Source: Vicinamibacterales bacterium (GTDB lineage: Bacteria > Acidobacteriota > Vicinamibacteria > Vicinamibacterales > UBA2999). From it: a stretch of 53,808 nucleotides of DNA. Below, piece by piece: positions 1 through 53,808 of this stretch; positions within the stretch are counted from its first letter, which is position 1, and each line of letters opens with the position of its first letter. Both the position numbers and the translations under genes were made by a program. The notes under the pieces were generated by a model. That model had not been told where the DNA came from. It worked only from the letters and a program-made list of their open reading frames with translations, and did no database searches. The stretch lies in assembly GCA_030680175.1 (NCBI GenBank), contig JAUXWO010000109.1, positions 1 to 53,808 on the forward strand, read 5' to 3'.

Positions 1-50
1 TCGAAAACGTGGCAGATTCCGCCATATGGCGGAATCTGCTTCGTTTTCGA
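1..50. repeat. 50-bp near-perfect palindrome
   Basis: Bases 1-50 pair with themselves around a centre at 25/26; 23 of 25 pairs match, with mismatches only at 10/41 and 11/40. The arms contain GCAGATTCCGCC and its complement. It could form a long hairpin or cruciform upstream of the permease. There is no T-run for a classical terminator. It touches the window edge, so its full extent is unknown. Confidence 0.7.
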
Positions 51-92
51 TGTCACGGTGCCAGACCCCTCCCAGTCGCTTACACTGCCCCG

Positions 93-2498
93 ATGTCCGC
101 CCTGCTCCAGGACCTGCGCTTCGCGGCGCGGCTGCTCCTCAAGGCGCCGTCGTTCACGGCGGTGGCCCTGCTCACACTGTCGATCGGCATCGGCGCGAGC
201 GCGGCGATCTTCTCGATCGTCAACACGATGCTGCTCCAGCCGCTCCCCTACCCCAACGCCGATCGCCTGGTGATGCTGTGGCAGGACTTCCGCGACCGTG
301 GCGGCCCGCGGGACGAATGGATGACGCCCGGGAACTACTTCGACTGGCGTACCCGGTCGCAGTCCTTCGAGGACATCGCCGTCTACCGCGGCGGCGGCGC
401 CAGTCTGACCGGGCGCGGCGAGCCGGAACAGGTGAGCGGCTGGGCCGTCACCAGCGGCTTCTTCGGCGTGCTGGGCGTCGCCCCCGCCCTCGGGCGCGAC
501 TTCACACCGGGCGACGACGTGCCCGGCGCGGAGGCCGTCGTCATCCTGAGCCACGGGTTCTGGACCCGGCGCTTCGGCGCCGACCCCGCCATCGTCGGCC
601 AGCCCATCGCGCTCAACCGCGAACCGTTCGTCGTCATCGGCGTGATGCCCGAGGGCTTCCGCAACCCGTTCGACAGTCCGGATATCTGGCGGCCCGTGCA
701 GTTGAACGCCGCCAACCCGTCGCGTGGCCAGATCACGCTGCGCAGCTTCGCGCGGCTGAAGGCGGGCACGAGCCTGGCGCAGGCCCAGGCCGAGATGGCA
801 ACACTCGGCCAGACGCTCGCCCAGGAGATCCCCGACGCGCAGCAGACGGGCATCCTGGTGACGCCCCTCCACGAGCGGGTGGTCGGCGACGTCCGCACGC
901 CGCTGCTCGCGCTGCTCGGGGCGGTCCTGCTCGTCCTGCTGATCGCCAGCGCGAACATCGCGAACCTGCTGATCGCGCGGAGCGCGGCGCGTGCGCGCGA
1001 GGTGGCGATGCGCAAGGCGCTCGGGGCCTCGCCGCTGCGCATCGTGCGGCAACTGCTCACGGAGAGCCTGCTGCTCGGGGCCATCGGCGCCGTCGGCGGA
1101 CTGCTGATGGCCGGCTGGCTGCTTGACGTGCTGATCGCCAACGCGCCGCCGGGCACACCGGACCTCGACCGCGTCCGCATCGATGGGACGGTGTTCGCCT
1201 TCGGCGCGGGCCTGGCGATGCTGACCGCGCTCATCTTCGGCCTCGCGCCGGCCGTGCAGTCAGCCACGCGCCTGATGGTCGCGGTGCTGAAGGAAAGCGG
1301 CCGCGGCACCGCCGGTTCGCGGCGCGCGCTGACGCTGCGCAACCTCTTCATGGTGACGGAGCTGGCGCTGGCGCTGATGCTGCTCGTCGGCGCGGGCCTG
1401 CTGATGCGCAGCCTGGTGAACCTCCAGTCGGTGGACCCCGGCCTCTCCCCCGACCGCCTGCTGGTCGCCGATGTCCGGCTCCCGCTGAGCGGGTACCCGG
1501 AGCCGGCGGCGCGCCGCGCGTTCTTCGCGTCGCTGCTGGAGCGGCTGGAGGCGCTGCCGGGCGTGGAGCAGGCGTCGTTCGCCTCGGTCGTGCCGTTCAC
1601 CGGCGGCGACACCGACACGGGATTCCGCATCGAAGGCCGGCCGGAGCCCTCGTCGCCATCGGAGGAGCCGGTGGCGTGGGTCCGGACGGTCTCGCCCGGC
1701 TACTTCCGCGCGACCGGCATGCGGCTCGAACAAGGCCGCCTCCTCGAGCCCTCCGATCACGAGGAGGCGCCGCGCGCCGTCGTCATCAACCGCGCGCTTG
1801 CGACTCGATATTGGCCCGACACCGACCCCGTCGGCACGCGGCTGCGTGCCGGACCGAACGCAGTCACCATCGTGGGCATCGTCGCCGATGTGCGGCACCG
1901 CGAGCTCTCGCAGCCGGCGCTGCCGCAGATGTACTTGTCGATGGCGCAGTGGCCACAGGGCGCCATGACGGCGGTGATCAAGACCACGGGCGACCCGGCC
2001 GCGCTGGCGCCCGCGGTGCGCGCCGCCGTGGCGGCCATCGATCCGTCGCTTCCCGTGTCGGGCATCGATACGCTCGAGAGCCTGATGGCCGGCACGCTGG
2101 CGCTGCCCCGCCTCCTGGCGATGTTGATGCTGACGTTTGCGGGGACGGCCCTGCTGCTCGCCGCCATCGGCATCTACGGGCTGATGGCGTACTCGGTCTC
2201 GCAGCGGACGCAGGAGTTCGGGGTCCGTGTGGCGCTCGGCGCCAACGCGCGCGACGTGCTCGGACTCGTGCTTGGTCAGGCCATGCGCCTCACCGCCGCC
2301 GGCGTCCTCGTGGGCGCCGCCGCGGCGTTCGGCGTGTCGCGACTCCTCGCGGCGCTCCTCTACGACGTGACCCCGGCGGACGTGCCGACGTTTGCGGCCA
2401 CGGCGCTCGCCCTCTCGGCGGTTGCGCTGGCGGCCGCCTATCTGCCGGCGCGTCGCGCGATGCGGATCAGCCCGGTCGAGGCGCTCAGGAACGAGTAA
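93..2498 (+). CDS. ADOP-type duplicated ABC transporter permease (MacB/FtsX-like)
   Basis: This 801-aa inner-membrane protein has the FtsX/MacB layout in duplicate: an N-terminal membrane segment (about residues 20-45), a periplasmic MacB-like core, three membrane segments near residues 270-400, a second periplasmic region, and three C-terminal membrane segments. The C-terminus has the usual FtsX ending (PARRAMRISPVEALRNE). Duplicated permeases of this type, named ADOP in Acidobacteria, probably work with a MacB-like ATPase in export or envelope mechanotransmission; no ATPase is visible here. I chose the ATG at 93 because the protein then begins MSALLQDLRFAARLL, the family's usual start; the frame is open upstream but that sequence is palindrome-derived and not family-like. 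Substrate unknown. Confidence 0.9.
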   Translation: MSALLQDLRFAARLLLKAPSFTAVALLTLSIGIGASAAIFSIVNTMLLQPLPYPNADRLVMLWQDFRDRGGPRDEWMTPGNYFDWRTRSQSFEDIAVYRGGGASLTGRGEPEQVSGWAVTSGFFGVLGVAPALGRDFTPGDDVPGAEAVVILSHGFWTRRFGADPAIVGQPIALNREPFVVIGVMPEGFRNPFDSPDIWRPVQLNAANPSRGQITLRSFARLKAGTSLAQAQAEMATLGQTLAQEIPDAQQTGILVTPLHERVVGDVRTPLLALLGAVLLVLLIASANIANLLIARSAARAREVAMRKALGASPLRIVRQLLTESLLLGAIGAVGGLLMAGWLLDVLIANAPPGTPDLDRVRIDGTVFAFGAGLAMLTALIFGLAPAVQSATRLMVAVLKESGRGTAGSRRALTLRNLFMVTELALALMLLVGAGLLMRSLVNLQSVDPGLSPDRLLVADVRLPLSGYPEPAARRAFFASLLERLEALPGVEQASFASVVPFTGGDTDTGFRIEGRPEPSSPSEEPVAWVRTVSPGYFRATGMRLEQGRLLEPSDHEEAPRAVVINRALATRYWPDTDPVGTRLRAGPNAVTIVGIVADVRHRELSQPALPQMYLSMAQWPQGAMTAVIKTTGDPAALAPAVRAAVAAIDPSLPVSGIDTLESLMAGTLALPRLLAMLMLTFAGTALLLAAIGIYGLMAYSVSQRTQEFGVRVALGANARDVLGLVLGQAMRLTAAGVLVGAAAAFGVSRLLAALLYDVTPADVPTFAATALALSAVALAAAYLPARRAMRISPVEALRNE

Positions 2499-2503
2499 GA
2501 CAT

Positions 2504-2535
2504 GGGGTGCCGGGGTGCCGAGGTGCCGGGGTGCT
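2504..2535. repeat. 8-bp tandem repeat, 4 copies
   Basis: Four consecutive 8-bp units (GGGGTGCC, GGGGTGCC, GAGGTGCC, GGGGTGCT) begin 5 bases after the permease stop. The GGGGTGCC core is the complement of GGCACCCC, which also occurs in the large array at 52213-52410, so the two may be related. Confidence 0.75.
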
Positions 2536-2693
2536 CGAGGGGCGTCCTCGTCGGGAGACGCGCCCGGAGGACGCTCGACGGAGATGGCCCTGCCGTGTGG
2601 TCTGTTCCGGCGGAAGTTGCACCGGTTCCAGATGGTGCGATCCTTGCAACTCTCGGCGCGACCGGCGTGCCTCGTCTCCCCGGGAGGTCATTG

Positions 2694-3476
2694 ATGAGTC
2701 GCCTTGCTCGTGGTTCGTGCCTCTGCTGTCTCGTCGCGGGGCTCCTCCTCGCGGCGCCGTCTCTCGCGACCGCGCGCAGTGACGACGAGCAGCGCGCACA
2801 GGGGCGCTCGACGCCCGACTTCCTCTTCGGACAGCCGCGCGCCACCCTCGGCGTACGCGGCAGCCTGGGCCTGCCCCGTGCCGGGAGCGATCTCTTCGAC
2901 TTCCTGACCCGTCAGCTCACGATCGACAAGAGCGACCTTCGCTCGAGCGGATTCGCCACGGACTTCGGCATCCGCCTCACGCCGCGCGTGGATCTCCTCT
3001 TCGGGTTCGAGGCCAGCCGCGCCGCGCACGCGTCGGAGTACCGCGACTTCGTCGACAACGACTTCCGCCCCATCGAACAGTCCACCACGCTCAACACGGC
3101 GAACCTGACCGCCGGTGTGCGCGTCGCGCTCCTCCCCCGGGGCCGCCAGATCAGCCAGCTCGCCTGGATCCCGCGGGCCGTCACGCCCTACGTCGGCGCC
3201 GGGGCCGGCTTCATCCGCCACGAGTTCCGGCAGACCGGCGACTTCGTCGACTTCCAGGACCTGAACGTGTTCCGCGACGTGTTCGAATCCAAGCGCTGGA
3301 CCCCGAGCGCGTACGTCTCCGGGGGCGTGGATGCGCGCCTCTTCCGGCAGATCTATCTCACGACCGACGCCAGGTATCTCTGGGCGTCGGGCGATCTCGG
3401 CGACGACTTCGTCGGCTTCGCGCCGATGGATCTCGCCGGCCTGCGGCTGTCGGCCGGCATCAACTTCGTCTTCTGA
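2694..3476 (+). CDS. Outer-membrane beta-barrel family protein
   Basis: A 260-aa exported protein. The ATG at 2694 follows GGGAGG at 2682-2687 and opens a signal peptide (MSRLARGSCLCCLVAGLLLA, then cleavage near ATA). The mature part has alternating short polar/aromatic strands and turns, including YVGAGAGFIRHEF and a final strand that ends in phenylalanine (INFVF), the typical C-terminal barrel signature. Known barrels of this size (OmpA/OmpW-like) sit in the outer membrane; the precise role is unknown. The next gene starts 23 bases downstream and is probably co-transcribed. The frame is open upstream to 2502, but that stretch is low-complexity and lacks a ribosome site. Confidence 0.75.
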   Translation: MSRLARGSCLCCLVAGLLLAAPSLATARSDDEQRAQGRSTPDFLFGQPRATLGVRGSLGLPRAGSDLFDFLTRQLTIDKSDLRSSGFATDFGIRLTPRVDLLFGFEASRAAHASEYRDFVDNDFRPIEQSTTLNTANLTAGVRVALLPRGRQISQLAWIPRAVTPYVGAGAGFIRHEFRQTGDFVDFQDLNVFRDVFESKRWTPSAYVSGGVDARLFRQIYLTTDARYLWASGDLGDDFVGFAPMDLAGLRLSAGINFVF

Positions 3477-3499
3477 CGGCGCATGGCTGGAGACCGACC

Positions 3500-4675
3500 A
3501 TGAGAATGCTCACCCTGCTCGTCGCCACGCTGTGGATCGCGGCGCCCGTGGCCGCCCAGCCGGACGCACGCGATGCCCGGTGGCAGCCCTGGCTCGGCTG
3601 CTGGGAACTCGTCACGGAACGCGCCCAGATGAGCGGCGGCGCCCCCGCGGCCCGTCAGCCCGCGCTGCCCGGCACGCGCGTCTGCGTCGCGCCGGCGCCG
3701 GAGGGACCCGGGGTGACGCTCACGACGTGGATCGGCGAGGCCCACGTCATGGACAGCACCATCACGGCCACGGGCGAGGATCGCACGGTGACCGACGACA
3801 GCTGCCGGGGCACCGAACGCACGACGTGGTCCCGGAACGGCGACCGCCTCTTCACCTCGGCCGAGATCACGTGCGCCGATCAGGCGCCGCGCCGCGTCTC
3901 GGGGCTCGGACTCCTGACGCCCGACGCGCTCTGGCTCGACATCCAGGTGATCGACATCGGCGGGCGCAAGAATGTGCGCGTGCGCCGCTACGGGCGCGTG
4001 GACGACCCGCGCGCGCATCCCTCCGCCTCCCCGCTCAGCTGGCGTGGCACGGGGCACGTCGGCACCGCCTTCTCACTCGACGATGTGATGGAAGCGAGCG
4101 CCGCGGTGCTGCCCGAAGCCGTGCAGGCGGCGCTCGTCGAACTCGACGCCGCCTACGACCTCGACAGCCGGCGTCTCGTGGCGCTCGACGAGGCGGGCGT
4201 CGCCGGCCGCGTCATCGACCTGATGATCGCGCTCTCGTACCCCGAACGCTTCGTCGTGGATCGGCCATCGGGCGGCGGCCCCGCGGGCGGCATGGACGCG
4301 CGGGGACTCTGGCCGTGGCTGCAGGACACCGGGTTCTGGTCCTCGTACTACGTGCCGTTCGGCTATCACTACTGGGGGTACTACGATCCCTACCGCTACC
4401 CCTCCTCCGGCTTCGTCGTAGTGCAGCCTGTCGAGCCGGATGCACTCGCGCCGAGCGGCCGGGGCCGCGTGGTGAAGGACTTCGGCTACACGCAGGTGCG
4501 TCCGCGCCAGGTCGAGCCGGCCGTCACGGCGGGCGGTGGATCGCGCGGGGGCAGCACGACCTCCAGCACCTCCGGCGCCTCGGGCGGGGGCGTCTCCGGC
4601 CAGGGCTACTCGGGCGGCGGGACCAGCACCGGCACGACGCGGACGGCGCAGCCACGCCCCCCGGGCGGCCGGTAA
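3500..4675 (+). CDS. Secreted protein of unknown function with Gly/Ser-rich tail
   Basis: A 391-aa protein with a clear signal peptide (MRMLTLLVATLWIAAPVAA, cleavage near AQP). Residues 25-170 form a compact domain with several cysteines (WLGCWEL, TRVCVAP, DDSCRG, EITCAD) that could make disulfides. A Tyr-rich stretch follows (YHYWGYYDPYRYPSSGF), then a C-terminal Gly/Ser/Thr tail from about residue 345. I do not recognise a named family. It starts 23 bases after the barrel gene, on the same strand, so an envelope role is plausible but inferred. Codon use matches its neighbours. Confidence 0.75.
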   Translation: MRMLTLLVATLWIAAPVAAQPDARDARWQPWLGCWELVTERAQMSGGAPAARQPALPGTRVCVAPAPEGPGVTLTTWIGEAHVMDSTITATGEDRTVTDDSCRGTERTTWSRNGDRLFTSAEITCADQAPRRVSGLGLLTPDALWLDIQVIDIGGRKNVRVRRYGRVDDPRAHPSASPLSWRGTGHVGTAFSLDDVMEASAAVLPEAVQAALVELDAAYDLDSRRLVALDEAGVAGRVIDLMIALSYPERFVVDRPSGGGPAGGMDARGLWPWLQDTGFWSSYYVPFGYHYWGYYDPYRYPSSGFVVVQPVEPDALAPSGRGRVVKDFGYTQVRPRQVEPAVTAGGGSRGGSTTSSTSGASGGGVSGQGYSGGGTSTGTTRTAQPRPPGGR

Positions 4676-4749
4676 ACGCCCGCGCGGCCGTGTAGTATCC
4701 TCCGATGATCGCTCCCACTCCGGGAGCGTGCAACGACCGGAGGGGCTGC

Positions 4750-5640
4750 ATGGAGCGCAAGACCGCGAACGATTTCGATCAGGACCTGTTGAACCTGTTC
4801 GACAAGTACGTCCACGGCGCCATCGATCGCCGCGGCTTCCTCGACGGCGCCTCTCGCTTCGCCGTCGGCGGCCTCACGGCCGCCATGCTGCTCGACCAGC
4901 TCAGCCCGAACTTCGCGGCCGCGCAGGTCATCTCCCCCGAAGACAGGCGCCTCGTCACCGAGCGGATTGACGTGCCGTCGCCGCAGGGCTCGGGATCGAT
5001 CCGCGGCTACATGTGCCGTCCGTCCGCGGCGACGGGCCGGCTCCCCGGCATCCTCGTCATCCACGAGAACCGCGGCCTGAACCCGCACATCGAGGACATC
5101 ACGCGCCGCCTGGCGCTCGATAACTTCGTCGCCTTCGCGCCGGACGCGCTGACGGCGCTCGGCGGCTACCCCGGCAACGAAGACGACGCGCGCACGCTGT
5201 TCGGCAAGCTCGACCAGACGAAGATCCGCGAGGACTTCGTCGCGGCCACCAACTTCCTGAAAGGCCACGCCAGCTGCACGGGCCGCGTCGGGGCGGTCGG
5301 CTTCTGCTACGGCGGCGGCATGTGCTACCTGCTGGCGGCGCGCGTGCCCGACCTGGCCGCCTCGGTGCCCTTCTACGGCAACTCGCTGGCGCCGGAAGAC
5401 GCCGCTCAGATCAAGGCGCCGCTGCTGGTGCACCACGCCGAGAACGACGAACGCATCAATGCGGCGTGGCCGGCGTTTGCCGACGCGCTGACGGCCGCGA
5501 AGGTCCCGCACGAGCGGCATCTCTATCCGGGCACACAGCACGGCTTCAACAACGACACGACGCCGCGCTTCGACGAGGCGGCCGCCAAGCTGGCGTGGCA
5601 GCGCACGCTGGACTTCTTCAACACCCACGTCCGGGGCTGA
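4750..5640 (+). CDS. Tat-exported dienelactone hydrolase family protein
   Basis: A 296-aa alpha/beta hydrolase. The ATG at 4750 follows GGAGGGG at 4738-4744. The N-terminus carries a twin-arginine-like signal (DRRGFLDGASRFAVGG) and a hydrophobic stretch, suggesting export. The dienelactone hydrolase triad is visible: nucleophile Cys in GFCYGGG, Asp in HHAENDE, His in GTQHGF. The family hydrolyses dienelactones in aromatic degradation, but exported members generally have unknown ester substrates. An in-frame ATG at 4705 would add 15 residues and lacks a ribosome site. The stop lies 4 bases before the next gene, which suggests coupling. Confidence 0.88.
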   Translation: MERKTANDFDQDLLNLFDKYVHGAIDRRGFLDGASRFAVGGLTAAMLLDQLSPNFAAAQVISPEDRRLVTERIDVPSPQGSGSIRGYMCRPSAATGRLPGILVIHENRGLNPHIEDITRRLALDNFVAFAPDALTALGGYPGNEDDARTLFGKLDQTKIREDFVAATNFLKGHASCTGRVGAVGFCYGGGMCYLLAARVPDLAASVPFYGNSLAPEDAAQIKAPLLVHHAENDERINAAWPAFADALTAAKVPHERHLYPGTQHGFNNDTTPRFDEAAAKLAWQRTLDFFNTHVRG

Positions 5641-5644
5641 CCCG

Positions 5645-6745
5645 GTGAGCGCCCGCGCGACGATCATGCCGTGGACGAGCTCCGTCGTGATCGTCGCGCT
5701 GGCCGCCCTTCTCGGCTCGGGGCCGGCCGCGGCGCAACCCAACCCCAAAGCCGCCTGGGAAGCCCTGGACGCGGGCCGGCTCCAGGACGCCGCCGATCGA
5801 TTCGACGATCTCGTCTATCGGATGCCCCGAGACCCGATGACGCACCTCGGCGCCGGGATCGCCGCGCATCGCCTGGGTCGCGTGCCGAAAGCGCGCGCCG
5901 CGCTCGAAGAGGCGCTCCGCCTCGCCCCTGATCTGACGCCCGCGATGGTGCTGCTCGGCGACATCCTCGCGCGCGAGGGTGATCTGCTCGGGGCCATCGC
6001 GCACTACGAGCGGCTCCTCGCCCTCGAGCCCGACGACGCCGTCGCGGTCGAGCGCCTCGACCGCTGGCGTACCGAGCAGGCCTTGCACGAGCAGTTCCGG
6101 CAGTCGGCCAGCCCCAACTTCACGGTCCTCTTCGAAGGCCCGGCCGAGGAGGCGCTCGCCCAGCGCGCGCTCGAACTGCTCGAGACCGCGTTCTGGCGGA
6201 TCGGCGGCGCGCTCGGCGTCTACCCCGCCGGGGCCATCACGCTGGTGCTGTACACCGGCCAGCAGTTCCAGGATGTCACGCGGTCGCCGGCGTGGGCGGC
6301 GGGGCTCTTCGACGGACGCATCCGCATCCCGGTGCGCGGCGCGCTCGAGAACGAAGAGGAGTTCGCGCGCGTCCTGGCGCACGAGTTCACGCATGCCCTC
6401 GTGTACAGCATCGCCCCGCGCCGCGTCCCCCACTGGCTGCACGAGGGGCTGGCGACGGTCTTCGAGCGCGACGACATGACGTGGTCACGCACCCAGGTGC
6501 AGGAGACGGGGCGCATCCTGCCGCTCGGCGCGCTCGAGGGATCGTTCCGTGGGTTGTCAGCCGACGACCTCAAGCTGGGCTACGCGGTGAGCGGCCTCGC
6601 CACCGAGGCCCTGCTCGCGCAGGCGGGGGCACCCTCGGTCGTGGCGCTGCTGCAGGACCTGGCCAACGGCGAGGACTTCCGCGCCGCCTTCGCCCACCGC
6701 ATCCTCATCCCGTTCGATGAGTTCGCCGCCACCTGGTGGCGGTGA
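5645..6745 (+). CDS. TPR-containing gluzincin (peptidase MA-like) protein
   Basis: About 366 aa. The start is GTG 5645 or ATG 5666; either precedes a signal-like segment ending PAAAQP. Residues 35-135 contain tetratricopeptide-type helical repeats. The C-terminal half is a zinc metalloprotease domain: HEFTH at 246-250 gives the HExxH zinc ligands and the Glu in WLHEGLA (residue 267) is the third, as in the gluzincin peptidase-MA family. Such proteins are probably periplasmic; the substrate is unknown. It follows the dienelactone-hydrolase gene by 4 bases. An inverted-repeat element begins 4 bases after the stop. Confidence 0.85.
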   Translation: MSARATIMPWTSSVVIVALAALLGSGPAAAQPNPKAAWEALDAGRLQDAADRFDDLVYRMPRDPMTHLGAGIAAHRLGRVPKARAALEEALRLAPDLTPAMVLLGDILAREGDLLGAIAHYERLLALEPDDAVAVERLDRWRTEQALHEQFRQSASPNFTVLFEGPAEEALAQRALELLETAFWRIGGALGVYPAGAITLVLYTGQQFQDVTRSPAWAAGLFDGRIRIPVRGALENEEEFARVLAHEFTHALVYSIAPRRVPHWLHEGLATVFERDDMTWSRTQVQETGRILPLGALEGSFRGLSADDLKLGYAVSGLATEALLAQAGAPSVVALLQDLANGEDFRAAFAHRILIPFDEFAATWWR

Positions 6746-6749
6746 CATT

Positions 6750-6881
6750 ACGTACAAACACGAAGGACACGAAGGCCACGAAGACGTACGAAACGGCTCT
6801 TTCGAGATCCGGTATCGAACCTGAGATCCCTGGAGACGTTCGTATTTCTTCGTGTCCTTCGTGTCCTTCGTGTTTGTACGT
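6750..6881. mobile_element. CACGAAGG-type inverted-repeat element, copy 1 (132 bp)
   Basis: The ends are near-perfect inverted repeats of about 34 bp beginning ACGTACAAACACGAAGG. Each arm is made of 9-bp units (CACGAAGGN). The interior holds GATCCGGT facing GAACC, a motif pair seen in other copies. It fills the gap between two convergent genes, 4 bases after one stop and 21 before the other. No coding capacity. Confidence 0.85.
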
Positions 6882-6902
6882 GATCAGCGGGTACGTACGC
6901 GA

Positions 6903-8999
6903 CTACCGCGACCCGGACGCGGGCGGGTCGCTCAGCTTCACCACCCACAGGCCCGAGTTGTAGTCCGAGAAGAAGATGTTGCCCTTGTGCGGCTGCGCGC
7001 CCCACACCTGCGGGGCGTTCGGCGTGAAGCCCTTGGGGTCGAACGGCAGGAAGTGCGCGATCTCGCGGCCCTGCCGGTAGAGGTTGCCGAGCAGGTCGCC
7101 CGACATGTCGACCACCCGCAGCCCGCCGTTGTAGAAGGCGACGTACATGATGTCGTCCTCCACCCAGATGTTGTGTGACCCCGCCTCGGGCACCTCGTAG
7201 CGCGCCACGAGCTCCGGCTCCCCTTCGTCCTTCCACTCGAGAATGTGAATCCACCCGCGCCAGCGGTCGGGCTCGCCGGCGTATCCGGGCGTGCCGCTGC
7301 CCCGCTCGGGCGTCGGCGAGAAGCTGCCCGTGCGCGCGGCCTCGTCACCGGCCAGCACGTACTTCTTGCCGGTCGACGCGCTCGTGAACGGGTAGACGGC
7401 GTGGTTCCAGCCGGTCGGGAACTTGAACTGGCCCATCTGCACGGGGTTGCGCGGCGATCCGCCCTTGCCGCCGCCGCCCACATCGACGAGCACGACGCCG
7501 TCGTTCCAGTTGGCCGAGTACGCGATCCCGTCCTTCACCCACACGTCGTGAATCGATCGGTCGGCATTCGGCAGCTCGAACCGGCCCACCCGCTGCGGCC
7601 GCGTCGGGTCCTCGATGTTGATGATGTCGTAGCGCTGCCCGGCGCTGAGCGCGTACACGTGCTTGTCGTGGATGAAGGCGTTGTGGACGCCGCCGTTCAG
7701 CTCGTCGTCGAAGCGCCCGACGATGCGCACGCCGCTCATCGGGTCGGAGACGTCCAGCAGCACGATGCCGTTGCGCCGGTTCGACGCACCCTCGCGGGTG
7801 ATGACCGCCGTCCGGCCATCCTCCGAGATCTTCACGTCGTTGACCGTGCGCGCATCCACGCGCACGAGGTCGATGACGACCGGACTTGCCGGGTTCGTCA
7901 CGTCCCAGATCAACGCCTGGCCATTCGAGGAGTGCGTGCCGGTGATCGCGTAGTCGCGGCCGTCCACGCCCTCCCAGACCCAGAGGTCGGACGTGCCCTG
8001 ATCGCTCACGCGGCCGTGGCCGACAAGCGTGATGTCGCGCTGCACGTTCCGCGCCGCCACCGAGATGACCGTCGTGTCCGAGTGCGCCCCGGACGTGGCC
8101 ACGATCGTGTACTCGCCCGGCAGGTCGGCGACAAAGCGGCCGTCCTGCATGATGAGGCCCGAACTCGGGCCGCCGACGACCAGCGGATCCGTGCGTGCGT
8201 GGAAGCTGTAGACGACCGGCACGTCCGTGACGGCGCGCCCGCCCGCATCCGTGGCCGCGGCGCTCAACCGGAGCACGTCGCCCGTCTTCGCCTCGGTCGT
8301 GCTCGCCGTCAGCCGCAGCGCGGCCGTCGGGTTCGCGGCCACCGTCACGGGCAGCCGCGCGGTCACGCCGTCGGCGGTGGCCGTGATCTCGGCGCGCCCC
8401 TCGCGCCCGAGGCGCAGGTACCCGAGCCGGTCAATCGACGCCACCGCGGGATCGCTCGACGCGAAGGCCGGCGTCACATCCGTCCGCCGATCGCTCGCGC
8501 GGTCCGTGATCCGCACGCTGAGCCGCATCATCGTCCCTGACAGAAACCGCGCGGGGATCTCGGTGAACTCGATCGTCGCCACCGCGGCGGCGGCGATCGT
8601 CAGCGGCACCTCGATCTCGATGAATCCGTCAGCGCCTGCCGGCGCGGGCGAGCCGTCGGCGGGCACGGTCTTCGGCACGCGGACGCGGACGCCGTAGCGG
8701 CCGGCCTTCGACGCCGTCACCACGCCCTCCGGGCTCACCTTGAACAGGTTGAAGCCCCACGTGCGCTGGTCGAGATTCCAGAACTGCCCGTAGTTGGGCA
8801 CGTAGATCACCGGGACGTCGAGCGTCTGCCCGGCGGCGTCCTTGACGATCGCCTTGATGGTGGCCTGCTCGCCCACGCGCAGCGACAGCGTCTTCGGCTC
8901 GACGTCGATCGTCGCGGGTTCGGGCGCCGGCTGAGCCGAGGCGCTCGCGGCGAGGAAGAACGACAGCAGAACGGGGACGAACCGGCGAGCCACGCGCAT
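6903..8999 (-). CDS. Secreted LVIVD-repeat protein with N-terminal Ig-like (Big2) region
   Basis: A 698-aa exported protein. The ATG at 8999 follows AGGAG and opens a signal peptide ending ASASAQP; upstream in-frame codons lack this. Residues 25-330 show bacterial Ig-like segments (IDVEPKTLSLRVGEQATI, RLTASTTEAKTGDVLRLSA). Residues 330-690 carry repeated LVIVD-type blades (ITLVGHGRVSDQ, GIVLLDVSDPMSG, GVVLVDVGG, LRVVDMSGD), expected to fold as a beta-propeller. LVIVD proteins are probably surface or periplasmic with unknown ligands. The gene stands alone on its strand; the next upstream feature is a MITE-like element. Confidence 0.85.
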   Translation of the reverse strand: MRVARRFVPVLLSFFLAASASAQPAPEPATIDVEPKTLSLRVGEQATIKAIVKDAAGQTLDVPVIYVPNYGQFWNLDQRTWGFNLFKVSPEGVVTASKAGRYGVRVRVPKTVPADGSPAPAGADGFIEIEVPLTIAAAAVATIEFTEIPARFLSGTMMRLSVRITDRASDRRTDVTPAFASSDPAVASIDRLGYLRLGREGRAEITATADGVTARLPVTVAANPTAALRLTASTTEAKTGDVLRLSAAATDAGGRAVTDVPVVYSFHARTDPLVVGGPSSGLIMQDGRFVADLPGEYTIVATSGAHSDTTVISVAARNVQRDITLVGHGRVSDQGTSDLWVWEGVDGRDYAITGTHSSNGQALIWDVTNPASPVVIDLVRVDARTVNDVKISEDGRTAVITREGASNRRNGIVLLDVSDPMSGVRIVGRFDDELNGGVHNAFIHDKHVYALSAGQRYDIINIEDPTRPQRVGRFELPNADRSIHDVWVKDGIAYSANWNDGVVLVDVGGGGKGGSPRNPVQMGQFKFPTGWNHAVYPFTSASTGKKYVLAGDEAARTGSFSPTPERGSGTPGYAGEPDRWRGWIHILEWKDEGEPELVARYEVPEAGSHNIWVEDDIMYVAFYNGGLRVVDMSGDLLGNLYRQGREIAHFLPFDPKGFTPNAPQVWGAQPHKGNIFFSDYNSGLWVVKLSDPPASGSR

Positions 9000-9145
9000 C
9001 ACGACATCTCCTGGACAGATGCCGGGGGACAACCGGCCTCCCCTGAGTACTTCGCCCGCGCGCAGGCTGTCAAGCATTGACGCACGCGGCACATCGGCGC
9101 GCCCGGACAGCGATCCCGGGCGACACTTGAATTGCCGCTCGGGCC

Positions 9146-9254
9146 TAGTGGAGTGTCGTTGACAAAGACCTACCGGGCCGCCCGTTGGGCGGCCCGCAGA
9201 ATCGCGGTTGAGCAGAGGCGCTGGTAGTCGCTCTTCAGTCGATACGCTCCACTA
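9146..9254. mobile_element. MITE-like element with TA ends, copy 1 (109 bp)
   Basis: The ends are TA-GTGGAGTGTCG and CGATACGCTCCAC-TA, imperfect inverted repeats. The flanks are C and G, so the target reads CTAG with TA duplicated, the known preference of IS630-type transposases. The centre is a perfect hairpin (GGGCCGCCC-GTT-GGGCGGCCC). A full-length relative is at 38542-38649 and a half copy at 10666. The right TA is part of the TAG stop codon of the M20 gene. Confidence 0.8.
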
Positions 9255-10655
9255 GGACGCGAGGCGCTTGAGCAGGCGGTACCAGAACTCCGCCGCGCGA
9301 TGGTACGGCTCGACGCCGATCCGCTCGTCGCGCCCGTGCGCGCGGATGTCGTCGAGGGCGCCGAAGACGGCGCTCACGCCATAGGTCGGAATGCCGGCGT
9401 TGCGCGTGAACGCGCCGTCGGTGGCCCCGGTCGACATCTCGGGGACGACCACGGCGCCCGGCCACATCTCCGCCACCAGCGCCTCGATCGGACCGACCAC
9501 ATCGGCGCGGAGCGGCGAGGCGGGGCTCGGTACGGGCGGTGCGATGCGCGAGAGCGTGATCGCCGGATCCGCCAGCACGCGAACCAACGCCGCCTCCACC
9601 TCGCCGGCCGGATCGTCCGGCAGCATGCGGCAGTTGATCACGGCCCGCGCCAGCTGCGGCAGCGCGTTCTCGGCGTGGCCTCCGCTGAGCCCGGTCGCCA
9701 CGCACGTCGTCCGCATCGTCGCGTTGTAGAAGGGCGAGGCCGCCGCCAGACGTGAGGCGGCCGCGGCATCGTCCTCGCGCGCGAGGGCCCGCATGTCCCG
9801 CGCCAGGTCCGCCGGCTGGTGTTCGGCGGCGCGATCGAAGAACGTGCGCGTGGTCTCGTTCAGCCGTACGGGGAACGCGAACCCGGCCAGCCGCGTGAGG
9901 CCGGCCGCGAGGCGGTAGATCGCATTCGACGGGCCCGGCACCGAGCTGTGCCCCCCGTCGTCTCTCACTTCCAGCGCGAAGGAGAGGTAGACCTTTTCGG
10001 CCGTCTGGACGCTGAAGGCAATGGGCCGGCCGTCCCGCAGTTCACCACCGCCCGCATCCGTGTTGAGGGCGAACTCCGCGTCCACCAGATCGCGGTGCTG
10101 TTCGAGCAGCAGCCGGATGCTGTCGCCGCTCGTCTCCTCGTCGCCTGTCAGGACGATGATCAGGTCGCGGGAGGGCACGAAGCCCTCTTCGCGGTAGCGG
10201 ATGATGGTGGAGATGAGTGTGGCAATGCCCGCCTTGTTGTCGCTCGAGCCGCGGCCGTAGTAGTACCCGTCACGCTCACGGAACTCGAACGGCGCGAACG
10301 ACCAGTCCTCGCGCAACGCCTCGACCACATCGAGATGGGCCATCAGCAGGATGGGCCGTCCGCCCGCACCCGTCCCCCGGTAGCGCGCCACGAGGTTGCC
10401 GATGCCGGGGACCACGCTGATCACGCGCACGTCGTCGGCCGGGAGTCCGGCAGCCACGAGGTGCCGGGCCATCGCCTCGGCCGCCTCGGTCGTGGCCTTC
10501 CCCGTGGGCCCGGTGTCGATCTCGATGAGCTCCGCCAGGATCGCGCGCTCGCGCGCGCGGTGATCGGGCTGCGCCAGGACGGGCATCGCCCCGGCCAGGC
10601 TCAGGGTCATGGCCCAGGCGAGGGGCCCGCAGGCGCGCCTGACAAGTCTCAGCAT
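9252..10655 (-). CDS. Secreted M20 family metallopeptidase
   Basis: A 467-aa member of the M20/M25/M40 (ArgE/DapE/carboxypeptidase) family with a signal peptide (about residues 1-28, ending VLAQP). Zinc-site motifs are clear: LLMAHLDVV (HxD), YGRGSSDNKAG (metal-bridging Asp), LTGDEETSG (catalytic and ligand Glu), LNTDAGGG, and a C-terminal STGATDG region. A dimerisation lid lies between about residues 220 and 340. It hydrolyses peptide or amide bonds of small substrates, here probably in the periplasm. The stop codon TAG lies in the end of a MITE-like element, and a half copy of the same element begins 10 bases upstream of the start. Confidence 0.92.
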   Translation of the reverse strand: MLRLVRRACGPLAWAMTLSLAGAMPVLAQPDHRARERAILAELIEIDTGPTGKATTEAAEAMARHLVAAGLPADDVRVISVVPGIGNLVARYRGTGAGGRPILLMAHLDVVEALREDWSFAPFEFRERDGYYYGRGSSDNKAGIATLISTIIRYREEGFVPSRDLIIVLTGDEETSGDSIRLLLEQHRDLVDAEFALNTDAGGGELRDGRPIAFSVQTAEKVYLSFALEVRDDGGHSSVPGPSNAIYRLAAGLTRLAGFAFPVRLNETTRTFFDRAAEHQPADLARDMRALAREDDAAAASRLAAASPFYNATMRTTCVATGLSGGHAENALPQLARAVINCRMLPDDPAGEVEAALVRVLADPAITLSRIAPPVPSPASPLRADVVGPIEALVAEMWPGAVVVPEMSTGATDGAFTRNAGIPTYGVSAVFGALDDIRAHGRDERIGVEPYHRAAEFWYRLLKRLAS

Positions 10656-10665
10656 GCGGCCATTC

Positions 10666-10726
10666 TAGCGGAGTGTCGTGGACGATCCCCAACGGGGCCA
10701 CCCGTTGGGTGGCCCGCAGAATCCGA
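10666..10726. mobile_element. MITE-like element, truncated copy 2
   Basis: It has the left end (CTAGCGGAGTGTCG) and central hairpin of the element at 9146, then loses similarity after GCAGAATCCG. The hairpin stem here is GGGCCACCC/GGGTGGCCC: both arms changed relative to copy 1 so that pairing is kept (G-C replaced by A-T). It lies between the M20 start and the divergent deacylase gene. Confidence 0.75.
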
Positions 10727-10833
10727 TGCCATGCCTATCCCGGCGCCAGTGTCAGTCGCGCGCACACCCTCATCATGAGGTGTCATACTGGCACCCGTTC
10801 CGCGGTCCCGATCATTCAACCAGAGGTCTTCCC

Positions 10834-12246
10834 ATGAAGCGACTCGCCATCGGCGTCACTCTGGCCCTGCTCGGAGGGTGTTCCCCCATCCCCGCGCCCA
10901 CCTACGACCTGGTCATTGCCAACGGACGCGTCATGGATCCCGAATCCGGGCTCGACGCCGTACGGCACGTCGGCGTCCGGAACGGCACGATCGAGATGAT
11001 CTCGGAGACGCCCCTGCAAGGCGTGCGCGTGATCGACGCGTCGGACCACGTGGTATCGCCGGGGTTCATCGACCTCCACGAGCACGGACAACAGGACGAG
11101 TCCTACCGCCTGATGGTCCGCGACGGCGTGACCTCCGCCTTTGAACTGGAGGTGGGGACGGCGGACGTCGCCGGTTGGTACGCGGCGCGCGAAGGCGGCC
11201 AGCGGGTCAACTACGGCGTCTCGATCGGCCACATCCCGGCGCGGATGAAGGTGCTGGGCGATCCCGGGACGGGGATTCTCCCCGCGGGCATCGGGGGCAG
11301 CGGATCCGCGACCGAGGAGCAGCAACAGGAAATGGAGGGCATCCTGCGTGACGGGCTCGCACAGGGCGCCGTGGCCGTGGGGTTCGGCAGCGCCTACACG
11401 CCGGGGGCCACCATGGCTGAGATCGAGCGGATGTTCCGCGTCGCCGCCGATGAGGGCGCCTCAGTGCACATCCACATGCGGGGCGGCGTCGCGGGGCTGC
11501 ACGAGACGATTGCGGCGGCCGCGTCGGCGGGCGCATCGCTCCACGTCGTGCACGTGAACTCGTCCGGGGGCAGCAACCTCGACGCGTTCCTGGCCGCCAT
11601 CCAGGCCGCGCGCGACGCGGGGCAGGACGTGACGACCGAAGCGTACCCGTACGGCGCGGGGATGACCGAGATCCAGTCCGCCCTGTACGACGACTGGGAG
11701 ACGTGGCCCGACGACCGCTTCGAACGGAACCAGCTCGTGTCCACAGGCGAACGGCTCACCCGCGAGACGTTCGGCAAGGCACGCGCGGCGGGCGGCACGA
11801 TCATCACCCACGGCCGCCCGGAAGAGCAGACACGCGCCGCCATCGTCAGTCCGCTGTCGATGATCGCCAGCGACGGCTTCATCGAGGACGGGCGCGGGCA
11901 CCCGCGCACGTCTGGCACGTACGCGAAGGTGCTGGGCCGCTACGTGCGCGAGGAGCGCGTCGTCGACCTGATGGACGCGTTGCGGCGCATGACGGTCGAG
12001 CCGGCCCGGCGTCTCGAGCAGCGGACGCCGGCGATGGCGAACAAGGGCCGCGTCCGCGTGGGCGCCGATGCGGACCTGACCATCTTCGATCCCGCGACCG
12101 TCATCGACCGGGCCACCTACGAAGACGCCACGATCCCGTCGGCCGGGATTCCGTACGTGATCGTGGGCGGCGAGGTCGTCGTCGATGGGGGCGCACTCGG
12201 CGATGCAAGACCCGGCCGCGCCATCCGCGCGCCGGTCGTGCCGTAG
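10834..12246 (+). CDS. N-acyl-D-amino-acid deacylase-like amidohydrolase, lipoprotein
   Basis: A 470-aa member of the amidohydrolase superfamily (D-aminoacylase group). The ATG at 10834 follows AGAGG and opens a lipoprotein signal (LALLGGC, lipobox Cys 16). Metal-site motifs: FIDLHEHG (HxH), HIHMRGG, LHVVHVNSSGG, IITHGRPEEQ, and a late Asp region (IASDGFIEDG). It ends with the superfamily's C-terminal beta sandwich (GADADLTIFDP). The family hydrolyses N-acyl-D-amino acids or related amides. Membrane anchoring suggests periplasmic use. It diverges from the M20 peptidase, and its stop is 10 bases from that of a convergent serine hydrolase. Exact substrate not predictable. Confidence 0.85.
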   Translation: MKRLAIGVTLALLGGCSPIPAPTYDLVIANGRVMDPESGLDAVRHVGVRNGTIEMISETPLQGVRVIDASDHVVSPGFIDLHEHGQQDESYRLMVRDGVTSAFELEVGTADVAGWYAAREGGQRVNYGVSIGHIPARMKVLGDPGTGILPAGIGGSGSATEEQQQEMEGILRDGLAQGAVAVGFGSAYTPGATMAEIERMFRVAADEGASVHIHMRGGVAGLHETIAAAASAGASLHVVHVNSSGGSNLDAFLAAIQAARDAGQDVTTEAYPYGAGMTEIQSALYDDWETWPDDRFERNQLVSTGERLTRETFGKARAAGGTIITHGRPEEQTRAAIVSPLSMIASDGFIEDGRGHPRTSGTYAKVLGRYVREERVVDLMDALRRMTVEPARRLEQRTPAMANKGRVRVGADADLTIFDPATVIDRATYEDATIPSAGIPYVIVGGEVVVDGGALGDARPGRAIRAPVVP

Positions 12247-12256
12247 CTGCACTCCC

Positions 12257-13924
12257 TTAAGGCGCCGTCCGCAGGAATCGCAGGTCGCGCACGCGACCCA
12301 TGCCGAAGCTCATCTCGTCGACCGTTCCGGACGGTCCGCGTATGAACCGCACGAGGCGTCCGGACGGCGTCGTGAACGCGTCGGCGTAGGCCGGCGCCAG
12401 TGGCTGCACGATATGAGGTCGCAGGCGCAGCTCCAGCACACCGCTCGCCACGGTCAAGGTGTAGGTGGCGTCTGCCTCGTCACTGTGGAATCGACCCTCG
12501 TACTGACGAAGCTCGCCGGGCGAGGGCGAGACTGCGGGCACCGGCTCGAACGCGATCGCGTCCCCGTCGGCGTCAAGGAGGCGCATGCCGGTGGCCCGCC
12601 CCTGGTCATCGACGGCGAAGGCCATCCGATCCCCGCTTCCCGCCCTCGCGAAGACGGTATCCGACACCGGGAGCAGCTCCGTGGTGCCGCCCATCCGGAG
12701 AGTGCCACCGGCTGCGTCCAGACGAAGCGGGTCAAGGGTGCGCTGGTTCCGGTAGAGGCCCGACAGCGCGGTCAGCCGATCTGGTGAAGGTCGAACCGTG
12801 GGCGGCGGGTCCGGCGCCGGCATCGCGCCGGCGAGGAACACGCCGGCGGTCTGGTGCGCGAGCGCCTCCGCGTTGACGTGGGTCACGTTGCAGAGGACCG
12901 CCACGGACACGCGCTCGTCCGGGAAGCGGGTAAGGAACGCCCGATACCCGGCAGTGGCCCCGCCATGGCTGACTTCATGGAGGCCCCTGTACGTGCCGAC
13001 CCGCAACCCGCTGGCGTAGGCAATCTCCCGACCGTCGTTCAGGCGGGCCTGGCGATGCATCTCCTCGATGAACGCCGGCCCACCAACCCTTCCGTGCTCC
13101 AGGTTCTCGGTCCAGCGAAGCAGATCCCCTACCGTGGTGAGGAGCCCGCCATTGCCGTACACGTTCTCGAAGGGCATCAGCATCCTGAAGGATCCCTCCG
13201 GTCCGACGGTATAGGCGGTGGCACGACCCTTGACGACACGGGTGAAGTCGTCGCGCCACTGTGTGTGGTTCATGCCCAGAGGCTCGAACAGGTGACGGGT
13301 GCTGAACTCGCTGAGGGATTGGCCGCTTACGCGCTCTGCGATGATCGCGAGCAGGGTGTACCCAGAGTTCGTGTAGGAATACTCGTCGCCGGGAGTGTAG
13401 TTGAGTGACTTCTGCCGACTGATCACGTCGAGCGCATGGGCGTGAGCATAGATGCGCGTCGTGCGGGGCCAGCCGGCCGCTTCCACCACCGTGCCCCAGT
13501 CCCGCAGGCCGCTCGTATGCGTGAAGAGATGCCGGATGGTGATCGGCGTCCCGTAGTCGGGCAGTTCCGGCACGTGCTTCCGCACGTCATCGTCGAGCGA
13601 GAGCCGGCCGGACTGCGCGAGGAGCACGATCGCAGCCGCGGTGAACTGCTTGGCGACGGAACCCGCCTCGAAGACCGTGCCAGGCGAGTTCGGAACGTCG
13701 TGCTCCAGATCCGCCATGCCGTACGCGCGGGAGACCACCTCTCCGCCCGCCGTGCCAACTGCCACGGCGCACCCCGGGGACTGGGGCGAGTTCCATTGCG
13801 CGTAGATCTCATCGACCCGCGCGACGGAATCGTCGGCGACGGCCGCGCCCTGCGCCCCGCTCACAGCGGGAATGACGAGGAGCGCCAGAAGCCCCGCAAC
13901 CACGCGCGCGTGTGTCAGCGCCAC
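12257..13924 (-). CDS. Serine hydrolase of the class C beta-lactamase fold
   Basis: A 555-aa exported enzyme. The likely start is the GTG at 13924, preceded by GGGAGGG and leading into a signal peptide (ending SGAQG); it overlaps the stop of the upstream S9 peptidase gene by 10 bases, implying translational coupling. Catalytic motifs: S89-V-A-K92, Y184-T-N186, and a later HGGATAGYR (HxG). An extra C-terminal domain (about residues 400-555) is predicted all-beta. Relatives include DD-peptidases, D-aminopeptidases and esterases; true beta-lactamase activity should not be assumed. The frame is open to 14278, but that upstream part only shadows the S9 gene. Confidence 0.85.
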   Translation of the reverse strand: MALTHARVVAGLLALLVIPAVSGAQGAAVADDSVARVDEIYAQWNSPQSPGCAVAVGTAGGEVVSRAYGMADLEHDVPNSPGTVFEAGSVAKQFTAAAIVLLAQSGRLSLDDDVRKHVPELPDYGTPITIRHLFTHTSGLRDWGTVVEAAGWPRTTRIYAHAHALDVISRQKSLNYTPGDEYSYTNSGYTLLAIIAERVSGQSLSEFSTRHLFEPLGMNHTQWRDDFTRVVKGRATAYTVGPEGSFRMLMPFENVYGNGGLLTTVGDLLRWTENLEHGRVGGPAFIEEMHRQARLNDGREIAYASGLRVGTYRGLHEVSHGGATAGYRAFLTRFPDERVSVAVLCNVTHVNAEALAHQTAGVFLAGAMPAPDPPPTVRPSPDRLTALSGLYRNQRTLDPLRLDAAGGTLRMGGTTELLPVSDTVFARAGSGDRMAFAVDDQGRATGMRLLDADGDAIAFEPVPAVSPSPGELRQYEGRFHSDEADATYTLTVASGVLELRLRPHIVQPLAPAYADAFTTPSGRLVRFIRGPSGTVDEMSFGMGRVRDLRFLRTAP

Positions 13925-15990
13925 TGACCCGCCCTCCCGCTCGAGGCCGTCGGTGATGCTGACTGAACCGGGTCGCCCGGCGCCGACTCCCAGACGTACG
14001 GCCGCCCCATCGCGTGGCGTTCGAACCAGTCCAGTTCGACGTTCATCTTGAAGAGCTGGTGCCTCAGCTCCTGGAACCCGTGCGGCTGGCGCGGCGCGAT
14101 GTAGAGGTGCGTCGGGACGCCATTGCTTCGCACGGCGCGGAACATCTCCACCGACTGCGCCGGCGGCACGCGCACGTCCTCCCCACCCACGATGAAGATC
14201 GTCGGCGTCGAGACGTTGGCCACGTACTTCAGCGGGGAATGCTCCCAGTACACGTCGATGGGCGCCTCCTTCTGCCACGGCGTACCACCGAACCAGGGCG
14301 TGCGGTACGTCCGGACGTCGCTCTGGCCGTACATGGAGACCCAGTTCGACGCACCGGCGCCTGACGACGCCGCCTTGAACCGGTCCGTGAACGTGATGAT
14401 CTTGTTCGTCATGTGGCCGCCCGCGCTCCAGCCCATCTTCACGAGGCGGCCGGGATCGGCGAGACCCATGCCAATCACGTGATCGACACCGCGCATCACA
14501 TCCACGTGGGCGTTCTTGAAGTAGCTCCCCACCATGTCGCGCAGGAAGTCATCGCCGTACCCCGTGCTGCCCCGGTAGTTGGGCTGCAGGACGGCGTAGC
14601 CCTTCGCGGTCAGGACCTGGACGTAATTGCCCCAGCGGCCGAAGCTGAACTTGTCGGACGCCGCGGGGCCGCCGTGGGTCTGGACCACCAGCGGATAGCG
14701 CTGACCCTCGCGGTGATCGAGCGGGTAGAAGAGCAGCGCTTCGACCCGCACGCCGTCGGCGCCGGTGTACTCGATGCGCTCCTGGCGAGGCAGGCGAAAG
14801 TCCTGCAACACGCGATCGAAGATGCGCGTGACCCGCTGTGGCTCGGCGCCGGCGTCGAGGGCGAGCGTCCACACCTCGCCCGGATTCGCCGGCTGGTCGA
14901 GGATGAACACGTGTCGTCCGGCTCGCCCGGTGAGGGTCCAGTCGCCCAGCGTGTGGTTGCCGCTGGTGAGCTGCCGCGGCGCGCCCCCCGACGGATCGAG
15001 CTGGAAGATCTGGCTGTGCACGCCCATGTTGGCGACGAAGTAGATCGACCGGCCATCGCTCGCCCATTCGGCGGCTGTCACCTCGTGGGGCAGGTCGCCG
15101 GTGAGCAGGCGCGCCGGGCCGCCCGCGGCGGGCACGACGAAGACGTTCCGGTTGTAGTAGAAGTCGAACGCGGCGTTGGCCTGCGCGAGGAAGAGCACGT
15201 GCGCGTTGTCCGGAGAGAACGCTGCCGCGTTCTCCGGGACCGCGTTGCGCGTGAGCTGCGTGGCATTGTGGCCCGCCGCATCCATCACCCAGACTTCCGC
15301 CTGATCGCCATCGCCGAAGAGCGGACTGGGTCCACGGTGCAACGCGATGCGGCTGCCGTCGGGCGACAGGGTGTACTCGGTGACGGAGAAGTCGCCTGCC
15401 GTGATGCGCTCGGTCCGGCCATCGGGCACCGTCACCTTCCACAGGTGCTGCGGCTTGAAGTCCTCGTCGAACGCAATCACGTCGTCGCCGGCCTTCTCCC
15501 GCGCGATCGTCTCGGGCGTCTTTGGATCGGACGCCAGGAAGTAGATCGCCGCGCCGTCGGGCGACCACGCAGGGTTCGACACCGAGACAGGGTGGGCCGT
15601 GAGCGCGCGTGCTTCGCCACCGTCCACGGGCAGCAGGTGGATCTGCGTCTCGCCCGCCTCGCCGCGGCGGGCCAGGAACGCAATCGACCGCCCGTCGGGC
15701 GCCCACCTCGGGCTGCTGGCGCCTTCAGGACCATAGGTGAGCTGGCGCACGTCCGAACCGTCGACTCCGGCCCGCCAGATCTGCTCGACCCGCCGGTTCA
15801 CCTTCCAGTTGGCTTCGGACTGCACGAAGACCACCTGGCGCCCGTCCGGCGAGAGCTGCGGGGCGCTGAGGCGCGGCACGTTGATCAGATCGACCAGCGT
15901 CATCGCCCGCTGAGCCCAGGCCGCGTTCGCGCCGAACAGCAGAACGGCCAGCGTCATTGGTAGCGCGAGGCGTCGTTGGGGCAGAGTCAT
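13915..15990 (-). CDS. Secreted S9 family prolyl oligopeptidase/acylaminoacyl peptidase
   Basis: A 691-aa exported peptidase. The ATG at 15990 follows AGGAGG and opens a signal peptide ending AAWAQR. Residues 40-400 contain PD40/WD40-like propeller blades (LSPDGRQVVFVQSEAN, WAPDGRSIAFLARRG). The C-terminal alpha/beta hydrolase has the triad Ser in GWSAGGH, Asp in GGEDVRVP and His in RQPHGF. The family cleaves short peptides or N-acyl amino acids. It sits in the middle of a three-gene minus-strand set (CapA-like, S9, serine hydrolase): 57 bases after the first and overlapping the third. An in-frame ATG 11 codons upstream (16023) lacks a ribosome site. Confidence 0.93.
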   Translation of the reverse strand: MTLPQRRLALPMTLAVLLFGANAAWAQRAMTLVDLINVPRLSAPQLSPDGRQVVFVQSEANWKVNRRVEQIWRAGVDGSDVRQLTYGPEGASSPRWAPDGRSIAFLARRGEAGETQIHLLPVDGGEARALTAHPVSVSNPAWSPDGAAIYFLASDPKTPETIAREKAGDDVIAFDEDFKPQHLWKVTVPDGRTERITAGDFSVTEYTLSPDGSRIALHRGPSPLFGDGDQAEVWVMDAAGHNATQLTRNAVPENAAAFSPDNAHVLFLAQANAAFDFYYNRNVFVVPAAGGPARLLTGDLPHEVTAAEWASDGRSIYFVANMGVHSQIFQLDPSGGAPRQLTSGNHTLGDWTLTGRAGRHVFILDQPANPGEVWTLALDAGAEPQRVTRIFDRVLQDFRLPRQERIEYTGADGVRVEALLFYPLDHREGQRYPLVVQTHGGPAASDKFSFGRWGNYVQVLTAKGYAVLQPNYRGSTGYGDDFLRDMVGSYFKNAHVDVMRGVDHVIGMGLADPGRLVKMGWSAGGHMTNKIITFTDRFKAASSGAGASNWVSMYGQSDVRTYRTPWFGGTPWQKEAPIDVYWEHSPLKYVANVSTPTIFIVGGEDVRVPPAQSVEMFRAVRSNGVPTHLYIAPRQPHGFQELRHQLFKMNVELDWFERHAMGRPYVWESAPGDPVQSASPTASSGRAGQWR

Positions 15991-16047
15991 CTCGGGTACC
16001 TCCTGAACGTGCACATGGAGCATGGCCGGCGGCCTTTCGCGTGCCTC

Positions 16048-17451
16048 TTACTGGTCCTCCCGCGCGGTGCCAGGCGTCCCGCGGATAACGCCCACGCCTT
16101 CGATGTATTCGATGGAGGTGTTGTAGGGCTGGGAGAGCCGCTGCAGCGTCTCGATGATCCGCCGTCCCTCCGCGTCGTCGGCCACCATGGGACGGCCACG
16201 TTGCGGGCGGTCGAGTCCGAAGCCGAGCGTGAGCGGGTGGAGGCGCACCTCTTCGAGGCTGCCGGCACGGAAGCGGACCACGGCCAGCGCACTGTCCCAG
16301 TACGTGGCGTCGGCCGGCCAGCCCCCGCCTGACGCCGCTTCGCGGCCGCTGTAGAAGTCGGACGGCAGCGCGCCCGCCGGCAGTCCGTAGCGCTCGTAGT
16401 TGTCGGCCGGCTGGCGCGTGACGGTGTCGTTCTGGAAGATGAAGTCCGCCAGGCTGTAGAAGATCGGCTTCCCACGGTAGATCTCGATGCCGCGCAGGAT
16501 GTGGGGCCCGTGTCCCGTGACGATGTCGGCGCCGGCGTCGATGACGGCGCGCGCGAAGGTGACCAGAAACTGAGCGGGCACTTCACGGTGGCCGTCAGCT
16601 TCGTGGGTATGGCTCGTGACGACGACCCAGTCGGCGAGCTGGCGGGCGTCGCGAACCGCCGCCACCACGTCGGCCAGATCGCCGGCGTGCGGGCTGGTTC
16701 GAACCTCGTGGCGGTCTCCGGCGACGAACGTCGCGCCGAACATGGTGAGCCGGTCCCCGTCGTCGCGACCGCCGAGCCTCAGATCCCGGCGAATCCCTCG
16801 CAGCGCCTCGAGCTGCGCGGGAGGCACCAGATACGTGGTGTCGTAGCGCAGCGGGCTGAGGCCCGGCCGCCCGCGGAGGTCCTGGCGCTGGTGGCCGGCC
16901 CGCATGTGGTCGGCAAAGCTCGACGACACGGAGATGAGCGCGACGCGGCCGCCGGGCGTCTCGAGGTAGGCGGGCGCACGCGCCTCGGCGAGGTTCTCGC
17001 CGGCGCCGGCCTGCACCAGTCCCGCCGCCTCTACCGCCCGCGTCGTCGCACGGAGCCCGCCCAGGCCGTAGTCCATCGTGTGGTTGTTGGCGCGGCTCAC
17101 GAGATCGAAACCCATCCACACCAGCTCCTTCGCCAGATCCGGGTGGGCGGACATGTAGGTGCCGCCGCTCTGGGAGGCGGGAATGATGTCCTCCTCGTAG
17201 TTGTGAAAGAGCATCTCGAGATTCGTGAACCCGACGGTCGCGCCGCCGATGATCTCGCGCAACTTCAGGAAGGCGGGCTCGTCGTGGACCGACACCTTGC
17301 GCGAGATGATGCTGTCACCCGACAGGGCGAAGGTGATGTGACCCGCGCCGTCCTGATAGACGCGCTGGGTGTCGGCGGGCTGGACCTGGATCAACCAGAC
17401 ACAGATCGCGGCTAGCGCCGTGGGCATCCACGTCAGTCGCTGCTGCAGCAT
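16048..17451 (-). CDS. CapA family protein (poly-gamma-glutamate capsule-type metallophosphatase fold)
   Basis: A 467-aa protein. The ATG at 17451 has GAGGAG upstream and a hydrophobic N-terminus (LTWMPTALAAICVWLIQV) acting as signal or anchor. Fold motifs: FALSGDSIIS near the start, FTNLEMLFHN, SRANNHTMDYG, WVVVTSHTHEADG and VTGHGPHILRGIEIYRGKP, the conserved metallophosphatase-like core of the PGA_cap family. CapA takes part in poly-gamma-glutamate export, but stand-alone members with no capB/capC neighbours, as here, have no firm function. First gene of the CapA-S9-hydrolase set. The gap to 17674 is a divergent promoter region. Confidence 0.85.
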   Translation of the reverse strand: MLQQRLTWMPTALAAICVWLIQVQPADTQRVYQDGAGHITFALSGDSIISRKVSVHDEPAFLKLREIIGGATVGFTNLEMLFHNYEEDIIPASQSGGTYMSAHPDLAKELVWMGFDLVSRANNHTMDYGLGGLRATTRAVEAAGLVQAGAGENLAEARAPAYLETPGGRVALISVSSSFADHMRAGHQRQDLRGRPGLSPLRYDTTYLVPPAQLEALRGIRRDLRLGGRDDGDRLTMFGATFVAGDRHEVRTSPHAGDLADVVAAVRDARQLADWVVVTSHTHEADGHREVPAQFLVTFARAVIDAGADIVTGHGPHILRGIEIYRGKPIFYSLADFIFQNDTVTRQPADNYERYGLPAGALPSDFYSGREAASGGGWPADATYWDSALAVVRFRAGSLEEVRLHPLTLGFGLDRPQRGRPMVADDAEGRRIIETLQRLSQPYNTSIEYIEGVGVIRGTPGTAREDQ

Positions 17452-17564
17452 GCGCTCTTCTCCTCGGACGCTCGGCGCTCCGACGGCTGGCCATCCCCGT
17501 CGCGACAATACGCCTCCGGCGCCTCGGGGTCAACGCACACGCGCCGGGGCGCACGCGAGGGCGT

Positions 17565-17608
17565 GCAAGCGGTTCCGCTTGCGGCCGGGCACCGTCGCGG
17601 GATATATA
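17565..17608 (+). promoter_or_regulatory. Palindrome overlapping a candidate promoter
   Basis: A perfect 8-bp stem palindrome (GCAAGCGG-TT-CCGCTTGC, 17565-17582) overlaps a candidate -35 (TTGCGG, 17579-17584). An 18-base spacer leads to TATATA (17603-17608), 65 bases before the serine hydrolase start. The palindrome could be an operator. This is by inspection only; the -35 is weak. Confidence 0.4.
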
Positions 17609-17673
17609 GGGCCCATCGACCGGAAGTCGCGCCGGGGTTCCAGCGGGGCGGCCGGCGCCGGGAGGAATCGCAG

Positions 17674-18744
17674 ATGACGCATCCTCGGGTCGCCACCGTC
17701 CGGATCGCCGCCACAGTCACCCTGGCGGCCAGCCTCCTGTCACTCCACGCGTTCGCCGCGCAGGACGTCTACCCTGGGTCGAGTTGGGAACACGTCGAGA
17801 CGGTCGATCGCGCGGGCTGGTCCCAGCCGCAGCTCGACGAGGCCCGACGATACTCGACGACGATCGCGACCGCGGCCGTGATGATCGTTGACGGCGGCCG
17901 GGTCGTCGACGCCTGGGGAGAGATCGACCGCCGCTTCAATGTGCATTCGATCCGCAAGAGCTTCCTGAGCGCGCTCTACGGTATCTACGTCGAGGAGGGC
18001 GCGATCGACCTGTCGCTGACGCTCGCGGATCTCGGTATCGACGACAACGAGCCGTCGCTCACCGAGGTCGAGAAGCAGGCGATCCTGCACGACGTCCTCA
18101 AGGCCCGCTCCGGCGTGTTCCATCCCGCCCTGTACGAGACGCCGGGCATGGCGGCCGCGCGACCCGCGCGTGGCAGCCACGCGCCGGGGACCTTCTGGTA
18201 CTACAACAACTGGGACTTCAACGTGCTCGGCACGATCTTCGAACGCCTCGCGCGGCGCAACCTCTTTCGCAGCTTCAGGGAACGCATCGCCGAGCCCATC
18301 GGCATGGAAGATTTCCGCCTGGCAGACGGCGCCTACGTCACCGGGACCGACTCGGTCCATCCGGCGTATCCCTTCCGCATGACCGCCCGCGACATGGCGC
18401 GCTTCGGCCTGCTGTTCCTGCGGGAGGGCCGCTGGAACAACCACCAGGTCGTCCCACGCGACTGGGTGCGGGCCAGCATCACGTCGTACTCCGACGCCGG
18501 CGCCGCGGGCGGATACGGCTACATGTGGTGGGTGGCGGCTGACGGCCGCCACTTCCCGGGCGTCTCGCTGCCCGCGGGCGCGTACTCGGCACGCGGCGCG
18601 GGCGGTCACTACATCCTCGTCGTGCCGGACTACGACCTGGTGGTCGTGCACCGCGTCAACACCGACGGCCCGGGGCCGCGGGTCAACGGCCAGGAGTTCG
18701 GCGAGCTTGTCCGGCTGATCCTGGCAGCCCGAGCGAATCGCTGA
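17674..18744 (+). CDS. Secreted serine hydrolase, beta-lactamase fold
   Basis: A 356-aa exported protein whose ATG at 17674 follows GGGAGG. The signal peptide runs to about residue 30 (HAFAAQ). Motifs: S92-I-R-K95 (SxxK), FWYYNNWDFN (YxN) and GAGGHYILVVP (third motif). Family members act on D-amino-acid peptides or esters. It is more compact than the hydrolase at 12257 and not closely similar to it outside the motifs. The frame is open upstream to 17563, but the ribosome site and signal peptide fix the start. The M19 dipeptidase gene follows 91 bases downstream. Confidence 0.87.
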   Translation: MTHPRVATVRIAATVTLAASLLSLHAFAAQDVYPGSSWEHVETVDRAGWSQPQLDEARRYSTTIATAAVMIVDGGRVVDAWGEIDRRFNVHSIRKSFLSALYGIYVEEGAIDLSLTLADLGIDDNEPSLTEVEKQAILHDVLKARSGVFHPALYETPGMAAARPARGSHAPGTFWYYNNWDFNVLGTIFERLARRNLFRSFRERIAEPIGMEDFRLADGAYVTGTDSVHPAYPFRMTARDMARFGLLFLREGRWNNHQVVPRDWVRASITSYSDAGAAGGYGYMWWVAADGRHFPGVSLPAGAYSARGAGGHYILVVPDYDLVVVHRVNTDGPGPRVNGQEFGELVRLILAARANR

Positions 18745-18835
18745 ACCACGACTGCGGGACCAGCCGCGTCGTCCTGGCGTTCGACAATCTCTTCACACGA
18801 GCGGCCCGCGTCAGCGGGCCGGGAGAGGCCGCAGT

Positions 18836-19939
18836 ATGGATCTGAACCGTCGCGAGTTTCTCAGGATGGCCGGCACCGTTGGCGGGGTGGCGATCGCCAC
18901 GCCAGCCCTGGCCGGTCGTGCGGCCGCCCAGGGCGCGCCTGTCCCGTCCGCAATCGACGCCCTGTTCGACCGCGCGGTGGTCGTCGATGCGCTTTCCGCC
19001 GGAGAACAGTGGGATGACCCGGACCCGATCTTCGCCGCCTATGGGCGTTCGGGCCTCACGGCCGTTCACGCGAGCCTCAGCAACCGGAACTTCGAGGTGG
19101 CGATGCGCGACTTGGCCGTGTGGCAGGGGCGGTTCGACCGCTGGCCCGACCGGCTGACGAGGATCGTGCGCGGCGACCAGATCGCCGGCGCCAAGGCGAG
19201 CGGCCGCCTCGGCGTCGTGCTCGGCTTCCAGAACGCCACGATCGTCGAATCCGATGTGCGGAACCTCGACGCGCTGCATGCGGCAGGCACGCGCTGCATC
19301 CAGCTCACGTACAACTCGCGCAACCTCCTGGGCGACGGCTGCACCGAGCGAACCAACGCCGGGCTGTCGGACTTCGGCGTCGCCGTGGTCGAGCGCATGA
19401 ACGAGCTCGGCATCGCGGTCGATCTGTCCCACTGCGGCGAGGCCACGAGCGTCGACGGGATTGCGGTGAGCCGGCGGCCGCCCGCGTTCACCCACACGAT
19501 GTGCAAGGGCGTGTACGACCACGTCCGGGCGAAGTCGGATGCGCTCCTGAAGGCTTTGGCCGACAAGGGAGGGGTGACCGGCATCGCGACGCTCGGCTAC
19601 TTCATCGGGCCGACGCCGGACACCAGCTTCGACGACTACCTGCGCCACGTCGGTCACGCCGTGAAGGTGGCGGGCATCGATCACGTTGCGCTGGCGTCCG
19701 ACTACTCGATCCGCGGGATTGAGGCGACGCAGACACGCGAGAGCTGGTACGTGCCGCGGCTGACGAGCTTCAAGCCGGTCTACAACGTGCGCTGGCCGCC
19801 GTGGATTGCGGAACTGGACCCGCCCGAGCGATTCCGCAACATCGCGCACGGACTGGCGAAGCGCGGGTACACGACGCCGCAGATCGAGAAGATCCTGGGC
19901 GGCAACTGGATCAGGTACTTCACCGACGTGCTGGGCTGA
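18836..19939 (+). CDS. Tat-exported membrane dipeptidase (peptidase M19)
   Basis: A 367-aa zinc dipeptidase. The N-terminus has a textbook twin-arginine signal (NRREFLRMAG, cleavage near GRAAAQ). Family landmarks: FDRAVVVDALSAGEQWDD at the start of the barrel (an HxD-like site, partly altered), GVVLGFQNATIVE, CIQLTYNSRNLLGDGC, GIAVDLSHCGE, PPAFTHTMCKGVYDH, and DHVALASDYSIRG. M19 enzymes hydrolyse dipeptides, often accepting a C-terminal D-residue. GGGAGAGG precedes the start. Followed 54 bases later by a RidA-like gene. Assignment firm; substrate unknown. The first metal motif lacks the usual HxD, which deserves checking. Confidence 0.88.
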   Translation: MDLNRREFLRMAGTVGGVAIATPALAGRAAAQGAPVPSAIDALFDRAVVVDALSAGEQWDDPDPIFAAYGRSGLTAVHASLSNRNFEVAMRDLAVWQGRFDRWPDRLTRIVRGDQIAGAKASGRLGVVLGFQNATIVESDVRNLDALHAAGTRCIQLTYNSRNLLGDGCTERTNAGLSDFGVAVVERMNELGIAVDLSHCGEATSVDGIAVSRRPPAFTHTMCKGVYDHVRAKSDALLKALADKGGVTGIATLGYFIGPTPDTSFDDYLRHVGHAVKVAGIDHVALASDYSIRGIEATQTRESWYVPRLTSFKPVYNVRWPPWIAELDPPERFRNIAHGLAKRGYTTPQIEKILGGNWIRYFTDVLG

Positions 19940-19993
19940 AGGGTCCCACGCCATCGCCGATCACGGAGGCGCGCTCGCGCCCGGAGGAGAGTC

Positions 19994-20455
19994 ATGCGAC
20001 CTGGTCTATGGATTGTCGCGATCGTGGCATTCGCCGCCGGTGCGGCGGTGCACCCCGTGCTCGACGCGCAGCCGCGCGGCCGGCAGGTCGTCCAGCCGGC
20101 GAAGTTCCCGGCGACGGGGTTGCCCTACAGTCCGGGCATCCTCGTCAACGACACGCTGTACCTCTCGGGTCAGCTCGGGCGCGACCCGGCGACCGCCCGC
20201 CTCGTGCCGGGCGGCATCGAGGCAGAGACGCGGCAGGCGCTCACGAACCTCGGCGAGGTGCTTCGCGCCGCCGGCATGGACTTCGGGGATGTCGTGTCGG
20301 TGACGGCGTTTCTCACCGACTTCGCGGAGTTCGACGCCTATAACACGGTCTACCGCGAGTTCTTCTCGAAGGACCCACCCGCTCGCGCCACCGTGGGCGC
20401 GTCAGCGCTCAACCTCGGCGCGAAGATCGAAGTGCAGATGATCGCGGCCCGGTAG
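19994..20455 (+). CDS. Exported RidA (YjgF/UK114) family protein
   Basis: A 153-aa protein with a strong ribosome site (GGAGGAGAG) and an N-terminal hydrophobic segment (WIVAIVAFAAGAAVHP), then the RidA domain: LPYSPGILVNDTLYLSGQLG, ALTNLGEVLRAAGMDFGDVV, FFSKDPPARATVGASAL. Cytosolic RidA deaminates reactive 2-aminoacrylate/enamine intermediates; the arginine equivalent to the active-site Arg is in PARATV. A membrane- or periplasm-directed RidA is less common, so its role here is uncertain. It follows the M19 dipeptidase gene and probably shares its transcript. Confidence 0.88.
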   Translation: MRPGLWIVAIVAFAAGAAVHPVLDAQPRGRQVVQPAKFPATGLPYSPGILVNDTLYLSGQLGRDPATARLVPGGIEAETRQALTNLGEVLRAAGMDFGDVVSVTAFLTDFAEFDAYNTVYREFFSKDPPARATVGASALNLGAKIEVQMIAAR

Positions 20456-20501
20456 CGCCGCACGTGAGTCCAGTGCGGACGGCGGACGCGGGGGGCACAG
20501 C

Positions 20502-22703
20502 GTGAGCCGCCGGGGCAGTGCGCGGTCGGACGGCCGGAGAACGGGACCCAACGCGGCCAGTGCGCCTCCGTCTGGGACCCGTGCGCCAGCCACGCCGTCA
20601 CGCGGCCGGAGCGTCGCGACGGTCGTTGCCGCCGCGCTGGCCGTCAAGGCCACCGTACTGGTCCAGCTCGGCGGACACCCGCTACTCCAGCCCCTGGGAG
20701 AACTCGACACCGCCTTCTATGTCGACCTGGCGCGGCAGGTGGCGGACTCGGGCCCTCTGGCCCTGGCCGAGCCGTTCTTCGTGTCACCGTTGTACGTCTA
20801 CTTCCTGGCCGGCGTGTTCGCGCTGGGCGGGTCGCTGACGGCGGTGCGAACGATCCAGATCGTGCTCGGCGCCATGGCCGTTGGCCTGCTGTTCGTGACG
20901 ACTCGCCATTGGTTCGGCGACCGCGCGGCCTGGATCGCGGCGGCCCTCGCTATCCTCACCGGACTCTTCACCTTCTACGAGATCCTTATCCTGCAGGCCG
21001 CCCTCGACCCGTTCCTGGTCTCGCTGACGCTGGCACTCGTCTCTCGGTCCCTCGCGTCGGCAAGTCACCGGTGGCCTCTTGCCGCGGGGGCGGCTGCCGG
21101 TCTGCTCGCCCTCAACCGTCCGAACGCGCTCGCGTATGGCGTTGTCGCCGGGTTGGGGCTCGCGATTCGCGAGTGGCGTGCGGGCACGACGATCCCCCGG
21201 GCGTTTGGCCGTGCCCTCGTGTTTCCCGCAGCGCTGCTCCTTGTGCTCGGCGCGAGCGGTCTGCGCAACTACGCCGCCTCCGGCGAGTGGATCGCCATCT
21301 CGTCGCACGGCGGCCTCAATTTCTACATCGGAAATCACGCCGGCGCCGACGGCACCTACCGCCCCGTTCCCGGTATCTCTGCGTCGATCGCCGGTCAGGC
21401 GCATGACGCGGCGCGGGTGGCGGAGACGGCGCTCGGCCGGCGCCTGTCGGCCGCCCAGGTGTCCGACTACTTCTACGCACAGGCGCTGGACTGGATCGGG
21501 CGCAACCCGCTCGATGCAGCGCGGCTGTTCGCCTGGAAGTCAGCGCTGGTCGTGAATCGGGCGAACGTGCCCCTCAACTTCAGCTACGCCTACTACAGCC
21601 AGGACGAGTCCTCCCTCCTCCGCGGCCTCATCGTCGGCCCCTGGCTCATCGTGCCGCTCGGACTCGTGGGGCTCTTCGTGCGATCGGCGCGCAGGACCGG
21701 ATCCGGTTTCTGGATCTGGGCATCGTTCGTTCCCCTCTACGGACTGTCGATCGCCCTGTTCTTCGTGACGTCGCGGTACCGCATGCCCCTGCTGCTCCCC
21801 CTGTGCGCGCTGGCGGCCGCGGCGCTGGTGTGGGGATTCGATCAGGTGCGCGCGCGGCGCGGCGCAGTAGTCCTGCGATTCGCGTTGGCGCTGGTTGCCG
21901 GGGCCGCGCTGGTCAACTGGCCACTCGGGCTCGACGACGGGCGCTGGTTCGAACAGACGCGGCAGGCCGTCTGGCTGGTCGAGAAGGGCCGGGGCGACGC
22001 GGCGCGAGCCTACGTCGCGCAGCTCGCTCCGGGCCACTCGCACCCGGGGCTGCTCCACTACCGCGTCGGCCGAGCGCTCGCCGCCACGAACCGGTTCGAC
22101 GACGCAATCGAGCAGTTCCGGCTGTCTCTGACCGTCGATCCCGGCGAGCTCGCGACCCGGCTCGAACTCGGCCAGGCGCTCACGGTGATCGGGCTCGCCG
22201 CCGACGCGGTGCCCCATCTGGCCGCGGCCCTCGAGGGCAGACACCGAGCGGAAGTCGCAGCGCCGTGGCTCGTACGCGCCCTCGTGGCGGCTGGCGATCG
22301 CGAGCGGGCGGTGGCCCTGCTGGCCACCCTTCCGGAAGCCATCGCGGCGCCCAGAGCCGACACCGCTCTGGACCTGGGGACGATGGCCCTCGAACTCGAC
22401 GCGCCCACGCGGGCCGAGCGCTGGCTCCGCCTGGCGGTGACGACGGAACCGGCGCGTGCCGAAGCGCACGAGAAGCTGGGGGTCGCGCTGCTCCTGCAGG
22501 ACCGTGTGGGCGACGCCATCGGACCACTCGAGACCGCCTGCCGGCTGGATGCCTCGAGCGCCAGCGCACGCTTGAACCTGGCGGCCACCTACGCACGCGC
22601 GGGCCGCGTGGAGGAGGCGCGAAGCGAGGCCCGGGAGGCGCTCCGTCTGGACCCGGGCGAGCCACGGGCCGCGGCGCTGTTGCGGGCGCTGGGCCCTGGG
22701 TAG
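20502..22703 (+). CDS. GT39-like membrane glycosyltransferase with C-terminal TPR region
   Basis: A 733-aa protein starting at GTG 20502. Residues 1-40 are basic and Ser/Pro-rich; a first membrane helix covers about 38-55. The next loop has GELDTAFYVDLARQ, the luminal acidic motif of PMT/ArnT-type (GT39) enzymes. About ten membrane segments follow to residue 470 (WIAAALAILTGLFTFYE, IVPLGLVGLFV, LALVAGAALVNW). From about 500 to the end are TPR-like repeats (DAIEQFRLSLTVDPGELATR, LEEARSEAREALRLDPGE style). It probably transfers sugars from lipid carriers in the membrane. Acceptor unknown. Convergent with the TonB receptor gene across a terminator. Confidence 0.8.
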   Translation: MSRRGSARSDGRRTGPNAASAPPSGTRAPATPSRGRSVATVVAAALAVKATVLVQLGGHPLLQPLGELDTAFYVDLARQVADSGPLALAEPFFVSPLYVYFLAGVFALGGSLTAVRTIQIVLGAMAVGLLFVTTRHWFGDRAAWIAAALAILTGLFTFYEILILQAALDPFLVSLTLALVSRSLASASHRWPLAAGAAAGLLALNRPNALAYGVVAGLGLAIREWRAGTTIPRAFGRALVFPAALLLVLGASGLRNYAASGEWIAISSHGGLNFYIGNHAGADGTYRPVPGISASIAGQAHDAARVAETALGRRLSAAQVSDYFYAQALDWIGRNPLDAARLFAWKSALVVNRANVPLNFSYAYYSQDESSLLRGLIVGPWLIVPLGLVGLFVRSARRTGSGFWIWASFVPLYGLSIALFFVTSRYRMPLLLPLCALAAAALVWGFDQVRARRGAVVLRFALALVAGAALVNWPLGLDDGRWFEQTRQAVWLVEKGRGDAARAYVAQLAPGHSHPGLLHYRVGRALAATNRFDDAIEQFRLSLTVDPGELATRLELGQALTVIGLAADAVPHLAAALEGRHRAEVAAPWLVRALVAAGDRERAVALLATLPEAIAAPRADTALDLGTMALELDAPTRAERWLRLAVTTEPARAEAHEKLGVALLLQDRVGDAIGPLETACRLDASSASARLNLAATYARAGRVEEARSEAREALRLDPGEPRAAALLRALGPG

Positions 22704-22770
22704 CGTGCCGTCGCGGCGTTCGGGGCTGCGGCCGGCCTTGGCGGATGCGCCCGCCGCGTGAAACGAAAAC

Positions 22771-22798
22771 GCCGCCGGGCTCTCGCAAGCCCGGCGGC
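22771..22798 (-). terminator. Rho-independent terminator of the TonB receptor gene
   Basis: An 11-bp GC stem (GCCGCCGGGCT/AGCCCGGCGGC) with a short loop. On the minus strand it is followed by CGTTTTCGTTTC, a T-rich tract, 25 bases after the receptor stop. It may also stop plus-strand transcription from the GT39 gene, although there the tract is absent. Confidence 0.8.
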
Positions 22799-22822
22799 GC
22801 CTGATCGAACGCGCGCGATTCC

Positions 22823-25800
22823 CTAGAAACGAACGACCGCGGTCAGCTGGACCTGACGAGCCGGCTGTCGATTGCGCATCTGCAGGAAGTTCGGGCTCCA
22901 GCTCTGGTACGCGCTGTTGTAGCTGTACTGCGTGAAGGCGCCGCCGTTGAGCAGGTTGAAGACGTTGCCGGCGATCTCGACGTTGCGGTCCCTCCCGAGG
23001 CCGATCCTCTTCCCGATCTTCAGTCCCACGGTGTGAATCGCCGGCGCCTGCACCTGACCCTCACCGCGATCGCCGTAGAGGTACCGGTTGCGCGTGGACA
23101 GCGGGTTCGAGAACGTCCGTCCCCCCGGGGACGTGAACGTCGTCGGGCCGTGTCTGGTGATGTCGGGATGACCCGCCGGGAGCTGATAGAGGACCGCCCC
23201 CGACCAGGGGCCCGCCTGCGCCGTATAGCTGCCCGCGAAGGTCACGCCCCACGGCCCAAGCCACGAGCCGGCGATGTTGACCCGGTACTTCATCCAGGTC
23301 GGCCCGTAGCTCAGCGCGTTGCCAGTCTCGGGCAGGCTGTTCCGGTCGTTGTTGCCGCGCGGCATGTACAGGTTCGCGTTGTTCGCAAAGGCTTCCGGCT
23401 GGATGTAGCCCGCCTTGTCTTCCGGGTTCCAGGTGCCGGCCATGTGGTGCCACTGCCGGTTGAACCCCGCCATCAGCTGGAAGTTGTGCGACATGTTCTT
23501 CGCCACCGTCACTTCCAACGCGCGGTACTCGAGCGTGGACCACGTGTTGTTGGTCTGCTGCTCGACCTCGCCCCGCTCCGGATCGATCCGCCCGAAGCCG
23601 CCAAAGGGCTGGCCCGGCGCTGATGGCCAGAAGCCGTTGATCTCGCGGAGCGCCCACATGTGCTTGTAGCTGCGCGAGATGAACCCGACATCCAGGCTCG
23701 TCTGGAACGGGAACTGCCGACGGTAGCCGACGATCCACTCGTCCACCCATGGCTGGTGGTTGTCCGGATCGAACTCCTGGCCGGCGAGCGTCGGCGTGGA
23801 CGCCGCCGAGAACCGCTCGGTCTCGAAGACGCCGTCCAGGTTGTTGTCGTAGAGGGTCCGGAGGTTGACCGAGCCGCTGCCGCCGAAGCTCGTGATGGCG
23901 TCGCGACCCATCATCTGCTCGCCCACGCGCACCCAGGTGCCGCGCAGCACGTTTCGCGCGTCCTCGGTCAGCAGGTACGACATGCCGAAGCGCGGCTGGA
24001 TGGTCCAGGAGTTCTGGCGGGTGATGTCGAAGATCAGATCCTCGCGCTTGACCCAGTCGGCGCGCACGCCGAGGTTGAGGGTCAGCCGGTTGTTCGGCTT
24101 CCAGTTGTCCTGAAGGTAGAACGCCCAGTTCTGATCGCGCGCGGTGCGTGTGGCGATCTGGATCGGGTCCGCGTAGTAGCGACGGAACGGCACGGTCCCG
24201 AGCGACGGGTTGCTGTAATCGACCGGCACCCGGTGTTCCTGGTAGAAGCCGTCGTTGGTGTACCGCGTGTTCGTGTCGTACACGTTCCGCGGCTGGATGA
24301 AGAAGCCGGTCTGGAACTCGTGCGACCCCCGCCAGCCCGCCCTGAACCAGGTGATGTCGCCGCGGATCAGCGTGACCGATGCCGGCGCGATCCCCTCCGT
24401 GGCGCGGTTCCCCCCCTCGAGAATGAGCCCGCTTCCCGTGATGAGGCCGCTGGCGATCCGGGTGTCCTGATAGATCTGGGTGTTCGGCCCCTGCCCCTGG
24501 TGGATGGTGTTCAGCCAGTCGAACGTGTCCTGGCTGTTGGACCCCTTGTCGTTGTAGCCCACCAGGAACGTCGTCGTCAGCGCGTTTCCCCAGACGGAGG
24601 ACAACTTGCTGCTGTAGAGGTTCCCGCCGTTCCCGTAGCCGTTGACCTGATCGTAGAAGTACTCCCAGTTCGACTGTCCGTTGGTCCGGTCGTTCTGGTA
24701 GAGGGCCGACAGCTCATGGGCGTTCCCCAGCCGGGAGGTGACCTTCACGTAGGGCTGCGTCCCTTCGATCTTCTGGTTGAAGAGCGTCCGGCCGGGGAAG
24801 AACGACTGGATGTCGTCCACCTGCTTGTCGATCCGGCTGATCGCCGTCTCCACGTCCGACCAGCGGTACGCGGCAAAGAACCAGATCTGGTCCCGCTTGA
24901 TCGGCCCGCCGAACGACCCGTCGAACTGCTTCACGCCGGACAGCACCGGCACGCCGCCGGTCGACACGCACTCGCCGTTCGGGCAGGTGGAGTGCGCGAG
25001 AATCTCCGACGGCAGCTTGAACACCGTCCTCGCCGTCGAGTTGTCACCGTTCAGGCCCGAGTCGAGCGGCTGGAATGCGTAGCCCGAGGTGCCCCGGAAG
25101 GCGTTGCCGCCGCTCTTCGTGATCACGTTGATGGCCAGACCCGTCCCCATCGGCGTGGACGCATCCACGCCGCCCGTCTTCGTCTGGACGTCCTGGATCA
25201 TGTCCGAGCCCATCTGCACGTAGGTGAGCTGGAAGTCGTTGTAGTTGCCCGCCTGCATGCCCTCCAGATTCGCCACGTGCGCGAAGTGCTCCGTGGCGTG
25301 CCCGAAGTACACCATTCGCCCCGACCCGTCGTCGAAGGGACGGGAGTGCACGCCCGGCGTCATCTCGAGGAAATCGGTCCAGTTCTTCCGCGCCGCGAGC
25401 GGCATCTGCTTCTGGAACTCGCCGTCGATGTTCAGCACGTTCGACGGGTTCGTCACCTCGATCATCGGCGAGTCGCCCGACACCGTGATGGTCTCCGTCA
25501 GCGTGCCGAGCTCCATCGTGATGTCGACCTGGAATGTCGCGCCGGCGCGAACCAGGAGCCCCTCACGATGAAAGACCGAGAAGCCGGTGAGCTCCGCGGT
25601 GAGCGTGTAGGTGCCCGGCCGGACGTTGATCAGACGGTAGGTCCCGTCCACCTCGGTGACGGCCACGACCGGCGCCAGGACGTCCGGACTCGTGGCCGTG
25701 ACGGTCACGCCGGGCAACGCACCGCCCTGGGCATCCTTCACCGTTCCTCGCAAGCCCCCCGCACCCGTTTGGGCCAGCGCAGCACTCGCGCAGGCCAGCG

Positions 25801-25846
25801 TTAGTGCAGCCGCAAGCGCGATCCCCCGACGAAGCATGCTGGACAT
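22823..25846 (-). CDS. TonB-dependent receptor with carboxypeptidase-like regulatory domain (Oar-like)
   Basis: A 1007-aa outer-membrane protein. The ATG at 25846 follows GGGAGG and opens a signal peptide ending SAALAQT. Residues 28-115 are a carboxypeptidase-regulatory-like (CarbopepD_reg) domain (GGLRGTVKDAQGGALPGVTV, DGTYRLINVRPGTYTLTAEL). A plug follows (about 125-245, including QDVQTKTGGVDASTPMG), then a large beta barrel ending in the aromatic VVRF. Such receptors abound in Acidobacteriota and are thought to take up oligosaccharides or peptides. No substrate enzymes are adjacent, so the ligand is unknown. It has its own promoter and terminator, i.e. is monocistronic. Confidence 0.92.
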   Translation of the reverse strand: MSSMLRRGIALAAALTLACASAALAQTGAGGLRGTVKDAQGGALPGVTVTATSPDVLAPVVAVTEVDGTYRLINVRPGTYTLTAELTGFSVFHREGLLVRAGATFQVDITMELGTLTETITVSGDSPMIEVTNPSNVLNIDGEFQKQMPLAARKNWTDFLEMTPGVHSRPFDDGSGRMVYFGHATEHFAHVANLEGMQAGNYNDFQLTYVQMGSDMIQDVQTKTGGVDASTPMGTGLAINVITKSGGNAFRGTSGYAFQPLDSGLNGDNSTARTVFKLPSEILAHSTCPNGECVSTGGVPVLSGVKQFDGSFGGPIKRDQIWFFAAYRWSDVETAISRIDKQVDDIQSFFPGRTLFNQKIEGTQPYVKVTSRLGNAHELSALYQNDRTNGQSNWEYFYDQVNGYGNGGNLYSSKLSSVWGNALTTTFLVGYNDKGSNSQDTFDWLNTIHQGQGPNTQIYQDTRIASGLITGSGLILEGGNRATEGIAPASVTLIRGDITWFRAGWRGSHEFQTGFFIQPRNVYDTNTRYTNDGFYQEHRVPVDYSNPSLGTVPFRRYYADPIQIATRTARDQNWAFYLQDNWKPNNRLTLNLGVRADWVKREDLIFDITRQNSWTIQPRFGMSYLLTEDARNVLRGTWVRVGEQMMGRDAITSFGGSGSVNLRTLYDNNLDGVFETERFSAASTPTLAGQEFDPDNHQPWVDEWIVGYRRQFPFQTSLDVGFISRSYKHMWALREINGFWPSAPGQPFGGFGRIDPERGEVEQQTNNTWSTLEYRALEVTVAKNMSHNFQLMAGFNRQWHHMAGTWNPEDKAGYIQPEAFANNANLYMPRGNNDRNSLPETGNALSYGPTWMKYRVNIAGSWLGPWGVTFAGSYTAQAGPWSGAVLYQLPAGHPDITRHGPTTFTSPGGRTFSNPLSTRNRYLYGDRGEGQVQAPAIHTVGLKIGKRIGLGRDRNVEIAGNVFNLLNGGAFTQYSYNSAYQSWSPNFLQMRNRQPARQVQLTAVVRF

Positions 25847-25955
25847 GTTGAGCCTCCCTCACCTGAATGACGCGCACGATGCAGTAGTGCACAACGAACG
25901 ACGCAACCGGCCGTAGAGACTAGGGCGGGCAAGCAAGGGGGAATGATCTGGCGCA

Positions 25956-25984
25956 TATATACGCCCAGTGCAGAAACGTGTCAA
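25956..25984 (-). promoter_or_regulatory. Sigma-70-like promoter of the TonB receptor gene
   Basis: On the minus strand, TTGACA (25979-25984), a 17-base spacer, and TATATA (25956-25961). Transcription would begin about 100 bases upstream of the receptor ATG. The rest of the 25847-26264 gap shows no other clear feature; the plus-strand gene at 26265 has a ribosome site but no promoter I can call. Confidence 0.7.
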
Positions 25985-26264
25985 CCGAGGGTGCGAGCCG
26001 CGCCGCACCCGAGGGCGAAGGTGACGGCTGAGCCCCCCTTCCCGCAGACCTCGTTCCAACCCACAGGCCACTCGGCGCCTTGAGGGAGGATTCCGGCCTT
26101 GCGTCGCTCGGGTGCGGCGAGAGGTCAGAACGCCGTCGTTGAAGCCCCTACGGAGTTTTGCCCCCTCAACTCAGGCGCATTCCCTCTGCCGGGTGGGCCA
26201 CGCGCCCGATTGGCGGAACGCGCCGATGGGCGCATCTTGTATACAGAGAACGAAGGAGGGCGTC

Positions 26265-26570
26265 ATGAGAACCTACACCACCCCAACCAGAGTCAAAGGC
26301 GGCTTCTACCTGAACCGCGACGACTGGACGATGTTCGTGGCCCCGACGGAGGGCGCGGACCTGCCGGGCACCCCTGGCGCCCGCCACTTCCGCTTCCCCA
26401 CGGTCGCCATGCTGGTGGCGGCCCCGGTCCTGAGCCTCGCCTTCGTGGTGTTCCTGCCGTTCATCGGCATCGCGATGGTGACCAAGGCCGGTGTGGACCG
26501 CGCCGCCCACGCGCTCGGCGCCGCCCGTGCCACCCGGCGGACCCGCGAAGCCGAAGCCGTCCGCAAGTAA
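26265..26570 (+). CDS. Small membrane protein of unknown function
   Basis: A 101-aa protein whose ATG follows GGAGGG at the right spacing. The N-terminal 45 residues are polar (GGFYLNRDDWTMFVAP); one or two hydrophobic segments follow (TVAMLVAAPVLSLAFVVFLP and FIGIAMVTKAG), then a basic tail (RATRRTREAEAVRK). This looks like a single-pass or hairpin inner-membrane protein with a positively charged end. I do not recognise the family. The frame is open upstream, but only this start has a ribosome site. Confidence 0.7.
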   Translation: MRTYTTPTRVKGGFYLNRDDWTMFVAPTEGADLPGTPGARHFRFPTVAMLVAAPVLSLAFVVFLPFIGIAMVTKAGVDRAAHALGAARATRRTREAEAVRK

Positions 26571-26586
26571 GCGGCTGCCGCCCGGC

Positions 26587-26608
26587 GGGCCTCCCCTGGG
26601 GGAGGCCC
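26587..26608 (+). terminator. GC-rich hairpin after the small membrane protein gene
   Basis: A 9-bp stem (GGGCCTCCC/GGGAGGCCC) with a 4-base loop lies 16 bases after the stop, with further inverted repeats to 26630. No T-run follows, so it is a possible terminator or mRNA 3' stabiliser only. Confidence 0.45.
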
Positions 26609-26686
26609 GGGCTTGCCTCCCGGGCCCGGGACCGGCATAATGGGCGCTTGTCATTTCTTCCCCAGATCATCGGGGTCCCCCACCGA

Positions 26687-27214
26687 GTGACGCGTCGTGG
26701 CTTCCTGGCGACGCTGGCCGCTGCCGCGCCGGCGCTCGTCCTGCCCACGCCGCTCTCCGCCGAGGCCGCCGGGCCGCGCGCGTTGCGCTTCGCGCACACG
26801 CACACCGGTGAACGCCTCGACGTCGAGTACTGCGGCCGCGACGGCTACCTGCCGGACGCCCTCGCTGAGATCAACCGCTTCCTGCGCGACTTCCGCACGG
26901 GCGAGGTCCACGCCATCGATCCGGCGCTGCTGGACTTCCTCCATCATCTCCGCCGGACCACGGAGAGCCCGCGGGCGTTCGAGGTGATCTCGGGGTATCG
27001 CTCGCCGCACACCAACGCGGCGCTGCGCAGCAAGAGCGAAGGGGTGGCCGCGCGGAGCCTGCACATGGACGGCCGCGCCATCGATATCCGCCTGCCGGGC
27101 GTGAAGCTCGTGGCCCTGCGGGATGCGGCGCTCGAGGCCCGCCTCGGCGGCGTCGGGTTCTATCCCGCCTCGAACTTCGTCCACGTCGACACCGGCCGCA
27201 TCCGCCGCTGGTAG
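26687..27214 (+). CDS. DUF882/M15-type murein endopeptidase (MepK/YcbK-like), Tat-exported
   Basis: About 175 aa from GTG 26687, giving VTRRGFLATLAAAAP, a twin-arginine-like signal; an alternative TTG at 26648 adds 13 residues. The peptidase domain shows VISGYRSPHTNAALR, GVAARSLHMDGRAIDI (metal ligands His and Asp) and FVHVDTGRIRRW (second His), the DUF882/peptidase M15 zinc site. E. coli MepK (YcbK) cleaves peptidoglycan cross-links, including 3-3 links. Its stop is 5 bases from that of a convergent L,D-transpeptidase gene, the enzyme class that makes 3-3 links. Confidence 0.87.
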   Translation: MTRRGFLATLAAAAPALVLPTPLSAEAAGPRALRFAHTHTGERLDVEYCGRDGYLPDALAEINRFLRDFRTGEVHAIDPALLDFLHHLRRTTESPRAFEVISGYRSPHTNAALRSKSEGVAARSLHMDGRAIDIRLPGVKLVALRDAALEARLGGVGFYPASNFVHVDTGRIRRW

Positions 27215-27219
27215 CGGCG

Positions 27220-28929
27220 TCACCGCCGGGCGGCCAGCGCCTCGTCGAGCCGTCGATCGTGCTCGTAGATGTCGGGCGCGAAGCGCACCGTCTCCTCCCC
27301 GGGCCACACCACGGCCGTCACATACGTCAGGATCACCTGCACCGGCTGCGCGAGGTTGACGACACGCGAGTCGGCGCCGCGCGTCATGGCGGCGTCGATG
27401 GCCGCCGCGGTCCACCCGGGCTGTCCGGCCAGGACCCAGGCCGCCAGCCCCGCGGGATTCGCGACGCGGACGCAGCCGTGGCTGAAGTCGCGGCGCGCGC
27501 GGCTGAAGAGCGACTGCGCCGGCGTGCCGTGCAGGTAGACGTTGTCCTGGTTGGGGAACATGAACTTCACGAGCCCGAGCGCGTTGTGCGTGCCCGGGCG
27601 CTGGCGCACGCGAAGCGCGCCCGTCCTGAGCAGCGCCAGGTTCTCGGGGGTCAACTCCACGGGCGTGGCGTTGTCGCCCTGCCCCCAGACGATCTCCATC
27701 CGCTCACGCGCCAGGTAGCCTGGATCCCGCGCGAGGCGTGGCAGGATCTCACCGCGGAGGATCGACGGCGGCACATTCCAGTACGGGCGGAAGACGACGT
27801 ACCGCATGTCCTCGATGAACACCGGCGTCTCCGTGCCGAGCGCGCGCCCGACGATGATGTCGGTGTCGAAGGCGGGCAGGTCGGTGGCCGAGAGCCGGTC
27901 CCAGGCCCAGAGGTGGAACATCGGGATGTTGACGAACACCACCCGCCCCTCGGTGAGATGCGGCAGCCACCGCAGCCGCTCGAGGGCCAGCTCGATCTGG
28001 CGGACACGCCAGCGGAGCGGCACGGCGAGCGCCGTCAGCGTCCCCGCGCCGAGCACGCCGTCGGACTCGAGTCCGTGCCGGAGCTGAAAACGGCGCACGG
28101 CCTCGACGACAGGCCCGTCGTACACGTCTGCCTCTGCGGATGGCATCGTGCCGGCCGCGAGGTCGCCAAGCGCCGCGAGGCGGCGGGCCACCTGCGCCGT
28201 GCCGGCGTACGCCTCGCCGGGCTTCACCGGACGCGCGGGTGCGGGGAACACTTCGGCCGCCTCCTCCTGCTGGGCGCGCGCGCGGTAGCCGGCCAGCGCT
28301 TCGCGCAGCGGCTCGTACAGCCGCAGCGCGGGACGGAGCTCCGCCACCGCTTCGGCGAGACGATCATCGGCCACGGCGGAGGCGACGACCGCGGCGAAGC
28401 CGTGGTCGTCAGGCGGGACGTCCAGACGGAATCCGATCGTGCGTGGGTCGATCCGGCCGACGTGCAGGTGGCGCAGGAACCGGAGGACGCCCAGGCTGAG
28501 GTCCACATCGAACCGGGCCAACGCGTCCGCGTCGCCGGCGCCGGCGTCGCGGAGGGTTCGGCCCTGCGCGTCGAGGACGTCGCTGCCGTAGTCGGCTGGC
28601 GCCAGGCCCTCGGTCGCGGCATCCGCCAGGAGCGCCATCGCCGCCACCGCCTGGCGGCTGGGATGGCCCCGGCCATCGAGCCACAGCGGCATCTGGCCGG
28701 TCGATGTGTAGAGCGCCGCCAGGTCGCCGGCCTCCGCGGCGGCGGCCGGCGCCGCGACCACGCGCGCGGCGATGGCCGCGGTGAGGTCGGCCAGTGGCAG
28801 CTGATGCGCGCCCGGCGCCGACAGCACGGCGGGGACAGATCGATCCGACGCCGCCGCCTGATCGGCGGGTGGGGCCCCGCACGCCGCGACGACCGCGGCC
28901 ACGGCGACTATCGAGAGCACGCGCCACAT
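27220..28929 (-). CDS. L,D-transpeptidase (LdtD/YcbB-like), lipoprotein
   Basis: A 569-aa murein transpeptidase. The ATG at 28929 opens a lipoprotein signal (SIVAVAAVVAACGAPP); upstream in-frame codons (29010) do not. Residues 40-250 match the YcbB N-terminal scaffold (GLAPADYGS). A peptidoglycan-binding helical region lies around 260-310 (VRRFQLRHGLESDGVLGAGT). The YkuD catalytic domain ends with the motif HGCVRVANPAGLA preceded by LHGTPAQSLFS, giving the His and nucleophile Cys. It forms 3-3 cross-links or anchors proteins to peptidoglycan. Convergent with the MepK-like gene. Confidence 0.92.
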   Translation of the reverse strand: MWRVLSIVAVAAVVAACGAPPADQAAASDRSVPAVLSAPGAHQLPLADLTAAIAARVVAAPAAAAEAGDLAALYTSTGQMPLWLDGRGHPSRQAVAAMALLADAATEGLAPADYGSDVLDAQGRTLRDAGAGDADALARFDVDLSLGVLRFLRHLHVGRIDPRTIGFRLDVPPDDHGFAAVVASAVADDRLAEAVAELRPALRLYEPLREALAGYRARAQQEEAAEVFPAPARPVKPGEAYAGTAQVARRLAALGDLAAGTMPSAEADVYDGPVVEAVRRFQLRHGLESDGVLGAGTLTALAVPLRWRVRQIELALERLRWLPHLTEGRVVFVNIPMFHLWAWDRLSATDLPAFDTDIIVGRALGTETPVFIEDMRYVVFRPYWNVPPSILRGEILPRLARDPGYLARERMEIVWGQGDNATPVELTPENLALLRTGALRVRQRPGTHNALGLVKFMFPNQDNVYLHGTPAQSLFSRARRDFSHGCVRVANPAGLAAWVLAGQPGWTAAAIDAAMTRGADSRVVNLAQPVQVILTYVTAVVWPGEETVRFAPDIYEHDRRLDEALAARR

Positions 28930-29131
28930 GGGTTGCCTGACTCCTGTCTGTCGGGGACGGCTCGACAGGGCGCCCGGCGCGACACCGGGACCCATCGGCT
29001 GAAGGTGCAAGGCTCGGGCCGATACCCGGGCAGGCCGAATTGGCGCCGCTCACCCATAGTGACACGACAGCCGCCGGAATCCCGCCAGGGCCTGCCGAGC
29101 CGCACGGCGCCGCATAGAATGAACGGACCCG

Positions 29132-30121
29132 ATGCTGCGTCCGATCCGCACGTTCGTCCAGCGCCACGAGCGCACCCTCTGGTGGCTGCACAGCGCCTGG
29201 GCCCTCGCGTTCGGCATCGGCATCATCTGGGTGGGGGCGCGGCGCTTCGACTACCTGCGCCTGGCGATCTTCCACATCGCCTTCATCTGGCTGGCCAGCC
29301 GGGCCGTGCACCACCTCGTGGAGGACCCCGGTCCCGGATCGGTGTGGCGGCGGCGCCTGCTCGTGGCGCTCAACTACTTCAACCGCAACTTCTACCAGCA
29401 GATCCTCTTCTTCATCCTGCCCATCTACTACATCAGCGCAACGGTCGGGTCGGCGAATTTCATCTTCGTCGTGGTCGTGGCGGCCTCGGCCGTGCTGTCC
29501 ACGCTCGATGTCGTGTACGACGAGCAGGTCGCCTCGCGGCGCATCCTGGGCGCGCTGTTCTTCGCGTTCAACCTGTTCGCGACGATCAACCTGATGCTGC
29601 CGATTCTGTGGGCGACGGGGCATGTGACCGCGATGCGCGTGAGCGCCGCACTCGCCCTCTTCGCGTTTGCGACGATCTATCACGAGCGGCGGCACCACAG
29701 CCTGCGCGAGTCGCTGATCACGATCGCGGTGGCCGCCGTGCTGCTCGTGGCGCTTGTGGAGCGCGGGCGCGGCTTCATCCCGCCGGCGCCGCTGCGCCTC
29801 GGCGTGAGCGCGTTCGGCACCGGCGTCCGGGCGGAGCCGCCCCAGATCACCGGCGCGCTCTCGGCGCTCCCCGAGAAGCCAGGCCGCCTCTATCTGCTCA
29901 CGAGGATCGTCGCGCCGGTTGGACTCCAGGACGCGGTGCGGCACCGCTGGTTCCGTGACGGTGTGCTGTTCTACGAGTCGCCGGCGTACCCCGTGCGCGG
30001 CGGGCGCGAGGCGGGCTACCGGCTGTGGACGTATGCGACGCCGGGGCCGGCCGCCGCCAGGGTACACGTGGATGTCGTGACCGCCGGAGGCCAGCTCATC
30101 GGCCGCGCGTCGCTGCGCTGA
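29132..30121 (+). CDS. DUF2914 domain membrane protein
   Basis: A 329-aa protein with about six hydrophobic segments in residues 18-215 (WALAFGIGIIWVGAR, LAIFHIAFIWLASR, ILFFILPIYYISATV, FIFVVVVAASAVLS, LFFAFNLFATINLML, ITIAVAAVLLVALV). A C-terminal soluble domain at about 265-329 matches DUF2914 (GRLYLLTRIVAP, HRWFRDGVLFY, VHVDVVTAGGQLIGRASL). Function unknown; the domain is probably extracytoplasmic. Upstream it diverges from the L,D-transpeptidase gene, with 202 bases between the start codons. Confidence 0.85.
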   Translation: MLRPIRTFVQRHERTLWWLHSAWALAFGIGIIWVGARRFDYLRLAIFHIAFIWLASRAVHHLVEDPGPGSVWRRRLLVALNYFNRNFYQQILFFILPIYYISATVGSANFIFVVVVAASAVLSTLDVVYDEQVASRRILGALFFAFNLFATINLMLPILWATGHVTAMRVSAALALFAFATIYHERRHHSLRESLITIAVAAVLLVALVERGRGFIPPAPLRLGVSAFGTGVRAEPPQITGALSALPEKPGRLYLLTRIVAPVGLQDAVRHRWFRDGVLFYESPAYPVRGGREAGYRLWTYATPGPAAARVHVDVVTAGGQLIGRASLR

Positions 30122-30128
30122 CGCGGAA

Positions 30129-30154
30129 GGGGCGCCCCATGGTTGAGGCGCCCC
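30129..30154 (+). terminator. Hairpin terminator after the DUF2914 gene
   Basis: An 8-bp stem (GGGGCGCC/GGCGCCCC) with a 10-base loop starts 7 bases after the stop and is followed by CCGTCTTCTCT. The tract is only partly T-rich, so this is a moderate call; it separates two convergent genes. Confidence 0.55.
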
Positions 30155-30169
30155 CCGTCTTCTCTCCGC

Positions 30170-31120
30170 CTACGCTGGCAGCGGTATCTTCGACGCGTTG
30201 TCCTCGAGCCACGCCTCGAGCGTCTGCAGCTCGGGGTTCAGGCGGCGGCTCTCCTCGAGGCTCCGGTGCTGCCGGTAGATCTCGTTGAAGTCCCGCTTGA
30301 ACTGGAACATGTTGCCCACGTCGTCGGCCCCCGGGAAGCCGAACGAGCGGTACACGTCGGGGGGCACCGCGTTGTACGCGACCGGCTGGCCGAGCGCCTT
30401 GGTGAGCGCCGCCGCCATCTCGCCGCCGCTCAGGTGATCGCCGGCCACGCCCACCGTCTTGCCGAGGTAGGCGCTCCCCTGCTTGAAGATCCCGAACGCA
30501 CACTTGCCGATGTCCTCGACCCCGATCATCGGCATCTTCGCGTCATCCAGACAGAAGACCAGCGCGAGGCCCCCATCGGGCATGCGCTGCGGTCCCCACC
30601 CGAAGTGGATGAAGTTCTCGTAGTAGCCCGACGTGAGCAGGAACGTCGTCGGGACGCCGGCCTCGGTGAACGCCGCGTCGGCGTCGGCCTTGGCGTCGAA
30701 GTGCGCGACCTTGTATTCGCCCTGCAGCGTCGGCATGCGGTCGTCGGTGAGGGGGACGTACTTGCGCGCGTCCTCGAACGTCGACCAGATGGCGTGCTGC
30801 ACGCCGGCGGCCCCGGCGGCGGCGGCGAGCGCCCGCCCCTGCTCGGTTTCCTTCTTGCCCGAGAAGTGCTCCCAGAAGTTCGTCAGGCAGAACGCGCCCC
30901 AGGCGCCGGTGAACGCGGCGCGGAGCGACGCCGGGTCGTCGAGATCGGCTGCCACGACCTCGGCGCCCGCGGCGGCGAGGGCCTTCGCCTTGTCGGAATC
31001 CGGCTTGCGCGTGATCGCGCGCAGGGAGAATTCACCGCTCGGATCCCGCAGGATGGCCCGCGCCAGCCCGCCACCCTGCGCGCCCGTGGCGCCCGTCACC
31101 GCGATGATCTTCTTCGACAT
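30170..31120 (-). CDS. NmrA-family NAD(P)-binding protein
   Basis: A 316-aa atypical short-chain dehydrogenase-like protein. The nucleotide-binding start reads KKIIAVTGATGAQGGGLARA (GxxGxxG). Arginine and lysine after beta-2 (RAITRKPDSDKA) suggest NADP(H) preference. WSTFEDARKYVPL and the DVYRSFGFPGADDVGNMFQF region are typical of NmrA/HSCARG-like proteins, which sense redox cofactor or reduce quinones/aldehydes. AAGGAG precedes the ATG. A degenerate heptamer array starts 13 bases upstream of the start. No partner genes suggest a pathway. Confidence 0.88.
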   Translation of the reverse strand: MSKKIIAVTGATGAQGGGLARAILRDPSGEFSLRAITRKPDSDKAKALAAAGAEVVAADLDDPASLRAAFTGAWGAFCLTNFWEHFSGKKETEQGRALAAAAGAAGVQHAIWSTFEDARKYVPLTDDRMPTLQGEYKVAHFDAKADADAAFTEAGVPTTFLLTSGYYENFIHFGWGPQRMPDGGLALVFCLDDAKMPMIGVEDIGKCAFGIFKQGSAYLGKTVGVAGDHLSGGEMAAALTKALGQPVAYNAVPPDVYRSFGFPGADDVGNMFQFKRDFNEIYRQHRSLEESRRLNPELQTLEAWLEDNASKIPLPA

Positions 31121-31133
31121 GACACTCCTTTCA

Positions 31134-31168
31134 GCTCCCGGCTCTCGGCGATCGGCATCCGGCTCTCG
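31134..31168. repeat. Degenerate heptamer array, 5 copies
   Basis: Five 7-bp units GCTCCCG, GCTCTCG, GCGATCG, GCATCCG, GCTCTCG (consensus GCNNYCG). They lie 13 bases upstream of the NmrA-like start codon, in its 5' untranslated region. Similar 7-bp arrays occur at 33955, 40559, 42490 and 52134. Confidence 0.7.
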
Positions 31169-31257
31169 CCCGCCGCACCGCTGGCCTCAGAACCTCGGAT
31201 CGTAGCATCGGCGATGCCCTCCGCCTATCCGCCGTACGGCTGAGGCGCCGCGGCACG

Positions 31258-31302
31258 ACGGACAAACACGAAGGTCACGAAGAAACGAAGGACGCACGAA
31301 GG
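31258..31302. mobile_element. CACGAAGG-type element, copy 2 (left arm only)
   Basis: The left arm only (ACGGACAAACACGAAGG onward, with CGAAGAAACGAAGGACGCACGAAG). Downstream at 31310 is GGATCCGGTG facing CCACCGG, the inner motif of the family. There is no right arm, so this is a decayed copy. With copy 3 it flanks the MBL hydrolase gene, both left arms in the same orientation. Confidence 0.7.
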
Positions 31303-31376
31303 AACCCTCAGGATCCGGTGTTCGCCACCGGCGCCCGGTCGTTGGGGGACCGTCCCATTGGTGGTAAAACTGAAGG

Positions 31377-32345
31377 GTGTCGTCCTCACGCCGTTTTCTG
31401 AACCGCCGCACGTTTCTCGCCGCCGGCACACTCGGCACCGTCGGCGGCGTCGCGTGGGCCAGCACGTCCTCGTCCTGGTATGCGCGCTTCCTTCGTGAGC
31501 GCGCCGCGGAGTTCGGCCGCGAGCTGCCGCCGGCGCCGCATACCCCGGCGCCGCTGTCGTGGTCCGACAGCGAGGTCACGCTGGCCTGGCTCGGCCATGC
31601 GACGGTGCTCATCAATTTCTACGGCGTCCGCATCATCACGGACCCCACCCTCTTCCCGCGCATCGGCGTGGACCTCGGGCTCGGCACGCTCGGCCCCCTG
31701 CGCCTGGTCGCCTGCGCGCTGACGGCCGACGAGCTGCCCGAGCTGGACCTCGTCCTCGTCTCGCACGCGCACTTCGACCACCTCGACACCCCGTCGCTCG
31801 GGTCCGTGCGCGGCCGCCCCGCCGCCGTGATGGCGCCGGAGACCTCGGACCTGCTCCCGCGCCGCCACTACTCGTCCGTGCACGAACTGCGCTGGGACGA
31901 GTCAGCCCGGATCGCCACGCCGCGCGGGGAGGTGCTGGTGCGCGCCATCGAGGTGAAGCACTGGGGCGCGCGCATCCGCCGCGACACGCACCGCGGCTGG
32001 GCCGGCTTCATCGTGGAACGCGAAGGCCGGCGCCTGCTCATCGGCGGCGACACGGCCGACACGCCCGTGTTCCGCAACTACCGCCGCTATGGCCCGTTCG
32101 ACGCCGCGGTGATGCCGGTGGGCGCCTACGATCCGTGGATAAGGAATCACTGCACGCCGGAGCAGGCGGTGGCGATGGCGACCGCCGCCAACGCGCGCCT
32201 CTTCGTCCCGGTGCACCACCAGTCGTTCGACCTGAGCCGCGAGCCCTTCATGGAGCCCATCGAGCGCACCCAGGAAGCGCTGGCGCAGGAAGCCGACCGG
32301 CTCGCCATCAGGGAGCTCGGCCAGACGATCGTGGTGCCGGGCTAG
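31377..32345 (+). CDS. Tat-exported MBL-fold metallo-hydrolase (UlaG/NAPE-PLD-like)
   Basis: A 322-aa protein starting at GTG 31377. The N-terminus has a twin-arginine signal (LNRRTFLAAGTLGTVGG). The metallo-beta-lactamase fold follows: WLGHATVLINFYG, LVSHAHFDHLD (HxHxDH zinc motif), IEVKHWG, LIGGDTADT (Asp ligand), and a late VPVHHQSFDLS. The pattern matches the UlaG/NAPE-PLD branch, which hydrolyses phosphodiesters or lactones. The exported location is unusual for that branch but seen in related proteins. Flanked by copies 2 and 3 of the CACGAAGG element. Confidence 0.85.
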   Translation: MSSSRRFLNRRTFLAAGTLGTVGGVAWASTSSSWYARFLRERAAEFGRELPPAPHTPAPLSWSDSEVTLAWLGHATVLINFYGVRIITDPTLFPRIGVDLGLGTLGPLRLVACALTADELPELDLVLVSHAHFDHLDTPSLGSVRGRPAAVMAPETSDLLPRRHYSSVHELRWDESARIATPRGEVLVRAIEVKHWGARIRRDTHRGWAGFIVEREGRRLLIGGDTADTPVFRNYRRYGPFDAAVMPVGAYDPWIRNHCTPEQAVAMATAANARLFVPVHHQSFDLSREPFMEPIERTQEALAQEADRLAIRELGQTIVVPG

Positions 32346-32369
32346 ACGGACGGCGGCAATCGGCGACAC

Positions 32370-32589
32370 ACGGACAAACACGAAGGCCACGAAGAAACGA
32401 AGGACGCACGAAGAACACTCCAAATCACGGATCCGGTTCGGAACCGGATCGTTGAATTGAGAAACGTTCTTCGTGTCGTCTTCGTGGCCTTCCCGCCTCC
32501 GCTCGCCTCAGGCTCGAGCGAGCTTCTGCGAGGTCACGCCGTAGCGGCCTCCGGCCGCGGAGGCGGACGTGTTCTTCGTGTTTGTACGT
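32370..32589. mobile_element. CACGAAGG-type element, copy 3 (220 bp)
   Basis: Left arm with 9-bp units; centre a perfect hairpin (GATCCGGTT-CG-GAACCGGATC); right arm of about 115 bp shared with copies 5 and 6 (from CGTGGCCTTCCCGCC to TTCGTGTTTGTACGT). The right arm contains further stems (GCTCGC/GCGAGC and GCGGCC-TCC-GGCCGC). It fills the 253-base gap between the MBL gene and the convergent neuB-like gene. No coding capacity. Confidence 0.85.
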
Positions 32590-32598
32590 GTCGCGCGG

Positions 32599-33639
32599 CT
32601 AGTCGAAGTCGCCGCGTCCGAGGTGGGTATCCGCGGGGATGTCGCGGCGGGCGGTGCGGCCGAGGATCGCCTCGTAGTCTTCCGCCGGGATCGGTCCGGT
32701 CCCCGGGCGCTTCACCCACAGGTTCTCGCGCGTGAACGCCTCCCCCGTCTTCACCGCCGCGATGGTCACCACCGTCGCGAACGCGAAGTCCATCGTCACC
32801 TGCTCTTCGGGCACGGGGCCCTTCGTGCCGCCCAGCTCCGCATGGAGCGTGTGCGCGGCGGCGATCAGCTCTCGGCAGCGCGCCTCGTCCATCGAGCAGA
32901 CGATGTCGGGACCCGGGCGGTCCATCGTGTCGGTGAAGTGGCGTTCGACGATGGAGGCGCCGAGGGCCATGGCGCCGATGCAGGCGATGTTGTCGGTGGT
33001 GTGATCGGAGAGCCCGAGCACTGCGCGCGGGAAGGCCTGGCCGAGCTCCACCATTGCGCCGAGGCGCACCAGGTGCGGCGGCGTGGGGTACAGGTTCGTG
33101 GTGTGGAGGAGCGCGTAGGCGATGCCGGCGTCCTCGAAGATGTGGACCGCCTTGGCCACGCTCTCGATCGTGTTCATCCCCGTGCTGAGGATGATGGGCT
33201 TGCCGAAGGACGCGACGTGGCGCAGCAGCGGGTAGTTATTGCACTCGCCGGAGCCGATCTTGTAGGCGGGCACGTCCATCCGCTGCAGGCGATCCGCCGC
33301 CGCGCGCGAGAACGGCGTGCTCATGAAGAGCATGCCCTTCGCCACGACGTAGTCCTGCAGCCGGCGCTCGTCGTCTTCCGACAGCGCGCAGCGCTGCATG
33401 ATCTCGTAGATCGAGACGTCGGCGTTGCCCGGCACGACCGTGCGTGCCGCGCCGCTCATCTCGTCGTCGACGACGTGGGTCTGGTGCTTGACGACCTCGA
33501 CGCCGGCACGGGCGGCGGCATCGACCATCTGCCGCGCGACATCGAGGCGCCCTTCGTGGTTGATGCCGATCTCGGCGACCACCAGGGGGACATGCGCGCG
33601 GCCGACACGGCGGCCTGCAATGGAGAGCTCCGGGGGCAC
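32599..33639 (-). CDS. N-acetylneuraminate synthase family protein (NeuB-like)
   Basis: A 346-aa enzyme starting at a GTG. The TIM-barrel part carries VPLVVAEIGINHEG, VKHQTHVVDDEM, FSRAAADRLQRMDVPAYKIG, LSTGMNTIE, VLGLSDHTT and IVERHFTD. The C-terminus (VKRPGTGPIPAEDYEAILGR) is the SAF antifreeze-like domain. NeuB-type enzymes condense phosphoenolpyruvate with an N-acetylhexosamine to make sialic or pseudaminic/legionaminic acids. No other nonulosonate genes are seen in the window, so the product sugar is uncertain. The start is not backed by a clear ribosome site. Confidence 0.9.
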   Translation of the reverse strand: MPPELSIAGRRVGRAHVPLVVAEIGINHEGRLDVARQMVDAAARAGVEVVKHQTHVVDDEMSGAARTVVPGNADVSIYEIMQRCALSEDDERRLQDYVVAKGMLFMSTPFSRAAADRLQRMDVPAYKIGSGECNNYPLLRHVASFGKPIILSTGMNTIESVAKAVHIFEDAGIAYALLHTTNLYPTPPHLVRLGAMVELGQAFPRAVLGLSDHTTDNIACIGAMALGASIVERHFTDTMDRPGPDIVCSMDEARCRELIAAAHTLHAELGGTKGPVPEEQVTMDFAFATVVTIAAVKTGEAFTRENLWVKRPGTGPIPAEDYEAILGRTARRDIPADTHLGRGDFD

Positions 33640-33672
33640 GGAAGAGATTCTAGCCCAGGCCGGAGCGCCGCC

Positions 33673-33816
33673 CTATCGTCTGCCCGTCAGCAGCATGACG
33701 ACGAGCACGAGCAGGATGATCCCGCCGAGGCTGCCGCCGATGGCCGGCCCGCCCACGTAGTAGCCCCCGCCCCCAAAGAGGAACAGGAGGATGATGAGGA
33801 TGAGGATCAGGTTCAT
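33673..33816 (-). CDS. DUF3309-like small hydrophobic peptide
   Basis: A 47-aa peptide from ATG 33816: a hydrophobic helix (MNLILILIILLFLFGGGG), a Gly-rich turn with YYVGGPAIGGSLGG, a second hydrophobic helix and the basic end TGRR. This is the layout of DUF3309 proteins. A longer frame reaches 33858 but that start lacks the typical N-terminus. No ribosome site is obvious. Membrane location likely; function unknown. Confidence 0.6.
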   Translation of the reverse strand: MNLILILIILLFLFGGGGYYVGGPAIGGSLGGIILLVLVVMLLTGRR

Positions 33817-33954
33817 ACGTGCCGAAGATATCGAACGGCACGGACGGCGGCTGTTCAATAAAGTACACCCGCGGACGCGGGCCGGCAGTCGATGAATCGC
33901 TGGCCGTTTGACGGGGGGACGTCACGCTGGCCGCGCTGCGCCGCCTCGCGAACA

Positions 33955-34010
33955 GCGAATGGCGAATGGCGAATGGCGAATGGCGAATAGCGAATAGCGA
34001 ATAGCGAATT
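33955..34010. repeat. Heptamer array GCGAATR, 8 copies
   Basis: Eight exact-length 7-bp units: four GCGAATG, three GCGAATA and a final GCGAATT that lies in the left att repeat. The same unit family (GCGAAYN) occurs at 52134-52203. It directly abuts the tRNA-Cys 3'-end copy, so before the island inserted it would have lain just downstream of tRNA-Cys. Confidence 0.85.
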
Positions 34011-34056
34011 TGGAGGCGCCGCCCGGATTTGAACCGGGGATGGAGGTTTTGCAGAC
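34003..34056. other. attL: 54-bp copy of the tRNA-Cys 3' part
   Basis: These 54 bases are identical to 38213-38266: 8 bases beyond the tRNA (AGCGAATT) plus the CCA end, acceptor 3' strand, T arm and anticodon arm through the anticodon. Beyond 34056 similarity stops and the D arm and 5' acceptor strand are absent, so this is an att repeat and not a second tRNA gene. Confidence 0.9.
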
Positions 34057-34263
34057 GTCGTCAGCAGCCCTGAAACACGGGGCACTCTGCGTACTGCTCG
34101 GTCTCTTTTCACATTCAGTGTTGCCGAGTGCTGCTGAAGCTGCTCAGCGCTGCTGCGTAAGCTCAAGATAGGCCAAGACCGCCGTCCCCTTCAGTCCGAA
34201 CCCGTTTCGCTGAGCCATCAATCGGCTACGCCACCAGTACCGAGCGCTGGCTCGTCCTGAAGC

Positions 34264-34292
34264 TTGACAGATCAGTGATTCTTCGATATAAT
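34264..34292 (+). promoter_or_regulatory. Consensus sigma-70 promoter
   Basis: TTGACA (34264-34269), exactly 17 bases, TATAAT (34287-34292): both hexamers match the consensus perfectly, which is rare in this GC-rich window. It points into the island towards the small genes at 34720 and 34802, with a start of transcription near 34299. Confidence 0.85.
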
Positions 34293-34719
34293 CAGCTTTC
34301 TTTTACGTGTAATTTGCTGATGTGGTGCCCGGCCACAACCAACAGCGCATCGGATGATGCGGCGGCGCCGGGGGAACGTAGGACTGCTTCGCTCTGATGC
34401 GCGACCGCGCGTCTGCGGATGCTGTCTGTCGAGCCCCATCCCTGCGCGATCATCCATAAACACGCTTCGGGAGCGTCGAACTCTGGAAGGCCGGAGTGTT
34501 TCCGGTCAAGACGACGACGGCCACGGATATCAGCCGTGGCCATCGGGGTCTCTGTCTCGACCTTTGCTTGCGGTCGGTTGGAGAAGCAGTCCCAACTGCA
34601 TTGTTCTCCAGTATTTGTGCGCCCGTCAAGCTCGTCGCTTGGGGACAGCCGTTGCCTGCGTCGGTTAGTCGCGGCTCAAGTCTTTGACGCCTGGCGTCAA
34701 AAGACCTCGTCTGGAGAAC
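34293..34719 (+). other. Structured leader or possible non-coding RNA
   Basis: About 420 bases between the strong promoter and the first plausible start codon have no convincing gene. They hold clear hairpins: an 8-bp stem GGCCACGG/CCGTGGCC at 34519-34541 and TTTGACGC-CTG-GCGTCAAA at 34683-34701, the latter just before the ribosome site. It could be a long 5' leader or a separate RNA. I recognise no known riboswitch or retron, and there is no reverse transcriptase nearby. The wider 33817-34719 gap otherwise holds the heptamer array, attL and promoter. Confidence 0.4.
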
Positions 34720-34800
34720 ATGAAGATGCAGATGAACACTGACACCAACCGCCTCGCTCCGACCAATTCGGTAGCGACCGGCACCAGTGGGGGGCGCTGA
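34720..34800 (+). CDS. Possible 26-aa leader peptide
   Basis: ATG 34720 follows GGAG at proper distance and encodes a 26-residue polar peptide (MKMQMNTDTNRLAP to SGGR). Its stop (TGA 34798-34800) is one base before the ATG of the next gene, an arrangement typical of translational coupling. Not recognised; its reality rests on spacing alone. Confidence 0.4.
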   Translation: MKMQMNTDTNRLAPTNSVATGTSGGR

Positions 34801-34801
34801 C

Positions 34802-35092
34802 ATGGCCGCCCGCCCTCGAATCGACCACAAGCTGAACCTGAAGACCATCCCGGTAGTGAAACGGGATGGCCATCAAGAGGAGGCTCGCGCCGAAGGCAAC
34901 AACGCGGCGTGGACCTGCTCCTGCGGCACCCTCCTCGTAGGGCGCTGCTACTTTCAGTTCGGCGATACCTGCCGCACTGAATGCCCGGAGTGCGGCAAGA
35001 TCTACCGAGTAACACCCGATCCGAAGAAGCGGGCGATCTCGGTCGTGGAGCAGGCTTCCTCGGCATTGCCCGAACCTGCTGCGCTGCTCTAG
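34802..35092 (+). CDS. Small zinc-ribbon-like protein of unknown function
   Basis: A 96-aa protein preceded by GGGGGG in the end of the 26-codon reading frame. Six cysteines are clustered: C39 and C41 (WTCSCG), C49 (GRCYF), C57 (DTCRTE), C61 and C64 (CPECGK), consistent with a zinc ribbon or rubredoxin-like knuckle. The N-terminus is basic (IDHKLNLKTIPVVKRDGHQ). It may bind nucleic acid or protein. It is the main gene downstream of the consensus promoter, so is probably well expressed. I do not recognise a family. Confidence 0.65.
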   Translation: MAARPRIDHKLNLKTIPVVKRDGHQEEARAEGNNAAWTCSCGTLLVGRCYFQFGDTCRTECPECGKIYRVTPDPKKRAISVVEQASSALPEPAALL

Positions 35093-35109
35093 CTCGACGA
35101 ATGGCCGAG

Positions 35110-35135
35110 CGGACCGGAGAACAGTCTCCGGTCCG
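35110..35135. terminator. Perfect 11-bp hairpin after the zinc-ribbon gene
   Basis: CGGACCGGAGA-ACAG-TCTCCGGTCCG: 11 perfect pairs and a 4-base loop, 17 bases after the stop at 35092. No T-run follows on either strand, so the terminator role is inferred from position. Confidence 0.5.
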
Positions 35136-35273
35136 ACCCGACCTCGACGGGTTACCGCCAGGTCATAAAGCGACCACAAGGGATAGCTCAGAACACCGTG
35201 GGACCTATCGAGACGAGTCCCGCGACGGAGTGCTTGCCGACCGTGTTCACCCATCGTCACCCGGGCGGTCGCT

Positions 35274-35774
35274 CTACAGGACGCAGGGTGCCAACATGTC
35301 AGGTAGATCCGGTGCGTTGCCAACACTGACTCGCAGGCTCCGCTTCGTCCCAAAGGCGTCTGTGAATTCGACCAGCATCTCTCTAGACAAAGCTAGTCTC
35401 TTCGCAAGCGTAGCAACGTAACCTGCTGCGATTTCAACATGCTGCGGAGTGTAGCCTTCCTTCAGTATCGGAACTGAGATCATGGCGGACGGCTCCTTGT
35501 CCTCGACGAACGCGATACGCATCCCTTGGTCTGCCCGCACACCCACGTTCTCAGTTCGTACGGCCCCCATGAATGCAGGCGTAGCGGACTGCACGTTGCA
35601 GGCGAGCATGAAGGTGACCGACTCTCCGTCGGCAAGCGTCGGTTGGGCAACGGTCAGCGTAGCCACCATTAGCGCCCCGGCTGTGGAGCTACTCCACTGG
35701 TGGTCAGGCACGTCACCGCTATTGGGCTGGGCGGCGCCTACGAGTAATCCGACGGCCAGCAGTGCGCTCCTCAT
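35274..35774 (-). CDS. Secreted protein of unknown function
   Basis: A 166-aa protein. The ATG at 35774 follows GAGAGGAAACAG and opens a signal peptide (MRSALLAVGLLVGAAQP). The mature part is moderately polar with no repeats; it includes TLADGESVTFMLACNVQ, FVEDKEPSAMIS and LVEFTDAFGTKRSLRVSVG, suggesting a small beta-rich periplasmic or secreted domain. Family not recognised. It lies alone on its strand inside the island, and its codon use is less GC-biased than the flanking core genes. A longer upstream frame to 35861 lacks a signal and ribosome site. Confidence 0.7.
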   Translation of the reverse strand: MRSALLAVGLLVGAAQPNSGDVPDHQWSSSTAGALMVATLTVAQPTLADGESVTFMLACNVQSATPAFMGAVRTENVGVRADQGMRIAFVEDKEPSAMISVPILKEGYTPQHVEIAAGYVATLAKRLALSREMLVEFTDAFGTKRSLRVSVGNAPDLPDMLAPCVL

Positions 35775-35942
35775 GTGCTGTTTCCTCTCGCCATCGGCGT
35801 TGCTGCCGAGACAGGCAAAGTCAGTTGACGCCAAGTGTAAGGTGTATCCACGCGCGCTCATAACGTTTTACGCGGTGAGCAACAGATACTCAAGCGGCGC
35901 GATCAGGTTCCTGCTTTGGAGGTCACAGTGAAGTGATCGCCG

Positions 35943-36167
35943 TCCTTCTCAGTCAGGCTCGACGCGGGCACGACGAAGAACCAGGAGGGGCGCGTGTTCC
36001 CGATGACCGACAACCTGCGGACGCTGCTGCAGGCGCAGCACGCCCCGCACGAACGGCTGAAGAAGGCCAGGCACATCTTCCCGCAGGTGTTCCTCCGAGA
36101 GGTGGCCGAGGAACGGGGTGGGGACAAGAAGCCGAAGGCGATCACGTCTTTCAACAAGGTCTGGAAG
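35943..36167 (+). pseudogene. Tyrosine recombinase (phage-type integrase) remnant
   Basis: About 75 codons resemble the middle of a phage-type tyrosine recombinase: VRLDAGTTKNQEGRVFP, DNLRTLLQAQHAPHERLKKA, HIFPQVFLREVAEE and AITSFNKVWK. Upstream the frame meets a stop (35934-35936) where more of the core domain should be. Downstream it is cut at 36167, just where the catalytic HxxR and Tyr part should follow, by the IS end. No matching C-terminal part is found after the IS. It is presumably what remains of the integrase that placed the island at tRNA-Cys. Confidence 0.75.
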
Positions 36168-37147
36168 TGGAGATCCCAGGATTCAGTGGACACCCTGTTT
36201 CCGGGACCTGTGAGCGGCTTCGAACTGCTCAGGGCTGATGCCACCGAGGTGGCTGTGCCGCCTTGAGCGATTGTAGAACGTCTCGATGTAGTCGGCGATG
36301 GTGGCCGTCGCCAGGTCGTGCGACTTGTAGATCTGTTTCTTGATTAGCGCCTTCTTCAGACTGCCGAAGAAGGACTCCGCCACGGCATTGTCCCAGCAGT
36401 TGCCCTTGCGACTCATGCTGGGCTCGAGGCGATGCGACCGGCAGAAGCGGCGCCAGGCATCCGACCCGTACTGGGTGCCTTGATCCGAATGAATCAGCGT
36501 GCCTCGGGGGCGTCGTGCGCGCACGGCCATCAGCACGGCGTCGAGCACGAGCTCGCGGTGGATGGTGGGACGGGCGGCCCAGCCCACGATCTTTCGCGAG
36601 AAGAGATCCATCACGACGGCGAGGTACAGTCACCCCTGCCACGTCCGTACATACGTGATGTCCGTGACCCAGGCCCTATTCGGCCGGCTGACAGTGAATC
36701 GACGCTGCAGCAGGTTGGGAATCAAGACCGCGGCCTTCCCGACCGACCACCGCCGCGTGCGATAGCCATGGAGCGCCCGCAGCCGGTTTTCGCGCATGAG
36801 CCGCGCGACGCGATGCTTGCTGCACGTCTCCCCGGCCTCGCGCAGATCGAGGAACACACGTGGCGCACCGTAGATGCCCTGGCTCGCGACGAACGACGCG
36901 CGAATCAGTCGAAGCAAGCGGGCATCCTCTTGGGCGCGGTTCGACAGCGGCTGCTTCAGCCAGGCGTAGTAGCCACTGGGCGCGACCTCGAGCACGCGGC
37001 AGAGCACTTGGACGGGGAACGTCGCGCTCTGCGCCTTGATGAGTTCGTACGTGGCACGGACGCGGCTGGCAGGCATGGACTTGGACATCGGCACAGGCCC
37101 TCCCTTGACCTGAAATGCCTACTGTCCACGAAATCCTGGGATCTCCA
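36168..37147 (-). mobile_element. IS3-family insertion sequence (980 bp)
   Basis: Ends are inverted repeats: TGGAGATCCCAGGATT at the left, and the same 16 bases read inward from 37147, both followed after two variable bases by GTGGACA. The outer bases are TG...CA as in IS3 elements. It holds one orfB-type transposase and no orfA: only 53 bases separate the right end from the orfB start. Flanking bases AAG and TTG do not match, so there is no target-site duplication, pointing to later deletion or rearrangement. Confidence 0.85.
36183..37094 (-). pseudogene. IS3-family transposase OrfB, inactivated by a nonsense codon
   Basis: The two reading frames 37094-36630 and 36614-36183 are in the same frame, separated by one TGA at 36630-36632 (TWQG-stop-LYLAVVMDLFSRKIVGW), where a tryptophan codon TGG is expected. 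Before it lie the IS3-type helix-turn-helix region (VLEVAPSGYYAWLKQ) and the first catalytic Asp (WVTDITYV). After it lie the second (IHSDQGTQYGSD) and the Glu (AVAESFFGSLKKAL). So the DDE triad is complete but split by a single nonsense mutation. Transposition is not expected. Confidence 0.88.
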
Positions 37148-37270
37148 TTGCGCGCGGTTTGGTTTGCCTGCCGGCCAGCCGTTGCCGTAGAGTGAGCGGC
37201 GGGGCGAAGCCGCAAATTGCTCGTTAGGCGGTCACCGATCCGCGGTCACTCGAGCGAGGCATGTTGTCTG

Positions 37271-38092
37271 ATGCGAGTATTCATAAGTTGGTCTGGCGAT
37301 CGGAGCCGCGTCGTTGCCGAGGCCCTTCGCGACTGGTTGCCGTCGGTGATTCAGAGCATTCGGCCCTGGATGTCCGCCCACGACATCGACGCAGGCTCCC
37401 GCTGGGGCGATCGAGTCGGCGTGGAGCTGCAGAAGAGCGACTTCGGCGTCTTGTGCGTCACACCAGAGAATGTCCAAGCACCGTGGCTCTTGTTCGAGGC
37501 CGGCGCACTGTCGAGAACACTGGACGTCTCAAAGGTGTGCCCATTTCTACTTGAGATTCGCCCAGCAGATCTCGTCGGCCCTCTCGCCCAGTTCCAGGCA
37601 ATCGAGGCAGACCACGATAGCGTGCTTCGGTTGATCCAAACCATCAATCGTCTCACTGGCGATGACCAACTCGGAGAAGGTCAGCTGGGAGAGGCCTTTG
37701 AGCTGTGGTGGCCAAAGCTGCACCCACGGCTCAAAGCTGCCGCTGCCACAAGAATGGCGGGGCCAGTGCTCGAAGCAAGACGCCCAGTGGAGGAGATGAT
37801 TGCCGAACTGCTGGCCCTCGTGCGCGAACAGCGGGCAGAGCCGGGCAAGCGATACAGCGACGTTGACACTCCCGATGAGTTGCTCGTAGGTGGACCGGCC
37901 TACCCAGACCAGACTGCAGTGTTCAGGAAAGGCCAGCGTGTCGAGCATAGGCAGTTCGGTCAAGGCATCGTTGTATCGACAGAACCGATAGATGGTGACC
38001 AGAAGGTCGTAGTCAATTTCTCCACGATTGGAGCCAAGACGCTTCGGGCGGCCTATGCAAGACTAAAACTGCTCGGTGACGCGGATCCATAG
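37271..38092 (+). CDS. TIR domain protein with C-terminal PcrA/UvrD Tudor-like domain
   Basis: A 273-aa protein. Residues 1-150 are a bacterial TIR domain: first strand MRVFISWSGDRSR, loop MSAHDIDAGSRWGD, and PWLLFEAGALSR with Glu 76 in the place of the catalytic Glu of NAD-cleaving TIRs. Residues 165-192 look helical, possibly coiled coil. Residues 217-268 (FRKGQRVEHRQFGQGIVVS, then KVVVNF and KTLRAAYARLKLL) match the Tudor/SH3-like C-terminal domain of PcrA/UvrD helicases, which in PcrA contacts RNA polymerase. The pairing suggests an NADase effector with a sensor that binds transcription machinery or nucleic acid. Function inferred; domain calls are by eye. An in-frame upstream extension to 37217 lacks a methionine-like start context. 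Confidence 0.82.
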   Translation: MRVFISWSGDRSRVVAEALRDWLPSVIQSIRPWMSAHDIDAGSRWGDRVGVELQKSDFGVLCVTPENVQAPWLLFEAGALSRTLDVSKVCPFLLEIRPADLVGPLAQFQAIEADHDSVLRLIQTINRLTGDDQLGEGQLGEAFELWWPKLHPRLKAAAATRMAGPVLEARRPVEEMIAELLALVREQRAEPGKRYSDVDTPDELLVGGPAYPDQTAVFRKGQRVEHRQFGQGIVVSTEPIDGDQKVVVNFSTIGAKTLRAAYARLKLLGDADP

Positions 38093-38212
38093 TAGGAGCG
38101 CACAGTGAAACAGGCTGGGCCCGCTTCTGCCGCACAGGTTGCGTAAGCTACCTTTACGCTACCTTGCCCGCCGTGCCGCCCACTAACCGGTTAGCTGAAC
38201 CCGTTTTTGCAG

Positions 38213-38294
<82 letters not shown>

Positions 38295-38398
38295 GATCGG
38301 AAAACGCGACAGGAGCACACCCGTCCTGCCGCGGCGTGGGGCCGCGGTCAACAGCGAACGAACAGGCCGGACGTGGTGCGCATGGGGCAGGGAGAAAA

Positions 38399-38473
38399 TG
38401 GAGCGGGAAACGGGATTCGAACCCGCGACTTCGACCTTGGCAAGGTCGCACTCTACCACTGAGTTATTCCCGC
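38399..38473 (-). tRNA. tRNA-Gly (GCC)
   Basis: From 38473 on the minus strand: acceptor GCGGGAA/TTCCCGC, D loop CAGTGGTAG, anticodon arm CGACCTTGCCAAGGTCG with anticodon GCC, T arm GCGGGTTCGAATCCCGT, discriminator T and encoded CCA. It lies 104 bases upstream of tRNA-Cys in the same orientation, so the two probably form one tRNA transcript. Confidence 0.95.
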
Positions 38474-38541
38474 TCGCGTCGACGAAAACTGAGTGTAACA
38501 GAACGGCTCGGGTGCGTGCAAGACGGGACACCCCGCGCCCC

Positions 38542-38649
38542 TGGTGGGGTGTCGTTGACGATTTACTAGCGGGCCGCCCGTTGGGCGGCCCGCAGGACCG
38601 CGGCTGAGCAGAGGGCTGGTAGTACCTCTTCAGTCGATACACTCCACTA
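38542..38649. mobile_element. MITE-like element, copy 3 (108 bp)
   Basis: Full-length relative of 9146-9254: left end TG-GTGGGGTGTCGTTGAC (slightly decayed), the identical central hairpin GGGCCGCCC-GTT-GGGCGGCCC, and right end CGATACACTCCAC-TA followed by G. As in copy 1, the right end provides the TAG stop codon of the minus-strand gene, here yraN. It lies between that gene and the tRNA pair. Confidence 0.8.
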
Positions 38650-39018
38650 GACCCATCCGGGGCGGAACGCATCCGGGATCACCTCCACCGCCGGGGCCCC
38701 CACCCCCACCAGCACCGACACCACGTCGAACCGGCACGGGGCGTCCTCGCGCCGGTGGTGGTGCAGGTACTCGGTGGCCATGGCGACGAGGCGTTGCTGT
38801 TTCCGCAATGTGACCGCCTCGGAGGGGTCGCCATAACTGCCATCCTGCCGGGCCTTCACTTCGACGAACACCAGCGTCTCCCCGTCCTGGGCGACGATGT
38901 CGATCTCGCCGAAGCGGGTGCGGTAGCGCCGCTCAATCAGGGCGTAGCCGCGCGATTCGAGGGCCGCGCACGCCAGCTCCTCCCCGAACTTCCCCATCGC
39001 CTGCCGCGCCTCGGTCAT
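38647..39018 (-). CDS. yraN: YraN family (UPF0102) endonuclease-like protein
   Basis: A 123-aa protein from ATG 39018 (MTEARQAMGKFGEELA), the usual start of the family; a GTG at 39042 would add eight residues. It carries the restriction-endonuclease-like core: GEELACAALESRGY, RFGEIDIVAQDG (GEID) and LVFVEVKARQDG (ExK). Conserved nearly throughout bacteria; precise biochemical role not settled. Its TAG stop comes from the end of a MITE-like element. Downstream of the start is a short run of ACGTCACG repeats (39049-39081). Confidence 0.9.
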   Translation of the reverse strand: MTEARQAMGKFGEELACAALESRGYALIERRYRTRFGEIDIVAQDGETLVFVEVKARQDGSYGDPSEAVTLRKQQRLVAMATEYLHHHRREDAPCRFDVVSVLVGVGAPAVEVIPDAFRPGWV

Positions 39019-39079
39019 GCGCGGCAGCGCTGCAAGCGCCACGCCAACGTCACGTCACGCGACGTCACGTCACGACGTC

Positions 39080-39167
39080 ACGTACAAAACACGAAGGACA
39101 CGAAGGCCACGAAGGGTCTCCAATTGGATACGTCTTCGTGACCTTCGTGTCCTTCGTGTTTGTACGT
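39080..39167. mobile_element. CACGAAGG-type element, copy 4 (88 bp)
   Basis: The shortest complete copy. Left arm ACGTACAAAACACGAAGG with further CACGAAGG units; right arm its mirror image ending CCTTCGTGTTTGTACGT; centre of about 20 bases. It would form one long hairpin. It lies between yraN and the end of the aminotransferase gene (25 bases from its stop). Confidence 0.85.
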
Positions 39168-39192
39168 CTTGACCGTCCCGGCTAGCCGGCTC

Positions 39193-40524
39193 CTAGGTGG
39201 CGCCCGTCACCGCCGACAACGACTCGTCGAAGATGCGGATCGCGGTCTCGGCCTGCGCCTTCGTCAGCACCAGCGGGGGCGAGAAGCGGACGGCGTTGCG
39301 GCCGGCGCCGAGGATCAGCATGCCGCGCGCGAAGGCCTCGTCCACGACGCGGTCGCGCTCCTCGCTGGCGCGCTCCTTCGTCTGGCGGTCGCGCACGAGC
39401 TCGACGCCGATCATCAGCCCGCGCCCGCGCACGTCGCCGATAATCTGGTGCTTGTCCTTGAGCGCGGTGAGCCCGTCCATCAGGAACGCGCCGACCTCGG
39501 CCGAGTTCTTCACGAGCGAGTCCTTGAGCAGCGTGATCGTCGCCATCGCCGCCGCGCACGATACGGGATTGCCCCCGAACGTGCTCGCGTGCGCCCCCGG
39601 CGTCCAGTCCATCACCTCCGCCCTTGCGGTCGTCACGCCGAGCGGCATGCCCGAGGCGATGCCCTTGGCCGAGGTGATCATGTCGGGCTCGACGCCGAAG
39701 TGCTCCATCGCGAACATCTTCCCCGTCCGCCCCATCCCCGACTGCACTTCATCCGCGATCAGAATCATCCCGTGCTTCTTCGTCAACGCGCGGAGCCGCT
39801 CGTGGAACTGCGTGGCGGGGACGATGTAGCCGCCCTCGCCCTGGATCGGCTCGACGAAGACCGCGGCGACTTCGTCGGGGGAGACAAGGTGCATCAGCAC
39901 CTGGTCCTCGAGGAAGCCCAGGCACTCGGCCTGGCACGTCTCGGGCTTGAGGCCCACCGGGCAGCGATAGCACGTGGCGTACGGCGCGTGGTAGGTGCCG
40001 CCCATCGGCGGCCCGAAGCCCTTGCGCTGGAGCGCCTTGCTCGAGGTGAGCGAGAGCGAGCCGAGCGTGCGGCCGTGGAAGCTGCCGAGGAAGGCGATGA
40101 CGCCGTGGCGCTTCGAGTGGTAGCGCGCCAGCTTCATCGCGGCCTCGTTGGCCTCGGTGCCGGAGTTGCTGAAGAAGGTGCGCTTCGGCCCGGAGAACGG
40201 CGCGATGGCGTCCATCTCCTCGGCCAGGCGGACCTGCGGCTCGTAGTAGAAGTCCGTGCCCGACATGTGCAGGAACTTCTGCGCCTGATCGATGATGGCC
40301 TGCACCACCGCCGGATGCGCATGCCCGGTGGAGTTGACGGCGATGCCCGCGGCGCAGTCGAGGAACACGTTCCCGTCGACGTCTTCCACGGCCGCGCCGA
40401 GCCCGCGCGCAATGACGAACGGGTACCCGCGCGTGTAGGACGGCGAGACCACGCGGTCGTCACGGTCGATCAGGGCCTTGGCCTTGGGACCCGGCAGCGG
40501 CGTCTTCAGGTTCGGTGCGTCCAT
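39193..40524 (-). CDS. Class III PLP-dependent aminotransferase (GABA/acetylornithine type)
   Basis: A 443-aa enzyme. I prefer ATG 40524, which has GGAG nine bases upstream, over ATG 40536. Family motifs: FLDCAAGIAVNSTGHAHP, FSNSGTEANEAAMKLAR (cofactor phosphate), GSFHGRTLGSLSLT, EPIQGEGGY, LIADEVQSGMGRTG (Asp to pyridine N) and TSAKGIASGMPLG with the Schiff-base lysine. The CYRCPVGLKPETC segment is an insertion typical of a GabT-like subgroup. It transfers amino groups from omega-amino acids; GABA, ornithine or lysine are all possible. A CACGAAGG element lies beyond its stop. Confidence 0.9.
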   Translation of the reverse strand: MDAPNLKTPLPGPKAKALIDRDDRVVSPSYTRGYPFVIARGLGAAVEDVDGNVFLDCAAGIAVNSTGHAHPAVVQAIIDQAQKFLHMSGTDFYYEPQVRLAEEMDAIAPFSGPKRTFFSNSGTEANEAAMKLARYHSKRHGVIAFLGSFHGRTLGSLSLTSSKALQRKGFGPPMGGTYHAPYATCYRCPVGLKPETCQAECLGFLEDQVLMHLVSPDEVAAVFVEPIQGEGGYIVPATQFHERLRALTKKHGMILIADEVQSGMGRTGKMFAMEHFGVEPDMITSAKGIASGMPLGVTTARAEVMDWTPGAHASTFGGNPVSCAAAMATITLLKDSLVKNSAEVGAFLMDGLTALKDKHQIIGDVRGRGLMIGVELVRDRQTKERASEERDRVVDEAFARGMLILGAGRNAVRFSPPLVLTKAQAETAIRIFDESLSAVTGAT

Positions 40525-40558
40525 TCCACTCTCCATGCTGAACGCTTGCGCGTCGCAA

Positions 40559-40593
40559 GCGATCAGCGATCAGCGATCAGCGATCAGCTCTCG
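40559..40593. repeat. Heptamer array GCGATCA, 4 copies plus a degenerate unit
   Basis: Four exact GCGATCA units (40559-40586) and then GCTCTCG. It lies 35 bases upstream of the chosen aminotransferase start, so would be in its mRNA leader. The following stretch to 40694 has another short run (CAATCTGCACTCTGCACTCTG) but no gene. Confidence 0.8.
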
Positions 40594-40694
40594 GCGCTGG
40601 GCGCTTGCCTAACGGAACCGGGTGATTGGTGGCCCGCCCGCCAATCCTTGCTCTGAACCAATCTGCACTCTGCACTCTGCAATCTGAGATCGAA

Positions 40695-42107
40695 TCATTT
40701 TCTCTTCCAGCGTGTGCCCTGCGGGCCGTCCTCGAGGAGGATGCCGCGCGCGGCCAGGTCGTCTCGGATGCGGTCGGCGACGGCGAACTCGCGCCGGCTG
40801 CGTGCGGCGCGCCGGTCCTCGATGCACTGCAGGATCTCTTCTTCCGGCACCGGCGGCGCCGCCTCTTCGGCACGCCGCAGCGAGAGGACGCCGAGCACCT
40901 GGTCGAAGTGCGCGAACGCCTCGTGGAACCGGGCCACATCCGGCGTGCCGATCTCGCCGCGGTCGATCGCCGTGTTGCCCGCGCGGACCAGGTCGAACAT
41001 GGCGGCCAGGCCGGCGGCGGTGTTGAGGTCGTCGCCGAGCGCCGCGTCGAAGGCGCGGCGCCCCTCGTCGATGCGCGTGGCCAGGGCCTCGTGCGCCGTG
41101 TCGTCCATCACGCGGTCGATCCGCGCGAGGAAGTCGGTCACGCGGCGCAGCGCCTCCTCGGCCTGCTCCATGCCCGTCCACGTGAAGTTGAGCTGCTTGC
41201 GGTAGTGCGACGACAGCAGCAGGTAGCGCAGCGCCGACGGCCGGTGGCCGCGGTCCTCGACATCCTGCAGGCTGTAGACGTTCCCGAGCGACTTCGACAT
41301 CTTCTGATCGTCGACGAGCAGGTGCTCGACGTGGACCCAGAACCGGGCGAACGGCTGCCCCGTGGCGCACTCGCTCTGCGCGATCTCGTTCTCGTGATGC
41401 GGGAAGATCAGGTCGATGCCGCCGGCGTGGATGTCGATGGGCGGCTCGCCGAGCAGGCGGAGCGCCATGGCCGAGCACTCGATGTGCCAGCCGGGACGGC
41501 CCGGCCCGACGCCGTAGTCCCACGTCGGCTCGCCGGGCTTGGTCGCCTTCCACAGCACGAAGTCACGCGCGTCCTCCTTCTCGTAGGAGTCGGAGTCGAC
41601 GCGGGCCCCCGCCTGGATGCCCTCGTGGTCGAGCCGCGCCAGCCGCCCGTAGTCGGGCATCGAGGCGATCTTGAAGTAGATGGACCCGTCGCTCCGGTAC
41701 GTGTGGCCGCGCGCTTCGAGCGCCTTGATCACGTCGGCCATCGCCTGCAGGTTGGCCGGATCGGTCGCGCGCGGGTTCTCCTCCACCGGCTCGAGGCCGA
41801 GCCGCGCCGAGTCTTCGGCAAACGCCGCCACGTAGCGATCCGTGTACGTCCGGAGGTCCACGCCCTCGCGCTCGGCCCCCGCGATGGTCTTGTCGTCGAC
41901 GTCCGTGAAGTTGATCGCTTCGCGCACCTCGTGCCCCGCGACGTGGCGCAGCGTGCGGCGGAGAACGTCGAGGCACACGAACGTGCGGAAGTTGCCGATG
42001 TGGCCGCGCGCGTAGACCGTGAGGCCGCACGCGTACATGCGGACGGTGTTGGCCTGCGAGGGCGCGAACGGCTCTTCCTGACGGGTGAGGGTGTTGTACA
42101 GACGCAT
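40695..42107 (-). CDS. cysS: Cysteinyl-tRNA synthetase
   Basis: A 470-aa class I synthetase that charges tRNA-Cys with cysteine. Motifs: MRLYNTLTRQEEPF start, YACGLTVYARGHIGNFRTFV (zinc Cys and HIGH-type signature), WHIECSAMA (zinc Cys), GGIDLIFPHHENEIAQSE (zinc His/Glu), and DQKMSKSLGN (KMSKS). A C-terminal helical anticodon-binding part follows. Length is normal. It is the last gene of the DUF1844-MBL-ribF-orf-cysS run and starts 21 bases after the preceding gene. tRNA-Cys itself is 2.4 kb downstream. Confidence 0.97.
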   Translation of the reverse strand: MRLYNTLTRQEEPFAPSQANTVRMYACGLTVYARGHIGNFRTFVCLDVLRRTLRHVAGHEVREAINFTDVDDKTIAGAEREGVDLRTYTDRYVAAFAEDSARLGLEPVEENPRATDPANLQAMADVIKALEARGHTYRSDGSIYFKIASMPDYGRLARLDHEGIQAGARVDSDSYEKEDARDFVLWKATKPGEPTWDYGVGPGRPGWHIECSAMALRLLGEPPIDIHAGGIDLIFPHHENEIAQSECATGQPFARFWVHVEHLLVDDQKMSKSLGNVYSLQDVEDRGHRPSALRYLLLSSHYRKQLNFTWTGMEQAEEALRRVTDFLARIDRVMDDTAHEALATRIDEGRRAFDAALGDDLNTAAGLAAMFDLVRAGNTAIDRGEIGTPDVARFHEAFAHFDQVLGVLSLRRAEEAAPPVPEEEILQCIEDRRAARSRREFAVADRIRDDLAARGILLEDGPQGTRWKRK

Positions 42108-42128
42108 GGGTTCGGGGCCGCCCGCCGG

Positions 42129-42485
42129 CTAGGCGAGGCGCTGGGTGATACGGCAGGTCTCCCGCGTGCCGGCCCGCGAGGCCTCCACGGTGAGCCCGGC
42201 CTCGGCGCTCGGCGGCCACGCCGCCGCGGCATCCGCATCGAGGCCAATCGACACGGTCAGGGTCCCCGCCTCGCGCACGAAGCGGACATCCACGGGCGCA
42301 TCCTGCGCGCCCGAGGCCACGATGGCCGCCTCGGTGGCCGCCGCCACCTGGCGGGCCAGGCCATCGGCCACGCGGGCCTCCAGCTTCGCGTAGGCCGCCG
42401 CATGCGCGGCCAGGTCACGCACGGCGCCCACGAGCCGGACGTCGCCCGGCATGCTCAACGAAAACTCAAACGCGCTCGGATCCAT
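42129..42485 (-). CDS. Hypothetical protein, faint resemblance to anti-sigma GHKL domains
   Basis: A 118-aa protein (FEFSLSMPGDVRLVGAVRD, then AHAAAYAKLEARVADGLAR and QVAAATEAAIVASG). The order of an initial beta strand, a helix and a second helix recalls the N-terminal half of RsbW-type HATPase domains, including an EAAI where the metal-binding Asn region would be. The glycine boxes for ATP are not apparent, so it may be a degenerate or different fold. It sits in an operon between ribF and cysS. A heptamer array lies 5 bases upstream of its start codon. Confidence 0.6.
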   Translation of the reverse strand: MDPSAFEFSLSMPGDVRLVGAVRDLAAHAAAYAKLEARVADGLARQVAAATEAAIVASGAQDAPVDVRFVREAGTLTVSIGLDADAAAAWPPSAEAGLTVEASRAGTRETCRITQRLA

Positions 42486-42489
42486 CTTC

Positions 42490-42524
42490 GGTCTCGGCTC
42501 TCGGCTCTCGGCTTCCGGCTTTCG
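42490..42524. repeat. Heptamer array GCTCTCG-type, 5 copies
   Basis: Units GGTCTCG, GCTCTCG, GCTCTCG, GCTTCCG, GCTTTCG occupy almost all of the 45-base gap between ribF and the 118-aa gene, starting 5 bases upstream of that gene's ATG and displacing any normal ribosome site. Confidence 0.75.
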
Positions 42525-42530
42525 GCTCGT

Positions 42531-43469
42531 TCACACCGATAGACGGTCAAAGAGGCGCGTCGCGCGACGGACATCGGCGTCGATTTGCGCCTTCAGTGCA
42601 TCGACGTCGGGGAACGCGCGTTCCTCGCGCAGCCGCTGCACGAAACTGAGGCGCAACGGCCGGCCATACACGTCCTCATCCCACCCGAGGATGTGCGTCT
42701 CAATCGTCGGCGGCCCCGTCGTCCCGAACGTCGGGCGGACGCCGATGTTGGTCACCGCCGGATGGATCACCCCGTCCAGCGTGGCCGTCGTCGCATACAC
42801 CCCGTGCGGCGGGAGGAGCTCGTTGTCGGTCGCGAGGTTCGCGGTCGGGAACCCGATGCCCCGCCCCCGTCCCGCGCCTGCCACGACCACGCCATCGATG
42901 GCGTAGTGATGCCCGAGCAGCGCGCCCGCCTCGTCCATCCGGCCGTCGCCGACGAGCCGGCGAATCCGCGTGCTCGAGACGACGAAGTCCTTGTAGCGCA
43001 CGGGGTCGATCTTCTCGACCCGGAACCCATACTGCGCGCCAAGCGTCCTGAGCAGCGAGAAATTGCCCGAGCGGTCGCGGCCGAACAGGAAGTCCGCGCC
43101 CACCCAGACCTCGGCGACACGCAGCCAGTCCACGAGGACGGCGCGCACGAACGCCTCCGGTTCCCACCGCGACAGATCCAGCGTGAACCGCACCACCGCC
43201 ACGCCCTGGATACCCGCGCGCTCCAGCGCCTCGATCTTCTGCGCCTGCGTCATCAGGAGCGGCGGCGCCTTGTCGGGGCGCACCACCCGGGGCGGATGAG
43301 GGTCGAACGTCAGGACCACGGGCGTCCCGCCCCGCTCGCCGGCCCCCCGGCGGACGCGCTCGATGATCTTCACGTGCCCGCGATGCAGGCCGTCGAAGTT
43401 GCCGAGCGCGAGCACGGTGTGATGCCAGCGCACCGGCCGCGGGTCGTCGGGAAAATGCGCTACTTCCAC
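42531..43469 (-). CDS. ribF: Bifunctional riboflavin kinase/FAD synthetase
   Basis: A 312-aa enzyme converting riboflavin to FMN and FMN to FAD. The N-terminal adenylyltransferase has LALGNFDGLHRGHVKII (HxGH-like motif) and VVSSTRIRRLVGDGRMDEA (ISSTxIR). The C-terminal kinase domain has GRGIGFPTANLAT (PTAN) and GVYATTATLDG, and ends LREERAFPDVDALKAQIDAD. Length is typical. The start overlaps the end of the upstream MBL gene by 10 bases, indicating translational coupling. Confidence 0.96.
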   Translation of the reverse strand: MEVAHFPDDPRPVRWHHTVLALGNFDGLHRGHVKIIERVRRGAGERGGTPVVLTFDPHPPRVVRPDKAPPLLMTQAQKIEALERAGIQGVAVVRFTLDLSRWEPEAFVRAVLVDWLRVAEVWVGADFLFGRDRSGNFSLLRTLGAQYGFRVEKIDPVRYKDFVVSSTRIRRLVGDGRMDEAGALLGHHYAIDGVVVAGAGRGRGIGFPTANLATDNELLPPHGVYATTATLDGVIHPAVTNIGVRPTFGTTGPPTIETHILGWDEDVYGRPLRLSFVQRLREERAFPDVDALKAQIDADVRRATRLFDRLSV

Positions 43470-44257
43470 GGCGTGCCCGCGTCGATGTTCACGACGAGCC
43501 CATCATATGCCAGTTCCATCGATTCCGGCAGCGCGCGGCAGGTCGCCTCGTGGGGCAGATCGTGGCAAATGTGGGTGAAATACGTGCGCGCGGCGCCGAT
43601 GCGCGTGGCCGCTTCGACGGCCGCCTCCACGGTGAAGTGCGTCGGGTGCGGGCGATGACGCAGGGCGTCGAGGACCAGCAGATCGAGGCCCTCGAGCAGC
43701 GGCCACGCCTCGTCGGGAATGTAGTTGCAGTCGGTGAGGTACGCGAAGCGGCCGAACCGGAACCCGAGGATGGCACGCGGGCCGTGCATGAGCGGCACCG
43801 GCTGCACCGCCAGCGGCCCCACGCCGAACGCGCCATTGATGGCCGTCAAGCTCATCTGGGGGATGCCCCCGCCCTGCTCCGCTGAGGCGTCGAACACGTA
43901 GGCGAACATCCGCTGCAGGTCGGCGACGGTGGCCGCATCCGCCCACGCCGGAATCGTGCCGCCCTTCAGCATGTTGAAGCGCCGCACCTCGTCGAGGCCA
44001 AGCACGTGATCCGCGTGGCTGTGCGTGTAGAGGATCGCGTCGACGGCGGTGATGCCGAACGTCAGCGCCTGCTGGCGGAGGTCCGTCGAGGTATCCACGA
44101 GCACGGCGGGGCCGCCCTCGACCTGCAGATGAATCGACGGGCGCATCCGGCGATCGCGCGGATCATCCGAGCGGCAGACCGCGCACGTGCAGCCGATCAT
44201 GGGCACGCCGTGCGACGTCCCCGTACCGAGGAAGGTGACGCGGGCCTGCAGGCTCAA
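43460..44257 (-). CDS. PhnP-like MBL-fold metal-dependent hydrolase
   Basis: A 265-aa enzyme. Features: VTFLGTGTSHGVPMIGC with CTCAVCRSDDPRDRR (cysteines that bind a structural zinc in PhnP), AVLVDTSTDLRQQ, ILYTHSHADHVLGLDEVRR (HxHxDH) and FAYLTDCNYIP, DLLVLDALRHRPHPTHF. The fold suggests cyclic-phosphodiester or related hydrolysis; orthologues next to ribF have no firm function. It starts at TTG 44257, overlapping the DUF1844 stop as TTGA, and its 3' end overlaps ribF. Confidence 0.88.
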   Translation of the reverse strand: MSLQARVTFLGTGTSHGVPMIGCTCAVCRSDDPRDRRMRPSIHLQVEGGPAVLVDTSTDLRQQALTFGITAVDAILYTHSHADHVLGLDEVRRFNMLKGGTIPAWADAATVADLQRMFAYVFDASAEQGGGIPQMSLTAINGAFGVGPLAVQPVPLMHGPRAILGFRFGRFAYLTDCNYIPDEAWPLLEGLDLLVLDALRHRPHPTHFTVEAAVEAATRIGAARTYFTHICHDLPHEATCRALPESMELAYDGLVVNIDAGTPWK

Positions 44258-44601
44258 GGCTCGACGATGCGTCCCTTGGGCGCCGTGGCGGCGACATACC
44301 GCATGCGCAGCTCGTAGAGCACCTGATCGAGGAACTGCCGCTCCTCGGGGGTCAGGTTCCCGCGCGTCTTCTCCTCGAGCATGGCGAGCAGGCCGATCAC
44401 GTGTTGCGCGGCCGCAAGGTTCGGCGCGCGCGTCTCGGTGGCGCCGGGCTCCGGCACGTCGCCGAAATGGACGGCGGCGTTGCTGGCCAGCGTGTAGATG
44501 AAGGTGACGAAGTTGACGGAGGTTTCAGGTGTTGGCGTAGGCACGGCGGCACCGCTGATGACGAACCCTGGAATGGTAGCATAGCGCGCAGAGTCCCCCA
44601 C
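44254..44601 (-). CDS. DUF1844 family protein
   Basis: A protein of up to 115 aa. From SVNFVTFIYTLASNAAVHFG through AAQHVIGLLAMLEEKTRG to FLDQVLYELRMRYV it matches DUF1844, a short helical family of unknown function. The GTG at 44601 is only 2 bases from the divergent mazG ATG, so an internal GTG at 44544 is also possible. Neither has a clear ribosome site. First gene of the DUF1844-MBL-ribF operon. Confidence 0.85.
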   Translation of the reverse strand: MGDSARYATIPGFVISGAAVPTPTPETSVNFVTFIYTLASNAAVHFGDVPEPGATETRAPNLAAAQHVIGLLAMLEEKTRGNLTPEERQFLDQVLYELRMRYVAATAPKGRIVEP

Positions 44602-44603
44602 CC

Positions 44604-45440
44604 ATGCGCGATCCCGGCCCCGCCTTCGAACGCCTCGTCCAGATCATGCGCGCGCTGCGCGCGCCCGGCGGCTGCCCGTGGGACCGGGAGCAGACGCTCG
44701 CGTCGCTGCGGCCGTTCGTGCTCGAGGAAACCTACGAGCTGCTCGAGGCCATCGACCACGACGACATGGCGTCGCTCCGCGAGGAGCTTGGCGACTTCCT
44801 GTACGAGGCCGTGTTCCTCGCGCAGATCGCCGAGGAGGCCGGGCACTTCTCCATCAGCGACGCCGTCCACGGCATCGCCGACAAGCTCGTGCGCCGCCAC
44901 CCGCACGTCTTCACGCCCGACGGCACGCCGCTCGCCGATGCCGCCCCCCGCATCAGCACCGGCGAGGTGGTGCGCAAGTGGGAGGATCTCAAGGCGGACG
45001 AGCGCGGCGCGGCCGGCCGCCCGGATCGCACGATCCTCTCCGGCGTCCCCAGGGCGCTGCCGTCGCTGCTGCGCGCCTACGAGCTCAGCGCGCGCGCCGC
45101 GGCGGTGGGCTTCGACTGGGTCGAGCCGGCCCAGGTGCTCGACAAGATCGAGGAGGAACTCGCGGAGCTGCGGGAGGCAGTCGCCTTGCACGGCGCCGGC
45201 TCCGCGCGCGCCGAAGATGAACTCGGGGACGTCTTCTTCGCGATGGCGAATCTCGCCCGCAAGCTCGGCCAGGAACCGGAAGCCGCGCTGCGGATGGCGA
45301 ACGACAAGTTCCAGCGGCGATTCGACTGGATGGAACGCACCGCCCGCACCGAAGGCCTGGCGCTCAAGGACCTGACGCTGGACGCACTGGAAGCCCTCTG
45401 GGTCAGAGCCAAAGATGCCCTCGCCAGCGATCTCCCCTGA
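44604..45440 (+). CDS. mazG: Nucleoside triphosphate pyrophosphohydrolase MazG
   Basis: A 278-aa all-alpha NTP pyrophosphatase that removes pyrophosphate from (non-canonical) NTPs. Two MazG repeats: PGGCPWDREQTLASLRPF with EETYELLEAI and ELGDFLYEAVFLAQIAEE (ExxE...ExxD magnesium site), then RALPSLLRAYELSARAAAVG with ELAELREAV and DELGDVFFAMANLARKLG. C-terminus MERTARTEGLALKDLTL is standard. A GxxExxY-bearing repeat element begins 2 bases after the stop. Confidence 0.94.
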   Translation: MRDPGPAFERLVQIMRALRAPGGCPWDREQTLASLRPFVLEETYELLEAIDHDDMASLREELGDFLYEAVFLAQIAEEAGHFSISDAVHGIADKLVRRHPHVFTPDGTPLADAAPRISTGEVVRKWEDLKADERGAAGRPDRTILSGVPRALPSLLRAYELSARAAAVGFDWVEPAQVLDKIEEELAELREAVALHGAGSARAEDELGDVFFAMANLARKLGQEPEAALRMANDKFQRRFDWMERTARTEGLALKDLTLDALEALWVRAKDALASDLP

Positions 45441-45442
45441 TC

Positions 45443-46022
45443 ACGTACAAAACACGAAGGACACGAAGGCCACGAAGGCCACGAAGGCCATGGGTCACAA
45501 CACAACCCTGCGGATTCCATCCTTCATCCACCGTACGTTGAAGTCCATCAACAGGCCCACCCCGAGGCCCGTTGCCTTCAGGTACGACACCACCTGGCTG
45601 ACATGCACCGGCTGAAGACGATCGACCGCTTTCAGTTCGAGAAGCACGCACTGCTCGACGACGAGATCCAGCCGCGGGCCCTGAATCGGGTAGTCCTTGT
45701 ACGTGATCTTCAGGGGCTGCTCACACGCATAGCTCATGCCTCTTAGCTCCAGTTCGATCTGGAAGGCGCGTTGGTACACGCTCTCCAGATACCCGGGGCC
45801 GAAGTGCGTGTGTACCTCGATGGCACATCCGATGGCGGCCTGCACGATTCGCTCGGTCGCGGCGGGAAGTGTTGAGATGGTCCTATCAAGCACGGCGCCC
45901 TCCCTATTGAGCCTTCGTGGCCTTCCCGCCTCCGCTCGCCTCAATACCAGGCGAGCTTCGGCGAGGTCCCGCCGTAGCGGCCTCCGGCCGCGGAGGCGGA
46001 CGTGATCTTCGTGTTTGTACGT
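45443..46022. mobile_element. CACGAAGG-type element, copy 5 (580 bp), carrying a nuclease-like gene
   Basis: Left end ACGTACAAAACACGAAGG with four CACGAAGG-type units. The interior holds a complete GxxExxY gene on the minus strand. The right arm, from CTTCGTGGCCTTCCCG (about 45915) to TTCGTGTTTGTACGT, is shared with copies 3 and 6 and includes stems GCTCGCCT/AGGCGAGC and GCGGCC/GGCCGC. The other copies look like deletion derivatives without the gene. Its right arm also encodes the end of comEC. Confidence 0.85.
45495..45893 (-). CDS. GxxExxY protein (PD-(D/E)xK nuclease-like)
   Basis: A 132-aa protein starting at GTG 45893 behind GGGAGGG. The eponymous motif is G34-YL-E37-SV-Y40 in HFGPGYLESVYQRAF. 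Then ELELRGMSYACEQPL, and the nuclease-like core RLDLVV (Asp 76) and LLELKAV (Glu 86, Lys 88). It ends with VGLLMDFNV. The family is assigned to the PD-(D/E)xK superfamily and its activity is not established as far as I know. It lies wholly inside an inverted-repeat element whose gene-less relatives are scattered around, so it may act on that element. Confidence 0.88.
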   Translation of the reverse strand: MLDRTISTLPAATERIVQAAIGCAIEVHTHFGPGYLESVYQRAFQIELELRGMSYACEQPLKITYKDYPIQGPRLDLVVEQCVLLELKAVDRLQPVHVSQVVSYLKATGLGVGLLMDFNVRWMKDGIRRVVL

Positions 46023-48475
46023 GACCGCGCGCGCTGCGCGAACGTGGACACCTCCACCGTCTGACCGTCGGTGGTGATGTCGATCTGGCCGTGCAGGTCG
46101 GTGCGGTACACGGGGATGCGGCGATCCCGGTAGCGGGACAGGACCGCCGGGGCGGGGTGGCCGTAGTGATTCGTCCGGCCTACGCCGATGAAGGCGGCCG
46201 CGGGACGAAGATGGTCCAGCAGCGCGTCGCTGCTCGAGGTGTTGCTGCCGTGGTGCGGCACCTTGAGGACCACCAGCGGGGCGGGGTCGATCCACGGGAG
46301 CAGATCGCGCTCCACCTCGCGGCCGATGTCCCCGGTCAGGACGAAGGCCACGTCGCCGTGCCGGATCTCGAGCACCATCGAGTCGTCATTCCTCACCTGC
46401 TGCCGCTCCCAGTCCGGGAGCGGCGGATGGAGCACGCGCACCGCGACACCATCGATCGCGATCACGTCACCACGCTGAACCTGCCGCCACGGCGCCCCCG
46501 CGCGCACGGCCTCGGCGCCGAGGGCCATCGCCAGGGTGTCGCGCGGGACGGGCACGCCCTCCCACACCTCCCGCGCGCCGAAGTCGCGGAGGATGCGTGC
46601 GAGGCCGCCCGCATGGTCCGGATGGCCGTGGCTGATGGCGAGGTAGTCGAGCCGGCCGACGCCGCGCGCCCGCAGCGCCGGCCCGACGATGCGGTCGCCG
46701 ATGTCGAAGGCGTCGCCGGAGGCGAGGCCGCCGGCGTCCAGGAGCAGGCGCGTCCCGCGCGGGAACGTCACGAGCATGGCGTCCCCCTGCCCCACATCGA
46801 TCATCGTCACGTGCAGCCGGCCGTCGCCGGTGACACGCCAGAGTCCAGGTGGAAGGACGATGACGACGCCGAGGAGCAGGAGCGCTGGCGGCGCCAGGCG
46901 TCGCGCGGGCCACGGACGGCGCCGTGCGAGGCCGGGACGCCAGGACCACACCGAGACGGCCAGCGCCACGTAGTAGGCCGCGATCGTCCACGCGGCCGGC
47001 GCCGCGACGCGCCACGAGAGCCAGGGCCAGGCGTCCACGAGGCGCGCGCTGTCGAGCAGCCCCCGCGCGGCCCAGTCGGTGGCCAGCGCCGCGACATCCG
47101 CGGCGCCGCCCCAGACGAGGTCGAGCACGACGACCGCCATCGCGCCGAGTTGCACGGCCGTCATGCAGGGGATGGCGATGAAATTGAGTGCGAGGCCCGC
47201 GACGGTCACGCGCTCGAACACCGCGGCGCCGATGGGCGTGAGCGCCACCTCCGAGCAGACCGAGGCCAGCCACAGGCCCGCGGGCGCGGCCAGCCACCAC
47301 CGTGCCGGCCATCGCACCCACGCGGCGCCCAGGACGATCGCGGTCGTCGCGCCGAACGTGAGCCAGAAACCCACATCGAAGACGGTGAGCGGCGCGGCCA
47401 GCAGCAGCAGGATGGCCGTGAGCACGATGGCATTCACCGCGGCCGTGCGCTGATCGATGAGCCGCACCGCGAGGTAGATGACGGCCATCACGGTGGCGCG
47501 TGTCACCGACGGCCCGCCGCCGGTGAGGAAGGCGTAGCCGACGAGGCCCGCGATCGTCACCACCGTCGCGACCCGCCCACGCAAGCCGGCCAGCCCCAGG
47601 ACGCCGAAGGCGAGGGCGGCAAGGATCGCGATGTTGCCCCCGCTGATCGCGATGACGTGATACGTCCCGGCCTCCTGCAGGCGGCGCGAGGTCTCGACAT
47701 CGAGCCCCGCCCGGTCGCCAATCAGGATCGCCGCGGCCACGGCGCGTGTCAGCGGGGGATCGCTGCCCTGCCCGATGCGCATCAGCGCGCGGCGGCTGCG
47801 CGCCCGCACCAGGGCGGCGGCTTCGTCGAGCCAGTGGCCACGGGCGTGGACCGTGACGAGGTGCCCGCTCTTGACGCTCCCGACCAGCGTGATGCCGCGT
47901 CGCGCCAGCTGTCGCTCCTGATCCGGCACGCCGTCATTCCGGTAGGTCGTGGGACGCCGCAGCAGCGCGGGGACGCGCACGATGCGGCCCGCCGTCCACG
48001 CGTGCATCAGCGCCGGCGCCTCGGTGCCCGCGACGGTGAGGGCGACGCCGCCCGCCACCGGCTCCGGGCAGGTGCCGGGCCAGAGCCGGAGCGCCTCGAG
48101 CCGGAGCTGCACGCCTGAAGCGCCAGGTGACGCGTCGAAGACGAGCCGGCCCTCGAGCAGCATCGGCTCCGCCACGCGCCGCGGAGGCGTGCCGATCGCA
48201 AAGCCGCCGACGCGTGCCTCGAGCAGCGCCCGAATGGGGGGATGAAGCGCGCGCTGTGCCTGGTCCGCGCCGAGCAGCCAGCCGGCGGCCAGCGCGCCGG
48301 CCACGACCGCCGCGACGGTCGTCCGGGAATACCGCAGGTGGAAAGCGCCGGCGGCGGCCGCCCAGGCGGCGATCAGCAGGAGCCAGGCGGGAAGCGTGAC
48401 GCTCGCACCGGAGAGCGCCCCGGCCGCGAGGCCGGCCACCAGCGCCACGAGGACGGGAAGCAGGACGGTGCCCAT
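45941..48475 (-). CDS. comEC: DNA internalization competence protein ComEC/Rec2
   Basis: An 844-aa membrane protein that forms the inner-membrane channel for single-stranded DNA uptake in transformation. N-terminal membrane helices and a DUF4131-like OB region come first. The Competence domain follows, with HVIAISGGNIAILAAL and FLTGGGPSVTRATVMAVIY. The C-terminal MBL domain has MIDVGQGDAMLVTFPRG, AISHGHPDHAGGLAR (HxHxDH) and VLKVPHHGSNTSSSDALL. The last 26 residues (RTNTKITSASAAGGRYGGTS and on) and the stop are encoded by the right arm of the inverted-repeat element at 45443-46022, so the native C-terminus was replaced. Confidence 0.93.
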   Translation of the reverse strand: MGTVLLPVLVALVAGLAAGALSGASVTLPAWLLLIAAWAAAAGAFHLRYSRTTVAAVVAGALAAGWLLGADQAQRALHPPIRALLEARVGGFAIGTPPRRVAEPMLLEGRLVFDASPGASGVQLRLEALRLWPGTCPEPVAGGVALTVAGTEAPALMHAWTAGRIVRVPALLRRPTTYRNDGVPDQERQLARRGITLVGSVKSGHLVTVHARGHWLDEAAALVRARSRRALMRIGQGSDPPLTRAVAAAILIGDRAGLDVETSRRLQEAGTYHVIAISGGNIAILAALAFGVLGLAGLRGRVATVVTIAGLVGYAFLTGGGPSVTRATVMAVIYLAVRLIDQRTAAVNAIVLTAILLLLAAPLTVFDVGFWLTFGATTAIVLGAAWVRWPARWWLAAPAGLWLASVCSEVALTPIGAAVFERVTVAGLALNFIAIPCMTAVQLGAMAVVVLDLVWGGAADVAALATDWAARGLLDSARLVDAWPWLSWRVAAPAAWTIAAYYVALAVSVWSWRPGLARRRPWPARRLAPPALLLLGVVIVLPPGLWRVTGDGRLHVTMIDVGQGDAMLVTFPRGTRLLLDAGGLASGDAFDIGDRIVGPALRARGVGRLDYLAISHGHPDHAGGLARILRDFGAREVWEGVPVPRDTLAMALGAEAVRAGAPWRQVQRGDVIAIDGVAVRVLHPPLPDWERQQVRNDDSMVLEIRHGDVAFVLTGDIGREVERDLLPWIDPAPLVVLKVPHHGSNTSSSDALLDHLRPAAAFIGVGRTNHYGHPAPAVLSRYRDRRIPVYRTDLHGQIDITTDGQTVEVSTFAQRARSRTNTKITSASAAGGRYGGTSPKLAWY

Positions 48476-48599
48476 CCCCTGCCCAGGTGCAAGAGCCGGG
48501 ACGTGCGGATTGGCGTGGGGTCAGGCCGACTGGGGCTCAGCGGGTACGCAGTCTCCGCGTACCGCCGCAGCCTCACAGTGCTCAGGAACTGCGCTGATC

Positions 48600-48848
48600 C
48601 CGTACAAACACGAAGGTCACGAAGGCCACGAAGACACTCGATTGAACGATCCGGTAGCGGTCAGCGAGGAACATGTGCGCCATGGGCATCCTCGCGCCAA
48701 CGGTCCGGTGGCGGTTACCGGATCCGTAGCGAATCGTCCTTCGTGGCCTTCCCGCCTGCGCTCGCCTCAATACCAGGCGAGCTTCGGCGAGGTCACGCCG
48801 TAGCGGCCTCCGGCCGCGGAGGCGGACGTGACCTTCGTGTTTGTACGT
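48600..48848. mobile_element. CACGAAGG-type element, copy 6 (249 bp)
   Basis: Left arm CCGTACAAACACGAAGG; interior of about 100 bases bounded by the inverted pair GATCCGGTA/TACCGGATC; right arm shared with copies 3 and 5. It ends one base before the carB stop codon. It takes up most of the 374-base gap between comEC and carB; the remaining 48476-48599 shows no gene or clear signal. Confidence 0.85.
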
Positions 48849-48849
48849 C

Positions 48850-52125
<3,276 letters not shown>

Positions 52126-52133
52126 GAAACGGT

Positions 52134-52203
52134 AATTCGCTATTCGCTGTTCGCTATTCGCAGTTCGCAGTTCGCAGTTCGCTATTCGCTGTTCGCAACT
52201 CGC
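52134..52203. repeat. Heptamer array GCGAAYN (minus strand), 10 copies
   Basis: On the plus strand, ten 7-bp units such as TATTCGC, TGTTCGC and AGTTCGC, which on the minus strand read GCGAATA, GCGAACA, GCGAACT. This is the same unit family as 33955-34010. It ends 8 bases upstream of the carB ATG, where a ribosome site would be expected. Confidence 0.85.
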
Positions 52204-52212
52204 TATCGACAG

Positions 52213-52410
52213 GAGCACCCCGGGCACCTTGGGCACCCCGGGCACCTTGGGCACCCCGGGCACCCCGTGCACCTTGGGCACCCCGGGCACCTTGGGCACC
52301 TTGGGCACCTTGGGCACCCCGTGCACCTTGGGCACCTTGGGCACCCCGTGCACCTTGGGCACCCCGGGCACCCTGGGCACCCTGGGCACCCTGGGCACCC
52401 TGAGCACCTG
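52213..52410. repeat. 9-bp tandem array, 22 copies
   Basis: Twenty-two consecutive 9-bp units, mostly GGGCACCTT, GGGCACCCC or GGGCACCCT, with GTGCAC variants, exactly 198 bp, between carA and carB. The unit is a multiple of three, so frames stay open: minus strand Val-Pro-Lys/Gly, plus strand Gly-Thr-Leu/Pro and His-Leu-Gly. No spacer sequences, so not CRISPR. Copy number probably varies between strains. Confidence 0.9.
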
Positions 52411-52417
52411 TTACTTC

Positions 52418-53548
52418 TTACTTCTCCATCACCTCGAGAAACTGACGGAACAGGTAGTCGGCGTCGTGCGGGCCGGGCGAGGCTTCCGGGTGGTACTGCA
52501 CCGAGAAGACCGGCCGCGTCTTGTGCCGCAGGCCCTCGACCGTGCCGTCGTACAGATTCCGGTGCGTCACCTCCACGTCGTCCGGCAGCGAGTCCGGGTC
52601 CACGGCGAAGCCGTGGTTCTGCGACGTGATCTCGATCTCGCCCGTCGACAGCTGCTTCACCGGATGGTTCGCGCCGCGGTGGCCGAACTTCAGCTTGTAG
52701 GTCTTCGCGCCAAGGCCGAGCGCCAGCAACTGGTGGCCGAGGCAGATGCCGAAGACGGGCGTGTCGCTCGCGACGAGCGTGCGGACGTTGTCAATCGCGT
52801 AGCCGACGGCCGCGGGGTCGCCGGGGCCGTTGCTCAGGAAGACCCCGTCGGGCTTCCAGTCGAGCAGCGTCGACGCGGGCGTCGACGCCGGGAACACGCG
52901 GACCTCGCAGCCGTGCGCCGTCAGCCGGCGCAGGATGTTCAGCTTCATCCCGAAGTCGTAGGCCGCCACGCGCAGCGGGCGCGACGCCCGGCGCTCCGGC
53001 GCCGGCGCGAACGAGGCTTCCGCCACCGTGTCGCCCAGGGACAGGACGAAGTCAAACGGCTCGGCGCAGGTCACGTCCTTGACGAGATCCGCCCCCTCCA
53101 TCATCGGCAGCCGCCGCGCCTTCTCGACGAGGCTCGCCGGATCCACCGCCCCGGTGGCGATGATGCCGCGCATCACGCCCGCCGACCGCAGGATGCGCGT
53201 CAGCGCCCGCGTATCGATCTCGGCGATGGCGACGATCTGGTGCTGCACGAGGTAGTCGCGCAGGGTGCCCTGCGCGCGCCAGTTGCTCGCGATGGGCGAC
53301 TGCTCGCGCATGACGAATCCGGCCACCTGGGGCGCCCCCGACTCGACATCCGCCGCGGCCACGCCGTAGTTGCCGATCTGCGAGGCCGTCATCGTGACGA
53401 TCTGCCCCGCATACGACGGATCGGTGAGCACCTCCTGATAGCCGGTCATGCTCGTGTTGAACACGACCTCGCCGCCGGTCTCCCCCTGCGCGCCCGCGGC
53501 GCTCCCCTGAAACCACGTGCCGTCTTCCAGCGCCAGAACCGCGTTCAT
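52418..53548 (-). CDS. carA: Carbamoyl-phosphate synthase small (glutaminase) subunit
   Basis: A 376-aa subunit that hydrolyses glutamine and channels ammonia to CarB. N-terminal CPSase_sm domain: [49 protein letters not shown]-terminal class I glutamine amidotransferase: [27 protein letters not shown] (nucleophile Cys), SQNHGFAVD and [15 protein letters not shown] (His/Glu). The ATG at 53548 overlaps the stop of the upstream PEGA gene (ATGA). carB follows after 292 bases of tandem repeats. Confidence 0.97.
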
Positions 53549-53808
53549 TCCTCGAACCTTCCTCCGACAAGCGACGCGGCCACCCGCGCCCGTTCCCCAG
53601 CGACGACGCGGACCGTGGTGGTCCAGGTCTGATAGCCCTCGCGCGCGATCGACACGCGGTAGCTGCCCGGCGCGAGTCCGGGGAGCGTCAGCGGCGTCGT
53701 GCCCGCCTCGCGGTCATCGATGCGAACCCTGGCGCCCGCCGGGCGCGACTCCACGAGCAAGCTGCCCTCGGCGGCGGCGGCGGGCCGCGTGGCGGCCGGC
53801 GCGGCCGG
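53545..53808 (-). CDS. PEGA domain protein (C-terminal part, runs off the window)
   Basis: The last 87 codons of a gene that continues beyond 53808. The end is a PEGA domain: [38 protein letters not shown] and [12 protein letters not shown], a beta-rich module common in surface or kinase-linked proteins. Before it is an Ala/Pro-rich linker ([15 protein letters not shown]). In Acidobacteria such tails often follow a serine/threonine kinase or other envelope domain, but that part is outside the window. The stop overlaps the carA start, implying one operon. Confidence 0.75.

Follow-up and report, generated by a model that had tools for sequence, protein, structure and literature searches.

The window analysed here, a stretch of 53,808 nucleotides, is contig C22 of the genome of a Vicinamibacterales bacterium (4.98 Mb in 143 contigs), which is referred to below as the source genome. 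A GxxExxY gene of 132 codons, starting with GTG and with AGGGAGG ahead of the start codon, lies there between a MazG-like gene and a ComEC-like frame (Table 1). The gene, strand and coordinates reported in the first-pass annotation were correct, as were the arms described as bracketing the gene. The encoded protein matched TIGR04256 with an E value of 2.3e-36 and 124.7 bits (curated cut-off 35) and is therefore a member of this family, and PF13366 (E 2.9e-36, 124.8 bits, curated cut-off 22) was the sole matching family in a Pfam search. The arms of the source genome terminate at ACG[T/G]ACAAA; the terminal sequence of the right arm of the gene-bearing element is CTTCGTGTTTGTACGT, and the final codons of the ComEC-like frame fall inside this arm. 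A search of the window for known RNA families at gathering scores returned two tRNAs only.

Table 1. Coordinates of the gene-bearing element, its neighbours and the gene-less copies in the window
Feature	Position	Strand	Description
MazG-like gene	44604-45440	(+)	Adjoins the element; named from reading the sequence
Left arm	45443..45487	(+)	Terminal ACGTACAAAA, then four CACGAAGG words spaced 9 bases
GxxExxY gene, 132 aa	45495..45893	(-)	Predicted PD-(D/E)XK nuclease fold; D76, E86, K88, Q100 and Y104 present
Right arm	45912..46022	(-)	CCTTCGTG, then the ~85-base inserted repeat, then ATCTTCGTGTTTGTACGT
~85-base GC-rich palindromic repeat	45920..46004		Nested in the right arm; found by eye; also in copies 3 and 6
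ComEC-like frame	45941-48475	(-)	Convergent with the MazG-like gene; named from reading the sequence
Copy 1	6750..6881		Gene-less, both arms
Copy 2	31258..31302		Left half, without right terminus
Copy 3	32370..32589		Gene-less, both arms, nested repeat in right arm
Copy 4	39080..39167		Gene-less, both arms, long hairpin
Copy 6	48600..48848		Gene-less, both arms, nested repeat in right arm

The PD-(D/E)xK signature that had been read from D76 and E86-x-K88 was borne out, since all three residues, together with Q100 and Y104, were invariant in alignments of 10 and 30 sequences. D, ExK and QxxxY are motif names of Cas4/RecB-type nucleases, and Cas4 has an iron-sulphur site with four cysteines. 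None of the 20 invariant columns of the 30-member alignment was cysteine; C43 was nearly invariant and is replaced by alanine in the window protein. The AlphaFold2 model of the window protein had a mean pLDDT of 94.2 and a predicted fold of the restriction-endonuclease-like type. The best Foldseek matches were all weak (lambda exonuclease, AdnAB, LHK-Exo and AddAB), with no match at E ≤ 0.001 and with a weak match to the catalytic domain of I-Bth0305I (E 0.4). A second structural comparison gave SSO0001, which we take to be a Cas4, as the best match (Z 9.3, 98 residues, 3.2 Å). The placement near Cas4 is tentative because the structural matches also included, at Z 5.5-7.2, an fdxN excision controlling factor, type II restriction enzymes and Holliday-junction resolvases. 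The Pfam Cas4 model matched 22 of the 30 family members weakly at E ≤ 1 (best 0.0015), the window protein not being among them, and the sequence search against solved structures gave a best E of 0.68. From the D, ExK and QxxxY motifs, which are shared with the Cas4/RecB/lambda-exonuclease branch, and from the structural matches, of which the best has a modest Z, the protein is tentatively placed near the RecB/Cas4 branch of the PD-(D/E)XK nucleases. Unlike Cas4, it comprises only 132 residues and has no conserved iron-sulphur cysteines. A defence gene was considered as well and rejected, the only match being a weak one to AbiEii (E 0.049).

Dispersed copies in the source genome

In the window, the left end ACGTACAAANCACGAAGG occurred exactly at 39080 and 45443, with 0.05 occurrences expected at up to 3 mismatches, and CACGAAGG occurred 25 times against 2.04 expected, a number reached in 0 of 100 shuffles. 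Five shorter, gene-less copies with the same terminal arms had been proposed for the window. Four of these have both arms, but the fifth (~31258-31302) is a left half only, because the CCTTCGTG near 31490 is without the terminal TTTGT. The constancy of the ends held for the right end, which reads TTTGTACGT in every one of the five complete copies, the gene-bearing one (copy 5) among them, but not for the left terminal 9-mer, which is ACGTACAAA at 6750, 39080 and 45443, CCGTACAAA at 48600 and ACGGACAAA at 32370 and 31258. When treated as single DNA strands, copies 1 and 4 folded far better than 200 shuffled sequences (z -12.2 and -11.2). Copies 3, 5 and 6 contain the extra repeat of ~85 bases within the right arm (32487-32571, 45920-46004 and 48746-48830), which was also seen at L199, L204 and L215 and may either mark a sub-family or belong to a third family of repeats.

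For the whole source genome, the tandem arm pattern CACGAAGRNCACGAAG gave 389 matches (205 forward, 184 reverse), compared with 0 for the reversed-pattern control, and a single GxxExxY gene was found. Of the 389 places 100 were listed, and 20 stretches were fetched, some of which gave no end pair. Most copies in these stretches share the end type and have highly variable interiors, the shortest (L209) being a bare palindrome; they occupy many sites and are mostly without a GxxExxY gene. The gene is flanked by palindromic repeats that are also dispersed across the same genome, as is the case for REP-RAYT systems.

The terminal inverted repeats of the source-genome copies are sharp. In 23 end pairs, some of which have an end in common, three of the four final bases (ACG) had a left/right identity of 0.91-0.96, compared with 0.65 for the T/G base and 0.22 immediately outside the ends. 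No target site duplication was found for these 23 pairs, the best score being no better than for shuffled pairings, and their outer flanks had no clear common sequence. Two arrangements seen among the fetched stretches are recorded here. At L200 (G000:C6:8500-9900) a gene-less CACGAAG copy lies, as judged by eye, within the loop of a palindrome of the AGTGGGT type and looks like a nested insertion; AGTGGGT is the word class beside one IVP gene of the source genome. At L207 (G000:C18:9200-10800) about four left arms follow each other in tandem at a spacing of ~103 bases and have one common right end.

Arms and arrays in other genomes

GxxExxY genes above the family cut-off were present in 28 of the 59 genomes searched, the source genome included. 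Arms were scored as inward arrays of CRCNRAG, a word defined after these arms had been seen, with a neighbouring word 7-11 bases away. Two sets of loci were used. The cross-phylum set consisted of the best 80 of at least 576 confirmed candidates, chosen by similarity to four proteins of the order and thus not at random, and 79 loci were testable after L168 had been left out for its short flank. The same-order set consisted of 50 loci, from which L030 and L031 (no tblastn hit) and L053 (short flank) were left out to give 47; seven fragment rows from four places of the same-order search were left out of the fetched loci. The cross-phylum loci include Planctomycetota, Verrucomicrobia, Chloroflexota, Acidobacteria, Bacteroidetes, several proteobacterial groups, cyanobacteria and archaea.

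Inward arrays within 250 bp were found on at least one side of 72 of the 79 cross-phylum loci and on both sides of 45, with 7 loci having none on either side and far flanks giving 0/58. For the same-order loci the corresponding numbers were 30/47 and 22/47 (far flanks 0/44). Outward arrays on both sides, counted as orientation control, were present at 7/79 and 1/47 loci, respectively. The proposal that such arms also flank the GxxExxY genes of other genomes is supported when an arm is taken to be an array of CRCNRAG words rather than CACGAAGG alone. The commonest words were CACGAAG (124), CACAGAG (124), CACGGAG (65), CGCAGAG (61) and CACAAAG (35), mostly at a spacing of 8-10, and arms outside the definition (AACGGAGG, GCAGATTA and CAGGAG) occurred at some same-order loci. 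A word-free inverted-repeat score between the flanks exceeded 35 in 72 of 126 loci, with 0/98 for far flanks, and did not exceed it in the other 54; the cross-phylum share was 37/79 (far pairs 0/57). The 47 same-order loci had a mean score of 54 versus 22.6 for 41 far pairs (flanks 700 bases further out), the highest score among the far pairs being 35.

The number of dispersed arrays was compared with gene presence in 197 genomes of the phylum, requested at a completeness of at least 90, of which 76 carried the GxxExxY gene and 121 did not. An excess was defined as at least 3 triple arrays of 9-base spacing above the reversed-pattern control, the gene's own arms being counted. It was observed in 42 of the 76 gene-bearing and in 3 of the 121 gene-less genomes (Fisher 2e-18), the remaining 34 gene-bearing genomes having no excess of arrays so spaced. 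Within the 15 families that include both states, the excess was present in 35/64 gene-bearing versus 2/38 gene-less genomes, which was reached in 0 of 20000 within-family shuffles. In the order (58 genomes), at least 5 tandem arms were found in 21 of 28 genomes with and 5 of 30 without the gene, where "with" denotes a match at E 0.001 and one of the 28 is under the family cut-off. The arrays in the 3/121 and 5/30 genomes could reflect gene loss or incomplete assembly. CACGAAG arrays were commoner where the gene has CACGAAG arms than where it has other arms at only p 0.04 (13 and 15 genomes). Overall, there is good support for an association between the nuclease gene, word-array arms and dispersed copies.

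GxxExxY copy number varies from one in the source genome to 21 matches in G138 and 19 in G120. With one query protein at E 1e-5, there were 0 matches in 50,697 phage records and 8 in 72,556 plasmid records, hence phages and plasmids do not commonly carry GxxExxY. In Gemmatirosa kalamazoonensis (L220) the GxxExxY gene has a gene-less palindrome made up of CGCAGAGG words on either side, and in Sphingomonas parapaucimobilis (L221, NZ_CP155749.1) the gene is flanked by fabD and fabG and has CGCGAAGG-like words upstream of it. Gene-less and gene-bearing elements of the same word lie ~2.5 kb apart at L185 and L034 (G024:C4:20018-20121 and 22639-23308). At L008, L009 and L013, three GxxExxY elements with other words directly follow a gene whose product, as read by eye, seems to end in ..TFPLIP[EQ]E.. 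and resembles a DNA methylase; this is a possible second recurrent site.

The MazG-ComEC site itself was inspected at 30 MazG loci. A GxxExxY element is located between the two genes at six loci from six genera (L169, L177, L182, L184, L189, L190), and at eleven loci the genes are at most 157 bases apart or overlap. Two loci have a gene-less element directly after MazG (L181, L185), four have ~400-490 coding-looking bases between the genes, two have a longer gap in which neither arms nor a gene could be clearly discerned (L179, L196), and the remaining five were uninformative. In genus g10 the site is filled in G030, empty in G009 and reduced to one arm in G025, and in genus g15 it is filled in G027 and empty in G014. 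Filled, half and empty states within genera indicate that the unit is acquired or lost en bloc. The comparison of relatives proposed earlier thus yielded all three states at one orthologous site, but not base-exact empty sites, as the species are too distant.

The repeated occupation of one orthologous site would fit a homing-like element, in which the empty allele is cleaved by the nuclease and receives the element through repair; the predicted small stand-alone nuclease and its weak fold match to I-Bth0305I point the same way. Such an element is nevertheless highly improbable, given that copies are found at many sites of one genome, those examined being mostly without the gene, and that the flanks of the 23 end pairs share no clear sequence. 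The occupation of this site in six genera, the strong hairpin folding and the position of the window element between convergent genes are likewise compatible with regulatory or structural hairpins, i.e. host palindromes such as terminators, attenuators or supercoiling sites that are inherited vertically, that surround this gene to control its expression and whose arms are kept alike by slippage and template switching. The tracking of GxxExxY presence by array number over the 197 genomes, the sharp ends, the filled and empty states within a genus and the CACGAAG copy that by eye occupies the loop of a different palindrome (L200) argue against this explanation, which we regard as unlikely.

Word type, protein lineage and IVP genes

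The words of the left and right arms resemble each other within a locus, with a word distance of 0.30 versus 1.41 between loci (67 loci). For 89 of the 128 loci, namely those that had enough words, protein distance correlated with word distance (Mantel r 0.24, and 0.23 after removal of the GC difference; 0 of 2000 permutations reached either value), and the majority word was shared by 35 of 89 nearest protein neighbours versus 14.7 expected. Arm and gene travel together. On a tree, the fifth word base changed 14 times versus at least 19 times with shuffled labels and the fourth 24 versus at least 26 times; the second base changed 17 times, which equals the shuffled minimum of 17, so that its clustering did not exceed that of the best shuffle. 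The covariation of word and protein may be due to shared descent alone. Residues 14 and 17, whose classes were picked after the data had been seen, seemed tied to the word in greedy pairs (18:1 and 20:0), and codon 14 is located mostly outside the arms, at a median of 34 bases from the last word and at less than 6 bases at 6 loci. This residue-level specificity was rejected: path-disjoint tree pairs gave 4:0 for word base 5 and 4:3 for word base 4 at residue 17, and 3:0 and 3:2 at residue 14, other columns performed equally well, and the signal is mostly shared descent.

Analogous arms were found around IVP genes (TIGR02436, four-helix-bundle proteins, not nucleases) of the same order, for which 30 loci from the search and three more of the five loci of the source genome were used. 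The inverted-repeat score exceeded 35 in 23 of the 30 loci and in 0 of 26 far flanks. The arms again consist of iterated words, mostly with a period of 7 or 14 (AGTGGGT, GGGATTC, AGTCAGG, CAGTTTT and others; L055-L084, L085-L088), and four of the five source-genome loci were examined, each having a different word. As these genes do not encode nucleases, such an architecture needs no nuclease within the element, which speaks against the nuclease as the mobiliser. Either each of the two proteins in some way serves the arms of its own class, or both classes are spread by one host process.

The IVP arms lend weight to a model in which GxxExxY, like IVP, is trapped cargo and the arms are spread by another enzyme, such as a Y1/RAYT-like protein acting in trans, or by host replication and repair. 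Three Y1 transposase matches in the source genome and the few genomes with arms in which no GxxExxY gene was found also accord with it. Against this, the word class tracks the gene family, CRCNRAG arrays being present on both sides of 0/30 and on either side of 1/30 IVP loci, and Y1 loci are without such arms within 500 bp (both sides 0/30, one side 1/30). Moreover, the relation of arm abundance to Y1 presence (21/41 with, 5/17 without, p 0.16) was not significant, whereas that to GxxExxY was. Y1/RAYT as the mobiliser is disfavoured by the arm-free loci and this non-significant co-occurrence, and the cargo model as a whole appears rather doubtful, yet less so than regulatory hairpins.

Proposed mechanism and comparison with known systems

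The favoured reading is that gene and arms probably, although by no means certainly, form one element that is run in a REP-RAYT-like manner by a Cas4-like nuclease, with the gene-less copies as its non-autonomous derivatives. The PD-(D/E)XK nuclease would recognise the word array, probably with the arms folded out as a single-stranded hairpin, and would cut or trim the arms at their base. The hairpin unit would then be copied to other places by replication or repair in the host, and this hairpin-mediated copying would also hold the two arms alike. Overall, the mode of action would parallel that of REP-RAYT although the enzyme is unrelated, cutting and movement of the element being inferred. 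More tentatively, the elements may represent a bacteria-wide, self-dispersing class with a minimal Cas4-like nuclease, an iterated 7-base word, spread by hairpins and co-diversification of word and nuclease, alongside a second class that is built around the IVP gene and whose arms follow the same logic.

In REP-RAYT systems, a palindromic repeat both flanks the enzyme gene and is scattered in many copies, with inverted pairs forming hairpins and with repeat and enzyme lineages diversifying together (PMC3116915, PMC3733652). The elements analysed here resemble REP/REPIN-RAYT systems and TIRtrons in the nuclease-type gene, the genome-wide scatter of the flanking repeat, the hairpin-forming inverted pairs and the joint diversification. 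They differ in that the enzyme is a predicted PD-(D/E)XK nuclease instead of an HUH/Y1 transposase, that the arms are CRCNRAG arrays ending in ACG[T/G]ACAAA instead of GTAG- or CGTC-tagged palindromes, and perhaps in copy number, each REP-RAYT enzyme gene being a single copy and some genomes having many GxxExxY copies. With MITEs and TIR transposons they share sharp ends and short gene-less copies that have the same terminal inverted repeats as the gene-bearing copy. Unlike in MITEs, no transposase, DDE or other, is found between the arms in the window, where the enclosed gene is PF13366, no target duplication was found, the interiors are very variable and the arms are made of iterated words. 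The 23S rRNA intervening-sequence (IVP) genes are likewise short genes in inverted-repeat elements with iterated-word arms in genomes of the same order, but with an unrelated protein, other word sequences and a word period of mostly 7 or 14 versus 8-9. By the features tested, the element is not a member of the REP-RAYT, MITE or Cas4 systems. No description of these arms was found in the open PubMed Central papers searched, and they may be noted elsewhere. The nuclease gene between word-array arms, the scatter of gene-less arms around the genome and the recurrence of this arrangement in many unrelated bacteria suggest an undescribed kind of self-spreading DNA element.

If the favoured reading is true, it would provide a function for the GxxExxY family, which occurs in many phyla and is almost absent from the open literature searched, and it would account for one class of the repeat words that lie between genes of environmental bacteria. 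DNA would in this case be dispersed by a nuclease with no conventional transposase, and the varying words with their matching nucleases make recognition directly testable. Through the IVP parallel, the old question of how rRNA intervening-sequence genes spread would become newly testable as well.
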